NCBI GenBank assembly: GCA_032355985.1
Contig: JAUKVZ010000006.1
Location: forward strand, 186,001-250,000
DNA length: 64,000 nucleotides
Direction: 5' to 3'
Origin: Sarcodiotheca gaudichaudii
Taxonomy: Eukaryota > Rhodophyta > Florideophyceae > Gigartinales > Solieriaceae
Numbering within the stretch: position 1 is the stretch's first letter; every line of letters begins with the position of its first letter. Positions 1 to 64,000 of this stretch are shown here, piece after piece. Below the pieces are notes generated by a model. That model was not told the origin of the DNA, did not search any database, and saw nothing but the letters and a program-made list of their open reading frames with translations. The position numbers and the translations under genes were made by a program.

Positions 1-170
1 GTCTTCCGCGCTGCCTTCTTCGCGGACTTTTTCACAGTTCGCTTCTTCTTCGAGGCGGCGGTTTTCTTGCGGGCGGCTTTCTTGGAACTGCCGGCTCGGC
101 GCGTCGTCGCACGCATGTTGCGACGCTTCTTCGTCGTCTTCTTCCCTGTCGTCCGTGATCTCGTCGCCAT
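1..170 (-). CDS. Histone H1-like Lys/Ala/Arg-rich DNA-binding protein (3' part outside window)
   Basis: The frame opens with ATG at 168-170 and runs off the left edge, so only the first 56 residues are seen. They consist almost entirely of Lys, Arg, Ala, Thr and Ser (start MATRSRTTGKKTTKK, then repeated KKAARKK and KKSAKKAA units). This composition is that of bacterial histone H1-like proteins, which bind DNA through unstructured basic tails and help compact the nucleoid. No folded domain is visible in the part present. The role is inferred from composition alone. A basic tail on a larger protein cannot be excluded because the C-terminus is missing. Confidence 0.6.
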   Translation of the reverse strand, partial: MATRSRTTGKKTTKKRRNMRATTRRAGSSKKAARKKTAASKKKRTVKKSAKKAARK

Positions 171-272
171 GCCGCCAGCGCTCCTCTCGATGCGTTTCGT
201 GCGCGTTCCGTCTTAATAGGTTGGTTTTGCAGTGTAACGCCGCCCCGGTGACTCCGTCGAGGGGGCGCACAC

Positions 273-1703
273 TTGCATCCGATCAGGCGCGTATCATCGG
301 CGCCCGTGACCCTTCTTGAAGCCCAGATGAAGATCGCAGCGCTGGATCAGCCGCCCATTGATCCCGTCAATGTGCTGCGCGCCTGGCCCGATGATCGCCC
401 CGTCGGCGCACTCCTCAGTGCGCCTCAGGCAAGCTGCGGCTACGCGCGATGGTCCATCCTCGCCTTCCCCGAAGCGCCCGCGCCCGCCGCTTCACTGCGC
501 GACGCCCTCGCCATGACCGGCGCCCTCGCGCCCGATCGCCATCAATCTGCGTCCGACATGCCGCCTTTTCAGGGAGGCGTCATCGGCTGGATCTCCTACG
601 ACGCCGCCCGACGCCTCGAGCCCGTCGCCCAGGCGCCCCAGGCCCATCGCGCTCGCGATGATCGCAACCATCCCGAACATCAGCTCTTCCGCGTTGATCA
701 CGCCTTCGCCTTCGATCACGATCGGCGCATCTGGTGGCGCATCGGCGATCCGCCGGATCTCGAATCGCTCTTCAGCCGCGCCCGGCGCATCGAGTCTGAT
801 GAAGCCTTCCATCTCGGCCCCGTCACTTCCTCCATGGGCCGCGACGCCTATGAAAGCGCCGTCGCCCGCGTCAAAGAGCTGATCGCCGCCGGCGATGTCT
901 TCCAGGCAAACATCGCCCATCGATTGACCGCCGAGTTCAAAGGCTCGCCCCGCGCACTGGCCGCACGCCTGCTTCAGCGACTCGGCAGTTGGTACGCCGC
1001 CTGCATCGAATCAACCGATCCCGGCGCCTGCGTCATCTCCGCCAGCCCCGAACTCTTCCTCGAGTTCGACCCGCGCGATCGACGTGTCACGACTCGCCCC
1101 ATCAAGGGCACCATCCCCGCCGATCACCCCATCGAAAAGCTCGAATCCAGCGAGAAGGATCAGGCCGAGCTCGCCATGATCGTCGATCTCATGCGCAACG
1201 ATCTCGGCCGCGTATGCGACTTCGGCTCCATCCACGTCGATCAGCCGCGCACCATCGAGCGCCACGGCGGCGTCGGCAAAGCCGCGGCTTCCGGCGTCCA
1301 TCATGCCGTCGCCACCGTTCATGGCCGCCTTCGCGACGATCAATCCATCGCCGATCTGCTCGAAGCCGCCTTCCCGCCCGGATCCATCACCGGCGCTCCC
1401 AAGATTCGCGCCATGCAGATCATCGACGAGCTCGAACCCGTCCGGCGCGGGCCGTACTGCGGCGCCGTGGGCTACATCAGCGACTGCGGCCGCGCCGCCT
1501 TCAACGTCGCCATCCGCACCGCCGCCATCACGCCACATCCCGATCAGCCGCGCACCGGTTCATTCAATGATGTCCACGGCCTGATCGACTACTCCGTCGG
1601 CGCCGGCATCGTCGCGGATTCCTCACCCGAGGCCGAATGGCTCGAAACGCTCGCCAAGGCCGAGGGCTTCCTGAAAGCCGTCGATCGAAACCCGCCCACA
1701 TGA
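273..1703 (+). CDS. pabB: Aminodeoxychorismate synthase component I
   Basis: This 476-residue chorismate-binding enzyme would convert chorismate, with ammonia from a PabA-type amidotransferase, to 4-amino-4-deoxychorismate for p-aminobenzoate and folate synthesis. The chorismate-binding domain fills about residues 185-465. PIKGT at 276-280 carries the Lys typical of PabB (anthranilate synthases have Ala there). Also seen are the SPELFLEF block, the DLMRNDLGRVC block and the FPPGSITGAPK loop. The TTG start at 273 is chosen because a GAGGGGG ribosome site lies 7 bases upstream; ATG at 327 is an alternative. No pabA or pabC is adjacent. The next gene starts inside the stop codon (ATGA overlap), which suggests translational coupling. 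Confidence 0.9.
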   Translation: MHPIRRVSSAPVTLLEAQMKIAALDQPPIDPVNVLRAWPDDRPVGALLSAPQASCGYARWSILAFPEAPAPAASLRDALAMTGALAPDRHQSASDMPPFQGGVIGWISYDAARRLEPVAQAPQAHRARDDRNHPEHQLFRVDHAFAFDHDRRIWWRIGDPPDLESLFSRARRIESDEAFHLGPVTSSMGRDAYESAVARVKELIAAGDVFQANIAHRLTAEFKGSPRALAARLLQRLGSWYAACIESTDPGACVISASPELFLEFDPRDRRVTTRPIKGTIPADHPIEKLESSEKDQAELAMIVDLMRNDLGRVCDFGSIHVDQPRTIERHGGVGKAAASGVHHAVATVHGRLRDDQSIADLLEAAFPPGSITGAPKIRAMQIIDELEPVRRGPYCGAVGYISDCGRAAFNVAIRTAAITPHPDQPRTGSFNDVHGLIDYSVGAGIVADSSPEAEWLETLAKAEGFLKAVDRNPPT

Positions 1704-2233
1704 GCGGCAGGCAATCCAACCCGACGCCCGGTCCCACGCTGCGCACGGACATCGTCGATGTCTACATCTTCCGCCAGCGCGACGATCACGATCCCGATTC
1801 CATCGAAGTCCTCCAGCTTCATCGCGTCGAAGAGCCGCTGCAGGGAACCTGGCAGCCAGTCATGGGCCACGTGGAGCAGGGCGAGACCGCGCGCCAGACA
1901 GCGCAGCGCGAAGCGCGCGAAGAGACGGGCATCCACCCCGATGATCCCGCCTGGCTCGGCTTCTGGGCGCTCGAACAGGTCCATCCCTACTACCTGCACG
2001 AGAAGGATCAGATCGTCCTCAGCGCCCGATTCGCCATCCGCGTGGGGCTCGACTGGACGCCCACGCTCGATGATGAACACGACGATTGGCGATGGCTTGC
2101 ATGGGCGGACGTCAGTCGCCAGAGTATGTGGCCCGGCCAGAAGGCGGCATGCGCAGAGCTCCATCAGGAGATCGCCAATCCCCGCTCACTCGCCGCCGGG
2201 AGACTCCAACTGGAACCCGATAGAGGCGCATGA
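1700..2233 (+). CDS. Nudix hydrolase, possibly acting on a dihydroneopterin triphosphate-like substrate
   Basis: A 177-residue Nudix family pyrophosphohydrolase. The Nudix box is complete at about residues 57-79: G, five residues, E, seven residues, then REAREETGI, giving the metal-binding glutamates. The ATG at 1700 overlaps the pabB stop; an earlier in-frame start at 1637 would lie deep in pabB and is less likely. The overlap with pabB suggests, as inference, a folate role such as removal of pyrophosphate from dihydroneopterin triphosphate (NudB type). A dATP or other NTP hydrolase is equally compatible with the sequence. Confidence 0.85.
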   Translation: MSGRQSNPTPGPTLRTDIVDVYIFRQRDDHDPDSIEVLQLHRVEEPLQGTWQPVMGHVEQGETARQTAQREAREETGIHPDDPAWLGFWALEQVHPYYLHEKDQIVLSARFAIRVGLDWTPTLDDEHDDWRWLAWADVSRQSMWPGQKAACAELHQEIANPRSLAAGRLQLEPDRGA

Positions 2234-2283
2234 GGCGCCGTGACAGACAAGCCGCGAGGGGCGGCTGGGAAGGTGAATCCTTA

Positions 2284-3369
2284 ATGATCCGCGCATCGAA
2301 GCTGACGTTGACACTGATCGTGACGCTCGCCGTCGCCTTGACCGGCGCAGCGGCGCGCGCGCAGGACGCCGCGCCCGCCAATCAGCAGGCGCAGCAGGAC
2401 ACGCGACCGCGCATCCGCGTCGTCTTCAAGAATGGCGACATCCTGCGAGGCCGCCTTGTGTCCTCCGATGATGAATCCGTCGAGATGGAGCATTCCGTCA
2501 TCGGACTCATGCAGTTCAATCTCGATGACATCGAATCCTGGGGCCCCGCCCAGCCGGCGTTGACCGAAGAACAGCAGAAGCAGCAGCAGCAGCAGGCCGC
2601 CGTTGCATCAACGACGCAGGGTGACACGGGCGGCAAGACGGCGCCTTCTGACAAGGTGCCCGCGATTGAGACGGCGCCGCCCGCCGATGACGCCGAACCC
2701 GTTGTCGAAGAAGAAGAGTCCAAGTGGTCCGGCAGCTTCGACGCCGGCCTCAACGGAACAACCGGCAACTCCGAAACGCTCAACGGCCGCCTCGCGCTCT
2801 CCTTGAATAAGGAAGAGGAGCTCAAGAAGTTTCACTTCACCTCGACATACACCTACGGCCGCAACGATGGCAGCGTCGATCAGAACCGCTCCGTCACGCG
2901 CGCCACCCAGGAATGGGACTTCCGCGACAGCAAGTGGTTCCGATTCGCCGACGCCATGCTCGAATACGACGAGGATCAGGACTACAAGACGCGCGCCGAC
3001 GCCAATATCGGCCCCGGCTACCGCTTCTACGACACCGATGAATTCAAGCTCACCGGACGCGTCGGCATCGGCGCCAACTACGAGTTCAGCGGCGAAAACG
3101 TTGGTCTCCAGGGACAGGCCATCGCTCGCATCAGCCTTTCCAAGGCGATCAACGAGCGATCCCGCTTCAGCGGCTCCGCTCAGTACACACAGGTCTGGGA
3201 TGAACTCGATGACTACCTCTTCTACGCCGACGCCTTCTACGAAATCGATATGAACGAGACCGGCACCTGGAAGCTCAAGGCCGGCGTCGAATACCGATTC
3301 AACAACAAGCCCGGCGACTCCGACAAGGCCGACACCTACTACTTCACGACCATGGGCTACTCGTTCTGA
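2284..3369 (+). CDS. DUF481 family outer-membrane beta-barrel protein with N-terminal Sm/SH3-like segment
   Basis: A 361-residue exported protein. Residues 1-26 form a signal peptide (basic start, hydrophobic core, then AARAQD). About residues 42-85 (RIRVVFKNGDILRGRLVSSD) resemble a small beta-rich Sm/SH3-like domain. A Gln-rich and Pro/Ala-rich linker follows, and from about residue 150 to the end a DUF481 barrel with alternating strands (FDAGLNGTTGNSETLNGRL) ends in an aromatic-rich C-terminus (MGYSF). DUF481 proteins are salt-induced outer-membrane proteins of unknown function. The ATG at 2284 is preferred because the signal peptide begins there and an AAGG site precedes it. A terminator follows 50 bases after the stop. 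Confidence 0.8.
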   Translation: MIRASKLTLTLIVTLAVALTGAAARAQDAAPANQQAQQDTRPRIRVVFKNGDILRGRLVSSDDESVEMEHSVIGLMQFNLDDIESWGPAQPALTEEQQKQQQQQAAVASTTQGDTGGKTAPSDKVPAIETAPPADDAEPVVEEEESKWSGSFDAGLNGTTGNSETLNGRLALSLNKEEELKKFHFTSTYTYGRNDGSVDQNRSVTRATQEWDFRDSKWFRFADAMLEYDEDQDYKTRADANIGPGYRFYDTDEFKLTGRVGIGANYEFSGENVGLQGQAIARISLSKAINERSRFSGSAQYTQVWDELDDYLFYADAFYEIDMNETGTWKLKAGVEYRFNNKPGDSDKADTYYFTTMGYSF

Positions 3370-3420
3370 CCTGCCGCGCCTCGGCGCAACAGCAAAAACA
3401 AAGAAATTTCATCCCTTGGC

Positions 3421-3445
3421 ATCCCCTGCCAGGGGATTTTCTTTT
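3421..3445 (+). terminator. Rho-independent terminator after the DUF481 gene
   Basis: A perfect 7-bp stem (ATCCCCT with AGGGGAT) and 3-base loop is followed directly by TTTCTTTT. It lies 52 bases past the stop codon of the DUF481 gene. Confidence 0.85.
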
Positions 3446-3537
3446 GCGCCGGGTTTGTCAGAATCAGCACATCAACGCTTCGCATCTCCTGCCGCCGCAA
3501 ACAGCGCCGGCGCGAAGCGCATGGGGAGGCCGATGCA

Positions 3538-4167
3538 ATGTTGATCATGGGAACCCGAGGCATTCGGTATCGGAAAGATTCGTTGCATTTCCACTGCCCG
3601 GCATGCGCATGCAAGTCACCCGGTTCTCATCGCCGCGTGCGCCAGTTCTTCACGCTCTACTTCATCCCGATCATTCCCATGAATGTCATCGGTGAGTACA
3701 TCGAATGTCATCGCTGCAAGGGCACGTACAAAATGGAAGTGCTCAGGAATGATCCTGATGCGGACGCCCGGCTCATGGTCGCGGCGTACGTCATGGCCAT
3801 CCGACGCATCATGATTGAGATGACCCTTGCCGACGGCTCGATCGAAGATGAAGAGATCACCGAGATGCAGGCGCAGCATCGCGAGATCGTGCAAGCCGAT
3901 TACCCGCTCGATCAGATTACAAGGGATATCGAAGAAGCAGAAGCCGACGATCTCACCATCACGACCTTCCTCGCCGGCATCGAGCCGCGGCTCAACGACG
4001 AGGGCAAAGAGGCGGTTCTGAGCGCCGCCCTGCGCATCGCCATGGCCGATGGCCACATCCAGGAGGAGGAACACGCTCTTCTCTCCTCCATCGCGGATGC
4101 GCTGCGCATGTCCCGGGCGCACGTCCACGGGGTGATGTCACAAGCACTGGATCACGCTCCCGCCTAG
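3538..4167 (+). CDS. Zinc-ribbon and TerB-like domain protein
   Basis: A 209-residue cytoplasmic protein. Residues about 22-60 hold two cysteine pairs (CPACAC and CHRCKGTYK) fit for a zinc ribbon, separated by a short hydrophobic stretch (FFTLYFIPIIPM). Residues about 80-205 form two similar helical halves with acidic motifs (LADGSIEDEEI and MADGHIQEEEH), the hallmark of TerB/DjlA-like acidic helical domains. TerB-like domains are linked to stress responses and membrane-associated metal binding, but the function here is unknown. A GGGGAGG ribosome site precedes the ATG at 3538; ATG at 3547 is a near alternative. It stands alone between two terminators. Confidence 0.75.
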   Translation: MLIMGTRGIRYRKDSLHFHCPACACKSPGSHRRVRQFFTLYFIPIIPMNVIGEYIECHRCKGTYKMEVLRNDPDADARLMVAAYVMAIRRIMIEMTLADGSIEDEEITEMQAQHREIVQADYPLDQITRDIEEAEADDLTITTFLAGIEPRLNDEGKEAVLSAALRIAMADGHIQEEEHALLSSIADALRMSRAHVHGVMSQALDHAPA

Positions 4168-4210
4168 AAGTGCAACCACGTGCTCTCATCACCTCCTCGG
4201 CCGACGCCCG

Positions 4211-4249
4211 AAAGCCCCGCGGATCACTGCCTTGATCCGCGGGGCTTTT
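4211..4249 (+). terminator. Strong rho-independent terminator
   Basis: A 16-bp stem built on AAAGCCCCGCGGATCA and its complement with a 6-base loop. It has a T-run at the 3' end on the plus strand and AAAG at the 5' end, so it may also work on the minus strand. It ends the zinc-ribbon/TerB gene. Confidence 0.88.
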
Positions 4250-4309
4250 CGTTGCGCCCAGCTCGCCTTTCACAGACTCCACGCGCGCACCGGCTAGACT
4301 GCTCGCCCC

Positions 4310-6277
4310 ATGCTCAGCCGCCTGCCCATCACCATCACCGCGCCCATCCTCGTCGCGCTGCCCGTCCTTGTCATCGGACTGCTGCTCTCACTCATGTGGA
4401 ACAGCCAGTCCCGGCACGCCGTCACCACGCTCGCCGACGAGAACATCGAGCAGATCCACGAACTCGCCTCCACCAAGGTCGCCGATGTGCTCTCCATCCC
4501 CGTCCGCATCAGCGAGGTCAATAAACATCTCATCGAAACCGGCGCGCTTGATCTGAATGATCTTCACGCCTGGCGCGAGACCTTCACCAAACAGGCCTTC
4601 GCCTTCGACATGCTCTCCGGCGTCGTCTGGGGAGGCGCCGATGGCCGCGCCGCATGGCTCAGCCGCTACGCCGATGGCGAGTACTACTGGGCCGTCAAGG
4701 ATGATCCCTCCAACCCGACCATGCTCGAATGGAAGCTGAACGCCCAGCGCGACATCCCCGAAGCGCCGACCAACTCCTTCGATTTCAATCTCTTCATCCG
4801 ACCCTGGTACATCACGCCCGTCGAACATGATGCGCCAAGCTGGTGCGAGCCCTTCGTCTGGGTCGGCGCCGTCGACAGCGCAGACGCCACACTCGGCCAG
4901 TCCTACGGCGCCCCCGTCTACGACAACGACGGCGATCTGCTCGGCATCATTGATGCGGATTACTCCCTCAACGATCTCTCCAGCTTCCTGCGCAGCGTGA
5001 AGATCGGACAGACAGGCGTCGCCGCGCTGATGGCGGGGGATGGCCGCCTCATCGCCGCCTCCAATGACACACCCATCGTCGCCGAAGATGGCGAGCGCAC
5101 ACTGGCGACCGAAGCGCCCGACGCCGCGCTGGCCGCGGCCGCACAACTCCTCGCCGGCGCCGGCCCTCTTCGCGGCAAACACACCGAAATCGAAGTCGAT
5201 GGCGAGCCGCACTACGTTCGCGCCTCATCAATCGGCCGCGACCTCGGTCTCGACTGGACGCTCATCACCGTCATCCCCGAGCGCGACTTTCTCGCCGAGA
5301 TCGATGCAGGCTTCACGCGCAGCGCCATCATCGGCGCCATCGCGCTGTTGCTGGCCATCATCGCCGGCGTCGTCGCGGCGCAGTGGCTCGTCTCTCCCCT
5401 CGTCAAGCTCGTCACCGCCGTGCGCCGCATCGGCCAGGGCGATCTCGACACGCGCGTCGCGCTCAGCCACGCGCCGGAATACACCAATCTCGCCAAAGAG
5501 ATCAACAAGATGACCGAAGGCCTGCAGGATCGCATGCGCCTCCGCGAGTCACTCTCTCTGGCGATGGAAGTGCAGCAGAATCTGCTTCCCTCCGAAGAGC
5601 CCGACATCAAAGGCCTCGACATCGCAGGCCACAGCACCTACTGCGACGAAACCGGCGGCGACTACTACGACTTCCTCGATGTCTCCGGCGCCGAAGATGA
5701 CGCCATCGTCATCGCCATGGGCGACGTCATGGGCCACGGCGTCGCCGCAGCCATGCTCATGGCCACCGCGCGAGGCATCCTCCGCAGCCGCTGCGCCATC
5801 CCCGGCTCGCTGGCCGACTTCCTCGAACATCTCAACGGCATGCTCGTCCCCGACACCAAGGGCCTGCGCTTCATGACCATGCTGCTCATGACCATGCGCC
5901 CCGAACAGGGCCAGCTGCGATGGTCCTCCGCCGGCCACGGCCCGCCCATCATCTTCAAAGCCAATGACGAGTCATTCCCCGATTACGAAGGCGGCGGCAT
6001 CCCCCTGGGCATCATGCAGGAAGCCGACTACGACGAATACACCATCGAAGGCCTCGAAACCGGCGACATCATCGTCGCCGCCACCGACGGCCTCTGGGAA
6101 GCCAAGACAGAAGACAACGAACTCTTCGGCATGGAGCGCGTCCAGGCCCTCCTGCGCAAACATGCGAAGAAGACGTCTGCTGAACTCAGCGAAATCTTCC
6201 GCGATGAACTCGCGCGATTCAGAGGCCCGGCCGCGCCGGATGATGATCTGACGTTTGTGATTGTGAAGGTGGCCTGA
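4310..6277 (+). CDS. Membrane-bound SpoIIE/RsbU-type serine phosphatase with Cache sensor and HAMP
   Basis: A 655-residue sensor phosphatase. A transmembrane helix (about residues 10-30) is followed by a periplasmic double-Cache-like sensor (about 40-335, including FIRPWYITP and GQSYGAPVYDNDGDLLGIID). A second helix (about 340-362), a HAMP linker and a PP2C-type SpoIIE domain (about 415-653) come next. The metal-binding motifs are visible: ETGGDYYDF, AMGDVMGHGVAAAM, SSAGHGPP, ATDGLWEA and DDLTFVIVK. Such enzymes dephosphorylate anti-sigma-factor antagonists in partner-switching pathways after sensing an extracellular ligand. No anti-sigma antagonist gene is adjacent, so the output is unknown. 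There is no clear ribosome site before the ATG. Confidence 0.88.
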   Translation: MLSRLPITITAPILVALPVLVIGLLLSLMWNSQSRHAVTTLADENIEQIHELASTKVADVLSIPVRISEVNKHLIETGALDLNDLHAWRETFTKQAFAFDMLSGVVWGGADGRAAWLSRYADGEYYWAVKDDPSNPTMLEWKLNAQRDIPEAPTNSFDFNLFIRPWYITPVEHDAPSWCEPFVWVGAVDSADATLGQSYGAPVYDNDGDLLGIIDADYSLNDLSSFLRSVKIGQTGVAALMAGDGRLIAASNDTPIVAEDGERTLATEAPDAALAAAAQLLAGAGPLRGKHTEIEVDGEPHYVRASSIGRDLGLDWTLITVIPERDFLAEIDAGFTRSAIIGAIALLLAIIAGVVAAQWLVSPLVKLVTAVRRIGQGDLDTRVALSHAPEYTNLAKEINKMTEGLQDRMRLRESLSLAMEVQQNLLPSEEPDIKGLDIAGHSTYCDETGGDYYDFLDVSGAEDDAIVIAMGDVMGHGVAAAMLMATARGILRSRCAIPGSLADFLEHLNGMLVPDTKGLRFMTMLLMTMRPEQGQLRWSSAGHGPPIIFKANDESFPDYEGGGIPLGIMQEADYDEYTIEGLETGDIIVAATDGLWEAKTEDNELFGMERVQALLRKHAKKTSAELSEIFRDELARFRGPAAPDDDLTFVIVKVA

Positions 6278-6289
6278 CGCAATCGCAGC

Positions 6290-6778
6290 TCAATCGCTGA
6301 CATCGTCGGTCGTCAGACTGATCGATGTCTGCTGCTTGTACATGTCCCGCTCGATGTCGTATGAGCCCGGCCATGTCAAAATTGATGCGACAAACAAGTC
6401 CACCGGCGCTTCGAGTTGAATCCGGGTTGATGCTGACGCGCCATCTTCGATCGTATTGACGAAAGCGCTGATCCTCTTCTTCGCTTCATCGTCGTCGCAG
6501 AACACCTCGAGGCGCTCCTCATAGAAAGTGCCGGGAGGCCCGACTCCGAAGAACTCGATCGTGCCAGGATGTTGATTCAACCGACACGATCTCGCGACGA
6601 ACACCGGCTCGCCATACCGCGCGACAGCCTCCTCCACCGTATGCGGCCAGGTGTATTCCTCATGCACCGGCCACACGATCGCAAACACAATCATCGCCGC
6701 CAGTGTCGGAATGGAAACTGCCACCGCGAGAATCAGCGCGGTCCGGCGCGACATGCGACGTCGCTTCCGCGCGTTCAT
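6290..6778 (-). CDS. Hypothetical single-pass membrane protein
   Basis: A 162-residue protein that I do not recognise. A basic N-terminus (MNARKRRRMSRRT) is followed by one hydrophobic helix at about residues 13-36; the rest is a soluble, probably periplasmic domain with two cysteines (SCRLN, VFCDD). Its ATG overlaps the stop of the upstream oxidoreductase-like gene (ATGA at 6775-6778), so the two are probably translated together. It converges with the phosphatase gene, with 12 bases between stops. Confidence 0.6.
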   Translation of the reverse strand: MNARKRRRMSRRTALILAVAVSIPTLAAMIVFAIVWPVHEEYTWPHTVEEAVARYGEPVFVARSCRLNQHPGTIEFFGVGPPGTFYEERLEVFCDDDEAKKRISAFVNTIEDGASASTRIQLEAPVDLFVASILTWPGSYDIERDMYKQQTSISLTTDDVSD

Positions 6779-7854
6779 CCCGCCCGCGCCATCCGGCGAA
6801 TCGTCGCCGGCGATTCCGGCTGACCCGTCCGTGCGCTCAGCATCGCAGCCTCCGCCATCGCAAGCGCCGCCGTCGAATCGATCGGCGCCTCCGGCGCGCT
6901 CGTGTGCTTATCCAGCAGGCGCCGAATCTCTTCGCTGATCACCACAGCCCCATCAGCAAGCGCCGCATCCAGCCCTTCCTCTTCCTTCGTGTGCTCCCGC
7001 CGCGAGGAATCCACGATCTTCCCGTCAGGCCCCGTCCACTCAAACCCCGCATCGTCAATGCGGATGCGCCCGCCCTCACCCAGCAGCGTCGCGCCGCGGA
7101 ACCAGCGCCCTGCGCCATCGGTCAGCGTGAGCGCCGCCGAGCGACCGTCCGCGCAGCGCAGATGCGCACTCATGTTCCCGCGCAGCTCGCGCAGTGATTC
7201 ACCCGGCGCAATATGCAGCCCCGCCTTCGAACGCGGCCCGCGCAAGGCAGCATCAATCGTCTCCGGTTCACCGAGAATCGAGTTCGCCACATCCATCGCA
7301 TCAAAGAGCCGTGCCCCCAGAGCGCCCTGCGCCGCGCCGCTGCAGCAGGCAATGCTCACCATGTCGATCACGCCGAACGTCTCGAAGATCTCCTTGGCGC
7401 TGCGAAATCCCGGCGAGCGCTGCATACGCGGCACGAATCGAACCGTGTCCATCCCGCGCTCCGGCGTCATCGAAAGAATCGAAGCGCACGTCGGCGTCAT
7501 GCTCAGCACGCTGAAGCCGCGCTCCATGCACGCCCGCCGCACGTCGGAGGCATCCAGCGCGCTGGCGGCATCCTTGCGGGAGATGGAGCAAATCAGCGCC
7601 GCATCGCTTTCAGCCGAAATCATCGCCGCCCGCAGATCGCTGATCGCCTCACATCCGAATCGCTTGGCCAGATCTCCCGCATCGCCGCCCGCCGCATCGC
7701 CCACATGCGTCACCTCGATGCCGGCAAGCGAGACGACCGCCTCCACCAGCTCCGCCTGAGGCGGCTCCAGCCACAGCGTCACCCGATGCGATGGCGCCGG
7801 GATCGACGTCCGCGAGGACTTCTTCTTCGAACTGGACTTCTTCTTCGACGCCAT
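6775..7854 (-). CDS. Gfo/Idh/MocA-like oxidoreductase family protein (divergent)
   Basis: A 359-residue protein starting with a Lys/Ser tail (MASKKKSSSKKKSS). About residues 25-150 look like a divergent nucleotide-binding domain: a beta-strand and helix series with AALICS and an ERGFSVLSMTP segment. The rest resembles the C-terminal domain of the Gfo/Idh/MocA family (GDAAGGDA, MSAHLRCADGRSAALTL, GEGGRIRIDDAGFEW). No clear glycine-rich NAD(P) motif or catalytic Lys (EKP) is seen, so enzymatic activity is uncertain. The ATG at 7854 is preferred over upstream starts because those would run through the RNase P RNA gene. Confidence 0.6.
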   Translation of the reverse strand: MASKKKSSSKKKSSRTSIPAPSHRVTLWLEPPQAELVEAVVSLAGIEVTHVGDAAGGDAGDLAKRFGCEAISDLRAAMISAESDAALICSISRKDAASALDASDVRRACMERGFSVLSMTPTCASILSMTPERGMDTVRFVPRMQRSPGFRSAKEIFETFGVIDMVSIACCSGAAQGALGARLFDAMDVANSILGEPETIDAALRGPRSKAGLHIAPGESLRELRGNMSAHLRCADGRSAALTLTDGAGRWFRGATLLGEGGRIRIDDAGFEWTGPDGKIVDSSRREHTKEEEGLDAALADGAVVISEEIRRLLDKHTSAPEAPIDSTAALAMAEAAMLSARTGQPESPATIRRMARAG

Positions 7855-7883
7855 GCTTCCGATCCTATCGGTGCAATGGGGCG

Positions 7884-7889
7884 TACAAT
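7884..7889 (+). promoter_or_regulatory. Probable -10 box of the rnpB promoter
   Basis: TACAAT lies about 12 bases before the 5' end of the RNase P RNA as defined by its P1 helix. No good -35 box is visible at standard spacing. Confidence 0.45.
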
Positions 7890-7900
7890 ACGCATACTTG

Positions 7901-8301
7901 AAGCGTGAACAGGCGGCCGCCGGCGGGGTTTGCCCCGTCGGAGGAAAGTCCGAACACGGTAGGACGACGGTGGTGGGTAACGCCCACCCGTCCGCGCGGT
8001 CGCGGGCGAGGGAAAGTGCCACAGAAAAGAAACCGCCGATGGCCCGGGCCAACCACGGGCACAGGCAAGGGTGAAAAGGTGCGGCAAGAGCGCACCGCCC
8101 GGCTGGTGACAGTCGGGGCAAGGCAAACCCCACCGCGTGCAAGGTCATGCAGTCCCCCGGGAGCCTCAAAACTCCCGCGTCCGGTCCGGACGACTCGGGG
8201 ACGGGTGGACCGCTTCGACCGCCGCGGCAACGTGGCGGCGAGAGAAATGGTCGCCACCTCTCCTCGGAGAGGCACAGAATTCGGCTTATCGTTCACGCTC
8301 G
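7901..8301 (+). ncRNA. rnpB: RNase P RNA, bacterial type A
   Basis: This is the catalytic RNA of ribonuclease P, which removes tRNA 5' leaders. Hallmark conserved blocks appear in order: GAGGAAAGTCCGAACAC near 7939-7956, GAGGGAAAGTGCCACAGAAA near 8008-8027, AAGGGTGAAAAGGTGCGGCA near 8068-8087, and the 3' block ACAGAATTCGGCTTAT near 8274-8289. The ends are set by the P1 helix: AGCGTGAAC at 7902-7910 pairs perfectly with GTTCACGCT at 8291-8299. The length of about 400 nt is typical. A terminator follows at once. The first and last base are uncertain by a few positions. Confidence 0.95.
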
Positions 8302-8308
8302 ACCGAGC

Positions 8309-8346
8309 AGCGGGCCCTGGGAGACCGGGGCCCGCTGGCCTTTTTT
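8309..8346 (+). terminator. Terminator of rnpB
   Basis: AGCGGGCC pairs with GGCCCGCT around a GC-rich loop; TTTTTT follows at 8341-8346. It lies just past the P1 helix of the RNase P RNA. Confidence 0.85.
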
Positions 8347-8468
8347 GATCCGCCCCGTAAACGCCCCGCACGCAACCGACGACCCGCGAATCCCTCAAAG
8401 AATCCAGCCCGCGCATCGCAGACGCCGATCGACGTGGACCGGCCTCCGCCTCGCTAGGATCCACCCCC

Positions 8469-9971
8469 GTGTACCAGGCACTCCTCACCAGACGCTATCT
8501 CATCGGGCGCGTCATGCCCCTGCTGGCCATCCTTGCAGTTGTTCTCTGCACGGCCATGGTGCTCATCGTCTGGTCCGTCATGGCCGGATTCCTCAACATG
8601 CTCCTCGGCCAGGGCCGCGCCCTCATGGGCGATGTCGTCGTCAACTGGCCCATCGAAGGCATTCCCTACTACCAGCAGCTCATCGAGGATCTCGAAGCCG
8701 ATCCCCTCTGCGACGCAGCCTCGCCGACCATCGAAGCGCCGGGCCTCATGGCGCTGCCCGATCCCGGCGGCACGCGCCTCGTCCAGATCGTCGGTGTCGA
8801 TGGCGCCTCCTACGATCGAGTCACAGATTTCAACGAGCTTCTCTGGTGGCAGCCTCTCGAAGAGGCGCTCCCCAAGGATGAATCAAAGCGCGATCTTCGA
8901 CTCAAAGTCCCCGAGCGCCTGCGCATCGAAGGCCTCACACTGCGCGAGCTCGATCCCGAGACCGAAGAGCTGCGCCCAGCCGTCGTCCCCGGCGTCTGGG
9001 TCAGCGGCTTCAATCAGCGCAATCGCCAGGGCTTCATCGACACCTTCCACAAGTTCTTCCCGAATGAGGAAGTCACGCTGAGCGTCCTGCCCCTTTCAGA
9101 CAAGGGCGCCGTGATCGATGTCGAAGCCAAACGCCTGCCCGTCGCCAACGAGTTCCAGACCGGTCTCTACGACGCCGACGCCAACACCGTCCTCATGGAA
9201 CTCAGCGCGCTGCAGGAAATGCTCCACATGGACGCCGCCGAACGCATCGCCGAGGACTTCGACTTCTTCGATGTCGACGAGTCCGGCGGCGAGGAATCCT
9301 TCGCCGAGCCCGTTGTCGTCTCCGAAGAACCGGCGCGCGTCACCAGCATCCTCCTGCGCGCCGCAGACGGCGTCACCCCCGCGCAGCTTCGCGAGCGCGC
9401 CCAGGAGATCTATCTCAACTTCGAAACCCGTATGAACGACCTGGCCATCCCGCCCTCAACGTTCATCCGGATCCAGACGTGGGAAGAACGCCCGGCCGTG
9501 CGCACATTCATCGGCGCCGTCAAAAAGGAAATGGCCCTGCTGCTATCCCTCTTCGGCTTCATTTCCATGACCGCCGCCTTCCTCGTCTGCGCAATCTTCT
9601 GGGCGATGGTCAGCGAAAAGACCCGCGATATCGGCATCCTGCGCGCCGTCGGCGCCAGCAGGGGAGGCGTCGCGTGGCTCTTCCTGCGCTACGGCCTGGT
9701 CATCGGATTCGTCGGCGCCACACTCGGCATGGGCGTCTCTTACCTCATTGTGCTCAACATCAATCCCATTCACGAATGGCTGGGCCAGGCGCTCGGCGTC
9801 TATGTCTGGGATCCCGAGATCTATCACTTCACCCGCATCCCCTCAGAGATCGAACCGGATAAGGCCGCGATCGTCTTCATCGGCGGCGTCGTCTTCAGTC
9901 TCATCGGCGCAGCCCTTCCGGCCGCCAACGCCGCACGCATGGATCCCGTCCGAGCCCTTCGATTCGAATAA
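8469..9971 (+). CDS. LolC/LolE-like ABC transporter permease (FtsX/MacB type)
   Basis: A 500-residue integral membrane protein. One transmembrane helix is at about residues 15-40, followed by a large periplasmic domain (about 45-350). Three more helices at about 357-380, 405-430 and 460-485 contain the FtsX-type core (ILRAVGASRGGVAWLFL and the C-terminal AANAARMDPVRALRFE). This is the layout of LolC/LolE permeases, which extract lipoproteins from the inner membrane for transfer to the outer membrane. The GTG at 8469 follows TAGGA. The ATPase gene starts 13 bases after the stop, so both likely form one transporter. A macrolide- or peptide-exporting MacB-type role cannot be ruled out. Confidence 0.82.
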   Translation: MYQALLTRRYLIGRVMPLLAILAVVLCTAMVLIVWSVMAGFLNMLLGQGRALMGDVVVNWPIEGIPYYQQLIEDLEADPLCDAASPTIEAPGLMALPDPGGTRLVQIVGVDGASYDRVTDFNELLWWQPLEEALPKDESKRDLRLKVPERLRIEGLTLRELDPETEELRPAVVPGVWVSGFNQRNRQGFIDTFHKFFPNEEVTLSVLPLSDKGAVIDVEAKRLPVANEFQTGLYDADANTVLMELSALQEMLHMDAAERIAEDFDFFDVDESGGEESFAEPVVVSEEPARVTSILLRAADGVTPAQLRERAQEIYLNFETRMNDLAIPPSTFIRIQTWEERPAVRTFIGAVKKEMALLLSLFGFISMTAAFLVCAIFWAMVSEKTRDIGILRAVGASRGGVAWLFLRYGLVIGFVGATLGMGVSYLIVLNINPIHEWLGQALGVYVWDPEIYHFTRIPSEIEPDKAAIVFIGGVVFSLIGAALPAANAARMDPVRALRFE

Positions 9972-9984
9972 CGCCATCACACCA

Positions 9985-10725
9985 ATGACGCTCATCAGCG
10001 CCACCAACCTGACGAAGACCTACAGACTCGGACGCGTCGATGTCCCTGTGCTGCACGGCGTCGACATCAGCGTCGAACGAGGCGAGTGGGTCGCCGTGCT
10101 CGGCGCATCAGGCTCCGGCAAGTCCACACTCCTGCACTTGCTCGGCGGCCTCGATCGTCCCGACAAGGGCGCCGGTTCGGTGATCCGATTCGAAGGCCGC
10201 GCGCTTGCCTCGATGGGCGCGCGCGAGCTCGATCGTCATCGCAACACGCGCGTCGGCTTCGTCTTCCAGTTCTATCACCTGCTGCCCGAACTCAACGTCC
10301 TGGAGAACACCGCGCTCGGCGCCATGATCCGCTACGGCCGCCTTCGATATCGCATCAAGGCCCCCGAGATCCGCGCCCACGCGCACGCCCTGCTCGAAGA
10401 GTTCGGCCTCGGCCAGCGCCTGCGCCATCGACCCGCCGAACTCTCCGGCGGCGAGCGCCAGCGCGTCGCGCTCGCCCGCGCGCTGATGAATAATCCCGAC
10501 CTCCTCCTCGCCGATGAGCCCACCGGCAATCTCGACCGTAAGACCGGCGGACGCATCCTCGAGTCCATCGAGCGATTCCATAAAGAACATGGGCAGACCA
10601 TCATCATGGTCACGCATGACCCGCTGATCGCCGAACGAGCCGACCGATGCATCCACCTCGTCGATGGACGCGCTGTCGACGGTGCGGACGTTGAAGTCGA
10701 AGATCACGCCGCGCTCAGTCCTTGA
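9985..10725 (+). CDS. lolD: ABC transporter ATP-binding protein, LolD-like
   Basis: A 246-residue ATPase partnered with the preceding permease. The Walker A motif GASGSGKST is at 40-48. The family-typical FVFQFYHLLPELNVLEN Q-loop, the signature LSGGERQRVALARAL, Walker B LLLADEPTGNLD and the H-loop VTHD are all intact. The sequence fits the MacB/LolD/FtsE subfamily. ATP hydrolysis would drive release of outer-membrane lipoproteins from the inner membrane. ATG at 9985 is chosen; longer in-frame readings lie within the permease gene. Confidence 0.85.
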   Translation: MTLISATNLTKTYRLGRVDVPVLHGVDISVERGEWVAVLGASGSGKSTLLHLLGGLDRPDKGAGSVIRFEGRALASMGARELDRHRNTRVGFVFQFYHLLPELNVLENTALGAMIRYGRLRYRIKAPEIRAHAHALLEEFGLGQRLRHRPAELSGGERQRVALARALMNNPDLLLADEPTGNLDRKTGGRILESIERFHKEHGQTIIMVTHDPLIAERADRCIHLVDGRAVDGADVEVEDHAALSP

Positions 10726-10798
10726 GCGTCCATCCGGCCGATATACTCAATCAGGATGCCTGCGCATGGAGCGCGCATCTCCTCTTTGAGGCGTCAGC

Positions 10799-11677
10799 GT
10801 GATCGCATTCCAGCAATTCCGGCTCTTCACTCAGTTCTCGAGCTACAACCTGCTCGAGGTCCTGCTGGAGCTTGCCGTCATCTGGCTCGTCGTCTTCGGC
10901 GTGTGGCGATTCGTCAAAGGCACGCGCGCGGCAGGCGCCCTCAAGGGCATCATCTTCCTCGTCCTCGTCATCATCGCCCTCCAGCTCATCATCGAGGATC
11001 GCTTCCAGCGACTCAGCCTCCTCTTCGATGGATTCCTCTCCGTCGCCGTCCTCGCGCTGGTCATCATCTTCCAGCCCGAACTTCGGCGCGCGCTGATCCG
11101 ACTCGGCGAAGCCTCCTTCTTCCGCGGCTCCGCCTCGCAGATCGCTCCCGTCGTCGACGCCCTCGTCAGCGCCGCCACCTTCCTCAGCAAGAACAAGTTC
11201 GGCGCCATCATCGCCGTCGAACGACAGGTCGGCCTGCGCGAGACCATCGAAGCCGGACGCATGCTCAATGCCGATATCTCCGCCGAGCTGCTTCAATCCA
11301 TCTTCTGGCCCAACACGCCGCTCCATGACATGGGCGTCGTCGTGCGAGGCAACAAACTCGTCGCCGCCGGCGTTCAGTTCCCCCTCGCTGATCCACAGGA
11401 CATGACCGACAGCCGCCTCGGCACTCGCCATCGCGCCGCCGTCGGCCTCACCCGCGTCACCGACGCCATCGTCATCGTCGTCTCCGAAGAGAATGGCTCC
11501 ATCAGCCTCGCCGAACGAGGCGTGCTCGAACGCTGGCTCACGCCCGAAGCGCTGCACGCCGAACTCACGCGCCGTCTCTCCACCGGCATGGATCAGCCGG
11601 CCGACGCCGATGAAGACGACGATCTCGTTGAACTCAGCAACGAGCCCGCGCCCAAGGCGGGGGAGCAGGCCGCATGA
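10799..11677 (+). CDS. cdaA: Diadenylate cyclase CdaA-like, with altered DGA motif
   Basis: A 292-residue membrane protein of the CdaA (YbbP) family, which makes c-di-AMP from two ATP. Three transmembrane helices (about residues 17-38, 46-66 and 76-92) precede the DAC domain (about 110-240). The RHR motif is intact in GTRHRAA (R210-H211-R212). The other signature, normally LHDGA, reads LHDMG (D177, M178, G179), so the Gly after the Asp is lost while the Asp remains. The GTG start at 10799 sits about 70 bases after lolD. Its stop overlaps the start of the YbbR-domain gene, its usual regulatory partner. Family membership is firm; activity is uncertain. Confidence 0.85.
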   Translation: MIAFQQFRLFTQFSSYNLLEVLLELAVIWLVVFGVWRFVKGTRAAGALKGIIFLVLVIIALQLIIEDRFQRLSLLFDGFLSVAVLALVIIFQPELRRALIRLGEASFFRGSASQIAPVVDALVSAATFLSKNKFGAIIAVERQVGLRETIEAGRMLNADISAELLQSIFWPNTPLHDMGVVVRGNKLVAAGVQFPLADPQDMTDSRLGTRHRAAVGLTRVTDAIVIVVSEENGSISLAERGVLERWLTPEALHAELTRRLSTGMDQPADADEDDDLVELSNEPAPKAGEQAA

Positions 11678-12753
11678 TCCGGCAAATGCGCAGGTTCCAT
11701 ATCGATCTCTCCGCCCGTCGCGCCGCCATTTCCTGGCAGACGTATCTCGTCGTCACGCTCGTCACGATCCTCGTCTGGCTCTTCGCCGACGCCAAGATCC
11801 TCACGCAGACGACCCAGCCCGTGCGCATCGGCTTCGCCGACCCTTCCGGCGAGCGCGTCGTCACCGTCATCGATCCCACCTGGAATGGCAGCGTCATCGT
11901 CACGCTCGCCCATCAGTCCGCCTCCAGCGCCGATGCGCGATCCTGGGCCGACACCGTGCAGGTCATCACACCCGGTGTGCCCGGTTTTCCTCAGGATGAA
12001 GGCGAGCAGCCCGTCGAACTCAAGCTCGTGCTGCAGAACGATCCATCAATCGTCGATCTCGGCCTTCGCATTGTCAGCGTCGAGCCCGAGCTGGTGCGCG
12101 TCAATGTCGAAGCGATCATCCCGACGCGCGACATACCCATCATCGCCGATCTTGCAGGCATCGCGCTCTCAGCGCCGCCCATCATCGTCCCGCCGCAGGT
12201 CCAGGTTCGCGCGCCGCGCCACATCGTGCAGCGGCTCACCAGCCTCGAAGGCGGGCCTCATGTGCTTGCCTCCCTGCCGCAGGGCGCACGCAACTCACTG
12301 CAGGAAGGCGTGCAGGCCACCGTCACCGGGGTTCTCTCGCTGCCATTTGAAGTCGATCCATCGGAGGCGGCCTTCGTCTCCATCGAACCGGCGCGCGCCA
12401 ACATGACCATGCGAATCAGGCAGCGCACCTCGACCATCGTCGTTCCATCCGCGCCCGTCTGGGTTCGTGTTCAGCCCAATGAAGCGGATCGATGGAAAGT
12501 CACCATCCATCCCGAGGATCAACTCCTCACCGACATCACGCTCACCGGGCCAAGCGACATCATCAAAGAGATCGAGCAAGGCGCCCACCCAGTCATGGCC
12601 GTCATCATGCTCACCGATGTCGATCTGCAGGCGCGCGTGCAGTCCATGCCCATCCATGAATGGGATGTGCCCGAAGGCGTCGTCGTCGAAGGGGAGCGGC
12701 CCGAGATTCGATTGACCATCGAGCCTCGCGCGCAGCAGACGCCCGATCAGTAA
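11674..12753 (+). CDS. ybbR: YbbR-domain protein, CdaA regulator
   Basis: A 359-residue protein with one N-terminal transmembrane helix (about residues 22-42, TYLVVTLVTILVWLFADA) and an extracytoplasmic region of repeated beta-rich YbbR-like domains. CdaR/YbbR proteins bind and modulate CdaA at the membrane. The ATG overlaps the cdaA stop (ATGA), which fits coupled synthesis. The 3' end overlaps the convergent glycosyltransferase gene by 7 bases. Confidence 0.82.
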   Translation: MIRQMRRFHIDLSARRAAISWQTYLVVTLVTILVWLFADAKILTQTTQPVRIGFADPSGERVVTVIDPTWNGSVIVTLAHQSASSADARSWADTVQVITPGVPGFPQDEGEQPVELKLVLQNDPSIVDLGLRIVSVEPELVRVNVEAIIPTRDIPIIADLAGIALSAPPIIVPPQVQVRAPRHIVQRLTSLEGGPHVLASLPQGARNSLQEGVQATVTGVLSLPFEVDPSEAAFVSIEPARANMTMRIRQRTSTIVVPSAPVWVRVQPNEADRWKVTIHPEDQLLTDITLTGPSDIIKEIEQGAHPVMAVIMLTDVDLQARVQSMPIHEWDVPEGVVVEGERPEIRLTIEPRAQQTPDQ

Positions 12754-13823
12754 ACGCCTCTTGATTCGATAATCGAAACAAGCTGCGGCTGCCCCTCCTG
12801 AGGCGCCATCACATCCGGCCGCTGCGAAATCACGCGCTGAATCGGATTCGCCATGTGCAGCGGCTCCGGATGATCCACCAGCTCGCCCATGCCCAGCTCC
12901 CACACGTCATCCAGCGCGTGCGTGCGCTTCGCCACCACCGGCACGCCCAGCGCCGACGCCTCCAGCACAGGAATCACCGATTCAAACCGATCGCCTCCCG
13001 AGCGCCACACCGCCACATCCGCGCCCGCCAGCAGCTCCGTCGATGGCTCATCCGTGATGATCATCTGCGCCGACCATGTCTGCTTCTCCAGCAGGCGCAG
13101 CCCACGCTCAAGCTGACGCGCCGCCGGATGACACACACCGATCGTCCGCCGTCCAAGCACAGCGCATGCCGCCAGCACCAGCGCGAACCCGTTGCCATCG
13201 AGGACGCCGGCCGGTGAGCCGATCAACTGCACCACCAAGGCATCATCATCAGCCTTCAGACGTGCGCGCATCGATTCACGCGCCTCCGCCGTCGGCGCCG
13301 ACCGAGGCAGCGGCGCCGATGCAAGCCGAATGTTCGTCGCCGCGCCGAGCAACCCGCGATCACTCGCATCCCGCGCCCCGCTCTCGAAAAACACGACGTT
13401 GCGCGATCGCTCGATCGTTCGCACCAGCCGCCCCTGCCAGAGCCGCCGGCGCAGCGGAACGAGCGGCGTCAGGGAACACACGTGAATGGCCGCCCGCTCA
13501 AACGCGCCCGCAAGCGAAGCGCTCGCCCCGCCCCAGCAGCACACCACCGACGGCTCGCCGCGCACATCGATGAACCGGCGCAGCCCGCTCATCGCAAGCT
13601 CTGCCTGACCGAAGGGTGGACTGATCCGATCCAGCGTCCGCAATCCGCTTCGATGCGCCTCCCGCTCACCCACGCTGCCGCCGATCAGCAGCATCGCATG
13701 CCGCTCCGGCGCCGGCGCCGCGGCCACAAGTCCCGCAATCATGCGCAGCCCCGGCCCCGCGCAATGCGCAAGGTCAACCAGATGAAGTATGCGATCCCCA
13801 GCGCTGAAAAAAGAAGCGCTCAA
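12747..13823 (-). CDS. Glycosyltransferase-like protein (GT-B fold, group 1)
   Basis: A 358-residue cytoplasmic protein resembling family 4 glycosyltransferases. It has an N-terminal half with ILHLVDLAHCAGPGLR, a central VQLIGSPAGVLDG strand, and a C-terminal donor-binding segment with VIPVLEASALGVPVVA and the preceding acidic RFES. The acceptor and sugar are unknown. The start appears to be TTG at 13823, overlapping the stop of the upstream lipoprotein gene (TTGA). I see no in-frame ATG near it. It is the last gene of a minus-strand run with two lipoproteins, so a cell-envelope role is likely. Confidence 0.65.
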   Translation of the reverse strand: MSASFFSAGDRILHLVDLAHCAGPGLRMIAGLVAAAPAPERHAMLLIGGSVGEREAHRSGLRTLDRISPPFGQAELAMSGLRRFIDVRGEPSVVCCWGGASASLAGAFERAAIHVCSLTPLVPLRRRLWQGRLVRTIERSRNVVFFESGARDASDRGLLGAATNIRLASAPLPRSAPTAEARESMRARLKADDDALVVQLIGSPAGVLDGNGFALVLAACAVLGRRTIGVCHPAARQLERGLRLLEKQTWSAQMIITDEPSTELLAGADVAVWRSGGDRFESVIPVLEASALGVPVVAKRTHALDDVWELGMGELVDHPEPLHMANPIQRVISQRPDVMAPQEGQPQLVSIIESRGVY

Positions 13824-14494
13824 CCCGGAAGCCCGCGATTGGTTTCCTCGAGCGTCTCGTGCGTGAAGAACTGAAACGCGATGAAATCGCCAAATGAAGT
13901 CGCCGTCGAGTTCTGCACGCGATTGCGCTCCGCCCGCGTGTCGGGAAGATCGCCGACGCGCGAGGAATACTGCATGTTGACCGGATAGCCGTTGTCCATG
14001 CCCTCGGGAAACAATCGCCGATTCTCAACCGTGTCGATCACCTTCAGCCGCGCCCGCACCTGCGGCGCCAGCGTCACGCCATCCGGCGATATCGCAAAGG
14101 CGTCAATCGTCACGTAAATGACCACCTCAGCGCCGACCGATCGGCCGATATCCGCAATCGACATCGGCTCATCCGAGCTTTCAGTCAGCGCCATCTGCAT
14201 CGCCGCGCGAGACGCCAGCAGATGCTCCTCATCAAGCACCTTCCGCTGAAGCAACAGCGATTCAGCCGCCTCCGCCATGCGATACCGCAGCGAACGGCGA
14301 GGCAGCCGACTGTTTCGATCGTCGATGAACACAATCGTCGCCCGGTCAGGATCAAGCGTGTAAATCGCGGAGCGCTTCGGCGGACCCTCGATGATCATGA
14401 AGATCGGACCGAGAATGTTGCAGCCCGTCATGCAGACGCATGCGGCGCAGCCAAGCGCAAGAACACAGATCTGGATCGTTCGTCGTCCAATCAT
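13820..14494 (-). CDS. Putative lipoprotein
   Basis: A 224-residue protein of unknown function. The N-terminus is a lipoprotein signal peptide with the lipobox MTGC at about residues 22-25. The mature part has a strand-rich start (ATIVFIDDRNS), a middle segment with IADIGRSVGAEVVIYVTIDAF and a C-terminal region. The following gene (glycosyltransferase) overlaps its stop, and another lipoprotein gene lies 34 bases upstream. Both lipoproteins share a similar plan, with an N-terminal strand, a helix with Arg residues, and a GAEVVIYV or GVDRLIVVEI strand, and may be distant paralogues. Confidence 0.65.
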   Translation of the reverse strand: MIGRRTIQICVLALGCAACVCMTGCNILGPIFMIIEGPPKRSAIYTLDPDRATIVFIDDRNSRLPRRSLRYRMAEAAESLLLQRKVLDEEHLLASRAAMQMALTESSDEPMSIADIGRSVGAEVVIYVTIDAFAISPDGVTLAPQVRARLKVIDTVENRRLFPEGMDNGYPVNMQYSSRVGDLPDTRAERNRVQNSTATSFGDFIAFQFFTHETLEETNRGLPG

Positions 14495-14528
14495 GATGCA
14501 GTCGGAAAACGCAGCCGAAGCCCGCGCC

Positions 14529-15263
14529 TCAATAGTCCGGGTAGTACGGCTCCTGATGCTCGTAAAACAGCCACGACATCCGATCCAGCAGACGGTTGTT
14601 CAGATTCGCCACCACCACCTCGGCAGGAATGTCCGTCGGGCCGTAGCCGGCGTCATCCGGATACCCCACCGACACTTCGCGGCTGAATGAAAAATCGTTC
14701 TCGATCACGCCGTCCGTCTCGTACACGCCCACCAGCGCAGCCGTGAAGCCATCCCAGGTGTACGAGTTCCCCGGCTCATGCAGCCGGTACTCATAGATCT
14801 CAACCACGATCAGCCGATCCACGCCGAACTCATCAGCGAGATCCTCATAGCTGTAAGCCGCCCAGTTCGGATTGTTGAACTGATAGTCCAGCACCAGCGC
14901 CCCCGGCACGAAGCCCGACGCCCCGGCGAAATCCGCCAGACGATTCGACATCGCGTTCGACATCTTCGAGATCAGACGAGGCTGATCCGCCTGAATCCGC
15001 CGATCCGCATACACCACCACCGCAAAGGACTGTCCCTGCAGGCCGATGTACTCCGCCGCCACCGAGCGCGTGCTCGTCTGACGATATGACTCCGCCATGC
15101 CGCCGATCAGCGCCCCGATCGCGCACGAGCCCATCGCCGGCGCCATCAGCGCCAGCAGCAGCGCCGCTCCGATTGCGGCAATCCTTCCTCGTCGATCAGT
15201 CGCCAAACCGTTAACCCCGCGTTGCCAACCCGATCCCGCGCCATCGCGCGCAGTCAGGCCCAT
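14529..15263 (-). CDS. Putative lipoprotein, possible distant paralogue of its neighbour
   Basis: A 244-residue protein of unknown function with a signal peptide ending in a lipobox-like AMGSC. From ATG 15263 the signal would be unusually long; a TTG near 15206 would give a standard one, so the start is uncertain. The mature part includes SFAVVVYADRRIQAD, a long helix and the strand GVDRLIVVEIYEYRLHE. The C-terminus is Tyr-rich. It is followed at short distance by another lipoprotein and a glycosyltransferase gene. An outer-membrane assembly or transport accessory role is only a guess from context. Confidence 0.6.
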   Translation of the reverse strand: MGLTARDGAGSGWQRGVNGLATDRRGRIAAIGAALLLALMAPAMGSCAIGALIGGMAESYRQTSTRSVAAEYIGLQGQSFAVVVYADRRIQADQPRLISKMSNAMSNRLADFAGASGFVPGALVLDYQFNNPNWAAYSYEDLADEFGVDRLIVVEIYEYRLHEPGNSYTWDGFTAALVGVYETDGVIENDFSFSREVSVGYPDDAGYGPTDIPAEVVVANLNNRLLDRMSWLFYEHQEPYYPDY

Positions 15264-15390
15264 TCATGCTCAAGCGTGTGCCCCGGGTCGTCCGGCCCAC
15301 CCCGGGCCGAAGACGCGAAAGCCGCCCACTCGGCGGCTCGTCCAGGCGCTGCCAATATACGTCCTGGCGCAGCCCGCGGATCCGTCCCAT

Positions 15391-15822
15391 CTACCACACG
15401 GCCATCTTGTACACCCACGCCGCCAGAATCAGCCCAAACAGCGCCATCACCCACTTCGGACGGGCCAGCAGCGAAAAGATCCGCCCCGCCCGCGATCCCG
15501 TCGCCGCCACATGCAGCGACACCCAGAACGCCGCCGCCACGCCCAGACTCAGCAGGGCGCCAAAGGGCTGCACCCGAGCCGCCTGCACCAGCGAGCCATC
15601 CGTCGCATGAGCAAATGAAGTCGTCATCCCGCACGTCGGGCAGGGCAGATCCGTCGCCACCGCCCAGTCACATTCGCTCAACCCAAGCTGCGTATGCGTG
15701 CCATGCCCCTCAGGAGATGGATTCATCCACGCCGCCAGCGCAAGCACACCAAGACACGCCGCGCTCACACAAGCCGCGAAGATGCGCTCGCCAAGTCGGG
15801 CTGGAGGCGCCATCGAAGTCAT
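15391..15822 (-). CDS. DUF2752 family membrane protein
   Basis: A 143-residue protein with three hydrophobic helices (about residues 12-34, 82-104 and 118-140). The DUF2752 signature CPTCGMTTSFAHA is at about 60-72. The family's function is unknown; the CxxC pair lies at the membrane edge and could bind metal or form a disulfide. No convincing ribosome site precedes the ATG; ATG three codons later is an alternative start. It lies 36 bases downstream of nuoA on the same strand. Confidence 0.78.
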   Translation of the reverse strand: MTSMAPPARLGERIFAACVSAACLGVLALAAWMNPSPEGHGTHTQLGLSECDWAVATDLPCPTCGMTTSFAHATDGSLVQAARVQPFGALLSLGVAAAFWVSLHVAATGSRAGRIFSLLARPKWVMALFGLILAAWVYKMAVW

Positions 15823-15858
15823 CTGAAAGGATAGGACCGGGATCGACGAAGCAGGGGA

Positions 15859-16248
15859 CTAGTCGAAGCGGAAGACGCCCTTGCGATACGCATACAGGTA
15901 CGCGATGACCGTCGTGAACATGAAGAAGAACACGCGCATCAGGAAGATGAACCCCTCATCGCTGCGCGGCTCAAGCTGACCGAACGTCGCCGCCCACGGA
16001 TACAGGAAGATCACCTCGACATCGATCACCAGGAAGATCATCGCCAGGATGTAGAAGCGAACGTTGAACCGCTTTCGAGCCGTCGTGATCGGGTTCATGC
16101 CCGATTCGTAGACCGTGCCCTTCACATCGCCGTCACGCGCCGGGCCAAGCAGCTTCGTCGCCACGATGTTCGCCACCGCGAACACGATCGCCATCGTCAG
16201 AAGCAGCAGCACCGGCAGGTAGCCGGAAACATCCGTCGCCAGGATCAT
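15859..16248 (-). CDS. nuoA: NADH-quinone oxidoreductase subunit A
   Basis: A 129-residue membrane subunit of respiratory complex I. There are three transmembrane helices and the family-typical core: the YESGMNPI loop, ARKRFNVRFYILAMIFLVIDVEV and FLYPWA. The conserved acidic residues of the second helix (FLVIDVEVIF) are present. The ATG at 16248 has a GGAG site 9 bases upstream; an in-frame TTG lies one codon earlier. No other nuo gene is in the window; upstream is tRNA-Pro on the other strand. This is unlike the usual nuoA-N operon. Confidence 0.9.
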   Translation of the reverse strand: MILATDVSGYLPVLLLLTMAIVFAVANIVATKLLGPARDGDVKGTVYESGMNPITTARKRFNVRFYILAMIFLVIDVEVIFLYPWAATFGQLEPRSDEGFIFLMRVFFFMFTTVIAYLYAYRKGVFRFD

Positions 16249-16353
16249 CAATCACAACTCCAGAGGGTCGGGAAATCGCAAGTCGCCCGATCGGCCCAGA
16301 GTGTAACGATCGGCAGGACCAACGGGCCACCCGCTGGATACACTGATCCCCTC

Positions 16354-16427
16354 CAGGGTGTAGCTCAGCTTGGTAGAGCGCTGCGTTTGGGTCGCAGAGG
16401 TCGCTGGTTCGAATCCAGTCACCCTGA
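16354..16427 (+). tRNA. tRNA-Pro(UGG)
   Basis: A 74-base cloverleaf. Acceptor stem CAGGGTG/CACCCTG with A73, D arm GCTC/GAGC, anticodon stem CTGCG/CGCAG with loop TTTGGGT (anticodon TGG), and T arm with TTCGAAT loop. The CCA end is not encoded. Confidence 0.95.
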
Positions 16428-16438
16428 TTGAAGCCGCA

Positions 16439-17422
16439 TCAACTTCCCGAGGCGACCGCCGCCGGACGCATCGCGCGAATGTCCAGGCTCACCACGTAAT
16501 CGCTCATCCGCGCCCCTTCCGGCAACGCGGCCTGCATCCGCTTGTAGAGCGGATCCTGCCAGTCCGTCATCGCTTCGATGTACTGAGGCTTGACCGTCGT
16601 CTCCACGTCAGTCAGCCCCGCCGCCAGAGCCGCCGCACGCACCTCGCCCACCTGCTCAGCCCCGGCCACGCAACCGACCAGCGCCTCCAGATCCTCCCGC
16701 ACGCCATCAGGCAGCGGCCGCAGCAGCGCCAGATCCGAAATCGCCGCTCGCCCGCCCGGCTTCAGCACCCGCGCGATCTCCCGCCACACCCGACGCTTGT
16801 CAGGCGACAGATTCAGCACGCAGTTTGAGATCACCACATCAACCGATTCATCCGCCAGCGGCAGGTTCTCGATCTCGCCCAGCCGGAACTCCACGTTCTC
16901 CAGCCCGCTCTGCTTCGTGTACGACGCGATGTTCGTTCGAGCCTTCGAAAGCATCTCCGGCGTCATGTCGACGCCGATCACGCGACCCGAAGCCCCGACC
17001 CGCGGCCCGGCCAGGAAGCAGTCAAACCCGCCGCCCGAGCCCAGATCCAGCACGATCTCGCCTTCGGTCAGCGAAGCAAGCGCCGTCGGATTGCCGCACG
17101 AAAGACCCATGTTCGCGCCCTCAGGCAGCGCGCTCAGATCCGCCTCGGCATATCCCACGGCCGTGGCGACCTGATCCGGCGTCAGCGTCGTCGGTCCGCA
17201 GCAGCCGCCACCGCCCGAACTGTCACTCGGCGAGCAGCATCCCGCCGCGGCGCCCTGTTCAGATTCCTGACGCACGCTCGACCATTGCCCCGAACGGGCG
17301 ATCTCCGCGTAACCCTCGCGCACCTGATCGCGCACCCGATCAGCGTTCTCCGGTGTCGTCGTCGCCGGCGTGTCCGGGCAGCAGTCCGGGCCGCAGCAGG
17401 AATTGGTGTCATTGGTTTTCAT
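16439..17422 (-). CDS. arsM: Arsenite S-adenosylmethionine methyltransferase
   Basis: A 327-residue ArsM-type enzyme that methylates arsenite using S-adenosylmethionine. The Rossmann methyltransferase domain (about residues 105-250) has [13 protein letters not shown] (motif I) and VDMTPEML. Cysteines expected to bind As(III) are seen in [14 protein letters not shown] and in LVGCVAGA. The N-terminal 80 residues carry several Cys pairs (CCGPDCC, CCSP, CCGP) that could bind arsenite or trap metals. It is the last gene of arsR-arsC-arsM; its ATG overlaps the arsC stop. Confidence 0.92.
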
Positions 17423-17898
17423 GTCGTTTCTCCTCGCAGCGCAGACCCGGCAAGGGCCTGCGGCAATGTCTCTATGAATGAACGGATCTCGTCGCGAACC
17501 CGCCTGTAGTGCGGCAATGCCTCTTCATCAGTCGCCGCCGACGCCGCCAGCCGGGGCGGATCGTCGAAGCCGCGAAAGAGCACCCGCATATTCGGATTCG
17601 GAAACGCCAGCGTCGGACACAGCTCGTTCGCATGCCCGCACACGGCGATCACAAGATCCACTGTCGAAGGATCACACTGTTCGACCGTCTTGCTCTCGTG
17701 CTCGGAGATGTCCACGCCGGCCTCAGCCATCGCCGCCACGGCCAGCGGATTCAGCCCGCCCGGATCCGTGCCCGCGCTGCAGGCGTCGATCTCGTCACCC
17801 AGCAGATGACGCGTCCAGCCTTCGGCCATCTGGCTTCGACAGGAGTTCCCCGTGCAAAGGAAGAGCACACGCGGCCGCCGGGCAGGGGGCTGGTTCAT
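17419..17898 (-). CDS. arsC: Arsenate reductase, low-molecular-weight phosphatase type
   Basis: A 159-residue enzyme of the thioredoxin-coupled ArsC (LMW-PTPase fold) family, reducing arsenate to arsenite. The P-loop CTGNSCRS at residues 15-22 supplies the nucleophilic Cys15 and Arg21. A second Cys lies in [12 protein letters not shown], matching the redox Cys pair of the S. aureus type. The ATG overlaps the arsR stop, and the stop overlaps the arsM start. The arsenite product can be methylated by the next gene. No efflux pump (arsB/acr3) is nearby. Confidence 0.92.
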
Positions 17899-18278
17899 GA
17901 ATCTTCCTCCCCTTCGCAGCAGGATGCCCCGCTCTGCAGCTCGTCAATCGCCTCGGCGATCGCACGGAATCGACCGGCCAGCGCCTCGTGGTCTGCCTGA
18001 TACCACACGGTGCGGCCCTTCTTCTCCGATCGCAGCAGTCCCGTGCGAGCCATCGTCGCCAGATGACGCGCGACCATCGAGAAGTCGGTCGCGCAGCATT
18101 CAGCGACCTCGGTGACGGAGCACGGCCGCCCGCACTTGAGCAGGCAGGAAAGCAGGGTGGCGCGAGTCGGCTCGGCCAGCGCTTTGAGCATGTCGGGATC
18201 GAGCAGATCGTCGAGACGTGCCTGCCGCCGCACGACCTGGCTCGGACTGGGTCCTGATTGTTGGAATGGTGACGCCAT
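17895..18278 (-). CDS. arsR: ArsR/SmtB family transcriptional regulator
   Basis: A 127-residue winged-helix repressor. The helix-turn-helix spans about residues 50-80 (SVTEVAECCATDFSMVARHLATM), with the vicinal cysteines ECCATD in the position used by some ArsR proteins for As(III) binding. A second Cys pair (SGASCCEGEE) is at the C-terminus. It should repress the operon until arsenite binds. The ATG at 18278 lies only 6 bases after a strong -10 box, so the mRNA may be leaderless; a GTG at codon 16 is the alternative start. Confidence 0.88.
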   Translation of the reverse strand: MASPFQQSGPSPSQVVRRQARLDDLLDPDMLKALAEPTRATLLSCLLKCGRPCSVTEVAECCATDFSMVARHLATMARTGLLRSEKKGRTVWYQADHEALAGRFRAIAEAIDELQSGASCCEGEEDS

Positions 18279-18284
18279 GATGCA

Positions 18285-18312
18285 AGTATAGGCTCAGGCG
18301 GGAGCATGTCAA
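18285..18312 (-). promoter_or_regulatory. Sigma-70-type promoter of the ars operon, leaderless arrangement
   Basis: On the minus strand TTGACA (18312-18307), a 16-base spacer and TATACT (18290-18285) make a near-consensus promoter. The start codon of arsR follows after 6 bases, so the expected transcription start is at or next to the A of ATG. ArsR probably binds over this site; I see no clean dyad. Confidence 0.7.
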
Positions 18313-18713
18313 TGCAGGAAGCGGCGCGAATTTCGGCAAAGGCTCACTCCGGTCGGATGCCCAGGGCGCCAGGGGAAGTCGTTCGCCCCATTTCGATAGG
18401 TCCTCGTCCCATAAGGGCTTGCGTTGAATTCAGATTTTTGCAGGGGGCAAACGTCCCAAAAGAACGAGGTTAAGGCCCGAAAATGTTGGTGTGAATTTGG
18501 GCTTTCCATCGTTGACGCGCTGTCGGATCCCCCGGATACTCGTTGATTGTTAAAGGGATCCAGGGGGGATCCGGCTTCTGGAGAGGCAGAAGCTCGACAA
18601 CTTGATCAGGAACACGTCACTTACACGTCATCCCAAGAGATGTGGAGACGGCGCGCCGAGCCTGTGCGGCTCTTCTGTTTGCGCGAGTCGTCTTGGGAAG
18701 GAGAACTTAAACA
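18313..18713 (+). other. Intergenic leader region with inverted repeats
   Basis: No convincing gene is seen. The strongest structure is CGGATCCCCC near 18524-18534 facing GGGGGGATCCG near 18564-18575. CCCAAGA near 18634 and TCTTGGG near 18689 could pair at long range, with GAGCC/GGCTC near 18659-18673 inside. These would lie in the 5' untranslated region of the secreted-protein gene at 18714, whose ribosome site AAGGAG is at about 18699. Confidence 0.4.
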
Positions 18714-19463
18714 ATGTCGAGCAAGCTTCTGGCTCGTGGCATCGCGGTTGTCGCCGCTGGTTCCATCGCGGCCACTGCGAGTGCGATTGCGATCCCCGAC
18801 GTCTCATCGACGTCAGGCGCCGAAATCGGCGTACTGGCGCCGCTGGATCTGTCGAGCATCACTGACATCGCGCTCAACGCCAACTTCAACGGAACGAATC
18901 AGATTTCGACTTCGTTCTCGTCGTCGATCCCTGGCGCATACACCGGCACGCTCACCGCGACCGTGTACGGCAACAACGGCGGCAACCTGGGCCCCGGCCT
19001 CAGCGATGTGCTGATCATCTACGACTTCGTCGGCGATGGTCCCAGCGGCATCGAGGAGTTCGAGTTCGGTGTGGATTCCGGCAAGAGCATGGATATCGCC
19101 GATCTCATCGCCGCGACTCAGGGAACGCTCACTGATCTGACCAGCGCTGGTCAGGCCAGTGCCGCAGTCGACGTCTTTTCAAACGTGTCGAACGACACAT
19201 ACCTCTTTGATTTCATTCCGAATCTGGACCCGCTGGGTGCGCCCTCGACCACGGAAGCTTTCAGTTGGTATGTCCGTTCTACCGGAGACATCAAGATCAA
19301 CATCGTCGATGTCGCCGTCCGTGATGCGGGCGTCGCCTCGACCGAGACCTTTGGTCTCGTCGATGATCCGGGTCAGCCTGACCTGAACGTGCCCGCTCCG
19401 GGCGCGATCACGCTGCTGGCCGCCGGTCTCGGTATCGCTGGAACGCGTCGTCGCAGGGGTTGA
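18714..19463 (+). CDS. Secreted protein with C-terminal PEP-CTERM-like sorting tail
   Basis: A 249-residue exported protein of unknown function. It has an N-terminal signal peptide (about residues 1-24) and an acidic, beta-rich, Asn/Thr/Ser-rich body. The tail VPAPGAITLLAAGLG, followed by IAGTRRRRG, has the three-part plan of PEP-CTERM substrates: short Pro-containing motif, hydrophobic helix, basic end. Such tails are read by exosortase-like enzymes in other phyla. An AAGGAG site precedes the ATG. A second gene of the same type follows. Confidence 0.8.
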   Translation: MSSKLLARGIAVVAAGSIAATASAIAIPDVSSTSGAEIGVLAPLDLSSITDIALNANFNGTNQISTSFSSSIPGAYTGTLTATVYGNNGGNLGPGLSDVLIIYDFVGDGPSGIEEFEFGVDSGKSMDIADLIAATQGTLTDLTSAGQASAAVDVFSNVSNDTYLFDFIPNLDPLGAPSTTEAFSWYVRSTGDIKINIVDVAVRDAGVASTETFGLVDDPGQPDLNVPAPGAITLLAAGLGIAGTRRRRG

Positions 19464-19504
19464 GCAAGTTCGCTCACCCTTGAACCTAACAATGTCCCTC
19501 TGCA

Positions 19505-19527
19505 CCGCCGGCCATCTGGGCCGGCGG
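19505..19527 (+). other. GC-rich hairpin between two secreted-protein genes
   Basis: A 9-bp stem, CCGCCGGCC with GGCCGGCGG, and 5-base loop. No T-run follows, so it is a weak terminator at best, or an RNA-stability element between two co-oriented genes. Confidence 0.5.
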
Positions 19528-19561
19528 CGCAGACGGGTTCCGCTCCTGGAGGAGTCGAGTG

Positions 19562-20380
19562 ATGAGATATCACAGGGGAGCTTCCGTTCTGACGACCGCG
19601 TCAGTTGCGCTCTTGTCGTGCAGCGTCGCAAGCGCTGCGTTTGACCCTTCACAGAACGTCTCGGTCGACCCTTCGACGTACGCCTCTGAGATCGTTTCGG
19701 CTATCGATATCTCGATGGCTCCGAACGTCTTTGATTTCCCGGATGAGTTCGGCAGTCCGTATCCCAACGGATCGTACGACACCTCCGGTTACGTCAATGA
19801 GTTCATGGGCGTCGAGGTTGACCGCACCGAGCTGGTGTCCCGCGTCTATCGCGTGCACACCATGACCAATGTTGGCGCCCTGACGCTGAATCCGGGCGAC
19901 AACGTCTACACCTACAAGATCCGTCTCGTTGACTTCTCAACGAACACGGTCAACGGCCTTTCCGAATTCCAGGTCAGCGGCCTCGACTTTGGACTGACCG
20001 GGCCCGTCATGGACGCCTCGCTCGTGCTCGGGCGCGGCTACGTCGGACCCGCCGGAGGCGCGAATGTGCCTGCAGTCACGAGTCCGCTCGATCTCGAAGA
20101 TCTCGGCATCTTCGGCGCAAGCCTGGACTGGGAGTGGGCGGACACGGGTGGCGATGATTTCCTGCAGAACAGTGCAGAGATCACGCTGACCATGTACACC
20201 TCATCTTCCATGCCGATCGTTGGCACGGCCGTCTTCTCTTCTTCGCCCGGCATTCCCAGCAACGTCGATCCCAACTCAACGGGAGCGAGAGTCTGGGTTC
20301 CGGCGATCCCCACTCCCGGCCCATTGGTGGTCGCGGGAGCGGGTGTACTCTTCGCAGCCGCTCGGAGACGACGCTCGTAA
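19562..20380 (+). CDS. Secreted protein with C-terminal PEP-CTERM-like sorting tail
   Basis: A 272-residue exported protein of unknown function. The signal peptide is about residues 1-25 (ending SCSVASAAF). The body is beta-rich with no recognised domain. The C-terminus has the motif IPTPGPLVVAGAG, a hydrophobic helix and RRRRS. The GGAGGA site fits the ATG at 19562; a GTG one codon earlier is also possible. A good terminator follows, so this gene may be transcribed with the one before it. Confidence 0.8.
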   Translation: MRYHRGASVLTTASVALLSCSVASAAFDPSQNVSVDPSTYASEIVSAIDISMAPNVFDFPDEFGSPYPNGSYDTSGYVNEFMGVEVDRTELVSRVYRVHTMTNVGALTLNPGDNVYTYKIRLVDFSTNTVNGLSEFQVSGLDFGLTGPVMDASLVLGRGYVGPAGGANVPAVTSPLDLEDLGIFGASLDWEWADTGGDDFLQNSAEITLTMYTSSSMPIVGTAVFSSSPGIPSNVDPNSTGARVWVPAIPTPGPLVVAGAGVLFAAARRRRS

Positions 20381-20400
20381 CAACAACCTCTGACCTTCAA

Positions 20401-20435
20401 GCGGGCCCGAGTCTGACTCGGGCCTGCTTTCTTTC
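20401..20435 (+). terminator. Rho-independent terminator
   Basis: GCGGGCCCGAGT pairs with ACTCGGGCCTGC (one G-U) around a 3-base loop, followed by TTTCTTTC. It lies 20 bases past the preceding stop codon. Confidence 0.85.
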
Positions 20436-20509
20436 ACGATGGCCCAAGATCTTTGGCCGCCGGAAGGCAGAAGGGAGAGTCTGAAAAGCGCCCTGGGATC
20501 TGCACACGA

Positions 20510-22222
20510 ATGAAGCCCGCGCAGGCAATCGTGATTCCGTTGGTCGTCGCCGCAACTGCGTCGACGTTGTGCGCATTCACACTCTTCGACTTCCGATCCC
20601 AGCACGATGTCAACGTCGGGCAGTACGTCCGGTGGCTTCCCGGAGGCGTTCAGGCCGTCCAGCCCTTCGCCCTCTCCATCGACATCGACAATGACTTCAT
20701 GACCAACCAGGATGCGCAAACCGCCGCCGAGGCCGAGCAGGCCGCGCTGAGCGCGTTCCAGTCCTGGTCCGACGCCACCGGAGGCTTCCTCTCATTCGAG
20801 CAGGTCACCCTCTGGAACGACGCCGTGCCCAATCAGGATCCGCTCCCGCCCTCCTTCGAAGGCGTCGGCTTCGCCGAGTGGATCGCCAATCGCGACTTCT
20901 ATGAGATGATGGGCATCAGCATCGGGCAGGTCGGCTGGGGCGCCAACATCGAAGTCTTCAGCAGGCCCACCGGATTCACCATCACCTCCGAAACACAGCT
21001 CTTTGAGATGGAGCCCGGCAACCTTGGATTCGCCGTCGTCAACAAGACCGGCTCGCGCATCCTGTCCGCCGATGTCTATCTCAACGAGTCCATGACCTGG
21101 ACCACCGACGCCGCCGTCGCCGCCGCCAACCCGAGCACCATCTACGACATCGAAACCGTCGTCCTTCACGAGCTCGGCCACGCGCTGGGATTCGATCATC
21201 CCAACGAGACCAACTCCATGGGAGGCGACAACTTCAGCCCGCTGACGTTCGATCCGGGGCAACCCTGGTGCACGTGCGATGTCATGCATGGCGGCTACAC
21301 CGGACTCAAACGCGAACTCACCGATGATGAGAGCGGCGGCCTCGCATTCCTCTACCCGCCCGTGCCCGGCGATCTCAATGCGGATTCCTACGTCACAGTC
21401 GTTGATCTCAGCCAGGCGCTCGCCTTCGCCGACGGCTCCATCCAGCCCACGCCCTACGAGCTCTACACCTGCGATTTCGTGAATCACAACGGCGTCATCG
21501 AAGCCATCGAACTCACGCAGATGCTTCAGTGGGCCACCGGAGGCTCGCCCTACACCATCGACATGTTCGGCCTGACGTTCGATGATGTTGATGACAACCC
21601 ACGCGCCGCCGGCCCCGGTGAGGTCGTCGCCACCGCGACCGCCACGCCTCAGGACATCGGCAAGGGCGGCGTCGCCGAAGTCGTCCTGAACGTCGAGAAT
21701 CCGGATGCCGCACTCGTCCTCAGCTGGGATCTCGTCATCAGCTATGACGAATCCATCATGCTCAACCCGTACTGCATGATTGGCGACTTCCCGCCCAACG
21801 CCATCAAGCTCACATCCATGGCGCCGGGCGAGATCAGCCTCTGCGTCATCAGCTCCGGCGGCACGAACATGACCGGCGGCGAAATGGTGCGCATCTCCTT
21901 TGATGTCGATCTGCCGGCCGCAGCCGCCGCAGGCAGCGCCGACTTCGTCATCGAGAGCATGAACGTCGTCATCAACGACGGCGGAACCGTGCGCCTCTTC
22001 GGCAGCCAGCCCGGCGAAACGCTCATCACCGTCGACGCCAGCGTCATCGCCTCCGATCTCGACGCGACCGGCGATGGCGCCTTCGATCTCGAAGATGTCT
22101 ACGCCTGGCATGCGGCGCCCATCGACGTCAATCAGGATGGCGCCATCGACGACGAAGATCGCCAGCAGATGGTCCGCTGCCTTCGCGAAGATGAGCAGGC
22201 GGACATGCTCACCATCCCGTAA
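20510..22222 (+). CDS. Secreted matrixin-type zinc metalloprotease with dockerin-like and cohesin-like regions
   Basis: A 570-residue exported protein. A signal peptide (about 1-22) is followed by a metalloprotease domain with the full zinc motif HELGHALGFDH (H220, H224, H230) and a downstream SMGG in place of the usual Met-turn segment. About residues 288-345 hold a dockerin-like pair of EF-hand-like repeats (PGDLNADSYVTVVDLSQAL and HNGVIEAIELTQML). About 360-515 form a beta-sandwich resembling cohesin (AEVVLNVENPDAALVLSWDL). A last dockerin-like stretch (DATGDGAFDLEDV, DVNQDGAIDDEDR) ends the protein. ATG 20510 starts the signal peptide. Protease assignment is firm; the cohesin call is by resemblance. 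Confidence 0.8.
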   Translation: MKPAQAIVIPLVVAATASTLCAFTLFDFRSQHDVNVGQYVRWLPGGVQAVQPFALSIDIDNDFMTNQDAQTAAEAEQAALSAFQSWSDATGGFLSFEQVTLWNDAVPNQDPLPPSFEGVGFAEWIANRDFYEMMGISIGQVGWGANIEVFSRPTGFTITSETQLFEMEPGNLGFAVVNKTGSRILSADVYLNESMTWTTDAAVAAANPSTIYDIETVVLHELGHALGFDHPNETNSMGGDNFSPLTFDPGQPWCTCDVMHGGYTGLKRELTDDESGGLAFLYPPVPGDLNADSYVTVVDLSQALAFADGSIQPTPYELYTCDFVNHNGVIEAIELTQMLQWATGGSPYTIDMFGLTFDDVDDNPRAAGPGEVVATATATPQDIGKGGVAEVVLNVENPDAALVLSWDLVISYDESIMLNPYCMIGDFPPNAIKLTSMAPGEISLCVISSGGTNMTGGEMVRISFDVDLPAAAAAGSADFVIESMNVVINDGGTVRLFGSQPGETLITVDASVIASDLDATGDGAFDLEDVYAWHAAPIDVNQDGAIDDEDRQQMVRCLREDEQADMLTIP

Positions 22223-22294
22223 TCAGGCCCTTTCAGCGACGAATCAGGCAGGCCGGACCGTCGCGCCCCCAGCCGCGCCGATATCATCGCCTCG

Positions 22295-23608
22295 ATGACA
22301 CCCACGCCCGACAAACTCAATGCGCTGCTCATCGGCGGCGGCGGCCGCGAGCACGCGCTCGCCTGGAAGCTCAAGCAGTCGCCCCGTCTGAACACGCTCT
22401 ACGTCAGCCATCCATCTAATCCCGGCCTGGCAGGCCTCGGCGAAGCGATGGATGTGCCCTTCGACCTGCGCGACACCTTTCGCATCAAACGATTCTGCGA
22501 CAAGAAGGGCATCAACCTCATCATCATCGGCCCGGAGGATCCCCTGGCCGCCGGACTGGCCGATGAACTCGCCTCCACCGGCCGCTCGATCGTCGGCCCG
22601 TCCAAAGACGGCGCTCGCCTCGAGGCGGACAAGGCATGGGCCAAGCAGCTCATGCGAGCGGCATCCATCCCGACGGGCGAGGCGCGCATCTTCACCAGCG
22701 CCGACGATGCCGCCGCCTATCTCGAATCGCGCGAAGATGCCCACGTCATCAAGGCCGCGGGTCTGGCCAAGGGCAAGGGCGTGATCGTCCCGTCGTCATT
22801 GGAAGAGGGCCTCGATGCGATCGATCGCATCATGCGCCAGCGCATCTTCAATGAGGCGGGCGACACCGTCATCATCGAAGAGCGCCTCGAAGGCCCCGAA
22901 GCATCGGTGCTGGCCCTCGTCGATGGCCGCACGATCTATGTGCTGGAGTGCTGTCAGGATCACAAGCGCCTGCTCGAAGGAGGCGCCGGCCCCAACACCG
23001 GCGGCATGGGCGCCTTCTGCCCGACGAGCGTCGTCGATGATCCCATGATGGCGCGCATCCAGTCCGACATCCTCGTGCCGACCGTCGATGCCCTTCGCCG
23101 CGAAGGCATCGAGTTCAAGGGCATTCTCTACGCCGGACTGATGCTCACCCACGCCGGACCCAAGGTGCTGGAGTTCAACGTGCGCTTCGGCGACCCTGAG
23201 TGCCAGCCGCTGATGATGCGCATCAAGGGCGATCTGGGCGACATCATGTATCGCACCGGCGCCGGCACACTCGCCGACGCCGAGATCGACTGGGATCCGC
23301 GCACCGCCTGCTGCATCGTCATGGCCAGCCGCGGCTATCCCGAGAAGCCCGAAGTCGGCTTCGAAATCACCGGCGTCGACGAAGCCGAAGCGATGGAGGA
23401 TGTGCAGGTCTTCCACGCGGGCACAACCATCGACAAGCAGGGCAAACTGGTCACATCAGGCGGGCGCGTGCTCAGCGTCACAGCTCTCGGCGACACGCTA
23501 GAGCAGGCGCGCGACAAGGCGCTGGCGGCATGCGATGTGATCGAGTTCGAAGGCAAGCACCTTCGCCGCGACATCGGCGCGGGGGCGACGGCGGCGAGCA
23601 GCCGCTAG
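22295..23608 (+). CDS. purD: Phosphoribosylamine-glycine ligase
   Basis: A 437-residue ATP-grasp enzyme joining phosphoribosylamine and glycine to GAR, the second step of purine synthesis. It starts with the family-typical LIGGGGREHALAWKL. HVIKAAGLAKGKGVIV, the GPEASVLALVDG segment, GGMGAFCPT and EFNVRFGDPECQ are all intact, as is the C-terminal rudiment domain (RVLSVTALG). Length matches the family. It lies alone among secreted-protein genes. Confidence 0.96.
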   Translation: MTPTPDKLNALLIGGGGREHALAWKLKQSPRLNTLYVSHPSNPGLAGLGEAMDVPFDLRDTFRIKRFCDKKGINLIIIGPEDPLAAGLADELASTGRSIVGPSKDGARLEADKAWAKQLMRAASIPTGEARIFTSADDAAAYLESREDAHVIKAAGLAKGKGVIVPSSLEEGLDAIDRIMRQRIFNEAGDTVIIEERLEGPEASVLALVDGRTIYVLECCQDHKRLLEGGAGPNTGGMGAFCPTSVVDDPMMARIQSDILVPTVDALRREGIEFKGILYAGLMLTHAGPKVLEFNVRFGDPECQPLMMRIKGDLGDIMYRTGAGTLADAEIDWDPRTACCIVMASRGYPEKPEVGFEITGVDEAEAMEDVQVFHAGTTIDKQGKLVTSGGRVLSVTALGDTLEQARDKALAACDVIEFEGKHLRRDIGAGATAASSR

Positions 23609-23647
23609 GCATCAATCGAATCGTGAATAAAAGAGCGTGTTGGAGCG

Positions 23648-24337
23648 TCAGCTGCGCTGGCGGCGCCGCCGTGCGCCGAACGCGAGCGCACCGGCCATCA
23701 TGGAGAGCGAACCGGGCGCCGGAATCTCGTACGAAACGGCGCTGATCACGCCGCCCATGCTCATTGTCGTGTTCTCGATCGTTCCCTCTTCAGTGATGAA
23801 GCTGTCCTGGTAATCGATCGAGAACTCGCCGCTGGTGAACAAATCAAAGTTGAAGTCATACGGATCATCACCGGCGCCGATCGCCTGGCCGGTTGGGTCC
23901 AAGAGCGTGAACGTCGCTCGATAGCCGCGGCTGCTGACGAAATCCGATTCCTGTGAGATCAGGATGATTCTGTAAATGTCACTCGCCACACCGGGGGCCG
24001 CGTTGAGGATCTGGACGTCGTAATCAAAAAAGAAGGAGGACTGTCGGACCAGCTGTCCGCCATCGCGGGCGCCAGTCTGAATGATGCGCTGCGGATCGAT
24101 GTCGTCCGAGCCCTGCTCAGCGAGAATCTCCAATCGGAAGAGATCATTGACTTCCTGATCCTGAAAGTACGCGCCGCCGCGCTCAGGAAGTGGATGACTG
24201 TGCGTCATCTCCACTTCTTCGACACGGCCGCGAATGACCTGCAGCTTCGGCGGGGCGCCCGGGCCGCCGGCAAGAGCCGGCGCAGCCTCCATGGCGAACA
24301 GAGCAGTGGCGGCGATGAACAGCGTTGATGTCCGCAT
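23648..24337 (-). CDS. Secreted protein with C-terminal PEP-CTERM-like sorting tail
   Basis: A 229-residue exported protein of unknown function. ATG 24337 has a GGAGGA site 6-7 bases upstream and starts a signal peptide (MRTSTLFIAATALFAM, ending ALAGG). The body is acidic and beta-rich. The C-terminus IPAPGSLSMMAGALAFGARR plus a short Arg-rich end is a Pro-motif, hydrophobic helix and basic tail. It converges with purD, with 39 bases between. Confidence 0.78.
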   Translation of the reverse strand: MRTSTLFIAATALFAMEAAPALAGGPGAPPKLQVIRGRVEEVEMTHSHPLPERGGAYFQDQEVNDLFRLEILAEQGSDDIDPQRIIQTGARDGGQLVRQSSFFFDYDVQILNAAPGVASDIYRIILISQESDFVSSRGYRATFTLLDPTGQAIGAGDDPYDFNFDLFTSGEFSIDYQDSFITEEGTIENTTMSMGGVISAVSYEIPAPGSLSMMAGALAFGARRRRQRS

Positions 24338-24571
24338 GAGACGTCCTCCGAATCGCATGCGATTTTAACACTGGGCGATTCAGACGCATTGAAAAACGCG
24401 GAAATTTGCCCTGCAGCCGCGTTTCAACGACGTCAGAAGGCCGGGTTGAATATCCCGAAGCGACTTTTCGCAAGGAACGACAGTCCGCGCGACATCCCTT
24501 CCGGGAGGGGTTGTTTCGACGTCTGCGCCGGCGCCCGGCGCAGACCACGCACAACGCACCGGAGGAGATCA

Positions 24572-25162
24572 ATGAAACGAGCCATCTGCATCGCGCCGCT
24601 TTTCGCGGCTTCCGTCGCTTTCGCCGGCGCCCCATGGGATGAAGGAACCGACGGCGATCTGTCGACCGACCCGGCCGCGCCCACGCCGATTTCATTCAGC
24701 CTGGGCAGCAACGTCATCACCGGCGACATCGTCTCGCCGGCGGACACGCGCGATTACATCACCTTCGTGATTCCCGCAGGGCAGGCGCTTGCCGAACTCA
24801 ACCTGCTCGTCTGGGAGGATCTGGATGTCGGCGGACCCGGCAACACCGGCTACAACGCCATCAACGCCGGCGCCACGAGCTTCGTGCCCAGCGGCGGCAA
24901 CTCCGGCAGCTTTCTCGGCGGCAATCACGTCGACAGCGGCATGATCGGCGCCGACATGCTTCCCGATCTCGGCGGCGCAGCGCTTGCAGGCACGGGCTTT
25001 TCGATCCCGCTCGGCCCCGGCACATACAGCTATCTGGTGCAGCAGACGGGAACGAATCACACGGGCTACTCACTGGAGTTCGTGCTCGTGCCTTCGCCCG
25101 CTGGAAGCGCCGGCGTGATCTGCGCCATGGGTCTGTTGGCGGCCCGGCGCAGGCGCTTCTGA
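24572..25162 (+). CDS. Secreted protein with C-terminal sorting-like tail
   Basis: A 196-residue exported protein. A GGAGGAG site precedes ATG 24572; the signal peptide ends at SVAFAGA. The mature part contains a stretch like pre-peptidase C-terminal beta-sandwiches (GDIVSPADTRDYITFVIPAG and a final GTYSYLVQQTGTNHTGYSLEF). The tail LVPSPAGSAGVICAMGLLAA then RRRRF resembles the other sorting tails in the window but lacks the second Pro-Gly. A terminator follows. The function is unknown. Confidence 0.75.
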   Translation: MKRAICIAPLFAASVAFAGAPWDEGTDGDLSTDPAAPTPISFSLGSNVITGDIVSPADTRDYITFVIPAGQALAELNLLVWEDLDVGGPGNTGYNAINAGATSFVPSGGNSGSFLGGNHVDSGMIGADMLPDLGGAALAGTGFSIPLGPGTYSYLVQQTGTNHTGYSLEFVLVPSPAGSAGVICAMGLLAARRRRF

Positions 25163-25195
25163 CACAACGGGAATCTGAAGTGGATGCGCACGAAG

Positions 25196-25226
25196 GACCG
25201 GCGGCGTTGGGGCCGCCGGTCTTTTC
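25196..25226 (+). terminator. Rho-independent terminator
   Basis: GACCGGCGGC pairs with GCCGCCGGTC, followed by TTTTCT. It lies 34 bases after the preceding plus-strand stop. Confidence 0.85.
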
Positions 25227-25306
25227 TATTGTTCATTTCGTTGAGCACGCCACATCGCGTACGTCGACCGATTCGGGAGTCAGTCCGTCCTTCACAGTGT
25301 GGGCGT

Positions 25307-27805
25307 TTACGAGATCCGCTCCAGCCGCGCGTAGCGCAGCACCAGCGTCTTCACGCCCACCTGCTCGAACTCGATCTTCGCTCGCGTGTTCTGGCCGGCG
25401 CGAATCAAACCCTTGACGGCGCCGACGCCGAACTGCGGATGCCGCACATGATCGCCCACCGCTATCTGACTAAGCTCCTCCGCATCATGCGGCGTATCCG
25501 CCTCATACGCGTCGAACCCTTCTGCTCCGCAAGCTCGCGCCTTGCCGGCGTACTTGCTCCAGGAAACTTCCGTCGGATGCGCATCCTGATCCCATTCGTC
25601 GTAGATCTGCTCCGACTGATCGCTGATCATCACCTGATCGGAAGGGAACTCCTCTATGAACTGGCTGGGAATCGTGCGCTCGCGCCTGCCTGCGATGGTG
25701 CGATACTTGGCGCTGGTCATCAGCAGCCTCTCCATCGCGCGCGTCACGCCGACGAAACACAGGCGTCGTTCCTCTTCAAGCTCCGCTTCACTTTCGCGCG
25801 AGCGTGAGTGAGGAAGCATGCCTTCTTCCAGGCCGATCATGGACACGCTGGGAAACTCCAGCCCCTTGGCCGCGTGCAATGTCATCAGTGTCACGGCGCC
25901 CTGCGATGGATCAATCGCATCCGCATCCGCCACCAGCGACACGCTTTCGAGATACCCCCGCAGCATCGCGAGCAGGGGAGGCGTCTCCACCTGCGCTCCG
26001 GCGGCCGGCGCATCGGACGCCGGATCGGAATCCACATCAAACTCCCGCTCAAACTCGCCGGCTGACGAAATCAACTCGGCAAGGTTGGCGGCCTTGTCAT
26101 CATCAGCCGCATCGCCCTTCTTTTTCGCCCGCGTTTCATAGTGCTTCAGCAGGCCGGATTCTTTGATCACGCGCTCGACAAGCTCCGGCAGCGACCCTTC
26201 CACAGGCTGACCGAGAAAGTTCGTCTGCTCACTCCAGCTCCCGATCAGCTCGCAGAAGCGCGCCACGGCCGTCCGCGCCCGCGCGGTGATTCCCGCGCCC
26301 TCCGCCATCGACGGATGCTCAAGCACGCGCTTCATCGCGAAGAACGTGCCCTCATCATTCGCCTGCGCGATGGATGCGATGCGCCCGAGCGTCGTCGCGC
26401 CCAGGCCGCGTGTGGGTTTGTTGGCGATGCGCGACAGCGACACATCATCAGCCGGATTGGCCAGCAGGCGCAGGTACGCGATCGCATCCTTGATCTCTTC
26501 GCGATCGTAAAAGGCCGTGCCGCGAGCAATGACATACGGCACGCCATGGCGCCGGAACTCATCCTCCATCACGCGCGACAGCGCATTCATGCGATAGAAG
26601 ACGGCCATATTCTTCCACGATTCGCCCTCTTCCTCATGCAGGCGGCGCATCCATTCAACGACCAGCTCCGCCTCATGATGCTCGTGGCGCGTCAGCACGA
26701 TGGTCGGCTTCTCGCCGCCTTCGCGCGTGGTGTAGAGATCCTTGTGCTTGCGCTGCTTGTTGTTGCGGATCAGCCCGTCGGCCGCGGCAAGAATGGGCGC
26801 TGTTGATCTGAAGTTCTGCCCCAGCGCGATGATGTGCGCGCCGGGATAGTGATCTTCGAACTCGAGGATGTTGCGAATGTCGGCGCCGCGCCAGCCGTAG
26901 ATGGATTGATCCGGATCGCCGACGACGCAGATGTTCGTCCGCGCGCCCTCCGGATTCTGCGCGATGATCGAAGCAAGCGTGAACTGCGCCTGATTCGTGT
27001 CCTGATACTCATCGATCATCAGATACTGCCAGCGCGCCTGCACTTCGTTGCGAGCTTCATCGCATGTGCGAAGGATGTGCGCCGTCAGCAGCAGCAGATC
27101 GTCAAAATCCACTGCATTTGCCTTGCGAAGTCCGCGTTCATACGCATTGAAGATCTTCGCGATCGTGCGCGAATAGAAGTCGCTCGCTTCGGCTTCGAAG
27201 GTCGCCGCAGTCTGCATTTCATTCTTTGCGTTGCTGATCACACTGAGCACGGCGCGCGGGCGCCAGTTGCTTGTGTTGAGATCCAGCTCCTTGATGATGC
27301 GCTTCATCAGCGACATCTGATCGGCGCTGTCATAGATCGCGTAATCGCCTGTGATTCCAGGCAATTCCGCCACCGGCGCATATCGCCGCAGCAGGCGCGC
27401 ACACAGCGAGTGAAACGTCGTGATCGTCAGCCCGCGCGGCGGACGTCCGCCTTCATCAGCGCCAAGCAGCTCGATCACGCGCTCGCGCATCTCACCGGCC
27501 GCCTTATTTGTGAATGTCAGCGCCAGAATCTGCCAGGGCGGCACGCCCATGCGCACCAGATGCGCGATGCGCCGTGTGATGACGCGCGTCTTGCCCGAGC
27601 CGGCCGCGGCCAGGATTAGCAGGGGGCCTTCCGTGTGCTCGACAGCCTCGCGCTGCGGCGCCGTCAGATCCCCTGTCAGGGGATCGCCGGCAGGGGGGGC
27701 GTCTTCCTGTTGATCGGCGGCCAGATCGGCCAGAAAGTCCGGCGCATCGAGGTTTTCGTCGATGTCGCCCGGATCATGCGCGCTGTCTTCCCTCAGGCTT
27801 TCCAT
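25307..27805 (-). CDS. pcrA: UvrD/PcrA-family DNA helicase
   Basis: An 832-residue superfamily 1A 3'-5' helicase for repair and replication restart. After an acidic N-terminal extension of about 45 residues come the Q motif LTAPQREAVEHTEG, Walker A AAAGSGKTRV, FTNKAAGEM (motif Ia), DEYQDTN (motif II), VVGDPDQSIYGWRGA (motif III), QNFRST (motif IV) and VTLMTLHAAKGLEF with VTRAMERL (motifs V and VI). The C-terminal end (VGDHVRHPQFGVGAVKGL) is the Tudor-like domain of PcrA/UvrD that contacts RNA polymerase. The extra acidic head is unusual. No operon partner is seen. Confidence 0.92.
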   Translation of the reverse strand: MESLREDSAHDPGDIDENLDAPDFLADLAADQQEDAPPAGDPLTGDLTAPQREAVEHTEGPLLILAAAGSGKTRVITRRIAHLVRMGVPPWQILALTFTNKAAGEMRERVIELLGADEGGRPPRGLTITTFHSLCARLLRRYAPVAELPGITGDYAIYDSADQMSLMKRIIKELDLNTSNWRPRAVLSVISNAKNEMQTAATFEAEASDFYSRTIAKIFNAYERGLRKANAVDFDDLLLLTAHILRTCDEARNEVQARWQYLMIDEYQDTNQAQFTLASIIAQNPEGARTNICVVGDPDQSIYGWRGADIRNILEFEDHYPGAHIIALGQNFRSTAPILAAADGLIRNNKQRKHKDLYTTREGGEKPTIVLTRHEHHEAELVVEWMRRLHEEEGESWKNMAVFYRMNALSRVMEDEFRRHGVPYVIARGTAFYDREEIKDAIAYLRLLANPADDVSLSRIANKPTRGLGATTLGRIASIAQANDEGTFFAMKRVLEHPSMAEGAGITARARTAVARFCELIGSWSEQTNFLGQPVEGSLPELVERVIKESGLLKHYETRAKKKGDAADDDKAANLAELISSAGEFEREFDVDSDPASDAPAAGAQVETPPLLAMLRGYLESVSLVADADAIDPSQGAVTLMTLHAAKGLEFPSVSMIGLEEGMLPHSRSRESEAELEEERRLCFVGVTRAMERLLMTSAKYRTIAGRRERTIPSQFIEEFPSDQVMISDQSEQIYDEWDQDAHPTEVSWSKYAGKARACGAEGFDAYEADTPHDAEELSQIAVGDHVRHPQFGVGAVKGLIRAGQNTRAKIEFEQVGVKTLVLRYARLERIS

Positions 27806-28316
27806 GCGTTGGAAGCCTAGCAGGCGTGTTTTCGAGCCGCAGAATCAGACTTGTGCGCTCAGCGCGCGTGTGCGCACAGTGAGAATCACGTGTCAAGTGC
27901 GCACGCCCCGACTGGTTATCCACAGGCGAAAAGCCCGTATTTTCAGCAGTGTGAAGCCGCAAAACCCCATTCCGTCGGCATTTACGGGCATCGGCGCCAT
28001 GCCGACAGGTTGTCCACATCATTTTGGGGAAGAGGATCTTGAGCACACGATATCTAGTGGGTATCGTTCCTCTGGTCTTGATGACACTTCTCCCGGCTTC
28101 AACGGGTGGTCTGAGTTCCGCTTGAAGCCCTGACAACGCCACATCTACGAGGTCACGCAACACCTCTCCAGCGTCTCCGTTCCCAGGCCGCACGGATCGC
28201 ATGAAGGAAACAGGTTGCGTCGCGGCGCACGGTGGGACGCGCGCCAGGCGCGATCAGTGCGCACATCTCGAATAAGACGCCGGCCGACCGGCGCGACAAC
28301 AAGAAGAGGGAAACAC
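27806..28316 (+). other. Divergent promoter region between helicase and dcd, with two DnaA-box-like sites
   Basis: No gene is seen. A perfect TTATCCACA is at 27916-27924 and TTGTCCACA at 28010-28018, both on the plus strand 94 bases apart. The region must hold promoters for both flanking genes, but I cannot pick one out clearly. GAAGAGGG before 28317 is the dcd ribosome site. Confidence 0.4.
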
Positions 28317-28889
28317 ATGGCAGTGCTGTGTGACACGCAGATTCGTGAACTGGTGGGGATCGAGCCATTTGAAGAGGGAGTCAAGAGAGAAGGATCAGTC
28401 TCCTTCGGACTCTCCAGCTACGGCTACGACGTGCGCGTCGGATCTCGATTCAAGATCTTTACGCCCACACCCGTCACCGGCGGCGTGACCGTCGTCGATC
28501 CAAAGGCCTTCTCCAGCGATCTCTTCATCGAGATCGACACGGATCTCAACGGCCAGGATCACGTCATCATCCCGCCCAACTCATTCGCCCTCGCCGAGAC
28601 CGTCGAGCACTTCGACATCCCGCGTGAGGTCCTCGTGCTCTGCGTCGGCAAGAGCACCTACGCCCGCTGCGGCATCATCGTGAATGTCACCCCGCTTGAG
28701 CCGGAATGGCGCGGCAAGGTGACCATCGAAATCAGCAACACCACCCCGCTGCCCGCGAAGGTCTACGCCAATGAAGGCATCGCGCAGTTCGTCTTCCTCA
28801 AGGGAGATCGCGTCTGCGCCACCAGCTACGCGGACAAGGGGGGCAAGTACCAGGATCAGGACGGATTGACCCTGCCAAGGGTCGACTGA
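28317..28889 (+). CDS. dcd: dCTP deaminase
   Basis: A 190-residue trimeric enzyme of the dUTPase fold converting dCTP to dUTP for thymidylate synthesis. Family blocks are clear: [14 protein letters not shown], the substrate-binding [11 protein letters not shown], the catalytic-Glu segment [15 protein letters not shown] and the C-terminal [14 protein letters not shown]. Length matches the deaminase rather than a longer bifunctional form, though deaminase-only and bifunctional enzymes cannot be separated by eye. ATG 28317 follows GAAGAGGG. A ribonucleotide reductase follows 135 bases on, so two steps of dNTP supply sit together. Confidence 0.93.
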
Positions 28890-29024
28890 GCGGCCGCGTA
28901 TGGCCGCACTCCGGAGTACGCGGCTGTGCGCGTGCCCGGGGTTGTGTGAATTGTCGCAGACACAAGTTGAGAGCAACGAACAATCGGATGAGTTAGACCG
29001 CCAAGGACGGCGAAGGAAGGTTCA

Positions 29025-32000
29025 ATGAAGATCACCAGGATGTTCACGGTCGCGGGTCAGGATCCCTTCGAGCATGTCGAATGGACAAAGCGATCGTCGC
29101 GCATAGCCAACCCGGATGGATCAGTCGTCTTCGAGATGCCCGATGCGGAAGTCCCGAAGTCATGGTCCCAGCTCGCGACGGACATCATGGTCAGCAAGTA
29201 CTTCCGCAAGGCCGGCGTTCCGCAGTTTGACGCCGACACCGGCGAGCAGCTCTTCGACGATGACGGCCAGCCCGTCACCGGTCCGGAGCGCTCCGCGCGC
29301 CAGGTCATCGGAAGACTCGCAGGCTGCTGGCGACACTGGGGCGAAGCGCACAACTACTTCGACTCACCCGAAGATGCGCAGGCCTTCCATGATGAGCTGG
29401 CCTACATGCTCCTCCACCAGATCGCCGCCCCCAACAGCCCGCAGTGGTTCAACACCGGCCTTCAGTGGGCCTACGGCATCTCCGGCCCGGCGCAGGGTCA
29501 CTTCTACGCCGATCCGAAGACGGGCGATGTCTATCGCTCGCAGGATGCGTACTCCCATCCCCAGCCGCACGCATGCTTTATTCAGTCCGTCAGTGACGAT
29601 CTCGTCAATCCCGGCGGCATCATGGATCTGTGGACGCGCGAGGCGCGCCTCTTCAAGTATGGCTCCGGCACCGGCACCAACTTCTCCTCCCTTCGCGCCG
29701 AGAACGAGAACCTCAGCGGTGGCGGGAAGTCCAGCGGCCTGATGAGCTGGCTGAAGATCGGCGATCGCGCCGCCGGCGCCATCAAGAGCGGCGGCACCAC
29801 CCGACGCGCCGCCAAGATGGTCTGCCTCGATCTGGACCACCCCGACATCGAGGACTTCGTCAACTGGAAAGTGCGCGAGGAGATCAAGGTCGCCGCGCTC
29901 GTCGAAGGCATGAAGCATCTGCCCGACGATCAGAAGCGCACGGCTGAGAAGCTCGGTCTCGTCCTTGATTACGACTTCAACGGCGAGGCGTACTACACCG
30001 TCAGCGGGCAGAACTCGAATAACTCCGTCCGCATCCCGGATGAGTTCTTCGACGCGCTGGATAGCGCCGCCCCGTGGCGACTGCTCAATCGCACCGATGG
30101 CGAGATCGCCAAAGAGATCGACTCGGAAGATCTGTGGGATGAGATCGCCTTCGCCGCCTGGCGTTGCGCCGATCCCGGCGTGCAGTACGACGGCACGATC
30201 AACGCATGGCACACCTGCCCGGAGTCGGGGCGCATCAACGCCTCCAACCCGTGCAGCGAGTACATGTTCCTCGATAACACGGCGTGCAATCTCGCCTCGA
30301 TCAACCTGCTGAAGTTCTACAACGCCGACTCCTGCGCCTTCGATGTCGAGCGCTTCGAGCATGCGATCGATCTGTGGACGGTCGTCCTCGAGATCAGCGT
30401 TCTCATGGCGGCGTTCCCGAGCAAGGAAATCGCACAGCTCAGCTACGAGTACCGCACGCTTGGTTTGGGCTTCGCCAATCTCGGCGCCCTGCTCATGCAG
30501 GCGGGCATTCCGTATGACTCCGATGAAGGCCGCGCCGTCTGCGGCATGATCTCCTCCGTCCTCACCGGCCGCTCCTATCGCCAGTCGGCGATCATGGCCG
30601 AGCAGCTCGGCACGTTCCGCGGCTACAAAGACAACGCCGAGCACATGCTTCGCGTCATCCGCAATCATCGCCGCGCCGCCCACGGCGTCGAGCGGCAGGC
30701 CGCCGGCCCCGAGGGCTACGAAGATCTGCGCATCAGCCCCGTGCCCATCGAGCATGGACTCGTCCGCTCCGGACGCATCAATCTCGCCAACGCCCGCGAT
30801 CTGCTCGAGCACGCGACGCAGGCATGGGATGAAGCGCTCACGCTCGGCGAGCTGCACGGCTTCCGCAACGCGCAGGTCTCCGTCATCGCGCCCACCGGCA
30901 CCATCGGCCTGCTGATGGATTGCGATACGACCGGCGTCGAGCCGGACTTCGCCCTCGTCAAGTTCAAGAAGCTCGCCGGCGGCGGCTACTTCAAGATCGC
31001 CAACGCCTCGCTGCGTCCGGCGCTCGTCGCCCTTGGCTACAACGACGAGCAGGTCCGCGACATGCTGACGTATGTCCTCGGCACGCTCAGTCTCGATACG
31101 GCCATGCCGGATGAGACCGGCCGCATGCTTGAAGGCGAAGGCACGCTGACGCGCTTCCTGCGCGACAACGGGCTCAACGATCAGGACATGCAGCGCATTG
31201 AAGATGCGCTTCCGGGCGTCTTCGAACTCACCTTCGCCATGAACGCATGGACGCTGGGCGATGAAGCGCTCGAACGCCTGGGTATGGATCCCGAGCGGGC
31301 GAAGAGCGATAAGGACTTCAATCTGCTCAGAGCCCTCGGCCTGACGCCCAAGCAGATCAACGCGCTCAACGACGCGATCTGCGGCGTGCAGACCATCGAA
31401 GGGGCGCCGCATCTCAAGGATGAGCATCTGCCCGTCTTCGATTGCGCCAACAAGTGCGGCAAGAAGGGCAAGCGATTCATCGCCGTCGAAGGGCACATCC
31501 GCATGATGGCCGCGGCTCAGCCCTTCATCTCCGGCGCGATCAGCAAGACGATCAACCTGCCGCACGAGGCGACGGTTGACGAGATCAAGTCAGCGTACCG
31601 GCTGAGCTGGGAGCTGGGGTTGAAGGCGAACGCCCTCTATCGAGACGGGTGTAAGCTGAGTCAGCCCTTGTCTACCAAAAGTGGGTCCGAATCCGAATCC
31701 TCAGAATCCGACGAAGCCGGGCGAGGAATGGACGAGTCCGAGATGCGAGTGCTGAGCGCCGTCGAGGATGAGGACGCGATCGAAGCAGCGCAGGAAGAAG
31801 TCGCCGGCGGCGTCGCGAAGATGGCGGACGCCGTCGCGCGAGGCGAAGGCGAACAGGTGGAGCTGGAGCGCGTGCGCATCGTGCATCGCCCGCTTCGTCA
31901 GCGCCTGCCCGACACCCGCCGCTCGCTCACGCACAAGTTCAGCGTCGCCGGACACGAGGGCTACCTCACCGTCGGTCTCTACGAGAATGGCAAGCCCGGC

Positions 32001-32621
32001 GAGCTCTTCATCACGATGAGCAAGGAAGGCTCCACCATCGGCGGCCTGATGGATTCACTCGGCACCGCGGTCAGCGTCGCCTTCCAGTACGGCGTGCCCG
32101 TCGAGAGCCTGGTCAACAAGTTCACGCATCAGCGCTTCGAGCCCAACGGCATGACGCTGAACCCGGACATCCCCATCGCCAAGAGCATCGTCGATTACAT
32201 CTTCCGCTGGATGGGCATGGAGTTCGTCGAAGGCTATCGCGAGGCCAACGCGCCCAATCGCAAGCCTGCCGAACCGAAGGATGAGCCGAAGAAGGCGCCG
32301 GAGAAGAAGCCGGACGAATCCAAAGACAAGACGCCCGAAGTCGTCATCGAGACCAAAGCGCCTGTCGGCGTCGCGGCGGACACGATCCATTCGCCCAACA
32401 CGCCCGTCGGCTCCAACGGCGCCGTCACGGTCGTCGCGCGATCGATGAGCGCGACAAGCGCCCTGGTCACACCTGATGGCGCCGCGATGAGCACGCTCTC
32501 AGTTGCGATGCGCGATTGTCAGGGCGATGCGCCGGCGTGCGATGAATGCGGCGAGATCACCGTGCGAAACGGCACCTGCTACAAGTGCCTCAACTGCGGC
32601 CACTCCATGGGATGCAGCTGA
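29025..32621 (+). CDS. nrdJ: Adenosylcobalamin-dependent (class II) ribonucleotide reductase
   Basis: A 1198-residue class II reductase making dNDPs or dNTPs with coenzyme B12. Seen in order: SPQWFNTGLQWAYG, HACFIQSVSDDL (first active-site Cys), SGTGTNFSSLR, NPCSEYMFLDNTACNLASIN (catalytic Cys region) and APTGTIGLLMDCDTTGVEPD. A low-complexity Ser/Glu linker at about residues 885-905 separates the barrel from a C-terminal part (about 950-1080) that resembles the TSCPD domain. A Lys/Pro-rich spacer follows. The protein ends with a Cys-rich tail (CDECGEITVRNGTCYKCLNC) likely to pass electrons to the active site. I see no cobalamin riboswitch in the 135-base leader. Confidence 0.95.
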   Translation: MKITRMFTVAGQDPFEHVEWTKRSSRIANPDGSVVFEMPDAEVPKSWSQLATDIMVSKYFRKAGVPQFDADTGEQLFDDDGQPVTGPERSARQVIGRLAGCWRHWGEAHNYFDSPEDAQAFHDELAYMLLHQIAAPNSPQWFNTGLQWAYGISGPAQGHFYADPKTGDVYRSQDAYSHPQPHACFIQSVSDDLVNPGGIMDLWTREARLFKYGSGTGTNFSSLRAENENLSGGGKSSGLMSWLKIGDRAAGAIKSGGTTRRAAKMVCLDLDHPDIEDFVNWKVREEIKVAALVEGMKHLPDDQKRTAEKLGLVLDYDFNGEAYYTVSGQNSNNSVRIPDEFFDALDSAAPWRLLNRTDGEIAKEIDSEDLWDEIAFAAWRCADPGVQYDGTINAWHTCPESGRINASNPCSEYMFLDNTACNLASINLLKFYNADSCAFDVERFEHAIDLWTVVLEISVLMAAFPSKEIAQLSYEYRTLGLGFANLGALLMQAGIPYDSDEGRAVCGMISSVLTGRSYRQSAIMAEQLGTFRGYKDNAEHMLRVIRNHRRAAHGVERQAAGPEGYEDLRISPVPIEHGLVRSGRINLANARDLLEHATQAWDEALTLGELHGFRNAQVSVIAPTGTIGLLMDCDTTGVEPDFALVKFKKLAGGGYFKIANASLRPALVALGYNDEQVRDMLTYVLGTLSLDTAMPDETGRMLEGEGTLTRFLRDNGLNDQDMQRIEDALPGVFELTFAMNAWTLGDEALERLGMDPERAKSDKDFNLLRALGLTPKQINALNDAICGVQTIEGAPHLKDEHLPVFDCANKCGKKGKRFIAVEGHIRMMAAAQPFISGAISKTINLPHEATVDEIKSAYRLSWELGLKANALYRDGCKLSQPLSTKSGSESESSESDEAGRGMDESEMRVLSAVEDEDAIEAAQEEVAGGVAKMADAVARGEGEQVELERVRIVHRPLRQRLPDTRRSLTHKFSVAGHEGYLTVGLYENGKPGELFITMSKEGSTIGGLMDSLGTAVSVAFQYGVPVESLVNKFTHQRFEPNGMTLNPDIPIAKSIVDYIFRWMGMEFVEGYREANAPNRKPAEPKDEPKKAPEKKPDESKDKTPEVVIETKAPVGVAADTIHSPNTPVGSNGAVTVVARSMSATSALVTPDGAAMSTLSVAMRDCQGDAPACDECGEITVRNGTCYKCLNCGHSMGCS

Positions 32622-32689
32622 GGCGCACACGATTCAATGAAGGATCTCACGAAGGAACGAGAGACGAAAGGACCCCCTTCAACGACAGA

Positions 32690-33058
32690 TTGAACTGAGA
32701 CGCGTCGGTGAAAGCCGGCGCGATGAGCGTGTTCGGTCGAGCTCCGAACGAACACGATCAACCGAGGAGGAGCGCCAGGAGGGCGAGCCTGAGGTTGGCG
32801 AAGGAAGGATCCTCCGCCCGTGCAGTGTTGGAAAGGACCCCGACCTGCGCGACTGTGACGACTCCGGAGGGGCGAGCAATCGTCCTGGTCACAGGGGCCA
32901 GCGCAAGAAACGGAAGTGCAGACGCGCCTTCCCTCTTCCTCCTCGGCTCTTTTCTCGATACACGCCCGCCGAAACCGCGGGCAGACAAGCCACCCCCCAC
33001 CCGAAGGGTGTCGCCGCCTTGCAATGAGGCGACACGCGGCGCCCTTCACCTCTTCGTT
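32690..33058 (+). ncRNA. Candidate structured RNA or long 3' UTR downstream of nrdJ
   Basis: No believable gene is seen in 32622-33270. The stretch has many self-complementary blocks: GTGTTCG 32729-32735 with CGAACAC 32749-32755; GCGC 32847-32850 plus CTGTGAC 32853-32859 with GTCACAG 32888-32894 plus GCGC 32901-32904; GCCCGC 32964-32969 with GCGGGC 32977-32982; and AAGGG plus GTGTCGCC at 33004-33015 with GGCGACAC plus CCCTT at 33028-33046. A terminator closes the series at 33059-33095. It matches no RNA family I know (no tRNA-like 3' end for tmRNA, no SRP or RNase P motifs). Boundaries are guesses. Confidence 0.4.
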
Positions 33059-33095
33059 CCCCGAGCGGAGCCCACCGCCGCTCGGGGAATTTTTA
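33059..33095 (+). terminator. Rho-independent terminator of the nrdJ downstream region
   Basis: CCCCGAGCGG at 33059-33068 pairs with CCGCTCGGGG at 33078-33087, then AATTTTTA. Confidence 0.85.
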
Positions 33096-33270
33096 TGCGC
33101 GCACGCAGCGGGCCACATTTCGTGTCTGGCCGCGAAAACCCGTCTGAGACGTCAGGATGGGTGGTTTTCATTGCTGAAATGCGTGTGTGCGGCGTTAGAA
33201 TGAGTTTGTCGGCATGGCGCCGCAGCGCCGCATCCTCTCCGCGACCGAGAGGACGATCCGGAGCATCACT

Positions 33271-35313
33271 ATGCGCACAACACTCGCCTCGCGCTTCCTG
33301 CGATTTGTCGCGCTCACGGCGATTCTTGCTTTCGTCAGTCCCGGCGCCTTTGCCGGTCAGCAGTGCGACCCGGAGTTGATCACGTCGTTCGGCGGGATCG
33401 CCAAGGATGTCTTCATCGACGGAGATACGGCTTACGTCGCCAACGGCGACGGCGGCCTGCTCATCCTCGACATCAGTGATCCCGCAAATCCCACGTTCGT
33501 TGGTTCCGTCGACACGCCGGGTGACGCCGTCGGCGTCGCAGTCAGCGGCGATCTCGCATGTATTGCCGACACCCAGCCGGATGGCGGCCTTCGGATCATT
33601 GACATCACAGATCGTTCAGAGCCTGTGATTGTTCAATCGCTCTTCGCCAATAGATCTCTCGTAGGCGTCGTGATGAAGGACGAGATCGCGTTCGTGGCGA
33701 TCGATTTTGGAGGCGTCTCCATTGTTGACCTGAGCGATCCGGCCAATCCGGACATCCTCGGCACGATCGGCGGATCTCGGCCGAGAGAAGTCGTGGTGAA
33801 TAACGGCCTCGCTCACATCGCGTCTCTCTTTGACGGGTACATCATTGCCGATGTGAGTGATCCTGAGAGCCCCTTTGTCATCGGCTCAATCGATCTTCCT
33901 GATCCTGCATGGGGCGTCGCGCTCGACGACAACATAGCGTGCGTCTGCATTGCTGAATCCGGTCTCGCCTTCGTCGATATCACCGACCCGACAGCCCCGA
34001 CCATTGTGAGCACGATTGACAACACGCCCGGTTTTGCGCAACGCGTGGCCCTCAAAGACGGAATCGCCTTTGTCACCGATGCATACAGTCTCCAGGCGTA
34101 CAACTACTCGAGTCCGGCAAGACCCATTTTCATTGGCGCGCTGGACACACCAGGCTCACCCACGAACTTCAAACTTAGCGGAGACACCGTCTTCCTGGTG
34201 GACAGCGGATTCGGGATTCAGGTTGTGGATGTAAGCGTACCGACGATGCCATCAATGATTGGATCGCACCGCACGCCGAGCGGGATCAAGAGTCTTGCGC
34301 ACCGGGACGACTTGATCTATTACGTCTCTTCGCTCGGCAGACTCGACATTGTAAATGTGCAGGATCCGCAACGTCCGTTCATCTGCGCATCGGCGCAGGT
34401 CGAATCCAGCGTGTTCAATAAGTGCACCGTCAGTGGTGGATACGCCTATGTCACGACCACCGATTTCAAACTGCTCGTATTTGACGTGAGCCAACCATCG
34501 AGTTTGGGTATCACGCTCGTGGGGCAAGTGGATCTTCCCGGCGAGCCGGAATGCGTCGAAGTGGTCGGTGATATCGCGTGCGTCACTCAGCGGGAATCAG
34601 CCCTTCATGTGATCAATGTCAGCGATCCGACTGACCCCGCCCTGGTCGGTTCAGTGACCTTTGGCACAGAGAGCATCCCGATTGGCGCACAGGATGTGAA
34701 AGTCATCGACAATCTCGCGTATGTAGCGGGTGATTATCACGGCGGCCTGCAGATTGTCGATATCAGTGATCCGACGGATCCCATCATCATCGGCGGTATG
34801 AATACCCCGGGCAGCGCCTACGGCGTCGACGTAGTTGGCGATCTGGCATTCATCGCGGATTTCAACGAAGGCCTGCAGATCCTGGATGTCTCGGATCCCA
34901 CCAACCCTGTCATCATTGGGGCCGAGGACTCAGTCGGCGGCTTAGTCGTGGAAGTGACTGGCGCCATCGCGTACGTCGCAGGTGGTGGGAGCAGGGTCGA
35001 CATTCTGGATGTCGCGAATCCTTCGAATCCTGTGCTCATCGGCGACTTCATCCCGGGTGACAGAGCCTGGCATCTCGAAGCAGACGGCGGACTGGTTTAC
35101 ATAGGCGCGGGAACCTCCGGCCTACAGATCGTGAATGTTTCCACCTGCTTCGAATCAACTGACCTCAACGGCGATGGCTTCACAAACGCCTTCGATCTCG
35201 CGCTGCTCATCGGAAGCTGGGGCCCCAACCCCGGACATCCCGCAGACATCGATCGCGACGGCGTCGTCGGCGCTTCAGACCTCGCCAACCTCCTCGGCAA
35301 CTGGCTGCAGTAA
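33271..35313 (+). CDS. Secreted LVIVD-repeat beta-propeller protein with C-terminal dockerin-like domain
   Basis: A 680-residue exported protein. ATG 33271 starts a signal peptide (MRTTLASRFLRFVALTAILA, ending GAFAG). About 13 LVIVD-type repeats of roughly 42-45 residues follow, each with a version of LLILDISDPANPTFVGSVDT and a GVAVSGDLACIA strand. They probably build one or two beta-propellers. Residues about 632-680 form a dockerin-like pair of calcium loops (DLNGDGFTNAFDLALLIGSW and DIDRDGVVGASDLANLLGNW). Dockerin-like ends on planctomycete secreted proteins suggest surface assembly, but no matching scaffold is here apart from the cohesin-like region of the protease at 20510. Function unknown. 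Confidence 0.82.
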   Translation: MRTTLASRFLRFVALTAILAFVSPGAFAGQQCDPELITSFGGIAKDVFIDGDTAYVANGDGGLLILDISDPANPTFVGSVDTPGDAVGVAVSGDLACIADTQPDGGLRIIDITDRSEPVIVQSLFANRSLVGVVMKDEIAFVAIDFGGVSIVDLSDPANPDILGTIGGSRPREVVVNNGLAHIASLFDGYIIADVSDPESPFVIGSIDLPDPAWGVALDDNIACVCIAESGLAFVDITDPTAPTIVSTIDNTPGFAQRVALKDGIAFVTDAYSLQAYNYSSPARPIFIGALDTPGSPTNFKLSGDTVFLVDSGFGIQVVDVSVPTMPSMIGSHRTPSGIKSLAHRDDLIYYVSSLGRLDIVNVQDPQRPFICASAQVESSVFNKCTVSGGYAYVTTTDFKLLVFDVSQPSSLGITLVGQVDLPGEPECVEVVGDIACVTQRESALHVINVSDPTDPALVGSVTFGTESIPIGAQDVKVIDNLAYVAGDYHGGLQIVDISDPTDPIIIGGMNTPGSAYGVDVVGDLAFIADFNEGLQILDVSDPTNPVIIGAEDSVGGLVVEVTGAIAYVAGGGSRVDILDVANPSNPVLIGDFIPGDRAWHLEADGGLVYIGAGTSGLQIVNVSTCFESTDLNGDGFTNAFDLALLIGSWGPNPGHPADIDRDGVVGASDLANLLGNWLQ

Positions 35314-35352
35314 TTGCTGATGAACGGCGCTTCGCGCTCTGGATGATGACGC

Positions 35353-36777
35353 TCAAAACCGCGTCAATAACCGAAAGCCCAGCACCACGCCCTCATCCAG
35401 ATCATCCGTCGGCGGCTGCACGAACTGCAGATCCACCGTCAGGCCCGTCGCCGGCGTCAGTGCGACGTTGTAGAACGCCTCAAACCCCTGCGCCGAGCTG
35501 TTCAGATCCGCCGCGCTCGAAAGACGGGTCGTCTGCACCTGGTTGTAGTAGTAGCCGAAGCCGAACGAATCCTGCTCGCGATGCGGAATCAAGCCGCGTC
35601 CGCCGATGCCGACGCTGAAGGCCAGCTCAATCGGATTCGTATCGTCATCCGCCCAGCCGAAGCGAGTGAAGACGCCAATGCCTCGCATGTTCGGCGTCAA
35701 TCCCGAAAGATCCAGCGGCTTGGCCTTCTCACCCTCCGCCGGCGCTTCCGTCCACAGATACTGCCAGGCGCTGATCGACATCGACCATGAATCATCCGAA
35801 TCCGGCCGCGGCACGAGTTCGTTGTTGTCATTACGAACAAAGCGCCGCCCGATCGTGCGAAACTCATTGTCCCACGCGTACGAGCCATTGATATTAAACC
35901 CGCCCGGCAGATCGCCCAGCCGATACTGCGCCTGGAAGCTGCCCGATGCCGTCCATCCTTCGCCGAAGTCGCTGAAGCCCGAAGTCGTGGATGAATCGGA
36001 TGTATTCATGATCGCCGCGGACATCGTGATCCACGGAATCGGCTGCACGATGAAGCCGCCGCCCAGCGTGCTGTAAGGCACCGTCACCAGCACGACGGGG
36101 CTGAATACGAAGTTCAGATTCTGAAACTGCGCCATGCCTCGGCCGGCCGCAAACGCATTCGGATCGCCATCCAATGTGTCGAACTTGCCGAGGAAGATCG
36201 CAAACGTGTCGGAGAAATACTGCGTGTACGACAGCGTCGTGATCGCCAGCGGAATCTCCTCCTGCGGCTCATTCGTCGGCGGCAGGAAGAAGTTCGTATC
36301 AACCGGCAGGATCGAGCCCGCCTCGCTATTAACCGAGTTGCCGAAGCGCGACTGCCCACGCACCTCAACCAGCGCGCCATCCAGCACACCCATGCGCATC
36401 AGGTCAAATGACAGGTTGTAGTCCATCGTGTTGCCCCACACGGTGGTCTCATCGTGCCCGCCATCAAGCACCGACTCGACAGTCGACACCCAGTCGATGT
36501 TGAACTGAACGCCGTCGTTCGCAAGCTTCGTCCGCGCGCCGCCCAGATCGCCCAGCAGCCACTGGCGCTCGGTGAAACCGCCCGCGTAATCGGGAATGGG
36601 CAGAATGCCCTTGCTGGCCGGCTTGTCGGCCGGCGCATCCGCCTTCGCAGCGTCGGTCGCGGACGCCTTGTCCGGCGCTGTCGTATCCGAAGAGTGCTGT
36701 GCAGTCGCACGCTGGCCCGCGATCGCGCACAATCCGGCGCAGGCGACGACTGTGAAATTGCAGAATCTCAAACGCAT
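35353..36777 (-). CDS. OprB-type carbohydrate-selective porin
   Basis: A 474-residue outer-membrane barrel. ATG 36777 has GGAGG 11 bases upstream and begins a signal peptide (MRLRFCNFTVVACAGLCAIA, ending ATAQ). After an Ala/Asp/Lys-rich linker comes the OprB start (ERQWLLGDLGGARTKLANDGVQF), then regular strands such as FAIFLGKFDTLDGDPNAFA and the end FYNVALTPATGLTVDLQFVQ, closing with a terminal Phe. OprB porins admit sugars. Longer starts would extend through a region without a signal peptide. It converges with the LVIVD gene. Confidence 0.85.
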   Translation of the reverse strand: MRLRFCNFTVVACAGLCAIAGQRATAQHSSDTTAPDKASATDAAKADAPADKPASKGILPIPDYAGGFTERQWLLGDLGGARTKLANDGVQFNIDWVSTVESVLDGGHDETTVWGNTMDYNLSFDLMRMGVLDGALVEVRGQSRFGNSVNSEAGSILPVDTNFFLPPTNEPQEEIPLAITTLSYTQYFSDTFAIFLGKFDTLDGDPNAFAAGRGMAQFQNLNFVFSPVVLVTVPYSTLGGGFIVQPIPWITMSAAIMNTSDSSTTSGFSDFGEGWTASGSFQAQYRLGDLPGGFNINGSYAWDNEFRTIGRRFVRNDNNELVPRPDSDDSWSMSISAWQYLWTEAPAEGEKAKPLDLSGLTPNMRGIGVFTRFGWADDDTNPIELAFSVGIGGRGLIPHREQDSFGFGYYYNQVQTTRLSSAADLNSSAQGFEAFYNVALTPATGLTVDLQFVQPPTDDLDEGVVLGFRLLTRF

Positions 36778-37037
36778 GGCGGGTAGAGCCTCCGACTGGC
36801 GGGTCCTTCTCAGGCGCACAATACGAGCGCGGCCGCAATCGCCATTGGCAGCATCCTGGCTCGATGAGCTGCAAATATGGTGAAACCGTGCGCTGTCGAT
36901 GACATCGTGTGCCCTCCTGTCCGTGTGGATCGGCGCCATCATAAACGGCAGGCCGCTCGCCCTGCAGGTGATCGACAGATCCTGACATGGCGAGCGCCTG
37001 GGCGACGCTTCTGCGTCCAGGCCACTATTCTTGACCC

Positions 37038-38462
37038 ATGATGAACCCGATCCAACTTGTCGTGGTGATGGCTCTGGCCGCGAGCGTCACCTGCGGCTGC
37101 GCTTCACATCATCCAGCTCAACCGTCACAGGCAGTGTCACAGCCGGACGCCATCCGCAGCATCGGTCAGGGCGCTGTCGATGACGATGGCGTCGTCGGCC
37201 TCTCCATCGCAGTCGCTGTCGATGGTGAGATCATCTTCGCCGACGGGTTCGGATTCACCGATGCGGCCGGCAGCCAGCGAGCATCCGCGTGGACGATCTA
37301 CGACATCGCGTCCGTCGGCAAGCAGTTCACGGCCGCCGCCATCATGCGACTGATCGACGAGGGCAGGCTTTCGCTCGATGATCGGATTCGTGACATCGTC
37401 CCGGAAACGCCGGCGCATTTCCCGAACGCGACGATTCGCGAGCTGCTCAATCACACCTCCGGTTTCGTCGGAGGAAGACTTGACGAGCTGAATCCGCCGC
37501 CCGGCCTCGATCAGGCGCGATCCGGGATGGAAGTGCTGCAGGATGTCGAACTCATGGAAGGACGAACGCTGTATGCCCCGTCAGAGACATGGGTGTACTG
37601 CAATCCGGGCTATCTCATGCTTGGTGTCGTCGTCGAAGTTGTCTCGGGACGGCCCTATGCGGACTTCATCCAGAATGAACTCCTTCGGCCCGCCGGCATC
37701 ACAACGATGACAGTCGGCCGGCGCGCCCCCGGCCCGATCATGTCCCAATCTCTGCAACGAACCGAAGAAGGCGTGCGGCCCGTGCCTTTCATTCATATGT
37801 CCGTCTACGGAGGACAGGGATCCGTGTGCAGCAGCGTCGTCGATCTGCTCGCCTGGGAAGCGGCGCTGGATGGTGGCCGCATCATCAGCGCTGCATCACT
37901 CAGGAAGTTCAGATCACCGGCGCAGGTGACGGGGAAGACTTCGACTGTGAGCGTTCCCTACGGCATGGCCCAGCGCATGGGCGCCCTCGGCGGCTACAGC
38001 AAAGTGGGTCACACCGGCACCTTCGATGGCGGCTCCGCAGCGCTTGCGCATTACCCGGACGCAGGGCTCACGATCGCGGTCGTGACAAACACGCGCGGCA
38101 AGGGCATTCCCCATGCGCTGTCCATCGAAGGCGATGTCGCCCGGGTCATGCTCGGAGTGAACCATGTCGATCCGATGGTCCAGCGACAGCCGATTACAAG
38201 TGTAGACCAGCGGCGCATCGAAGGCGCCTACGGCGATGAGCTCGACTATCGCGCGACGGTCGGCGACAATGACATCCTGATCATCTCCAGAAAGGGCAAG
38301 GAGATCGGGCGCCTGGCGCACACGGGCGACTTGTCTTTCCGGTATATCGCACAGCCGCAGAACCGGGAATGGTTCGTTCTCGATGGCGACAGCGCGGGCT
38401 GGTGGATGTACGAATCCAACGGCTTCCTGATGGAAGTCATTCGAAGGTCGGACGAGCAGTAA
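37038..38462 (+). CDS. Serine hydrolase of the beta-lactamase class C / AmpH family, lipoprotein
   Basis: A 474-residue exported enzyme. The signal peptide ends in a lipobox-like TCGC. Catalytic motifs of the class C beta-lactamase/DD-peptidase fold are present: SVGK (S92, K95), YCNPGY for the YxN motif at about 192, and HTG at about residue 326. A C-terminal beta-rich domain (about 375-470) is typical of the wider family of peptidases and esterases. The substrate cannot be told; a peptidase or esterase is more likely than a true beta-lactamase. It converges with the DUF1579 gene, with only 4 bases between stops. Confidence 0.85.
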   Translation: MMNPIQLVVVMALAASVTCGCASHHPAQPSQAVSQPDAIRSIGQGAVDDDGVVGLSIAVAVDGEIIFADGFGFTDAAGSQRASAWTIYDIASVGKQFTAAAIMRLIDEGRLSLDDRIRDIVPETPAHFPNATIRELLNHTSGFVGGRLDELNPPPGLDQARSGMEVLQDVELMEGRTLYAPSETWVYCNPGYLMLGVVVEVVSGRPYADFIQNELLRPAGITTMTVGRRAPGPIMSQSLQRTEEGVRPVPFIHMSVYGGQGSVCSSVVDLLAWEAALDGGRIISAASLRKFRSPAQVTGKTSTVSVPYGMAQRMGALGGYSKVGHTGTFDGGSAALAHYPDAGLTIAVVTNTRGKGIPHALSIEGDVARVMLGVNHVDPMVQRQPITSVDQRRIEGAYGDELDYRATVGDNDILIISRKGKEIGRLAHTGDLSFRYIAQPQNREWFVLDGDSAGWWMYESNGFLMEVIRRSDEQ

Positions 38463-38466
38463 TCAG

Positions 38467-38949
38467 TCAGCTCGTGCGTGTGTAAATCGCGCGCATGAAC
38501 TCATTCCACGATCCATCGTCCTGCTTGAACTGCGATCGCATCTCGCGAACGCCGTCTTCTCTGAGCACGACGATGTCCTGATACGTCGCCATCTGCTTCG
38601 GATCCGAACAGCTCGGCCCCGTTGTATTCAGTGTCAGCGTCGTTCGCGCCGCATCCAGTTCGCCCTCATAGACGAACATCGAGGCCATGATGGTGCAGAT
38701 CCACGAGCCGATGAACTTGCTTTTGTCCGGGTCGTAGCCGATCGTCAGCAGCGCATTCATCATCCCGCCGCCGGGAACCTCGCCTTCCATGTCGCCCTGC
38801 ACCCACAGGTCGCCGAACTTGCGCACGGTTTCCTTCCCGGTCGAGCGCATCGGCTCCTTGCCCGGCTCGGGCGTACACACACTCTCAAAAGTCCACTCGC
38901 CGACGAGTCGCTGCAGCCACTCATGTTCAGGTGCGGGGTCGCTGTTCAT
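38467..38949 (-). CDS. DUF1579 family protein
   Basis: A 160-residue protein of the lipocalin-like DUF1579 family, function unknown. Typical features are EHEWLQRLVGEWTFE near the start and LTIGYDPDKSKFIGSWI in the middle. ATG 38949 has a GGAGGGGA site at good spacing. It has no signal peptide. Confidence 0.82.
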   Translation of the reverse strand: MNSDPAPEHEWLQRLVGEWTFESVCTPEPGKEPMRSTGKETVRKFGDLWVQGDMEGEVPGGGMMNALLTIGYDPDKSKFIGSWICTIMASMFVYEGELDAARTTLTLNTTGPSCSDPKQMATYQDIVVLREDGVREMRSQFKQDDGSWNEFMRAIYTRTS

Positions 38950-39047
38950 GTGATCTCCCCTCCGCAGATGGCGAAACCGGGCGCGAATACGGCTGAATAC
39001 GTTATCAGATCCGATGGATTGAGACCGCGCCTCACGCCCGCTCGTCG

Positions 39048-39569
39048 CTAGACGAACACCGCCACGATGAGAATCACACCCACAAGCCCCGCGATCGTCG
39101 ACTTGATCACGATCGCAATCGCCCGCCCTTGCGCAGCGCTTCCGCCCACGCGCATCGCATCCCGCCACGGTCGATCCGCCTTCGTGCGCTCCGCAATCAT
39201 CGCGAAGAAGCCTGCGCCCGCGATCGCGCCGATGATCGCGCCCACGATCGGAATGGGAATCAGAATCTGACCGGCAATCACGCCGATCAGCCCGCCCACG
39301 ATCGCCATCAACATCGCGCGCTTCGAGCCCCCGGCCCGCTTGGCCGCGGCGCCGCTCGCCACCACTTCAATCACCTCGCCCGCCGTCGCCAGCACGACTG
39401 CGATGATGAATGGCGTCCATGAGAACAGCTCCGGCTGCCACCACCATGCGCCGAACGCCGCCGCAATCAGCATCCACACACCGGGGAGCCCGACCACGGC
39501 CATCGCCATGGCCAGCAGCGTCATCACGCCCAGACCGACGCCGATCGAAATGGTGATAAACATTTCCAT
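39048..39569 (-). CDS. DUF456 family membrane protein
   Basis: A 173-residue protein with about four or five hydrophobic helices and the glycine-rich DUF456 core (AIVGGLIGVIAGQILIPIPI, GAIIGAIAGAGFFAMIAE). Small conserved-family membrane protein of unknown function. It lies 74 bases downstream of smc on the same strand and may share its transcript. Confidence 0.8.
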   Translation of the reverse strand: MEMFITISIGVGLGVMTLLAMAMAVVGLPGVWMLIAAAFGAWWWQPELFSWTPFIIAVVLATAGEVIEVVASGAAAKRAGGSKRAMLMAIVGGLIGVIAGQILIPIPIVGAIIGAIAGAGFFAMIAERTKADRPWRDAMRVGGSAAQGRAIAIVIKSTIAGLVGVILIVAVFV

Positions 39570-39643
39570 GCCGCAGACCGCTCAGCGCAGGATCTCCCGT
39601 GCCGCATCTTCTTGGGATTTCACGAGCGCCGCGTTCGGACGAC

Positions 39644-42600
39644 TCAGCCAGTCGAGCTTTCCACCGGCTCAGGCGCATCCTCGCGCATCTGCGCCAGCTT
39701 TGATCGGACGGAGCCATTCGTCGGCGCCGCCTCAGGCTCGGGAGATGTTTCCTGCTTCGTCTTCTTCGGCTTCGCATCCGCCTTGATGGCGCCATTGGAT
39801 GACACCTGATCCAGGCGCACGCTGACACGCGTCGACACGCCGCGCTCCTGCATGGTCACGCCATACAGCTGATCCGCGGCCTGCATCGTGCGCTTGTGAT
39901 GCGTGATGATGATCAAGTGGCTCGTGTCGGTGAACTTCTTCACCGTCTCGCAGAAGCGACCGACATTCGCCTCATCCAGCGCCGCATCAACTTCGTCCAG
40001 CACGCAGAAGGGCGAAGGCTTCGATTCGAAGATCGCCAGCAGCAGCGCGACGGCCGTCAGCGCCTTTTCACCACCGGAAAGCTGACTGATCGAACGCGGC
40101 TCCTTGCCCGGAGGCTTGGCGCGAACTTCCACGCCGCTTTCGAGCCAGTCGATCTCGCCCGTCTCCGGATCCGGCATGAGGCGCACCTCGGCGCGCCCGC
40201 CGCCGAAGAGCTTGCGGAACATGCCATCCGATCCGGCGAAGTTCGCCTGGATCGCCTCGAAGGACTCCTTGAATCGCTGCTCGCTCGCGATCGAAAGCTT
40301 CTCGATCAGATCCTCAAGGTTGATGCGCGCCTCGTCGATATCCGCGACCTGCTGAATCAGATCCTCGTTCCGCTCCTCAAGCTGCGTCTCTTCCTCGATC
40401 GCATCGAGATTCACATTGCCCAGCTTCTTGATCTGCGCCCGAAGCTCTTCAATCTCCGCCTGCGTCGTTGATGGATCAATCGGCGCCACATCGCCATCGG
40501 CCATCAGCTCGACATACGCGCTGCGCTCGGCGTTGAGGTCAAGATTCACATCTTCAAACGCGCGCTGCTCGACGGCCTCACGCTTCACTTCGATCTCGCG
40601 CCGATTGATCTCAAAGTCATGCCACTCGCGCTCGATCGATCGCATCCCCTCTCGCGCTTCATTCAGTGACTCTGCGAGCGACTGCGCCTGACGATCAGAT
40701 TCCGCCAACCGTTCGGCCATGCCGCCGATCTGCGTTGCGGCCTCCTTCGCAAGCGCGATCGCCTGCTGCGCCTCGACTTCCGCCTGATCAATCGCCTCGC
40801 GCCGCTCGGCCACGCGCGCCTCATGGCGCCGAAGCTCGTCGCGCGTCTGATCCGCCGTCGCCGAAAGCTCCTCATGCTCGGCGCTGGTGCGACGAAGCTC
40901 GCCTTCCATATGGCGAAGCTGATCGGCGCACTGGCTCGACGACACCTTCGCGGCCGTCAGATCCTCCGTCGCCTGATGCAGCTCGCGTTCGCGTTCGGCC
41001 AGCGATTCCTCAGCCTGCTCGGCCATCTTCGTCTGCTCGGCATGCAGCCGATGCAGCGAGTTCGCCTTCTCTTCCAGATCCGCCTGATCCGTCCGCAGCG
41101 CCGCGGAGCGCTCGACCAGCGACTGAATCTCATCCTGCTGCCGCGCCAGATCGCGATCGGCCCGCGTAATCTCGCCGCCGATGCGCTCCAGCGCCGACTC
41201 AGCCATCACAAGCGATCGCTGCTCATTGGCCAGACGCTTTCGCTGCTCGGTGCGAGCCAGATCGATCTGCTCCCACTGCTCGCCCAATGCCGCCAGATCC
41301 TTGCGATCCCGCTCGATCGCCGCATCCAGCTTCGCAAGCTCCGCCTGCAGCTCGCTCAGTTCGCTCGTGCGCTGCAGGATGCCGGCGCCATCCTCTTCAC
41401 CAGCCGCGTGCGGCCCGGCGATGATGCGGCCATCCGCCTCCAGCACTTCACCCGCCGGCGTCACGAATCGTGCGCCGGGCGCCCGCCCGGTGGCTCGAAG
41501 CATCAGCGCCGCATCCAGATCCGGCGCGATATACGTCGAACCCAGCAGCCGCTCCAGCGCGCCCGCGGCGCGTTCATCAACGTCCGCTGCATCCAGCACG
41601 CGCATCACGCGGCCCAGCGACTCCGTTTCAATCGGCGACTGCGATCGCGCCAGCGCTCCGTCAGCATTCGTGCGCTCGATGAACGTCACGCGCCCGGGAA
41701 GCTCCGCAAGCGCGCCCGCATCAATCATCCGATGCGTCGAATCAATCAGCAGCGCCTGCAGATTGCCGCCCAGCGCCGCTTCCACGGCGGCCGCATGCGA
41801 CGCATCCGTCTTGATCAGATCCGCAAGCGGCGCAATGACCGGGCTGAAGACGCTCTCCTCACCCTCGACGTCGCGGCGTTCAAGCACCTCACGCACCGCA
41901 TCGCCCAGGCCGGCGCGCGATTCGATCAGCTCCGTCAGCGCATCGCCGCGCGTTGAACTGGCGATCCGCTGCCGCTCCAGCGTCGTCAATCGCTCAGAAG
42001 CTTCTTCCTGTGTCGATGAAAGCGCGGCCGCCGATCGATCGGAGGATTCAATCTCCTCTTCCAGACTTCGCACGGACGCCTTCAGTGTGTCGATGCGTTG
42101 CGCGTGCTCATCGCGCTGGCCGTCCAGACGCTCGCGCTCCTCGCGCGTCTCATTCATCGTCGCGCGAATGCGCTCGGCATCCTCGCCCATCAACGTGATG
42201 CGCTGATGCTCCGACTCGATGCGGCTGATCAGCCCCGTCCGGTCGCGATCGATATTCGCGCACGCGGCCTTCAGCTCCATCAGCCGCGCCCGATCGTCCG
42301 CCATCTCCGTCTGAATCCGCGCCTTGCGCTCCGTCACAGCCGCAAGACGCTCCTCCGCCTCCTTGACGCCGGATTCCAGTCGTGCGCACTCGGCGCGATG
42401 CGATTCGGCAAGCTCCGAAAGCTCATCCGCGCGGGAGATCAGCTCCTCAAGACGCTTCCGCTCGACCTCGCTCTGCTGCAGTGTTTCCTCAGCCGATCGC
42501 TCCAGCAGACCCTTGCGCTCACGAGCCGTGTGGGCGCGATGCTCGGCGCTGGTCTTTTGCGACTCCAGATCCCGATGCTCGGCGACCAGATCATGCCGCG

Positions 42601-43555
42601 CCAGATCCGCTTCCTGCTTCTGCGATTCGATCTGCTCCACTTCGCCCGCGGCGTCATTGCGCTGCGTCGAAAGCTCCTGCAGGCGCGATGTCAGCTCATC
42701 CAGCTTCGTCAGCAGCGTGTGATGCTGATGAAAGGCATGCGCCATCTTCAGGCCGCGCAGCTGCACATCCAGCGTCTTGAACTTCCGCGCTCGCGCCGCC
42801 TGACCCTTGACGATGCGCAGACGCCGTTCCGTGGATTGAAGCTGCTCGCGCACGCGCACAAGATTCACTTCCGTCCGCTCAAGCTTTCGCTGCGCCTCAA
42901 TGCGCCGCACCTTGAACTTGGCGATGCCCGCGGCTTCTTCGAAAATCGTGCGCCGCTCAGAGGGCGACGCCAGCAGCATGGAGTCAACCTTGCCCTGCTC
43001 GATGATCGAATACGCATCGGCGCCGACGCCCGTATCCAGGAAGAGATCGCGAATGTCGCGCAGACGCGCCTTCTTGCCGTTGATCAGATACAGACTCGTG
43101 CCGTCGCGATACAGCCGCCGCTCGACATCCACCTGCTCGGTGTTGATCGGCAGCGCCCGGATGCGCCCATGCCCGTCGCTGTGCGCCGTCGCTGTGTCAG
43201 TCTTCGTCTCCTGGGCGTCGTCATCCAGTCCAAGCTCGCGCATCGCAAGGCGCTCGGAAGCGGCGCTGGCGTGCGGCTCGGACTGATCGATGTAGGGATT
43301 GTCGAAGGTCAGCGTGACACTCGCCATGCCCGTCGGCTTGCGGCCGGCGCTGCCCGCGAAGATGACATCCGCCATCTCCTTGGAGCGCAAGGACTTGGCG
43401 GAGCGCTCGCCCAGCACCCACTTGATCGCATCGACGACATTGGACTTGCCGCAGCCATTGGGCCCGACAATCCCCGTGATCGGAGCGTCGAACGTGAACT
43501 CGGTTCGGTCCGCGAAGGACTTGAAACCGACAAGCGTCATCTTGGCCAAACGCAT
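39644..43555 (-). CDS. smc: Chromosome segregation protein SMC
   Basis: A 1303-residue condensin ATPase. The N-terminal head has [11 protein letters not shown] and Walker [10 protein letters not shown]. Two long coiled coils surround a hinge at about residues 520-680, and the C-terminal head has the signature [17 protein letters not shown] and Walker [19 protein letters not shown]-driven loop extrusion by SMC with ScpA/ScpB compacts and separates chromosomes; neither partner gene is nearby. ATG 43555 ([14 protein letters not shown]) fits the family start and has GGAGG 11 bases upstream; ATG 43573 adds six residues and also has a GGAAGG site. A proline/charged tail of about 50 residues extends past the usual end. 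Confidence 0.95.
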
Positions 43556-43748
43556 CAAGGGAGAGACCTCCATGTCGTCCTTCCACGCGCCCGCCCGATC
43601 AACAGATCAGGCGCCGGGCGGAAGGCCCCGTTCGGCTCCTCCATGAGCCGGCTCAGCGAAGGCGCAGACGTCCTGCATGCCGCGCGATCGAGGCAGTATG
43701 ACCCCGGCTCACGCTGGGCACAACAGATCGTCTCGCCGCTCCTCATTC

Positions 43749-45647
43749 TTACTTCGGCTCAGCGACGCCTCCGAGCGGCACAACGTATTGCTTCCTCGTC
43801 GCGTTCTCGGCGTCATCCTCGAGGTTGTCCGTCTCCTCAAGCAGATTCTCAGCCTGGCGCTGCTCGAACTCCTCAGCGTCCAGCTCCTCATCGCTGAACT
43901 CCGGACGATCGCCCTCGAACATCCGTTTCATCGAGTTCATCAGTTCGGCGGCCACCTTGTCCTGCTCCGCCACGAAGGTCGCGTTCATCCCGTCGCCCTT
44001 CCAGACCTCATACAGAGCGCCCACGACCTCCGAATAGGACAGCCCCAGACCCGGCGAAGGATCCTCCGGCGTCTGATCGTGCCCCAGGAAGCGGATGAAA
44101 TCCCGAAGTTCAGGATCCACCACCGTCGTCGTCGTCTGACCCGTCTTGTAGTCGCGGTAATACACCCGAACCGGATCCAGAGCCGATTCCGAAGCCAGCA
44201 TCAGCCGATCCGACCAGCCGAAGACCAGCGCCGGACGCGAAAGCTCCGCCGATGAGCCGAACACCACGATCCGCGGCTCGCCCACCTGCGTCACATACAC
44301 CAGCGGATTCGTCGACTCGACCTGATCCACGAAGAACTTCTCGCCCACCGGACGCCGCTGCACCGCAGGATCGCCCCGACGCGCCAGCGCCTCATACGCC
44401 GCCACACGCACATCCAGCTGCTCCACATTCGCCAGCCTTCGCAGCGCACGGCTCACTTCAATGCTCGTGTTCGCATTCGCCAGCAGATCGATCGCATCCG
44501 TGCGGATGACGGCAGGGCCGGTCTCGGCCACATTGATCAGCGAAGGGATCGCCAATGCGTCGCCAAGACGCGCCCCGGCGCGCAAGGCCGCAAGCCGCGG
44601 CCGCGCTTCCGGATAGTCGTACATATCGCGAAGCTGCGGAATCGCGCTCTCGCCCAATGCCTCCAGACGCCAGCTCAAGGGAGACGCCAGCTCCGGATTC
44701 TCCTTCAGCGCCCGAACGTACCGACGAGCATGCTCCTGCGGGTATCGCTGATCGATCCGCGTCGCCATCAGAAGCGGAATGAAGTCCTCAGTCTTGTTGA
44801 TGAAGGCGCGAGGGGTGTTGATCTCCACCGTCTCTTCGCTGCGGCCGATCGCCACATCCATCTGGTCATACGGGCTGCGCGGAAAACGTGTGTTGATCGC
44901 CGCCACCAGCGATTCGGCTCGCGCATGCGAAGGCGTGTCGAGCATCAGATACAGCTCGCGCTTCTTCACCACCTCGGCGCCATCAAGCACGCGCCCCGTC
45001 GTTCGATTGATCGCATCCTCGCCGTCATTGGCCGGATCGGCGAAGGGATTGATGAAAATGTCGCCACTGGCCACGGCGATCCGCGGCGTGTCAGGCGCCA
45101 CCGGCGACGCAAGGCCGGCATGCAGATCCGTCGACCACAGCCTCCCGCCCTCCAGGCTCGTCGTCGAAGTGCCCGGAAGCGCCGTCACGATCACATCAAC
45201 ACGCGTTCCCGCCTGGGCGCCCGGCGGAACGATCGCCTGCACCATCACGACGGCCGTGTTCTTGTCGTTGAGCATCTGGTTCGGCGATGTCACGCCGAAA
45301 CCCATGATCTCGCTGCCGACGCCCATGCGCGTCATCTCGCGCTCCATCAGAGCGCGCACGCCCGAAGGCACATCGGCTGAGCCCGTGCCGTTGAGATTCA
45401 CGACGATCCCGTAGCCCGAAACCAGCAGCGCATCATTGCCGACAAGCGACGCCGTCGTCTCGACAACGCCGCGAAGCACTGCCGGCTCGTCACGAATGAT
45501 CGTCCGCGGCGCCACGGCGCGCGGGCGCTTGCGAGCGCCCGCTGAGCACGCCTCAAGCGGCACAGTGATCGCCATCAGCACAAAGCCGATCAGCGAACAG
45601 CGCACGAGCCGCTTCCAGAATGTCGCGTTCAGGTCAATCTGTCTCAT
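43749..45647 (-). CDS. Lipoprotein-like protein with FlgI-like N-terminal domain and HEAT-like repeats
   Basis: A 632-residue exported protein. The signal peptide ends in LEAC (C34), a near-lipobox. About residues 55-290 resemble the core of the flagellar P-ring protein FlgI: LVSGYGIVVNLNGTGSADVP, a GVTSPNQ segment, NTAVVMVQAIVPPGAQAGTR and LEGGRLWSTDL. About 300-420 are HEAT-like helical repeats (YPEARPRLAALRAGARLGD and LRRLANVEQLDVRVAAYEAL). About 430-560 form a beta-rich domain, and the end is acidic and coiled. True FlgI has no HEAT part and is not a lipoprotein. No flagellar genes flank it, so a ring-like envelope role outside the flagellum is possible. The domain calls are by resemblance. 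Confidence 0.7.
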   Translation of the reverse strand: MRQIDLNATFWKRLVRCSLIGFVLMAITVPLEACSAGARKRPRAVAPRTIIRDEPAVLRGVVETTASLVGNDALLVSGYGIVVNLNGTGSADVPSGVRALMEREMTRMGVGSEIMGFGVTSPNQMLNDKNTAVVMVQAIVPPGAQAGTRVDVIVTALPGTSTTSLEGGRLWSTDLHAGLASPVAPDTPRIAVASGDIFINPFADPANDGEDAINRTTGRVLDGAEVVKKRELYLMLDTPSHARAESLVAAINTRFPRSPYDQMDVAIGRSEETVEINTPRAFINKTEDFIPLLMATRIDQRYPQEHARRYVRALKENPELASPLSWRLEALGESAIPQLRDMYDYPEARPRLAALRAGARLGDALAIPSLINVAETGPAVIRTDAIDLLANANTSIEVSRALRRLANVEQLDVRVAAYEALARRGDPAVQRRPVGEKFFVDQVESTNPLVYVTQVGEPRIVVFGSSAELSRPALVFGWSDRLMLASESALDPVRVYYRDYKTGQTTTTVVDPELRDFIRFLGHDQTPEDPSPGLGLSYSEVVGALYEVWKGDGMNATFVAEQDKVAAELMNSMKRMFEGDRPEFSDEELDAEEFEQRQAENLLEETDNLEDDAENATRKQYVVPLGGVAEPK

Positions 45648-45792
45648 GGACTATGGCACCCAATGCTGATGCGTGCGCGTGTCATGAACGCGCACTCTCC
45701 GCCGCCTTCTCTTCGAGGCCTCCTGGCCCTGCGCGGCGACCGCTCGCGTCCTGCGTCACGATTCAATTGTGCCGGCGAAGAACGCCGGTCGA

Positions 45793-46746
45793 TTACGACT
45801 TCTTCCCGAGCACGAAGCCGATCAGCGCACAGATGACGGCAAGGCCGCCCAGCGCTCCAATGACGATCATGAACTTATCGCTCAGCAGATGCGTGATCGG
45901 ATTGTGCCCGACATCCATCAGGCCGCCGATCACCGCCACCATGCCCACGCTCAGCGCCACCAACGACGCCAGCGCAAGCCCGCCGACAAGACCGCTGCCC
46001 GGTCCGTCATAAGGCTCGGCGATCATCAAAGCGCCGGCGCCGCCCATCGCTGAGCCCGCAGCCGGTGCGCTGATCTCTTCATCGTCGCCTTCAAACAACC
46101 CGCTCGCGCCCGGCGCGCCGGCAGCGGAATTTGAGGACTCCTCGTCGGCGTACAGATCATCAAGGAACTCGACGGCGCCGAGCGATGTGTCATCACTCTC
46201 GCGCGTCAGATCAAGCAGACCCGAGCCGGAGCCAACCGATTCCAGCGAAAGCTCGCCGATGCCGTCTTCCGTCACAAGCGTGTCCGCCGAAGCGTCCACC
46301 TCGTCAAGATCCTCTTCGTCGGCGTCAAAGATGCTCACGCCGGTCTTCTGCTTGGGATTGTCTTCTGCAGTCAGCTCGCCCGAATCGCCAAGCGAAATCG
46401 CCGCCGCCGAACCGCTGCCCATGCCCGGCTCTATGCCGGTGCCCATGCCCGAGCCTTCGCCCGAATCGAGATTCGTCTGCTCAACGCCGATCGAGTCAGC
46501 AAGATCAATCGCATCGCCCGCCAGTGAATCCGCAAGCGGAATCATGCTGCTCATGTCAGCAGGATCAACATCGTGATCTTCGCCTTCATCCGAAGACAAC
46601 AGATCGATCTGATCGACCTTGAACATCAGCTTGTCGCGATCGCGAAACTCCTGGATACGACCGCTCGAGGCCATCTCGCGCACCTCGTCCTCGCTCGTTC
46701 CGAGCTTCTCCGCGGCCTCTTCCAGTGTGTAGAACATCTTGGCCAT
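45793..46746 (-). CDS. Membrane-anchored protein with N-terminal helix-turn-helix and acidic linker
   Basis: A 317-residue protein. Residues 1-55 look like a MerR/excisionase-type DNA-binding fold (FYTLEEAAEKLGTSEDEVRE, then SSGRIQEFRDRDKLMFK). About 55-235 are a low-complexity, strongly acidic Gly/Ser/Asp/Glu linker. Two hydrophobic helices at about 247-272 and 288-312 end the protein. I know no function. A membrane-bound DNA- or protein-tethering factor would fit. ATG 46746 is used; ATG 46737 is a close alternative. Confidence 0.72.
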   Translation of the reverse strand: MAKMFYTLEEAAEKLGTSEDEVREMASSGRIQEFRDRDKLMFKVDQIDLLSSDEGEDHDVDPADMSSMIPLADSLAGDAIDLADSIGVEQTNLDSGEGSGMGTGIEPGMGSGSAAAISLGDSGELTAEDNPKQKTGVSIFDADEEDLDEVDASADTLVTEDGIGELSLESVGSGSGLLDLTRESDDTSLGAVEFLDDLYADEESSNSAAGAPGASGLFEGDDEEISAPAAGSAMGGAGALMIAEPYDGPGSGLVGGLALASLVALSVGMVAVIGGLMDVGHNPITHLLSDKFMIVIGALGGLAVICALIGFVLGKKS

Positions 46747-46850
46747 CGAATTTGGCCTCCGTAGACATGCGGCTGATGGGCGAAAACCCCCGACGGGCCG
46801 CTCAGTATCGCAAGTGGGGCGGATCTTGCAACGCTATCCTCAGGTCACGC

Positions 46851-47660
46851 GTGCCCCAATTCACCCCCGAGACAGCCTTTCGCACGCCGGACCCGTTTCA
46901 TCGTATCCGGCTCAGATGCCCGGACCTCCCTGAGGCCCTCGAAGGCTTCACCATCCTCCAGCTCACCGATCCTCACGTTCGCCGCAATCGGCCTCGATTC
47001 CAGCGCCTCAGCAGGGCTCTCGCCCGCATCAGGCCCGATCTGGCCGTCATCACCGGCGACTGGATGAGCTACCCGGGCGATGAACCCATCGCTCGCGCCG
47101 TCCTCCGGGAAGTCGCGGACGCCCTCGTGCCCAAACACGGGATCGTCGGCGTCTTCGGGAATCACGACACCCATCTCTTTCGCACCGAATACGCCCCGGA
47201 TCCCCGCGTTTCGTGGCTTCCAGACGGGTTCCACGATGTCTCCGGCCTTCCTCTGCGGCTCCTCGCCCTCAACTGGCCGGAGGACTGGCCCGCCGTCGCC
47301 GCACAAAGCGAGCCCGACCGGGCCGACAATCGCCTCACACTGGGCCTCATTCACCATCCCGGCGCCGCGCCGGGCGTCGTCCGCCTCGGAGCGGACATCG
47401 TCCTCGCCGGCCACACCCATGGCGGCCAGCTCCGCCTCCCATGGCGATGGGCGCCCTACACATCCAGTGAAATGCCCCGCAGGCAGGCCGCAGGCATCTT
47501 CCGACTGTCAGACGCCCAGCTCTGCATCAGCCGCGGCATGGGCGACGCCGGACTCGATTTCCGCCTCTTCTGCCCGCCGCAGATCCCCCTCTACACGCTC
47601 ACAAGAGGCCCCTTACCCGAAGCGCGCGACACCATCACCGGCCTCGTCGAGGCCTGGTGA
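46851..47660 (+). CDS. Metallophosphoesterase (YkuE-like)
   Basis: A calcineurin-type phosphoesterase of about 269 residues. The two-metal motifs are complete: LTDPHV (DxH), TGDWMSYPG (GDx), GNHD, LIHHP and GHTHGGQL. The family-typical C-terminus CISRGMGDAGLDFRLFCPPQ is present. Such enzymes hydrolyse phosphoesters such as UDP-diacylglucosamine or other lipid head groups; the substrate here is unknown. No leader peptide is seen from GTG 46851, which I choose because homologous sequence begins about there. ATG 46767 would add 28 residues of unlikely composition. Confidence 0.83.
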   Translation: MPQFTPETAFRTPDPFHRIRLRCPDLPEALEGFTILQLTDPHVRRNRPRFQRLSRALARIRPDLAVITGDWMSYPGDEPIARAVLREVADALVPKHGIVGVFGNHDTHLFRTEYAPDPRVSWLPDGFHDVSGLPLRLLALNWPEDWPAVAAQSEPDRADNRLTLGLIHHPGAAPGVVRLGADIVLAGHTHGGQLRLPWRWAPYTSSEMPRRQAAGIFRLSDAQLCISRGMGDAGLDFRLFCPPQIPLYTLTRGPLPEARDTITGLVEAW

Positions 47661-48671
47661 ACCGGTTTCACAGAAGCATGCAATATGCAAATCGACTTCG
47701 CCCCACAGGGCACTGGATTGGAGTTGGCTGAGTCGTCAAAAATCGTCCCAATCAGGGCAACAACTCAACCATCCTCCGTTGGGGTGCGTTTGTTGCAGCG
47801 AATTCAGAACGCCGCTGATGCCAGTCGCCGTAGAGTTGAATCGCTTTGAAACTGGGCCGGCGCGTTCGGGCTCGTCGCGACGTCGATTCGTGGCAGGAAC
47901 ATGTGGCACAACGACATATGCCCGTCTGATTCTTCTGTCCACAATATCTTCGCGGCCTCGCACATCCCTCGCGATCTTGTTACACTCCGCGATTAATGAA
48001 AACCGGCCGCGACGTTACCAGCGCCGCGGCCGCGATGGACCGTTTGAATCGTTTCAGGTTGAGGTACGGCCCATGAAGGGCAGACAATACCAAATTCTGT
48101 TGTCTACGTCAACGCGAAACGCCCGTGAACAGCGGGTTTACGCGCGAAACGCCTTTCACTCGGGGGCCTCCGGGATTTGTCCACATCCCTGCTGCCTGCG
48201 GTGCTTGGCGCTGCCGCGCGCGCATAATCAGGTCGGGAGGCAATAGTTGCGCTGACTCGAACTCAATGAATACAAGGCCGCGGCGGCAACCGCGACCCTG
48301 TGAAGCAAAACCCGGCTTTCCACCTCTCACGGAGAAAAACGATGGGTCTTTACCCTGATTTGTACGCTCGTCCGCCACCGCAGGATTCACCCAAGGTCCC
48401 CTTTTGGGACCGAGATCGGTGTCCCCCGCTCTCCCTTGATCGGAGAGCCTGCGGACGAGAAATCCACAAATCCCATTGGAGATCACGCAATGGTGACCGT
48501 GAGGTCATATCGGCGTCGGCTCCCCAACTCGCCCGCCTGGGCTCCTCGCGTCGTCATCGTGACGGCCCATGTCAGGAGCCTGCCGGGCAGCAAGCGGGAT
48601 CGGCGGAAACGTGGCCAAGCCCGGTAGGGCGTGACCACAACGCATTGGATTGGCCCTCTTGGGCCTCAACA
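47661..48671 (+). other. Gene-poor stretch upstream of the unusual tRNA
   Basis: No confident gene is seen in this 1-kb stretch. It is less GC-rich than its surroundings in the first 350 bases. A possible tiny gene (ATG 47996, 26 codons, stop near 48076) and a basic 45-codon frame (ATG near 48490, MVTVRSYRRRLPNSP) are too weak to call. An open frame from 48341 with a GGAG site continues through the tRNA and is not believed. GGCCC/GGGCC makes a small hairpin near 48652-48665. Confidence 0.35.
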
Positions 48672-48699
48672 TCCCTCCACGGTTGCACCCGTGGAGGGA
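48672..48699 (+). other. Perfect 11-bp hairpin just upstream of the tRNA
   Basis: TCCCTCCACGG at 48672-48682 pairs perfectly with CCGTGGAGGGA at 48689-48699 around TTGCAC. No T-run follows on either strand. It ends 14 bases before the tRNA and may be a processing or leader element. Confidence 0.6.
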
Positions 48700-48713
48700 C
48701 ATTCAACAAAGCA

Positions 48714-48798
48714 GCCCCCGTGGCGGAATTGGAAGACGCGGCCGATTTGCAATCGGTGACTCAGGGTGAGTTTGCGGGTTCGAACCCCGCCGGGGGCA
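48714..48798 (+). tRNA. Class II tRNA with leucine-type body and UGC (alanine) anticodon
   Basis: An 85-base cloverleaf with no mispair in the main stems. Acceptor GCCCCCG/CGGGGGC with A73. The D arm TGGCGGAATTGG is leucine-like. Anticodon stem GCCGA/TCGGT (one G-U) closes loop TTTGCAA, giving anticodon TGC. The variable arm is ACTCA/TGAGT with a GGG loop. T arm GCGGG TTCGAAC CCCGC. CCA is not encoded. Pair 3:70 is C:G, so the G3:U70 alanine determinant is missing. Shifting the loop by one base in either direction breaks the anticodon stem. It would be charged with leucine by body rules while reading alanine codons, or it may not act in ordinary translation. Confidence 0.88.
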
Positions 48799-48841
48799 AT
48801 TCCAGCTTCCCGTCCAGTGGGGGCGGGAGCATAGGTAGTGT

Positions 48842-48872
48842 TGCCCAATTGGTCAAAAGCGGACCGTGGGCA
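48842..48872 (+). other. Hairpin in the leader of the following small gene
   Basis: TGCCCA 48842-48847 pairs with TGGGCA 48867-48872, and GGTC 48851-48854 with GACC 48862-48865 inside. It lies just before the ribosome site of the next gene and could affect its translation. Confidence 0.4.
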
Positions 48873-48895
48873 GTTTGAAAGGAAGCATCGTGAGT

Positions 48896-49207
48896 ATGGA
48901 ATACTCAATTGTTCGAAAAGCGATCCTGAACAAGCAGCAGATCGTTGCGACTTACCACCAGCGCGAGCGTTTCTTGTGTCCGCATGTGATCGGAACGAAG
49001 AATGGCCGCGAGCAGGCACTGTTCTACCAGTTTGGGGGCCATAGCAGCAGTGGCATTGACCCCGATGGATCGAGTCGCAACTGGCGATGCATGCGCATCG
49101 ATGAACTCGACGACGTGACCGCGGTCGATGGCGAGTGGCACACGGCCCCGAACCACTCACGCCCTCAGACGTGTGTGGATGTGATTGATGTGGAGGTGTC
49201 ACGCTAG
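48896..49207 (+). CDS. Small WYL-like domain protein
   Basis: A protein of about 103 residues (105 from GTG 48890) with the look of a compact WYL-type beta-barrel: IVRKAILNKQQIVATYHQRE, CPHVIGTKNGREQALFYQFG, NWRCMRIDELDDV. WYL domains bind ligands or nucleic acids and often regulate defence or stress genes, but this one lacks a helix-turn-helix. GGAAG lies 4 bases before GTG 48890 and 10 before ATG 48896; the start is unsettled. It is the first gene after the unusual tRNA and converges with a small minus-strand gene. Confidence 0.65.
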   Translation: MEYSIVRKAILNKQQIVATYHQRERFLCPHVIGTKNGREQALFYQFGGHSSSGIDPDGSSRNWRCMRIDELDDVTAVDGEWHTAPNHSRPQTCVDVIDVEVSR

Positions 49208-49210
49208 GAC

Positions 49211-49405
49211 TCAGGCGGCGCGGCCATTCATCCAGTGGGCGTACTCAAGCGCCCGGGACTCGGCCTCTGGACCGGTGAAGCGAGCCATGTAGACCTCGCC
49301 ATCATTGTCATGCGCGATCGCCTCGACGATCCAGTTGTCGCTCGACACAGAATCTTGGGCCTCTTTGACCTCATATTTCAGGGCCACTTGCTGAACGGTG
49401 GACAT
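49211..49405 (-). CDS. Small protein of unknown function
   Basis: A 64-residue protein that I do not recognise. GGAG sits 6-7 bases before ATG 49405. The sequence looks like a small beta-alpha fold (WIVEAIAHDNDGEVYMARFT, then SRALEYAHWMNGRAA). It converges with the WYL-like gene, with 3 bases between stops. Confidence 0.6.
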   Translation of the reverse strand: MSTVQQVALKYEVKEAQDSVSSDNWIVEAIAHDNDGEVYMARFTGPEAESRALEYAHWMNGRAA

Positions 49406-49602
49406 GGGTGTCTCCTTTTCACGCCCCTAGATCATGGCATACGTTCGGTCGCACTTCAATCGCGGCGTCAATTTCTAGCAGACGAAATCGGCCTTTCCAA
49501 GTTGATACGCCGGTTTTTGGCGTCTCGACAGCAATCCGATTTTCCTGAAAGCACCTGTCGTCAGGGCGCTCATGTGTTCGGTTTCGACGATGAATGGCGT
49601 TT

Positions 49603-50442
49603 TCAGCGCTGGCGAGGGGCGTCGGCGCTGCGAATCGCTTCCCGCCCGCGGCCATGGACGCCCAGATGAATCCGCTCCAGCGAATCGCACAGCTTCAGCA
49701 CAGCCCGGCTCTGGCCCGGAATTGACCGAAGTTTCTCGACACCCATCTGCATTGGTTCATCCGGATTGCGGAAGAGCTGCTTGAAGGCGATGCGAAGCGC
49801 CTCGATCTCGCCCACCGACCAGCCGCGCCGAACCAGCGCCGTCGTGTTGACCTTGCGAGGCTCCGCCGGCGATCCCTCGACGACGAGGAAGGGGGCCACA
49901 TCCTTCGTGATGCGCGCCATGCCGCCGACGAATGAAAGCTGCCCGACCGTCGCGAAGTGATGCACACCCGCGCCGCCGGCGATCGTCGCGCCGTATTCGA
50001 CAAGACAATGCCCGCCGAGCATCGCGCCGTTGGCGATCACGACTTCATCTTCAATCACGCAGTCATGCGCAATGTGAATGCCGACCATCAACAGACAGTC
50101 GCTGCCGATCACCGTGCGTCCACCGCCAAGTTCGGTGCCGCGATGAATCGTCGCGTGCTCGCGAATGCGATTGCGATCGCCGATGACGAGCTCGGTGTGC
50201 CCGCCCTTGTATTTCAGATCCTGCGGCTCAGCGCCGATCACCGCGAATGGATAGAGAACATTGTCCTCACCCATGCGCGTCGGGCCGTGCACAGTCACAT
50301 GATTGTGAATCACGGTGCGAGCGCCGATGGTGACATCCGCTCCGACAACCGCATACGGTCCGATCTTCACTCCCTCGCCGACAGTGGCGCGCGGGTCGAC
50401 GATTGCCGTCGGGTGAATCTCGGCGTGTGTGGAGATGCTCAT
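49603..50442 (-). CDS. lpxA: UDP-N-acetylglucosamine O-acyltransferase
   Basis: A 279-residue left-handed beta-helix enzyme that starts lipid A synthesis by moving a hydroxyacyl chain from ACP to UDP-GlcNAc. Hexapeptide repeats fill about residues 5-190. The catalytic His region HIAHDCVIEDEV and the GAEPQDLKYKG segment are intact, and the C-terminal helical domain follows (RRGWSVGEIEALRIAFKQLF). It is the last gene of the bamA-ompH-lpxD-lpxC/fabZ-lpxA series; its ATG lies next to the lpxC-fabZ stop. Confidence 0.95.
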   Translation of the reverse strand: MSISTHAEIHPTAIVDPRATVGEGVKIGPYAVVGADVTIGARTVIHNHVTVHGPTRMGEDNVLYPFAVIGAEPQDLKYKGGHTELVIGDRNRIREHATIHRGTELGGGRTVIGSDCLLMVGIHIAHDCVIEDEVVIANGAMLGGHCLVEYGATIAGGAGVHHFATVGQLSFVGGMARITKDVAPFLVVEGSPAEPRKVNTTALVRRGWSVGEIEALRIAFKQLFRNPDEPMQMGVEKLRSIPGQSRAVLKLCDSLERIHLGVHGRGREAIRSADAPRQR

Positions 50443-51771
50443 TCAGTCCTGCTCCGCGTCGACCATCATGAACTTCACCTGCGCCTCGGCGACGAGCTTC
50501 CCGCCGACGAACGCCCTGCAATCAACCTCGCCGAAGCGATTGGTCGCGCGAATGGCCTGCGTCTCCATCACGAGTTGATCTCCGGGCGTCACGGGCTTGC
50601 GAAGTTTCACGTTCTCGAGTCCGAGCAGCACCGCAATCCTGCCGGTGCGCTCCAGCTTCTGGCTCAGCATCAGTCCTGCGAGTTGCGACATCGCCTCGAC
50701 GATGAGCACTCCAGGCATGATCGGCGATTCGGGATAGTGCCCCTGGAAAAACGGTTCGTTCATCGTAACGTTCTTGATGCCGATCGCCTTAAGATCGCCT
50801 TCAAGACGCACAACGCGGTCTACAAGCACCATCGGGTACCGATGGGGGAGCAGGCGCAAAATCCGCCGGATGTCCATCGCCGGCGCCAGAGCCCCGCCTT
50901 CAGGCGAGTCCTGCGCGTTTCCCAGCTTCACAAGCTCGCGCGCCATCCGATGATTCAGGCTGTGCCCCGAACGCGTCGCCACCACGCGCCCGCGCAGCGG
51001 ACGACCCGCAAGCGCGATGTCGCCCACAAGATCAAGCAGCTTGTGACGCGCCGGCTCATCCGCAAAACGAAAACTGTTGTCAATCGGCCCATCCTGACCG
51101 ATCACCAGGATGTCCTTCGGCGTCAGGTGGCGGCACATCCCGCGATCCTGCAGCGCCTGCGCTTCTTCAGCCGTCGCGTACGTGCGCGCCGAGGCGATCC
51201 GATCTCGATACGCCGATGCCTCCAGCGTAAACGCGCACGCCTGACGCGCAAGCGCCGATGACTTGCCGTAGTCAAGGTCGTAGACGTAATCAGTCGCCGG
51301 CGCATCATTGGGCAGCACCGAGACAGTCGCGCCCTCATCGCCCACTGTGATCGGCTCCGTCACAACGATCGGCCGACGAAACGCCTCCTGCTCGACGACG
51401 CCGACGGATTCAATCGCATCAACGAACAATCGCGCCGAGCCATCGCCGCCCGGAAGCTCCTCTGCATCCAGATCGATCACCGCATTGTCGATGCCCAGCC
51501 CGGCAAGCGCTGACATGCAGTGCTCCACCGTCTCAACGATGGCGTCGCCCGCCTGCAGCGCCGTGCGCCGAGGACGATCAACAACATGATCGACATGCGC
51601 CCGAATCTCCGGCGCGCCATCCATATCAACACGACGAAAGCGAATGCCCTCGTTGTCATCGGCAGGCTTGATCGTCGCCGTCACAGGCGCACTGCTGAAC
51701 AGGCCGGCGCCGCTGATCGACGCCTCGCCCGCAACCGTCCGCTGATGTTGTCTGTCGTTGTCTGCGCTCAT
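50443..51771 (-). CDS. lpxC-fabZ: Bifunctional LpxC deacetylase / FabZ hydroxyacyl-ACP dehydratase
   Basis: A 442-residue fusion. Residues about 10-290 are LpxC, the zinc deacetylase that commits UDP-GlcNAc to lipid A. The metal-site motifs are [26 protein letters not shown] (His and Asp) and the catalytic-His segment SGHSLNHRM. Residues about 300-440 are FabZ, a hotdog-fold dehydratase with [29 protein letters not shown] and the catalytic Glu in VEAMSQ. Such fusions are known in Bacteroidetes and some planctomycetes. The ATG overlaps the lpxD stop. FabZ here could share acyl chains with LpxA and LpxD. Confidence 0.95.
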
Positions 51772-52850
51772 CCCTGCTCGCCTTCCAGACGCGCGATCCT
51801 TCGCAGCGCCTCTTTCAACTCTCGCTCCGTCTCAGGCAGACGCCGCGCCGCCACATCCATCTTGAACGCCAGACGAGCATCCTTCGCCGGATAGCCGAAC
51901 CACGTCTCGCCGGCCGGTACATCTCGCATCACGCCCGCCTTGGCGCCGATGATCGCCCCCGGACCGACCACCTGCCCATCCGAGATGCCCACGGCGCCGG
52001 CGACCACAACGCCGTCGCCGAGCGTCACCGAACCGCCCACGCCCGTCTGGCCGCAGATCAGACACGCCAGCCCAACCACGCAGTTGTGGCCGATCTGCAC
52101 CTGGTTGTCGATCTTCGAACCGGCGCCGATCAACGTGTCGCCGAAACGACCGCGATCAATCGAACTGCATGCGCCAACCTCAACGTCATCTTCGATGCGC
52201 ACGCTGCCGGCATGCGGCACCTTGCGATGCGTCACGCCTCCTTCATGCGGCCTCGGGTGATATCCGAAGCCATCCGCGCCGATCGCCGTGCACGCATGAA
52301 TGCGCACGCGATTGCCAAGTGAGCATCGATCCTCGATGACCACACCCGCGCGCAGATCACAGTCGCTTCCGATGTGCACATTCGCCCCGAGCGTCACATT
52401 CGCGTGAATGATCGTTCGATCGCCGATGACGCATCCGGGGCCGATCACCGCGTTCGGACCGATGCGCACTTCCTCGCCCAGACTCGCCGTCGGATGAATC
52501 ACCGCTCGCTCATGCACACCTTCCGGCGCCACGATCGGAGGCGTCACGACCTGCAGCAGATCAATCAGGGCATGATCGGCGTCGGCGACGAAGATCAACG
52601 CGCGCTCGTCAGGATTGTGTCCCGGAGGCTTGATGTCCTTGGTCACGATCGCCGCGCCGGCCTCGCTTGTGGCCCACTTGGCCGCATGCTTCTTGTCGCG
52701 GATGAACGTCAGCGTCCGCGCGTCGGCGCGATCCAGCGTGTCCAGCCGGGACAGCGCAAGATCAGCGCGCCCGACCAGCTCCGCGCCGAGGCGCTCGGCG
52801 ATCGCGCCGGTCGTCATCACAAGATCCGTCATCGTTGGGCTATGGGTCAT
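51768..52850 (-). CDS. lpxD: UDP-3-O-acylglucosamine N-acyltransferase
   Basis: A 360-residue enzyme adding the second hydroxyacyl chain of lipid A. The N-terminal uridine-binding domain (about residues 10-105, [16 protein letters not shown]) is followed by a hexapeptide beta-helix (about 110-330) with [15 protein letters not shown] and the catalytic-His segment [12 protein letters not shown] 52850 is chosen over a GTG two codons earlier and an ATG six codons later. The stop overlaps the lpxC-fabZ start. It lies between ompH and lpxC-fabZ, as in the classic cluster. Confidence 0.94.
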
Positions 52851-52895
52851 GCACACGCTCGCTGCGCAGACTCATGAAGAGCCCGCGATCCATCA

Positions 52896-53510
52896 TCAGT
52901 TCGCGCCGGATTTCCACTCGTTGTTCATCAGCTGAAGCACCTGATCGCTGATGTCAACCGTGTCGCTCACATACAGCATGCGGCGAACAGCCAGCTGACG
53001 AAGCACGCCGTTCTGAGCGCCCTCCTGGATCTTCGTGCCGTAGTCATTGCTCATGATGATGTCGTAGCCTTCACTCAAGGCGATGCGATCGACGGCGTCC
53101 TGCACCTTGTTGAACAGCGCCATCAGGATCTCGCCCTGGCGAACGCCGATCCGCTGCTGAGCGAAGTTCTGCTCCGCTTCAATAGTCACACGAAGAAGCG
53201 CCGCCTCTTCGATCTTTTCCTTCTGCGGCTCGCCCGGGGCCATGATCTGAATCTCTTCAGCCGTCGCACGAAGCTGCTCCGACAACTGATCGATCCGCGC
53301 CTGACGCTTATTCAGGAACTCCTGCAGCTCCGCCTCCAGCGACGCCCGCTCGTCGAGCTCGTTGATCACCTTCTCCAGGTTCACGGTCGCGATCGTCGCC
53401 GGCTGCGGCACGTTGTTCGCCGCATTGTTCGCGCCCGCCTGCCATGACACTGAACCAACCACGACGATCGCCGCGGCCAGAATCCAAATTCCAGCGCTCT
53501 TGCTGCGCAT
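52896..53510 (-). CDS. ompH: OmpH/Skp family periplasmic chaperone
   Basis: A 204-residue exported protein. An N-terminal signal or anchor (about residues 7-25) is followed by ATIATVNLEKVINELDERAS and a long coiled-coil part (about 50-130, LQEFLNKRQARIDQLSEQLR). A C-terminal segment rejoins the body domain (EGYDIIMSNDYG). Skp-like trimers hold unfolded outer-membrane proteins for BamA, the gene just upstream. It is longer than E. coli Skp. Confidence 0.9.
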   Translation of the reverse strand: MRSKSAGIWILAAAIVVVGSVSWQAGANNAANNVPQPATIATVNLEKVINELDERASLEAELQEFLNKRQARIDQLSEQLRATAEEIQIMAPGEPQKEKIEEAALLRVTIEAEQNFAQQRIGVRQGEILMALFNKVQDAVDRIALSEGYDIIMSNDYGTKIQEGAQNGVLRQLAVRRMLYVSDTVDISDQVLQLMNNEWKSGAN

Positions 53511-53639
53511 ACCCTGTCTCCATCCCGCCTGAGGCGGATTCTGACTACTTCGCGAGGGTCGAAACCATCATAATAGCGGCGTCCGACGCATCCGACCGCG
53601 CCGCCCCGCCCGGCCTCGCCGGGACCAGCCGCGACGCTC

Positions 53640-56147
53640 TCAGAACGGAAGATCAAGACTGAAGCTGAAAAGCTGCGTCTCGTCAAAGTCCTCATCCCGA
53701 ATCGGCACGGCAAAGTCAAACGCCAGCGGCGCCGGACTGATCGGAAGCAGCAGACGGATGCCCAGACCCGCGCTCACGCGGTACTGGCTGAAGCCGAACG
53801 TCTCACGCACCGTGCCCGAGTCGATGAACGCCACGCCGGAAATCACCGCCCGACCGCCGGCGTTCCCCCACAAGGGCTGCAGGTACTCAACACCGAAGAA
53901 GAACGACCAGTTGCCGCCGATCGGATCATCGCTCGGCTCGCCATTGTCCGCACGCACGCCGCGCGGCGACACACCCTGGAAATCAAAGCCGCGAAAGCTG
54001 CGGCCGCCCAGGTAGTACTTCTCATACATCGGCGCTTCGCCATTCTGCGGGATGTAACGCATCTGCGTTCGCATCGAAAGCACGCTCTTGCGCGACAGAA
54101 AATCCTCGGCGATCGGCAGCCACAACTCGTGCTCCAGCGAGAGCTTCGTAAAGCTGAAGTCCCCGAAGATCTGCTCAACGCTGAACTCCGTGCGAGCGCC
54201 GCGCGTCGGGCCGATGCGCTCAGCCGGCGGCACCGTCGTTCGCGTGCCGGCGAATCCAAGACCGATGATCGTGTGCGCATCCTCGACCTCGAAGTACGCC
54301 TCCGGCGCATTGGCGTCGATATCCGAAAGCGACACCACTTCCAGCCGCGTCGTCAGAGCGCCCGTCCAGCGATCGCCGAAGCGCCGTGCCACACGACCTC
54401 GCCCGCCGTAGCGCTCCTCGTCGTAATCGTCGTAGTAACGCTCACGAAAGAAGGCCGAGCCCGTCAGTGAGATGTCCGATTCAAAGAGCGAAGGCTCCGT
54501 CAGACTCACCGAATACGTCTGCACTTCAAAACCAGGCGCCAGCGTCAGATCAAACTGCTGCCCGGCGCCGCGAAACGCGCGACCCGTCAAGAGTTCCGAA
54601 AACGTGTCCGGTGTGTCGTACAGATCGAAGTTGTCCTGCACAATCGAAATCGTGCCGATCACGCCCGAGTCCGAGCTCACCGCGGCGCCGAAGTTGATCG
54701 AGCCCGTATTCGTCTCATCAATCTGCACCAGCACATCGCGCATGCCCGGATGCTCCGGCTGCTCGTTCTGCACCGTCGTCTCCACGCCCGCGCTGGGCTC
54801 TGCCGGTGAAGGCGTTCGGAAAACGCCAAGCTGCGAGAGACGACGCTGCGATTCATCCAGCGCCGTCATGTCCAATGGCCGCTCCGGACGCACCTGGATC
54901 TCACGCCGGATCACACCCTGCTTCGTGATGTCATTGCCCTGAATGATCACTTCGCCGGTCATGTAACGCCGGCCTTCGATGATGTCGATCACCAGCTCGA
55001 TCTGCGGCTCCGTCAGATCTCGAAGCTCCTGCGTGCCCACGCTCACATCCACATAGCCCATCTGCAGATACGCATCACGCACCGCAATCGCCGAGCGACG
55101 CACCAGACGCTGCGAATACACATCGCCCGGCTTGATCTCCATCAGACCGATGATCTGCGCCTGCGTGAAAAGCAGCGGATCCTCCGGCGTCCCGCCCTCC
55201 AGCGTCACCGTCCGAAGCGTGTAGCGAGGGCCTTCATCAATCAGAAACGTCACGATCGCCTCGCGACCATCCGGGCTTGGCTGCACCACGCGATCGGCGC
55301 GGCAATCGATGTAACCCTGATCCCGGTAAAACCGCATCAGCGTGTCGATATCCGAATCAAGCGTCTCGTTGTCCAGCGGACCCTTCTTGAAGATGCCCTG
55401 CACCTTCGTGCGCACCTTCGAGCGAAGCAGCTTGCTCGTGAAGGAGATGTTTCCATCAAAGTCGATGCGCGTCACCTTCACGCGCTCGCCCTCGCGAATA
55501 CGGAACAGGATGATCCCGTCGGCAAGCTCCGCCTCGTCGATCGACACCTCGACCTGGTAATACCCCTTCGAGCGATACAGCGTCTCGATGTTGCGCTCGG
55601 CGCGATTCAGCGGGAAGGGATCAATCGGCGTGTTCAGCACGATGCCCGCCGCACGCACCGCCTGATCAAGCTCGCTGTCGCTCAGATGGTTGTTGCCCGT
55701 CACCTGCACGGCTTCGACGATCGGCGCCTCTTCGAGGATGTAGATCACCGTCAGCGTGCCATCCGGCTCCTCCCGCACGCGCGGGAACACCCGCTGAAAC
55801 TGCCCGAGCCGATTGATGCGCTGCAGATCGCCGCTGACGATCTCATTGTCGAAGGGATACCCTTCCTTCGTTCGCAGATTGTTCGTGACAAGCTGCGCCC
55901 GGACGCGATTCAGACCCCGCAGCTCGATCTGCGAGACCATCCGTCCGTTGAAGCGCTCCATGGCCCCGGCGTCCGCCTGCTGGGCGCTGGCCGTCTGCAC
56001 ACTGAAGAGGCAGAGGCACACCAGCGCCATCGCTGCGCAGAAAAGAGCCCCGCCCGCGCACGCGCCCCGGCGCAACTTACAGTCGCCTGTCAGCGCGCCC
56101 GCGCCGCGCTTGACCTTCGGGTCCTTGACAATCCGGCGAATGCGCAT
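53640..56147 (-). CDS. bamA: Outer-membrane protein assembly factor BamA (Omp85)
   Basis: An 835-residue protein. The signal peptide is preceded by a basic extension (hydrophobic core at about residues 33-50). About 70-420 form five POTRA domains, such as QIELRGLNRVRAQLVTNN and VQVTGNNHLSDSELDQAVR. The 16-stranded barrel follows, with FLSRKSVLSMRTQMRYIPQN, the lid region YLGGRSFRGFDFQGVSPRG (containing the conserved R-G-F) and a terminal Phe. It inserts beta-barrel proteins into the outer membrane. It heads the cluster bamA-ompH-lpxD-lpxC/fabZ-lpxA. Confidence 0.95.
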   Translation of the reverse strand: MRIRRIVKDPKVKRGAGALTGDCKLRRGACAGGALFCAAMALVCLCLFSVQTASAQQADAGAMERFNGRMVSQIELRGLNRVRAQLVTNNLRTKEGYPFDNEIVSGDLQRINRLGQFQRVFPRVREEPDGTLTVIYILEEAPIVEAVQVTGNNHLSDSELDQAVRAAGIVLNTPIDPFPLNRAERNIETLYRSKGYYQVEVSIDEAELADGIILFRIREGERVKVTRIDFDGNISFTSKLLRSKVRTKVQGIFKKGPLDNETLDSDIDTLMRFYRDQGYIDCRADRVVQPSPDGREAIVTFLIDEGPRYTLRTVTLEGGTPEDPLLFTQAQIIGLMEIKPGDVYSQRLVRRSAIAVRDAYLQMGYVDVSVGTQELRDLTEPQIELVIDIIEGRRYMTGEVIIQGNDITKQGVIRREIQVRPERPLDMTALDESQRRLSQLGVFRTPSPAEPSAGVETTVQNEQPEHPGMRDVLVQIDETNTGSINFGAAVSSDSGVIGTISIVQDNFDLYDTPDTFSELLTGRAFRGAGQQFDLTLAPGFEVQTYSVSLTEPSLFESDISLTGSAFFRERYYDDYDEERYGGRGRVARRFGDRWTGALTTRLEVVSLSDIDANAPEAYFEVEDAHTIIGLGFAGTRTTVPPAERIGPTRGARTEFSVEQIFGDFSFTKLSLEHELWLPIAEDFLSRKSVLSMRTQMRYIPQNGEAPMYEKYYLGGRSFRGFDFQGVSPRGVRADNGEPSDDPIGGNWSFFFGVEYLQPLWGNAGGRAVISGVAFIDSGTVRETFGFSQYRVSAGLGIRLLLPISPAPLAFDFAVPIRDEDFDETQLFSFSLDLPF

Positions 56148-56431
56148 GGGTGTGCAGTGTGACCATGGGAGGAAGGCCGACGATACCCCTCCGCGCCCTC
56201 CCTCACAACCTCACGCAGGGTCGATTCGCACCCCTTGTCCACAGGAAGCCGTTTCTTGATCGCCACGCGCCGTACACGCTAGCGTGCCGCCTGACCTTGA
56301 CTGTGCGTTTCCGGTCGGTCGGCGGACCCACGATTGACGCCGAGCCGTGGAGTTCCGTTGGGGTGGTGGAGTCCGATGGGCTCCGGTCGTCGTCACTGAG
56401 CGTGCGCTCAACTTTGCTGGGAGGTCGCTGC

Positions 56432-56905
56432 ATGCGCCGTGTGGTCGTTGTCGCTCGTCGGATGATGCTGCTGATCATCGGATGCGCGAGTCTCTGCGTC
56501 GGCGCCATCCTTCTCTACAGCGCCGGCCCCGACACCATCGCACAAGCGCCCATGCCATTCCTCCTGGCCATTCTCGCGCTCATCCTGCTGCCGGCATGCA
56601 CCGTCGCGCTCATCGAGCTCGAACGCCGCCGACGCACCCGATCAGCCGGACTCGTCTGGACATCCAGAGATGGCAGAGGACTGGCGCTCGCCCGCAAGCG
56701 GCTGGCGACATCGATCGTCAGCCATCGCCCGACGCCCAGACGAACGCTTCATCAGCCCCATGCGCCCAAAGCGCGAAGGCTGGCCAACTGGAGATTGAAT
56801 GGTCTTAGTGCGTTAGAACAACGCGCCCAGCGCCAAGACGCGACCAGTGACGAGCGTCAGCGCCCCACCACAGCACATCATCCGGATCAGAAGGCGAAGG
56901 CGTAG
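56432..56905 (+). CDS. Hypothetical two-helix membrane protein
   Basis: A 157-residue protein that I do not recognise. GGGAGG lies 7 bases before ATG 56432. Two hydrophobic helices at about residues 10-28 and 41-62 are followed by a basic, polar cytoplasmic tail. It overlaps the convergent anti-sigma-like gene by 101 bases, so one of the two ends may be wrong; the tail of this frame is low-complexity and less reliable. Confidence 0.45.
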   Translation: MRRVVVVARRMMLLIIGCASLCVGAILLYSAGPDTIAQAPMPFLLAILALILLPACTVALIELERRRRTRSAGLVWTSRDGRGLALARKRLATSIVSHRPTPRRTLHQPHAPKARRLANWRLNGLSALEQRAQRQDATSDERQRPTTAHHPDQKAKA

Positions 56906-57947
56906 GCAGAGCCTCGACCAGCGGCCGCACCTCGATCGAAACGCAAGCCGCAGAAAGCGCCGACAGCAGATCCCTCATCGATTCCGGCGACTGCGTCATC
57001 GTGAACTCAAGCTCGTCGGGAATCGCAAGCAGCTGCTCGCCCGCTGCGGCGTCCACAGTCGCGCCGCCCGGTTCGATCGATGCAAGAACGCCTCCGGCGG
57101 ACGCGAACAGACGTCTCCCCTCGACGTCTGTCCACGCGACACTGTCGTCCGTCGCAGAAACGACGTGGCTCATCAGGAAGATCGGCAACCGATCCTCCCG
57201 CAGCGTGGCTGCGATCTGCAGCCGGCGTTCGCCGAGCAATCGCAGGGCCTCATCGAAATCCGCCTTTGTCAGTGCCGGCCCGGCCGCGTCTGATGGCGCG
57301 CCCGCGCTGCCGCCTTCGGCTGATCGCTGTTCCGCCTGCAACGCGCCCATGCTGTGCGAGCCGTCAGAGACCACCGGCCTGGCGTCCAGTGTCTCGTCAG
57401 CCTCGCGAAGAGCGAACTGCGCGCCCGTGCCGGGCGCCTCCTCCATGGCGGTGTCCGCACCCGCAACCTGCGAGCCGGACGTGGCATCTTCCATTGTCTC
57501 AGTGGGTCCCTCAGCGAGGGGGGCCGGCTGCGAGGCAGGCGTGGTTGAGCGCAGTGCGAGGACTGTCACGCCTGCGCTCGCGGCCAGCAGAATGATCGCG
57601 GCGATCGCAAAGCGCGAAACCCTCGTTGAAGGCGCGCCGATCGACCCGATCACATCAATCTCATTCATAGAGGCCGAATCCGAAGAATCAGCCATCGCGC
57701 CAGTCAGCATCCGTCGCTCAGCGCGTCCAAGCGCCTCATCGACAAGATCCGATGGCGTCGCCGAAGCCGCCGCGCGGCCCCACAACTGCAGGCCGGCGCG
57801 ATCCGTCCGCGCCTGGCGCAGCTTTGCATATGCAGAAGCATCGCGAGCCATCTCGGCCTCAAACGCCGCCGATTCTTCAGGCGACATCTCGCCCTCAATC
57901 CAGGCGAGCATGCGATCTTCTTCAGGTGTGTTCATCCGTTCAGTCAT
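56805..57947 (-). CDS. Anti-sigma-factor-like membrane protein
   Basis: A 380-residue protein with a short cytoplasmic N-terminus (EDRMLAWIEGEMSPEESAAF, typical of anti-sigma anchors) and one transmembrane helix at about residues 113-133. A large periplasmic part follows: an Ala/Gly/Ser-rich linker, then a folded region from about 225 to 380. The His-Cys zinc motif of ZAS-type anti-sigma factors is absent. ATG 57947 overlaps the stop of the ECF sigma gene (ATGACTGA), a common arrangement for a sigma factor and its cognate regulator. The function is inferred from this context. Confidence 0.7.
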   Translation of the reverse strand: MTERMNTPEEDRMLAWIEGEMSPEESAAFEAEMARDASAYAKLRQARTDRAGLQLWGRAAASATPSDLVDEALGRAERRMLTGAMADSSDSASMNEIDVIGSIGAPSTRVSRFAIAAIILLAASAGVTVLALRSTTPASQPAPLAEGPTETMEDATSGSQVAGADTAMEEAPGTGAQFALREADETLDARPVVSDGSHSMGALQAEQRSAEGGSAGAPSDAAGPALTKADFDEALRLLGERRLQIAATLREDRLPIFLMSHVVSATDDSVAWTDVEGRRLFASAGGVLASIEPGGATVDAAAGEQLLAIPDELEFTMTQSPESMRDLLSALSAACVSIEVRPLVEALPTPSPSDPDDVLWWGADARHWSRLGAGRVVLTH

Positions 57948-58626
57948 CGAAGCCGGAACGCTCCATCTCATCTCGAAGCGCCAGACGAGCACGGAAGAGA
58001 CGACTCTTCACGGTGCCCACCGCCACTTCCAACACTTCCGCGATCTGCTTGTAATCAAGACCCCGGACATCCCGGAGAATCAGAATCGCGCGCTGATCGG
58101 GGTCCAGGCGGCTCATCGCCACATCCAGACCGCCGAACTGCTCTTCCTGTTCGACGCCCCCCGCAGGCCCGAGTTCCCGATTCTGCTCCCGCAGATCAGA
58201 AAGACTGGGGCCATCCGCCCCCGCGACCATGTTGTCGAGGCTGGCGTGCCGCCGAAGCCGCTCTTTCCGGAGGTGGCTCAGACACAGATTCATCGCCACA
58301 CGCGTCAGCCACGTGCTGAAACGGGCCCGCCCGTCAAACTGGTGAAGATTCTCGATCACCCGCAGCAGCACCGCCTGCGACAGATCCCGGGCCGTCTCCC
58401 GATTCCCCACCATCCGGTACGCCACCGCGAAAATCAGCCGATCATGCCGCTCCAGCAGCTCGCCCAGCGCAGCCCGATCGCCCTGCTTGGCGGCCGCCAC
58501 AAGCAGATCGTCCAACCGATCCGGATCCCGGGCGTCGCTCGAGCTGAGGCTCGCGGACTCATCCGATTGTGGCGGCTCAGACGTCACGGCAAGAAGAGTA
58601 TCGTCCTCACTCGTCGCTCGTCTCAT
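57940..58626 (-). CDS. ECF-type RNA polymerase sigma factor
   Basis: A 228-residue sigma factor. Region 2 (about residues 45-110) has RHDRLIFAVAYRMVGNRETA and the -10-binding FDGRARFSTWLTRVAMNLC. Region 4 (about 165-220) has LDPDQRAILILRDVRGLDYK and the helix-turn-helix AEVLEVAVGTVKSRLFRAR. The N-terminal 35 residues are polar and extra. ATG 58626 is chosen because longer readings lie in non-coding DNA upstream of purB. It is coupled to an anti-sigma-like gene and diverges from purB. Confidence 0.9.
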   Translation of the reverse strand: MRRATSEDDTLLAVTSEPPQSDESASLSSSDARDPDRLDDLLVAAAKQGDRAALGELLERHDRLIFAVAYRMVGNRETARDLSQAVLLRVIENLHQFDGRARFSTWLTRVAMNLCLSHLRKERLRRHASLDNMVAGADGPSLSDLREQNRELGPAGGVEQEEQFGGLDVAMSRLDPDQRAILILRDVRGLDYKQIAEVLEVAVGTVKSRLFRARLALRDEMERSGFDD

Positions 58627-58757
58627 GCGAGCGGCCCCGAAGAGCCCCCATCCGTCGCGGCCGGATTGCCCATGCGATACGATCGGCCGAAGACGGAGCG
58701 ACAACGCCGCACGCACGTCCGAAACAACACAACACACCCTTCCCCCCGGAGACACAC

Positions 58758-60221
58758 GTGACGAGCCACGTGACGAGTGAGGATCGCTGGTCCGCGTACG
58801 AATCCCCACTGGCCACGCGCAACGCGTCGCCCGAGATGCAGGCCATCTGGTCGCCGCGCAGAAAGTTCGGCGCCTGGCGCAGACTCTGGCTCGCCCTCGC
58901 CGAAGCCGAAAAAGAACTCGGCCTCGATATCACCGACGCCCAGCTCGACGAACTTCGCGCCCATCTCGATCTCAATGACGAAGACTTCCAGCGAGCGGCC
59001 GTCCACGAAAAGGCCCTGCGCCACGATGTCATGGCCCACGTCCATGCCTACGGCGAGCGCGCGCCTGCCGCCCGAGGCATCATCCATCTCGGCGCCACCA
59101 GCCAGTTCGTCAACTGCAACGCCGAACTCATGCTCCTGCGCGACGCCCTCGCCCTCACCAGCGCCAAAGTCGCCCGCACCATCGACGCCCTCGCCGATCT
59201 CGCCCGAACCCATCGCGATCTGCCCTGCCTCGCCTTCACTCACTATCAGCCCGCCCAGCCCACCACCTTCGGCAAACGAGCCGCAGGCTGGGCCTATGAC
59301 CTCAGCCTCTGCCTCGAAAGACTCGAACGCACCCGCGATGAGATCCGCATCCGCGGCGTCAAAGGCGCCACCGGCACGCAGGCTTCCTTCCTCAATCTCT
59401 TCGAAGGCGATTGCGAAAAAGTCCTCGCGCTCGATCGACTCGTCTGCGAAAAGCTCGGCTTCAGCGCCGATCAGCGCTACCTGCTGACCGGCCAGACATA
59501 CCCCCGCGTCGTCGACGCCTTCGTCCTCTCCGAACTGGCCGCGACCGCAAGCGTCATCCACAAGATCGCTGGCGACATCCGCCTCCTCGCCAATCGCAAG
59601 GAAGTGGACGAGCCCTTCGGCGACAAGCAGATCGGCTCCTCCGCCATGCCCTACAAGCGCAACCCCATGCGCTGCGAACGCGCCACCGGCCTCTGCCGCT
59701 TCGTCATGTCCCTGGCGCAGAACCCCCTCAACACGGCCGCCACCCAGTGGCTCGAGCGCACGCTCGATGACTCCGCCAACCGCCGCCTCAGCCTGCCCGA
59801 GTCATTCCTCGCCCTCGATGGCGCGCTGGATCTGCTGCACAACGTCGCCGCCGGACTCGATGTTCACGTCGCCACGATGCGAGCCAACCTGATGGCGGAG
59901 CTTCCCTTCATGGCGTCGGAAAACCTGATGATGGAAGCGGTGAAGCTGGGCCGCGATCGTCAGGAAGCGCACGAAGCCATCCGCCGCCACGCCCAGGCGG
60001 CAGGTCTTGCCGTCAAAGATCAGGGCCTGCCCAACGATCTCATCGACCGCCTCCGCGCCGAACCGCTCCTCGAAGGCGTCGACCTCGAATCCATGCTCGA
60101 CCCCGCGGCCTACATCGGCCTCGCCCCCGCCCAGGTCGACCTCTTCATGATCGAAGTCGCCACCCCCATCCGCAAACGCTACGCCGACGCCCTTGCGCCG
60201 GCGCGTGAGCCGGACGTCTAA
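58758..60221 (+). CDS. purB: Adenylosuccinate lyase
   Basis: A 487-residue member of the fumarase/aspartase superfamily acting twice in purine synthesis (SAICAR to AICAR, adenylosuccinate to AMP). Conserved blocks are HLGATSQFVNCNAELM, FTHYQPAQPTTFGKRA and the signature SSAMPYKRNPMRCER with the flexible catalytic Ser loop. The RRKFGAWRRLWLALAEAEKE start is closer to the animal-type enzymes than to the short B. subtilis type. GTG 58758 has GGAG 6 bases upstream; a second GTG lies four codons later. Confidence 0.94.
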   Translation: MTSHVTSEDRWSAYESPLATRNASPEMQAIWSPRRKFGAWRRLWLALAEAEKELGLDITDAQLDELRAHLDLNDEDFQRAAVHEKALRHDVMAHVHAYGERAPAARGIIHLGATSQFVNCNAELMLLRDALALTSAKVARTIDALADLARTHRDLPCLAFTHYQPAQPTTFGKRAAGWAYDLSLCLERLERTRDEIRIRGVKGATGTQASFLNLFEGDCEKVLALDRLVCEKLGFSADQRYLLTGQTYPRVVDAFVLSELAATASVIHKIAGDIRLLANRKEVDEPFGDKQIGSSAMPYKRNPMRCERATGLCRFVMSLAQNPLNTAATQWLERTLDDSANRRLSLPESFLALDGALDLLHNVAAGLDVHVATMRANLMAELPFMASENLMMEAVKLGRDRQEAHEAIRRHAQAAGLAVKDQGLPNDLIDRLRAEPLLEGVDLESMLDPAAYIGLAPAQVDLFMIEVATPIRKRYADALAPAREPDV

Positions 60222-60234
60222 GGCGCACAAAAAC

Positions 60235-60267
60235 GCCGCCCGTCACTGTTTCCAGCGGACGGGCGGC
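60235..60267 (-). terminator. Hairpin terminator after purB, with T-run on the minus strand
   Basis: GCCGCCCGTC 60235-60244 pairs with GACGGGCGGC 60258-60267. On the minus strand it is followed by GTTTTTGT; on the plus strand only TT follows. It may end transcripts from both sides. Confidence 0.6.
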
Positions 60268-60789
60268 TTGGCGGTCAATTCATCGCACCGAGTGCAAACC
60301 TGTCGGAGTGGGGTGTAGTTCCCTCTTACAAGAAGTTCGCAAGGTGACCCGCGAACAGCAACGCCCCAGACGCAGACACGATGTTGACCCAAAACGGACC
60401 GACTCGCTTTCGCAAGTCGGCCGCTCGCTTACGCGAAGGAGTGCGTTGTGCGCAGTGCGAGATAGTCGGCGTCTCTACCTGCTGCGCAACGGCTCCCGCC
60501 TGCGAGCGCCCAAACACAAGCGCGACACAGGAACCGCAAAAACCTGATTGCTCGGCAGACTTCGCCAACGGATCCCGTGCGCTGGTGGTAGGAGTGGCGC
60601 GCAACAAAACCGCGAAGCTCGCAAAGCAATCTTCAGATGTCCTGTTCATCCGGCAGGGGCCCTGTGCAAGAATCCCATTCGGACTGCCGCCATGTTAATC
60701 CGGCCCGTTGGGTCCGCAAGTGATATTTGCCGGTTTCGCCCGGTTTTTGCAGGTTTCCCGGAACCGCATTCCTGCGGGACAACCGCAAG
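60268..60789 (+). other. Gene-poor stretch between purB and a SPOR-like lipoprotein gene
   Basis: No believable gene is seen. Short frames on both strands are Cys-, Ser- and Arg-rich and lack ribosome sites. Its codon-like periodicity differs from the flanking genes. On the minus strand it would be the 3' untranslated part of the lipoprotein gene, ending at the hairpin at 60235-60267. Confidence 0.35.
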
Positions 60790-61590
60790 TCAGGGTATCT
60801 GCACGAGTTGGCTCGGCTGCATGCGCGTCACACCACCCGGCAAAGTTTCTCGCAATCCCATCCCATTCAGCAGGTTGTTCGGATGCCTTTGCTGCGCCGC
60901 CATCAGCTCCGCGCTCATCTCACCCGTCTCAAGATCGAAGTCGCTGTCGTTGAAGAGCCCGATCGTCACCATGCTGCGCGTCGGCCCGTGGTAGTAAAAC
61001 GCAAGCTCACCATCACGCCGCAGCGCCACCGCCGCCTCCTCGGCCAGGCGCGTCGCCTCGTTCTGATCCGGACTCTCATACACCGCCACCTGCAGCGTGT
61101 ATCGCGCCGAACTTCCAAACCGCTGACGCACCGTCGCCAGGTTCAGCTCCGGAATCCGACCCTTCCCCACGGCCGTCGAGTTCGGCGAAAGAAACGCCCG
61201 CTCAAAAACCGGCCGCCCCTGAAACATCGTCGCCCGCACGCGCTCCAGATCCCGCTTCGCCTGAGGCTCGTCATACGAGTCATACCCGCCATACGCCACG
61301 ATCACGCCTCGCGGCCTTTCCGCGACGTACGCATTCTTCAGCCCCGTCTCCTGACGCACCCGCGCCTGAAACGCCTGCGCCCGCTGCAGCGCGCCCTCGC
61401 GCGCAAAGCTCGCCAGCACAATCGTCCAGCGCCCGCCATCACGAGCCCCGCCGCCGGCGCCGCCCTCACCAAAGAGCTGCTCGCCCTCGGCCCGCAGCTC
61501 CGCCTGACTGCGCCCCCGCGAGCCGCCATCCGAAGCGCACGAAGAGAGCACGATCAACGCAGTCATCGCCATCGATGAAAGCGTCCGCAT
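60790..61590 (-). CDS. Lipoprotein with SPOR-like domains
   Basis: A 266-residue lipoprotein (signal peptide from ATG 61590, lipobox VLSSC). Two similar alpha/beta segments, WTIVLASFAREGALQRAQAF and ARYTLQVAVYESPDQNEATR, match the start of SPOR-type domains that bind denuded peptidoglycan. YVAERPRGVIVAYGGY and GELAFYYHGPTRSMVTIGLF would be the partner strands. Peptidoglycan binding is inferred from this pattern. In-frame ATGs up to 61680 exist but would break the signal peptide. Confidence 0.68.
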   Translation of the reverse strand: MRTLSSMAMTALIVLSSCASDGGSRGRSQAELRAEGEQLFGEGGAGGGARDGGRWTIVLASFAREGALQRAQAFQARVRQETGLKNAYVAERPRGVIVAYGGYDSYDEPQAKRDLERVRATMFQGRPVFERAFLSPNSTAVGKGRIPELNLATVRQRFGSSARYTLQVAVYESPDQNEATRLAEEAAVALRRDGELAFYYHGPTRSMVTIGLFNDSDFDLETGEMSAELMAAQQRHPNNLLNGMGLRETLPGGVTRMQPSQLVQIP

Positions 61591-61923
61591 CCCGTTCCGC
61601 GGCCAGCGCGCCCGGAGAATCCCCCATGAAGGGGACATGTCAGTGAAGGTCAGTGGACGGCTAATTGGCCTGTAAGTCATTGTCCTGCCTGTGCTTGATG
61701 GCGGAGGGGCGCGGAATTGAAAGGTTCAAGCGTTTGCGCGCAAGCCGTCGATATTCTTGGTGTGCCCGCCAGTCTCTGCAAGCGGCAGGGGCTTCGAGGG
61801 GTTTCGAAGACCGGGTGGCGGGCACATTGGGTTTGCATAGATTGACCGTGCGATACATGCGTCCAGGGTCGACGCGTTCGCTGTCACCGCCTCATCCTGA
61901 CGCTGAGTTTGGAGTTCGGCTGC
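61591..61923 (+). other. Divergent intergenic region
   Basis: No gene is seen. It should hold promoters for the SPOR-like lipoprotein gene (minus) and the FlgM-like gene (plus). I could not find a convincing sigma-70, sigma-28 or sigma-54 promoter by eye. Confidence 0.35.
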
Positions 61924-62217
61924 ATGTCAGATATCTCACCGATCCCGCCCACCAATCGGATCGCTCCCGCCGGCAGGGAACCTGTCCGTCTCGATGCATC
62001 CGAGACGGGCCACCAGAACGGAACACTCAAGACGGAGACCGACCAGTTGGATCTTTCTGAACTCGCCCTGCTTCGCAGCCGCCTGAACGAGCTGCCGGAT
62101 GTCCGCGCCGACCTCGTCGAGCGTGCTCGCCAGGGCCTTACCGAAGGCGCCTACGAGAAGCCTGAGATTCTCGACAAGGCCATCGAAGCCCTGCTGGGCG
62201 ACGTCGACACCGCCTGA
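61924..62217 (+). CDS. FlgM-like small protein
   Basis: A 97-residue protein. The second half (ELALLRSRLNELPDVRADLV, then ERARQGLTEGAYEKPEILDK and AIEALL) matches the shape of FlgM, the anti-sigma-28 factor: a helix, VR-x-D, a second helix, a G-x-Y turn and a final helix. The first half is polar and probably unfolded, as in FlgM. FlgM blocks late flagellar transcription until exported through the hook-basal body. No flagellar gene is adjacent. A terminator follows. Confidence 0.6.
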   Translation: MSDISPIPPTNRIAPAGREPVRLDASETGHQNGTLKTETDQLDLSELALLRSRLNELPDVRADLVERARQGLTEGAYEKPEILDKAIEALLGDVDTA

Positions 62218-62271
62218 TCCCGCCGCGCCCGCACAGGCGCCGGCGAGTCATCTCCATCTTCCAAAAAAGAT

Positions 62272-62309
62272 CGCGGCCCCCTCCGCAACAAAGGGGGCCG
62301 CGTTTATTT
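62272..62309 (+). terminator. Rho-independent terminator
   Basis: CGCGGCCCCCT pairs with AGGGGGCCGCG around a 9-base loop, followed by TTTATTTC. Confidence 0.88.
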
Positions 62310-62387
62310 CATATGTGCGTTGGATTGTGTGTGTGAGGCCGGGGCCACATCACACGCGCCTCTTTCGAGGCGATCAGAGTCACATAT

Positions 62388-62735
62388 TCAGGCTCGACGC
62401 TTCCGGCCGCCCATGGCCGCCAGAATCGCCAGACCCGCAAGCGCCGCCGAGCCGGGGCCGGGAAGCATGCTCGCATGCTGGCCCTGCACGGCCGCGACCG
62501 TCGAAACGCCCTCACCATCGGCTCGAAGCGTCATCGCTCGACGATGGATCCAGTTCATATCCGGGCTCATCGAATCGGGCTGCCCGAAATGCAGCGTCCC
62601 GAGCTGACGAGCGACGGGTCCAAGCGTCTCGCTCACGGGCTTGGAAAGATCAATGTTGTTCGTGGGTCCGGCGCGAGCCGTCGGCGCCGCCAATGCGACA
62701 CCCACGCATGCGCAGAACAATGCCCTGCGGTGCAT
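62388..62735 (-). CDS. Small secreted protein with C-terminal sorting tail
   Basis: A 115-residue exported protein. GGGAGGAG lies 6 bases before ATG 62735. The signal peptide ends ARAGP. The short body has no known domain. The tail LPGPGSAALAGLAILAAMGG and GRKRRA follows the Pro-motif, helix, basic-end plan of the other sorting-tail proteins in the window. Confidence 0.75.
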   Translation of the reverse strand: MHRRALFCACVGVALAAPTARAGPTNNIDLSKPVSETLGPVARQLGTLHFGQPDSMSPDMNWIHRRAMTLRADGEGVSTVAAVQGQHASMLPGPGSAALAGLAILAAMGGRKRRA

Positions 62736-62781
62736 AGTCAACTCCTCCCGATCAGATCACGCGCACGAAGCACAATGGCAC

Positions 62782-62841
62782 GGCTTCGAAGCCTGACCTG
62801 ATCTCCGTCGAATTTCCATGCATCAAGTAGGAGCTTGATGC
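62782..62841. promoter_or_regulatory. Two palindromic elements upstream of the small secreted-protein gene
   Basis: GGCTTCGAAGCC at 62782-62793 is a perfect 12-base palindrome, and GCATCAAG/CTTGATGC at 62820-62841 a perfect 8-bp inverted repeat with a 6-base spacer. They lie 47 and 85 bases before the start of the minus-strand gene. They could be operators; this is inference. Confidence 0.4.
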
Positions 62842-63256
62842 GGCACAGGCCTCTTCCCGCGACACGTCAATGAAGTCGGGAAGACGCATACAAACACGTC
62901 AACTGGCTCTCGCGATGGAACGCTCCCATCCTGCGCGCACGTCAATACACGCAAAACAGACACGCCCGAAGCTCCTTCACTCCGTCCATACGGACATCGC
63001 AAAGCCAGACGAAAAACCGATTGTCAAAAGGCTGAAGTGTGCTGGACGCCGGTCTTACTCAAGGACCAAGCCGCCCTACTCCAAACCCCTGCTTCCCCTG
63101 TAGCTGCTTCTCAACATCGTCCGGCTGTGCGTGCTGACAACCCTTCTGTCGCCGAACGAGCCACGTTGTACCCCGTATTCGGACGTTGAGCAATCCCAAT
63201 TCCGGTGTTTTTCAGGACACGTCGAATCCCCCGGGCGCCCCCCCTGGGAATACGGA
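62842..63256 (+). other. Gene-poor intergenic stretch
   Basis: No gene is seen on either strand; short frames lack ribosome sites and have atypical composition. Confidence 0.35.
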
Positions 63257-63288
63257 AACGCCTCGAAAACACGTGTTTTCGAGGCGTT
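63257..63288. repeat. Perfect 32-base palindrome
   Basis: The half AACGCCTCGAAAACAC is followed at once by its exact reverse complement. It lies 55 bases past the stop of the minus-strand VIT/VWA-type gene, so it may act as its terminator or as a protein-binding site. No external T-run is present. Confidence 0.75.
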
Positions 63289-63342
63289 GGGACCGAAACG
63301 TTGACCCTGGCGAGGACGCCAGTAAAGAGAGCCTCGGTTGTC

Positions 63343-64000
63343 CTATTTCCCGACGGTCGTGCTGTATTGCACGCCCTCAGGCACATGCACCGGCTGCTGC
63401 ACGCTCACGCCGTACTCCCCGGCCGTCTGCGAGAGCGAATCCACCGCCACGAAGGCCGTGTAATCACTCACCAGCCCGAACTGCAGCGCCGTCTGCTCGA
63501 TCATCTGCGGGATCTGCGCCGCCTCATCCGGATTGAACATGTGCGCGTACGTCGCCTCATCGGAAAGATCCGCGATCTTCGTCCGCGCCCACACATTGGC
63601 AATGCCCTTGTGCTTGCCGGCGCTGTTCCTCGGATCCACTTCGATCAGCACATCATGAAACTCACCGCCGGCCCTGCCGCGCAAGCGCACCGTCGTCGGC
63701 TCATCGCCTTCGAAGCGCCCGGTCAGCATGATCGGCCGATCGACAAAGAGATCCGGCGTGCGGCGTGGATACACATCCGTCACATCCAGCGATCCCCAGT
63801 CCATATACACGTTGCACAGCGCCGGATGACTGATGCGATCAAAGAACAGATCCATCACCTCGCCCGCATCATCCTGCAGCCCCACATACGCACACGCGCC
63901 GGAGCCCAGCTTCGCCATCCGATTCATCAGATACCGATTCGGCGATGATCCCACGCCGAAACTGAAGATCCGCGAATCGCCCAGCTTTCCGTGCACGGCG
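63343..64000 (-). CDS. VIT/VWA (inter-alpha-trypsin inhibitor heavy-chain-like) protein, C-terminal part
   Basis: The 3' end of a gene that continues past the right edge; about 218 residues are seen. RIFSFGVGSSPNRYLMNRMA is the last part of a von Willebrand factor A domain. What follows matches the C-terminal region of VIT/VWA proteins (VDVYPRRTPDLFVDRPIMLT-like order: YPRRTPDLFVDRPIMLTGRF, GKHKGIANVWARTKIADLSD, FGLVSDYTAFVAVD). Such proteins are secreted or membrane-tethered and of unsure function in bacteria. The N-terminal VIT domain and signal peptide would lie outside the window. Confidence 0.8.
   Translation of the reverse strand, partial: AVHGKLGDSRIFSFGVGSSPNRYLMNRMAKLGSGACAYVGLQDDAGEVMDLFFDRISHPALCNVYMDWGSLDVTDVYPRRTPDLFVDRPIMLTGRFEGDEPTTVRLRGRAGGEFHDVLIEVDPRNSAGKHKGIANVWARTKIADLSDEATYAHMFNPDEAAQIPQMIEQTALQFGLVSDYTAFVAVDSLSQTAGEYGVSVQQPVHVPEGVQYSTTVGK

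Follow-up and report, generated by a model that had tools for sequence, protein, structure and literature searches.

A leucine-type class II tRNA gene with an alanine (UGC) anticodon in a probable planctomycete chromosome

Results and discussion

Genomic setting

The window, i.e. the whole stretch of 64,000 nucleotides analysed here, is bacterial chromosomal DNA, probably from a planctomycete, an assignment taken over from the original prediction. Its LpxC-FabZ fusion is 43% identical to that of one planctomycete metagenome-assembled genome (MAG). A tRNA gene is located in a 1.9-kb gap between a gene for a calcineurin-like phosphoesterase (46725–47660) and lpxA (49603–50442), which agrees with the gene-poor setting described in the original prediction. 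The core genes around this gap comprise flgI-like, lpxA, lpxC-fabZ, lpxD-like, ompH and bamA-like genes. The features of the locus are listed below; the parts of the tRNA were read from the sequence unless stated otherwise.

48673–48698, plus strand: perfect 10-bp hairpin CCCTCCACGG-TTGCAC-CCGTGGAGGG
48714–48798, plus strand: class II tRNA gene with a leucine-type body and the anticodon UGC (ARAGORN, RF00005 at 53.8 bits, isotype profiles)
48714–48720, plus strand: 5' strand of the acceptor stem, GCCCCCG, with C2:G71 and C3:G70
48721–48740, plus strand: U8 to N26 with the leucine-type D arm TGGCGGAATTGGAAGACGCG, including A14, A15, G18G19 and A20a
48741–48757, plus strand: anticodon arm GCCGA-TTTGCAA-TCGGT
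48748–48750, plus strand: anticodon TGC, reading the alanine codons GCA and GCG (position 35 as given by ARAGORN)
48758–48773, plus strand: long variable arm GACTCAGGGTGAGTTT, whose last base T48 is the Levitt partner of A15
48774–48790, plus strand: T arm GCGGGTTCGAACCCCGC
48791–48798, plus strand: 3' strand of the acceptor stem, CGGGGGC, and discriminator base A73, without an encoded CCA
48890–49207, plus strand: open reading frame (ORF) of 105 residues

The hairpin occurs once in the window, ends 15 bases upstream of the tRNA and is not followed by a T run. The 105-residue ORF starts 91 bases past the tRNA on the same strand. It has no Pfam match, is 54% identical to a hypothetical protein of small colicin N-type plasmids from E. 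coli and Shigella, and has a further relative in one viral contig. A link between this ORF and the tRNA was considered and dropped, as neither the plasmid relatives nor the one in the viral contig gave a sign of an associated tRNA; the plasmid tables, which list none beside them, omit RNA genes.

A sigma-70-like promoter is absent in front of the tRNA and likewise in front of the tRNA-Pro gene of the window; such scans say little about planctomycetes, and the absence at the UGC tRNA is uninformative because tRNA-Pro lacks the promoter equally. No integrase was seen. An attachment-site duplication was rejected because every 13-base stretch of the tRNA occurs only once in the window. Among the window ORFs tested there is no duplicated leucyl-tRNA synthetase (LeuRS) or other synthetase, and none of the genes flanking the tRNA was recognised as encoding a nuclease, a transferase or a defence function. 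A class I Ala-UGC gene was not detected in the planctomycete MAG G001. Such genes are often part of rRNA operons, which tend to be missing from MAG assemblies, and this gap was therefore left out of the argument.

Fold of the tRNA

ARAGORN called a tRNA-Ala(tgc) at 48714–48798, and the Rfam tRNA model RF00005 scored this segment with 53.8 bits (E = 8.9e-9), above the gathering cut-off of 29 bits. The acceptor stem GCCCCCG/CGGGGGC forms seven of seven pairs, the anticodon stem GCCGA/TCGGT five of five (one of them G-U) around the loop TTTGCAA, and the T arm GCGGG-TTCGAAC-CCCGC again five of five. The variable arm of 16 bases contains the stem ACTCA/TGAGT. A one-base shift of the register disrupts the anticodon stem; UGC is thus the only reading with a seven-base loop, as originally proposed. 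The tRNA core pattern matched once in the window and never in 100 shuffled versions. Unconstrained folding favours a different structure that lies 6.9 kcal/mol below the cloverleaf, compared with 0.7 to 8.0 kcal/mol for ordinary leucine tRNAs in the same table. CCA is encoded neither here nor in the tRNA-Pro of the window. The segment is a genuine tRNA gene with an intact class II cloverleaf.

Leucine identity and alanine anticodon

Alanine tRNAs are characterised by a G3:U70 pair in the acceptor stem and by the short variable loop of class I. The window tRNA has neither: the parsed acceptor stem contains C3:G70, in line with the original prediction, and the 16-base variable arm takes the place of the short loop. 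With the anticodon masked, the tRNA scored best as leucine (30.7 bits, against 15.8 for serine and 5.4 for alanine) in isotype profiles that were built from small sets of planctomycete tRNAs and are rough, since the tRNA-Pro of the window scored higher as threonine than with the two-sequence proline profile. Together with the Rfam score and the parsed sequence, this bears out the description as a leucine-type class II body with A73 and a UGC anticodon.

In E. coli the leucine determinants are A73, A15-U48, G18G19, A20a, U8:A14 and contacts between the D- and T-loops, and leucine identity is independent of the anticodon and the variable arm (PMC9976931). C2-G71 acts as an antideterminant against SerRS (PMC9976931). 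All determinants that can be read from a sequence (A73, A15-U48, G18G19, A20a and U8:A14), as well as C2-G71, are present in the window tRNA. The anticodon, in contrast, is UGC and not of the leucine type (NAR, with A35). The molecule therefore unites leucine identity elements and an alanine anticodon. From the presence of the leucine determinants and the lack of G3:U70 we predict leucylation, and the earlier expectation of charging by LeuRS agrees with the published identity set. If transcribed, the tRNA should carry leucine and read GCA and GCG.

Meaning of GCA and GCG in the host

The codon assignment was examined in alignments of LpxC-FabZ, UvrD and the B12-dependent ribonucleotide reductase, for which as many as seven genomes supplied homologues. 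Columns with GCA contained 48% alanine and 1% leucine among the homologous residues (n = 75), and those with GCG 42% and 5% (n = 659). GCC columns gave 43% alanine and 4% leucine; CTG columns contained 52% leucine. Both codons thus occur at alanine positions in the same way as GCC, which rules out a reassignment to leucine for the genes tested. GCG (816) and GCA (133) amount to 6.2% of the 15,254 window codons, a count in which a few ORFs may be spurious. Judged from these alignments, the genetic code appears unchanged, with GCA and GCG as ordinary, abundant alanine codons. Since they make up about 6% of all codons and mean alanine, hardly any protein would be spared if Leu-tRNA(UGC) worked efficiently. 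The tRNA must therefore be silent, present in small amounts or outcompeted. The suggestion that the tRNA places leucine at GCA and GCG is accordingly possible on paper, but such insertion would be minor at most.

The choice of alanine codons depends on the strand in the window genes; those on the plus strand mostly use GCC and those on the minus strand mostly GCG.

Occurrence in other genomes and in phages

An exact pattern consisting of a leucine D arm followed by YTTGCA was run on 84,980 genomes and 2.9 million viral contigs. It matched 15 stretches in genomes, a lower bound because a single D-loop length was scanned there, and two in viral contigs. Four of the genomic matches (L005, L008, L010, L013) were discarded as intron-split tRNA-Leu genes, judging from their sequences, and three more (L003, L015, L017) as chance matches inside coding DNA. 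Besides the window copy, inspection left eight genomic tRNAs with a leucine body and UGC and two from phages. The genomic records are assigned to Algoriphagus, Bacillota, Bacteroidetes, Planctomycetota, Myxococcota, Prevotellaceae, Methanothrix and Clostridia; they are mostly MAGs, in which contigs may be misassigned.

Several copies have a phage or integrative context. The viral contig L001 carries terminase-like and head-gene-like ORFs (read by eye), and its tRNA has every stem paired and an encoded CCA. In the second viral contig (L002) part of the T arm is lost. A tyrosine integrase gene lies roughly 1 kb away from one genomic copy (L004). The mismatch, which the original prediction had implied to be unique, also occurs in further phyla and in phages, where most copies are degraded. 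It is rare there and arises independently. A partial literature search returned no published description of a bacterial tRNA with a leucine body and an alanine anticodon.

A broader scan of the viral contigs for a leucine-type D arm combined with a non-A base at position 35 returned, among the matches listed, class II tRNAs with A73 and the anticodons UGG, GUC, ACC, GCC, CCA and UGU as well as the stop anticodons CUA, UUA and UCA. Leucine-type bodies carry many non-leucine anticodons, UGC among them. When the loop is masked, the tRNA of the window agrees with the UGC tRNA of L001 at 52 of 62 positions, with a phage stop-suppressor at 51, with another non-leucine phage tRNA at 50 and with ordinary leucine tRNAs at 48. 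The other UGC copies likewise resemble one another no more than they resemble further leucine-type tRNAs. A single, horizontally spread UGC family is therefore unsupported, and the anticodon switch seems to have arisen repeatedly.

Condition of the acceptor stem

Of the eight UGC copies from genomes, six have a mispaired outer acceptor stem, compared with none of the 31 ordinary leucine tRNAs sampled (Fisher p = 9e-6), in a comparison restricted beforehand to sequences with three or more acceptor pairs and in which ordinary and UGC genes of the same genome are partly dependent. A73 is missing in three of the eight, again compared with none of the 31. The anticodon, T and variable arms of the damaged copies are mostly intact. 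Complete acceptor stems were observed in the window copy, in the phage copy L001, and in L016 and L009, the last with a C-A mismatch in the anticodon stem.

Two readings fit this damage. It could reflect selection against chargeable hybrids, or the 3' end could have been exchanged by integration, a possible reading in view of the integrase near L004. The contrast between intact ordinary leucine tRNAs and mostly broken UGC copies suggests counter-selection of charged hybrids.

Comparison with known mismatched tRNAs

Proline tRNAs with alanine, asparagine or threonine anticodons from Streptomyces mistranslate in E. coli and have a dedicated synthetase, ProRSx (PMC11415595). These tRNA-ProX of Streptomyces and Kitasatospora (ProA, ProN, ProT) resemble the window tRNA in being bacterial, chromosomal and mismatched between body and anticodon, including an alanine anticodon (PMC11415595). 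They differ in the proline body, A34 anticodons, A33, A15-A48 and the co-encoded ProRSx, whereas the window tRNA has a leucine class II body, UGC, a normal U33 and A15-U48, and the window ORFs tested did not include a synthetase. Ser-type allo-tRNAs share a class II body that is charged without reading of the anticodon; their non-cognate anticodons are very diverse, and some copies are degraded or linked to transposons (PMC7609411). Allo-tRNAs with non-serine anticodons have been used in E. coli (PMC7609411, reviewing Mukai et al. 2017). Their acceptor domain is of the 8/4 or 9/3 type (12 bp) with SerRS identity, in contrast to the 7/5 arrangement and LeuRS identity observed here.

With ordinary bacterial tRNA-Leu the window tRNA has the D arm, the variable arm, A73, A15-U48, U8:A14 and C2-G71 in common; it deviates in the anticodon (UGC instead of NAR), with G at position 35, which is A in all leucine tRNAs. 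Anticodon-switched phage tRNAs of the leucine type (L032, L038, L049, L087, L097, L123, L130 and others) have the same type of body and also non-leucine anticodons, but they are phage-borne, carry other anticodons and often encode CCA. By analogy, the window tRNA should on paper work like tRNA-ProX and the allo-tRNAs, though without a nearby dedicated synthetase or a sign of use. As LeuRS ignores the anticodon, leucine tRNAs are a natural raw material for ambiguity of the code, and an intact chromosomal leucine tRNA with an alanine anticodon is a test case for whether bacteria keep, silence or use such molecules.

Proposed origin and alternatives

Based on these observations we propose, with moderate confidence, that the gene is a sporadic, anticodon-switched tRNA-Leu of hybrid identity, which can be charged but is weakly expressed, outcompeted or silent. 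The anticodon of a tRNA-Leu gene would have changed to UGC while the body stayed leucine-type. CCA would be added to the transcript enzymatically, and LeuRS, blind to the anticodon, would charge the tRNA with leucine. EF-Tu would then deliver Leu-tRNA(UGC) to GCA and GCG in competition with normal tRNA-Ala. Variants of this sort may emerge time and again where tRNA-Leu genes are mobile or duplicated, and most of them would later decay. We infer the charging, the weak expression and the origin from a duplicated or mobile copy; neither an integrase nor a 13-base tRNA repeat in the window supports a mobile origin of this particular copy. If switched on, it could slip leucine into alanine positions.

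A dead pseudogene, never transcribed and inactivated so recently that decay is yet to come, is possible, if unlikely. Anticodon-switched copies elsewhere are mostly damaged, and the authors of tRNAscan-SE regard tRNAs with isotype conflicts as probably non-functional, though not automatically as pseudogenes (PMC8450103). Here, however, all stems are paired and all identity bases intact. Unlike most of its genomic counterparts the gene does not look decayed, and its intact fold argues for some use. This fold and the full leucine identity set, together with the intact, CCA-encoding phage copy and the precedents of tRNA-ProX (PMC11415595) and Ser-type allo-tRNAs (PMC7609411), would also suit an active, selected mistranslator that is expressed under some condition and inserts leucine at a fraction of GCA and GCG codons. 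We regard this as rather doubtful, given that even modest use would be costly at about 6% of codons, that a counterpart of ProRSx was not among the window ORFs tested, and that the other genomic UGC copies mostly have damaged acceptor stems. Only tentatively can one imagine a broader version, in which leucine-bodied class II tRNAs with non-leucine anticodons form a loose functional class in phages and some bacteria. This leucine counterpart of the Ser-type allo-tRNAs would serve deliberate low-level mistranslation or act as decoys, and the window gene would be its intact chromosomal example, supplying leucine at alanine codons under particular conditions.

A role outside translation or in defence seems improbable. 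The tRNA would then distract nucleases that cut anticodons, donate its amino acid off the ribosome, or be of phage origin and retained for some other reason. The many anticodons on leucine-type phage bodies, the proposal that phage tRNAs resist host anticodon nucleases (PMC10264068) and the plasmid-like small ORF nearby are consistent with it; against it, the neighbourhood of the tRNA contains no recognisable gene for a nuclease, a transferase or defence, and, as a weak point given tables without RNA genes, the plasmid relatives of the ORF list no tRNA. The window probably comes from a draft or metagenome assembly, in which a normal tRNA-Leu might have been misread, but this would require two or more specific substitutions, all of them within the anticodon (UAA to UGC), and the identical mismatch occurs independently elsewhere, which makes a sequencing or assembly error very improbable. 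A reassignment of GCA and GCG from alanine to leucine throughout the host organism, for which only the presence of the UGC tRNA speaks, has a practically negligible probability in view of the homologue alignments.

Further tRNA genes

The scans also returned other unusual tRNAs. Viral leucine-type class II tRNAs with proline, aspartate, glycine, tryptophan or stop anticodons were found in L038, L053, L087, L102, L125, L032, L049, L097, L123, L048, L090, L121 and L130. Five viral loci (L026:5685-5715, L040, L045, L054, L068) contain class II tRNA-Asn with anticodon GUU, U1-A72, G73, a leucine-type D arm and a variable arm of about 28 bases. Phage candidates for tRNA-Gln with UUG (L030, L042, L064, L079, L092, L119) and for tRNA-His with GUG (L052, L061, L077, L116) combine a leucine-type D arm with a short variable loop. 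Planctomycete MAGs contain tRNA arrays of about 10 to 17 genes within 2 kb, several of them low-scoring (L174, G001:C79:15936-17603; L176, G011:C65:314-2096; L196, G012:C150:1307-3087). In contig C30 of G001 (L138/L139), an intact tRNA-Leu(CAA) is accompanied by two 5'-half copies of a tRNA of this type, 6 to 9 kb apart, which suggests integration into the tRNA.
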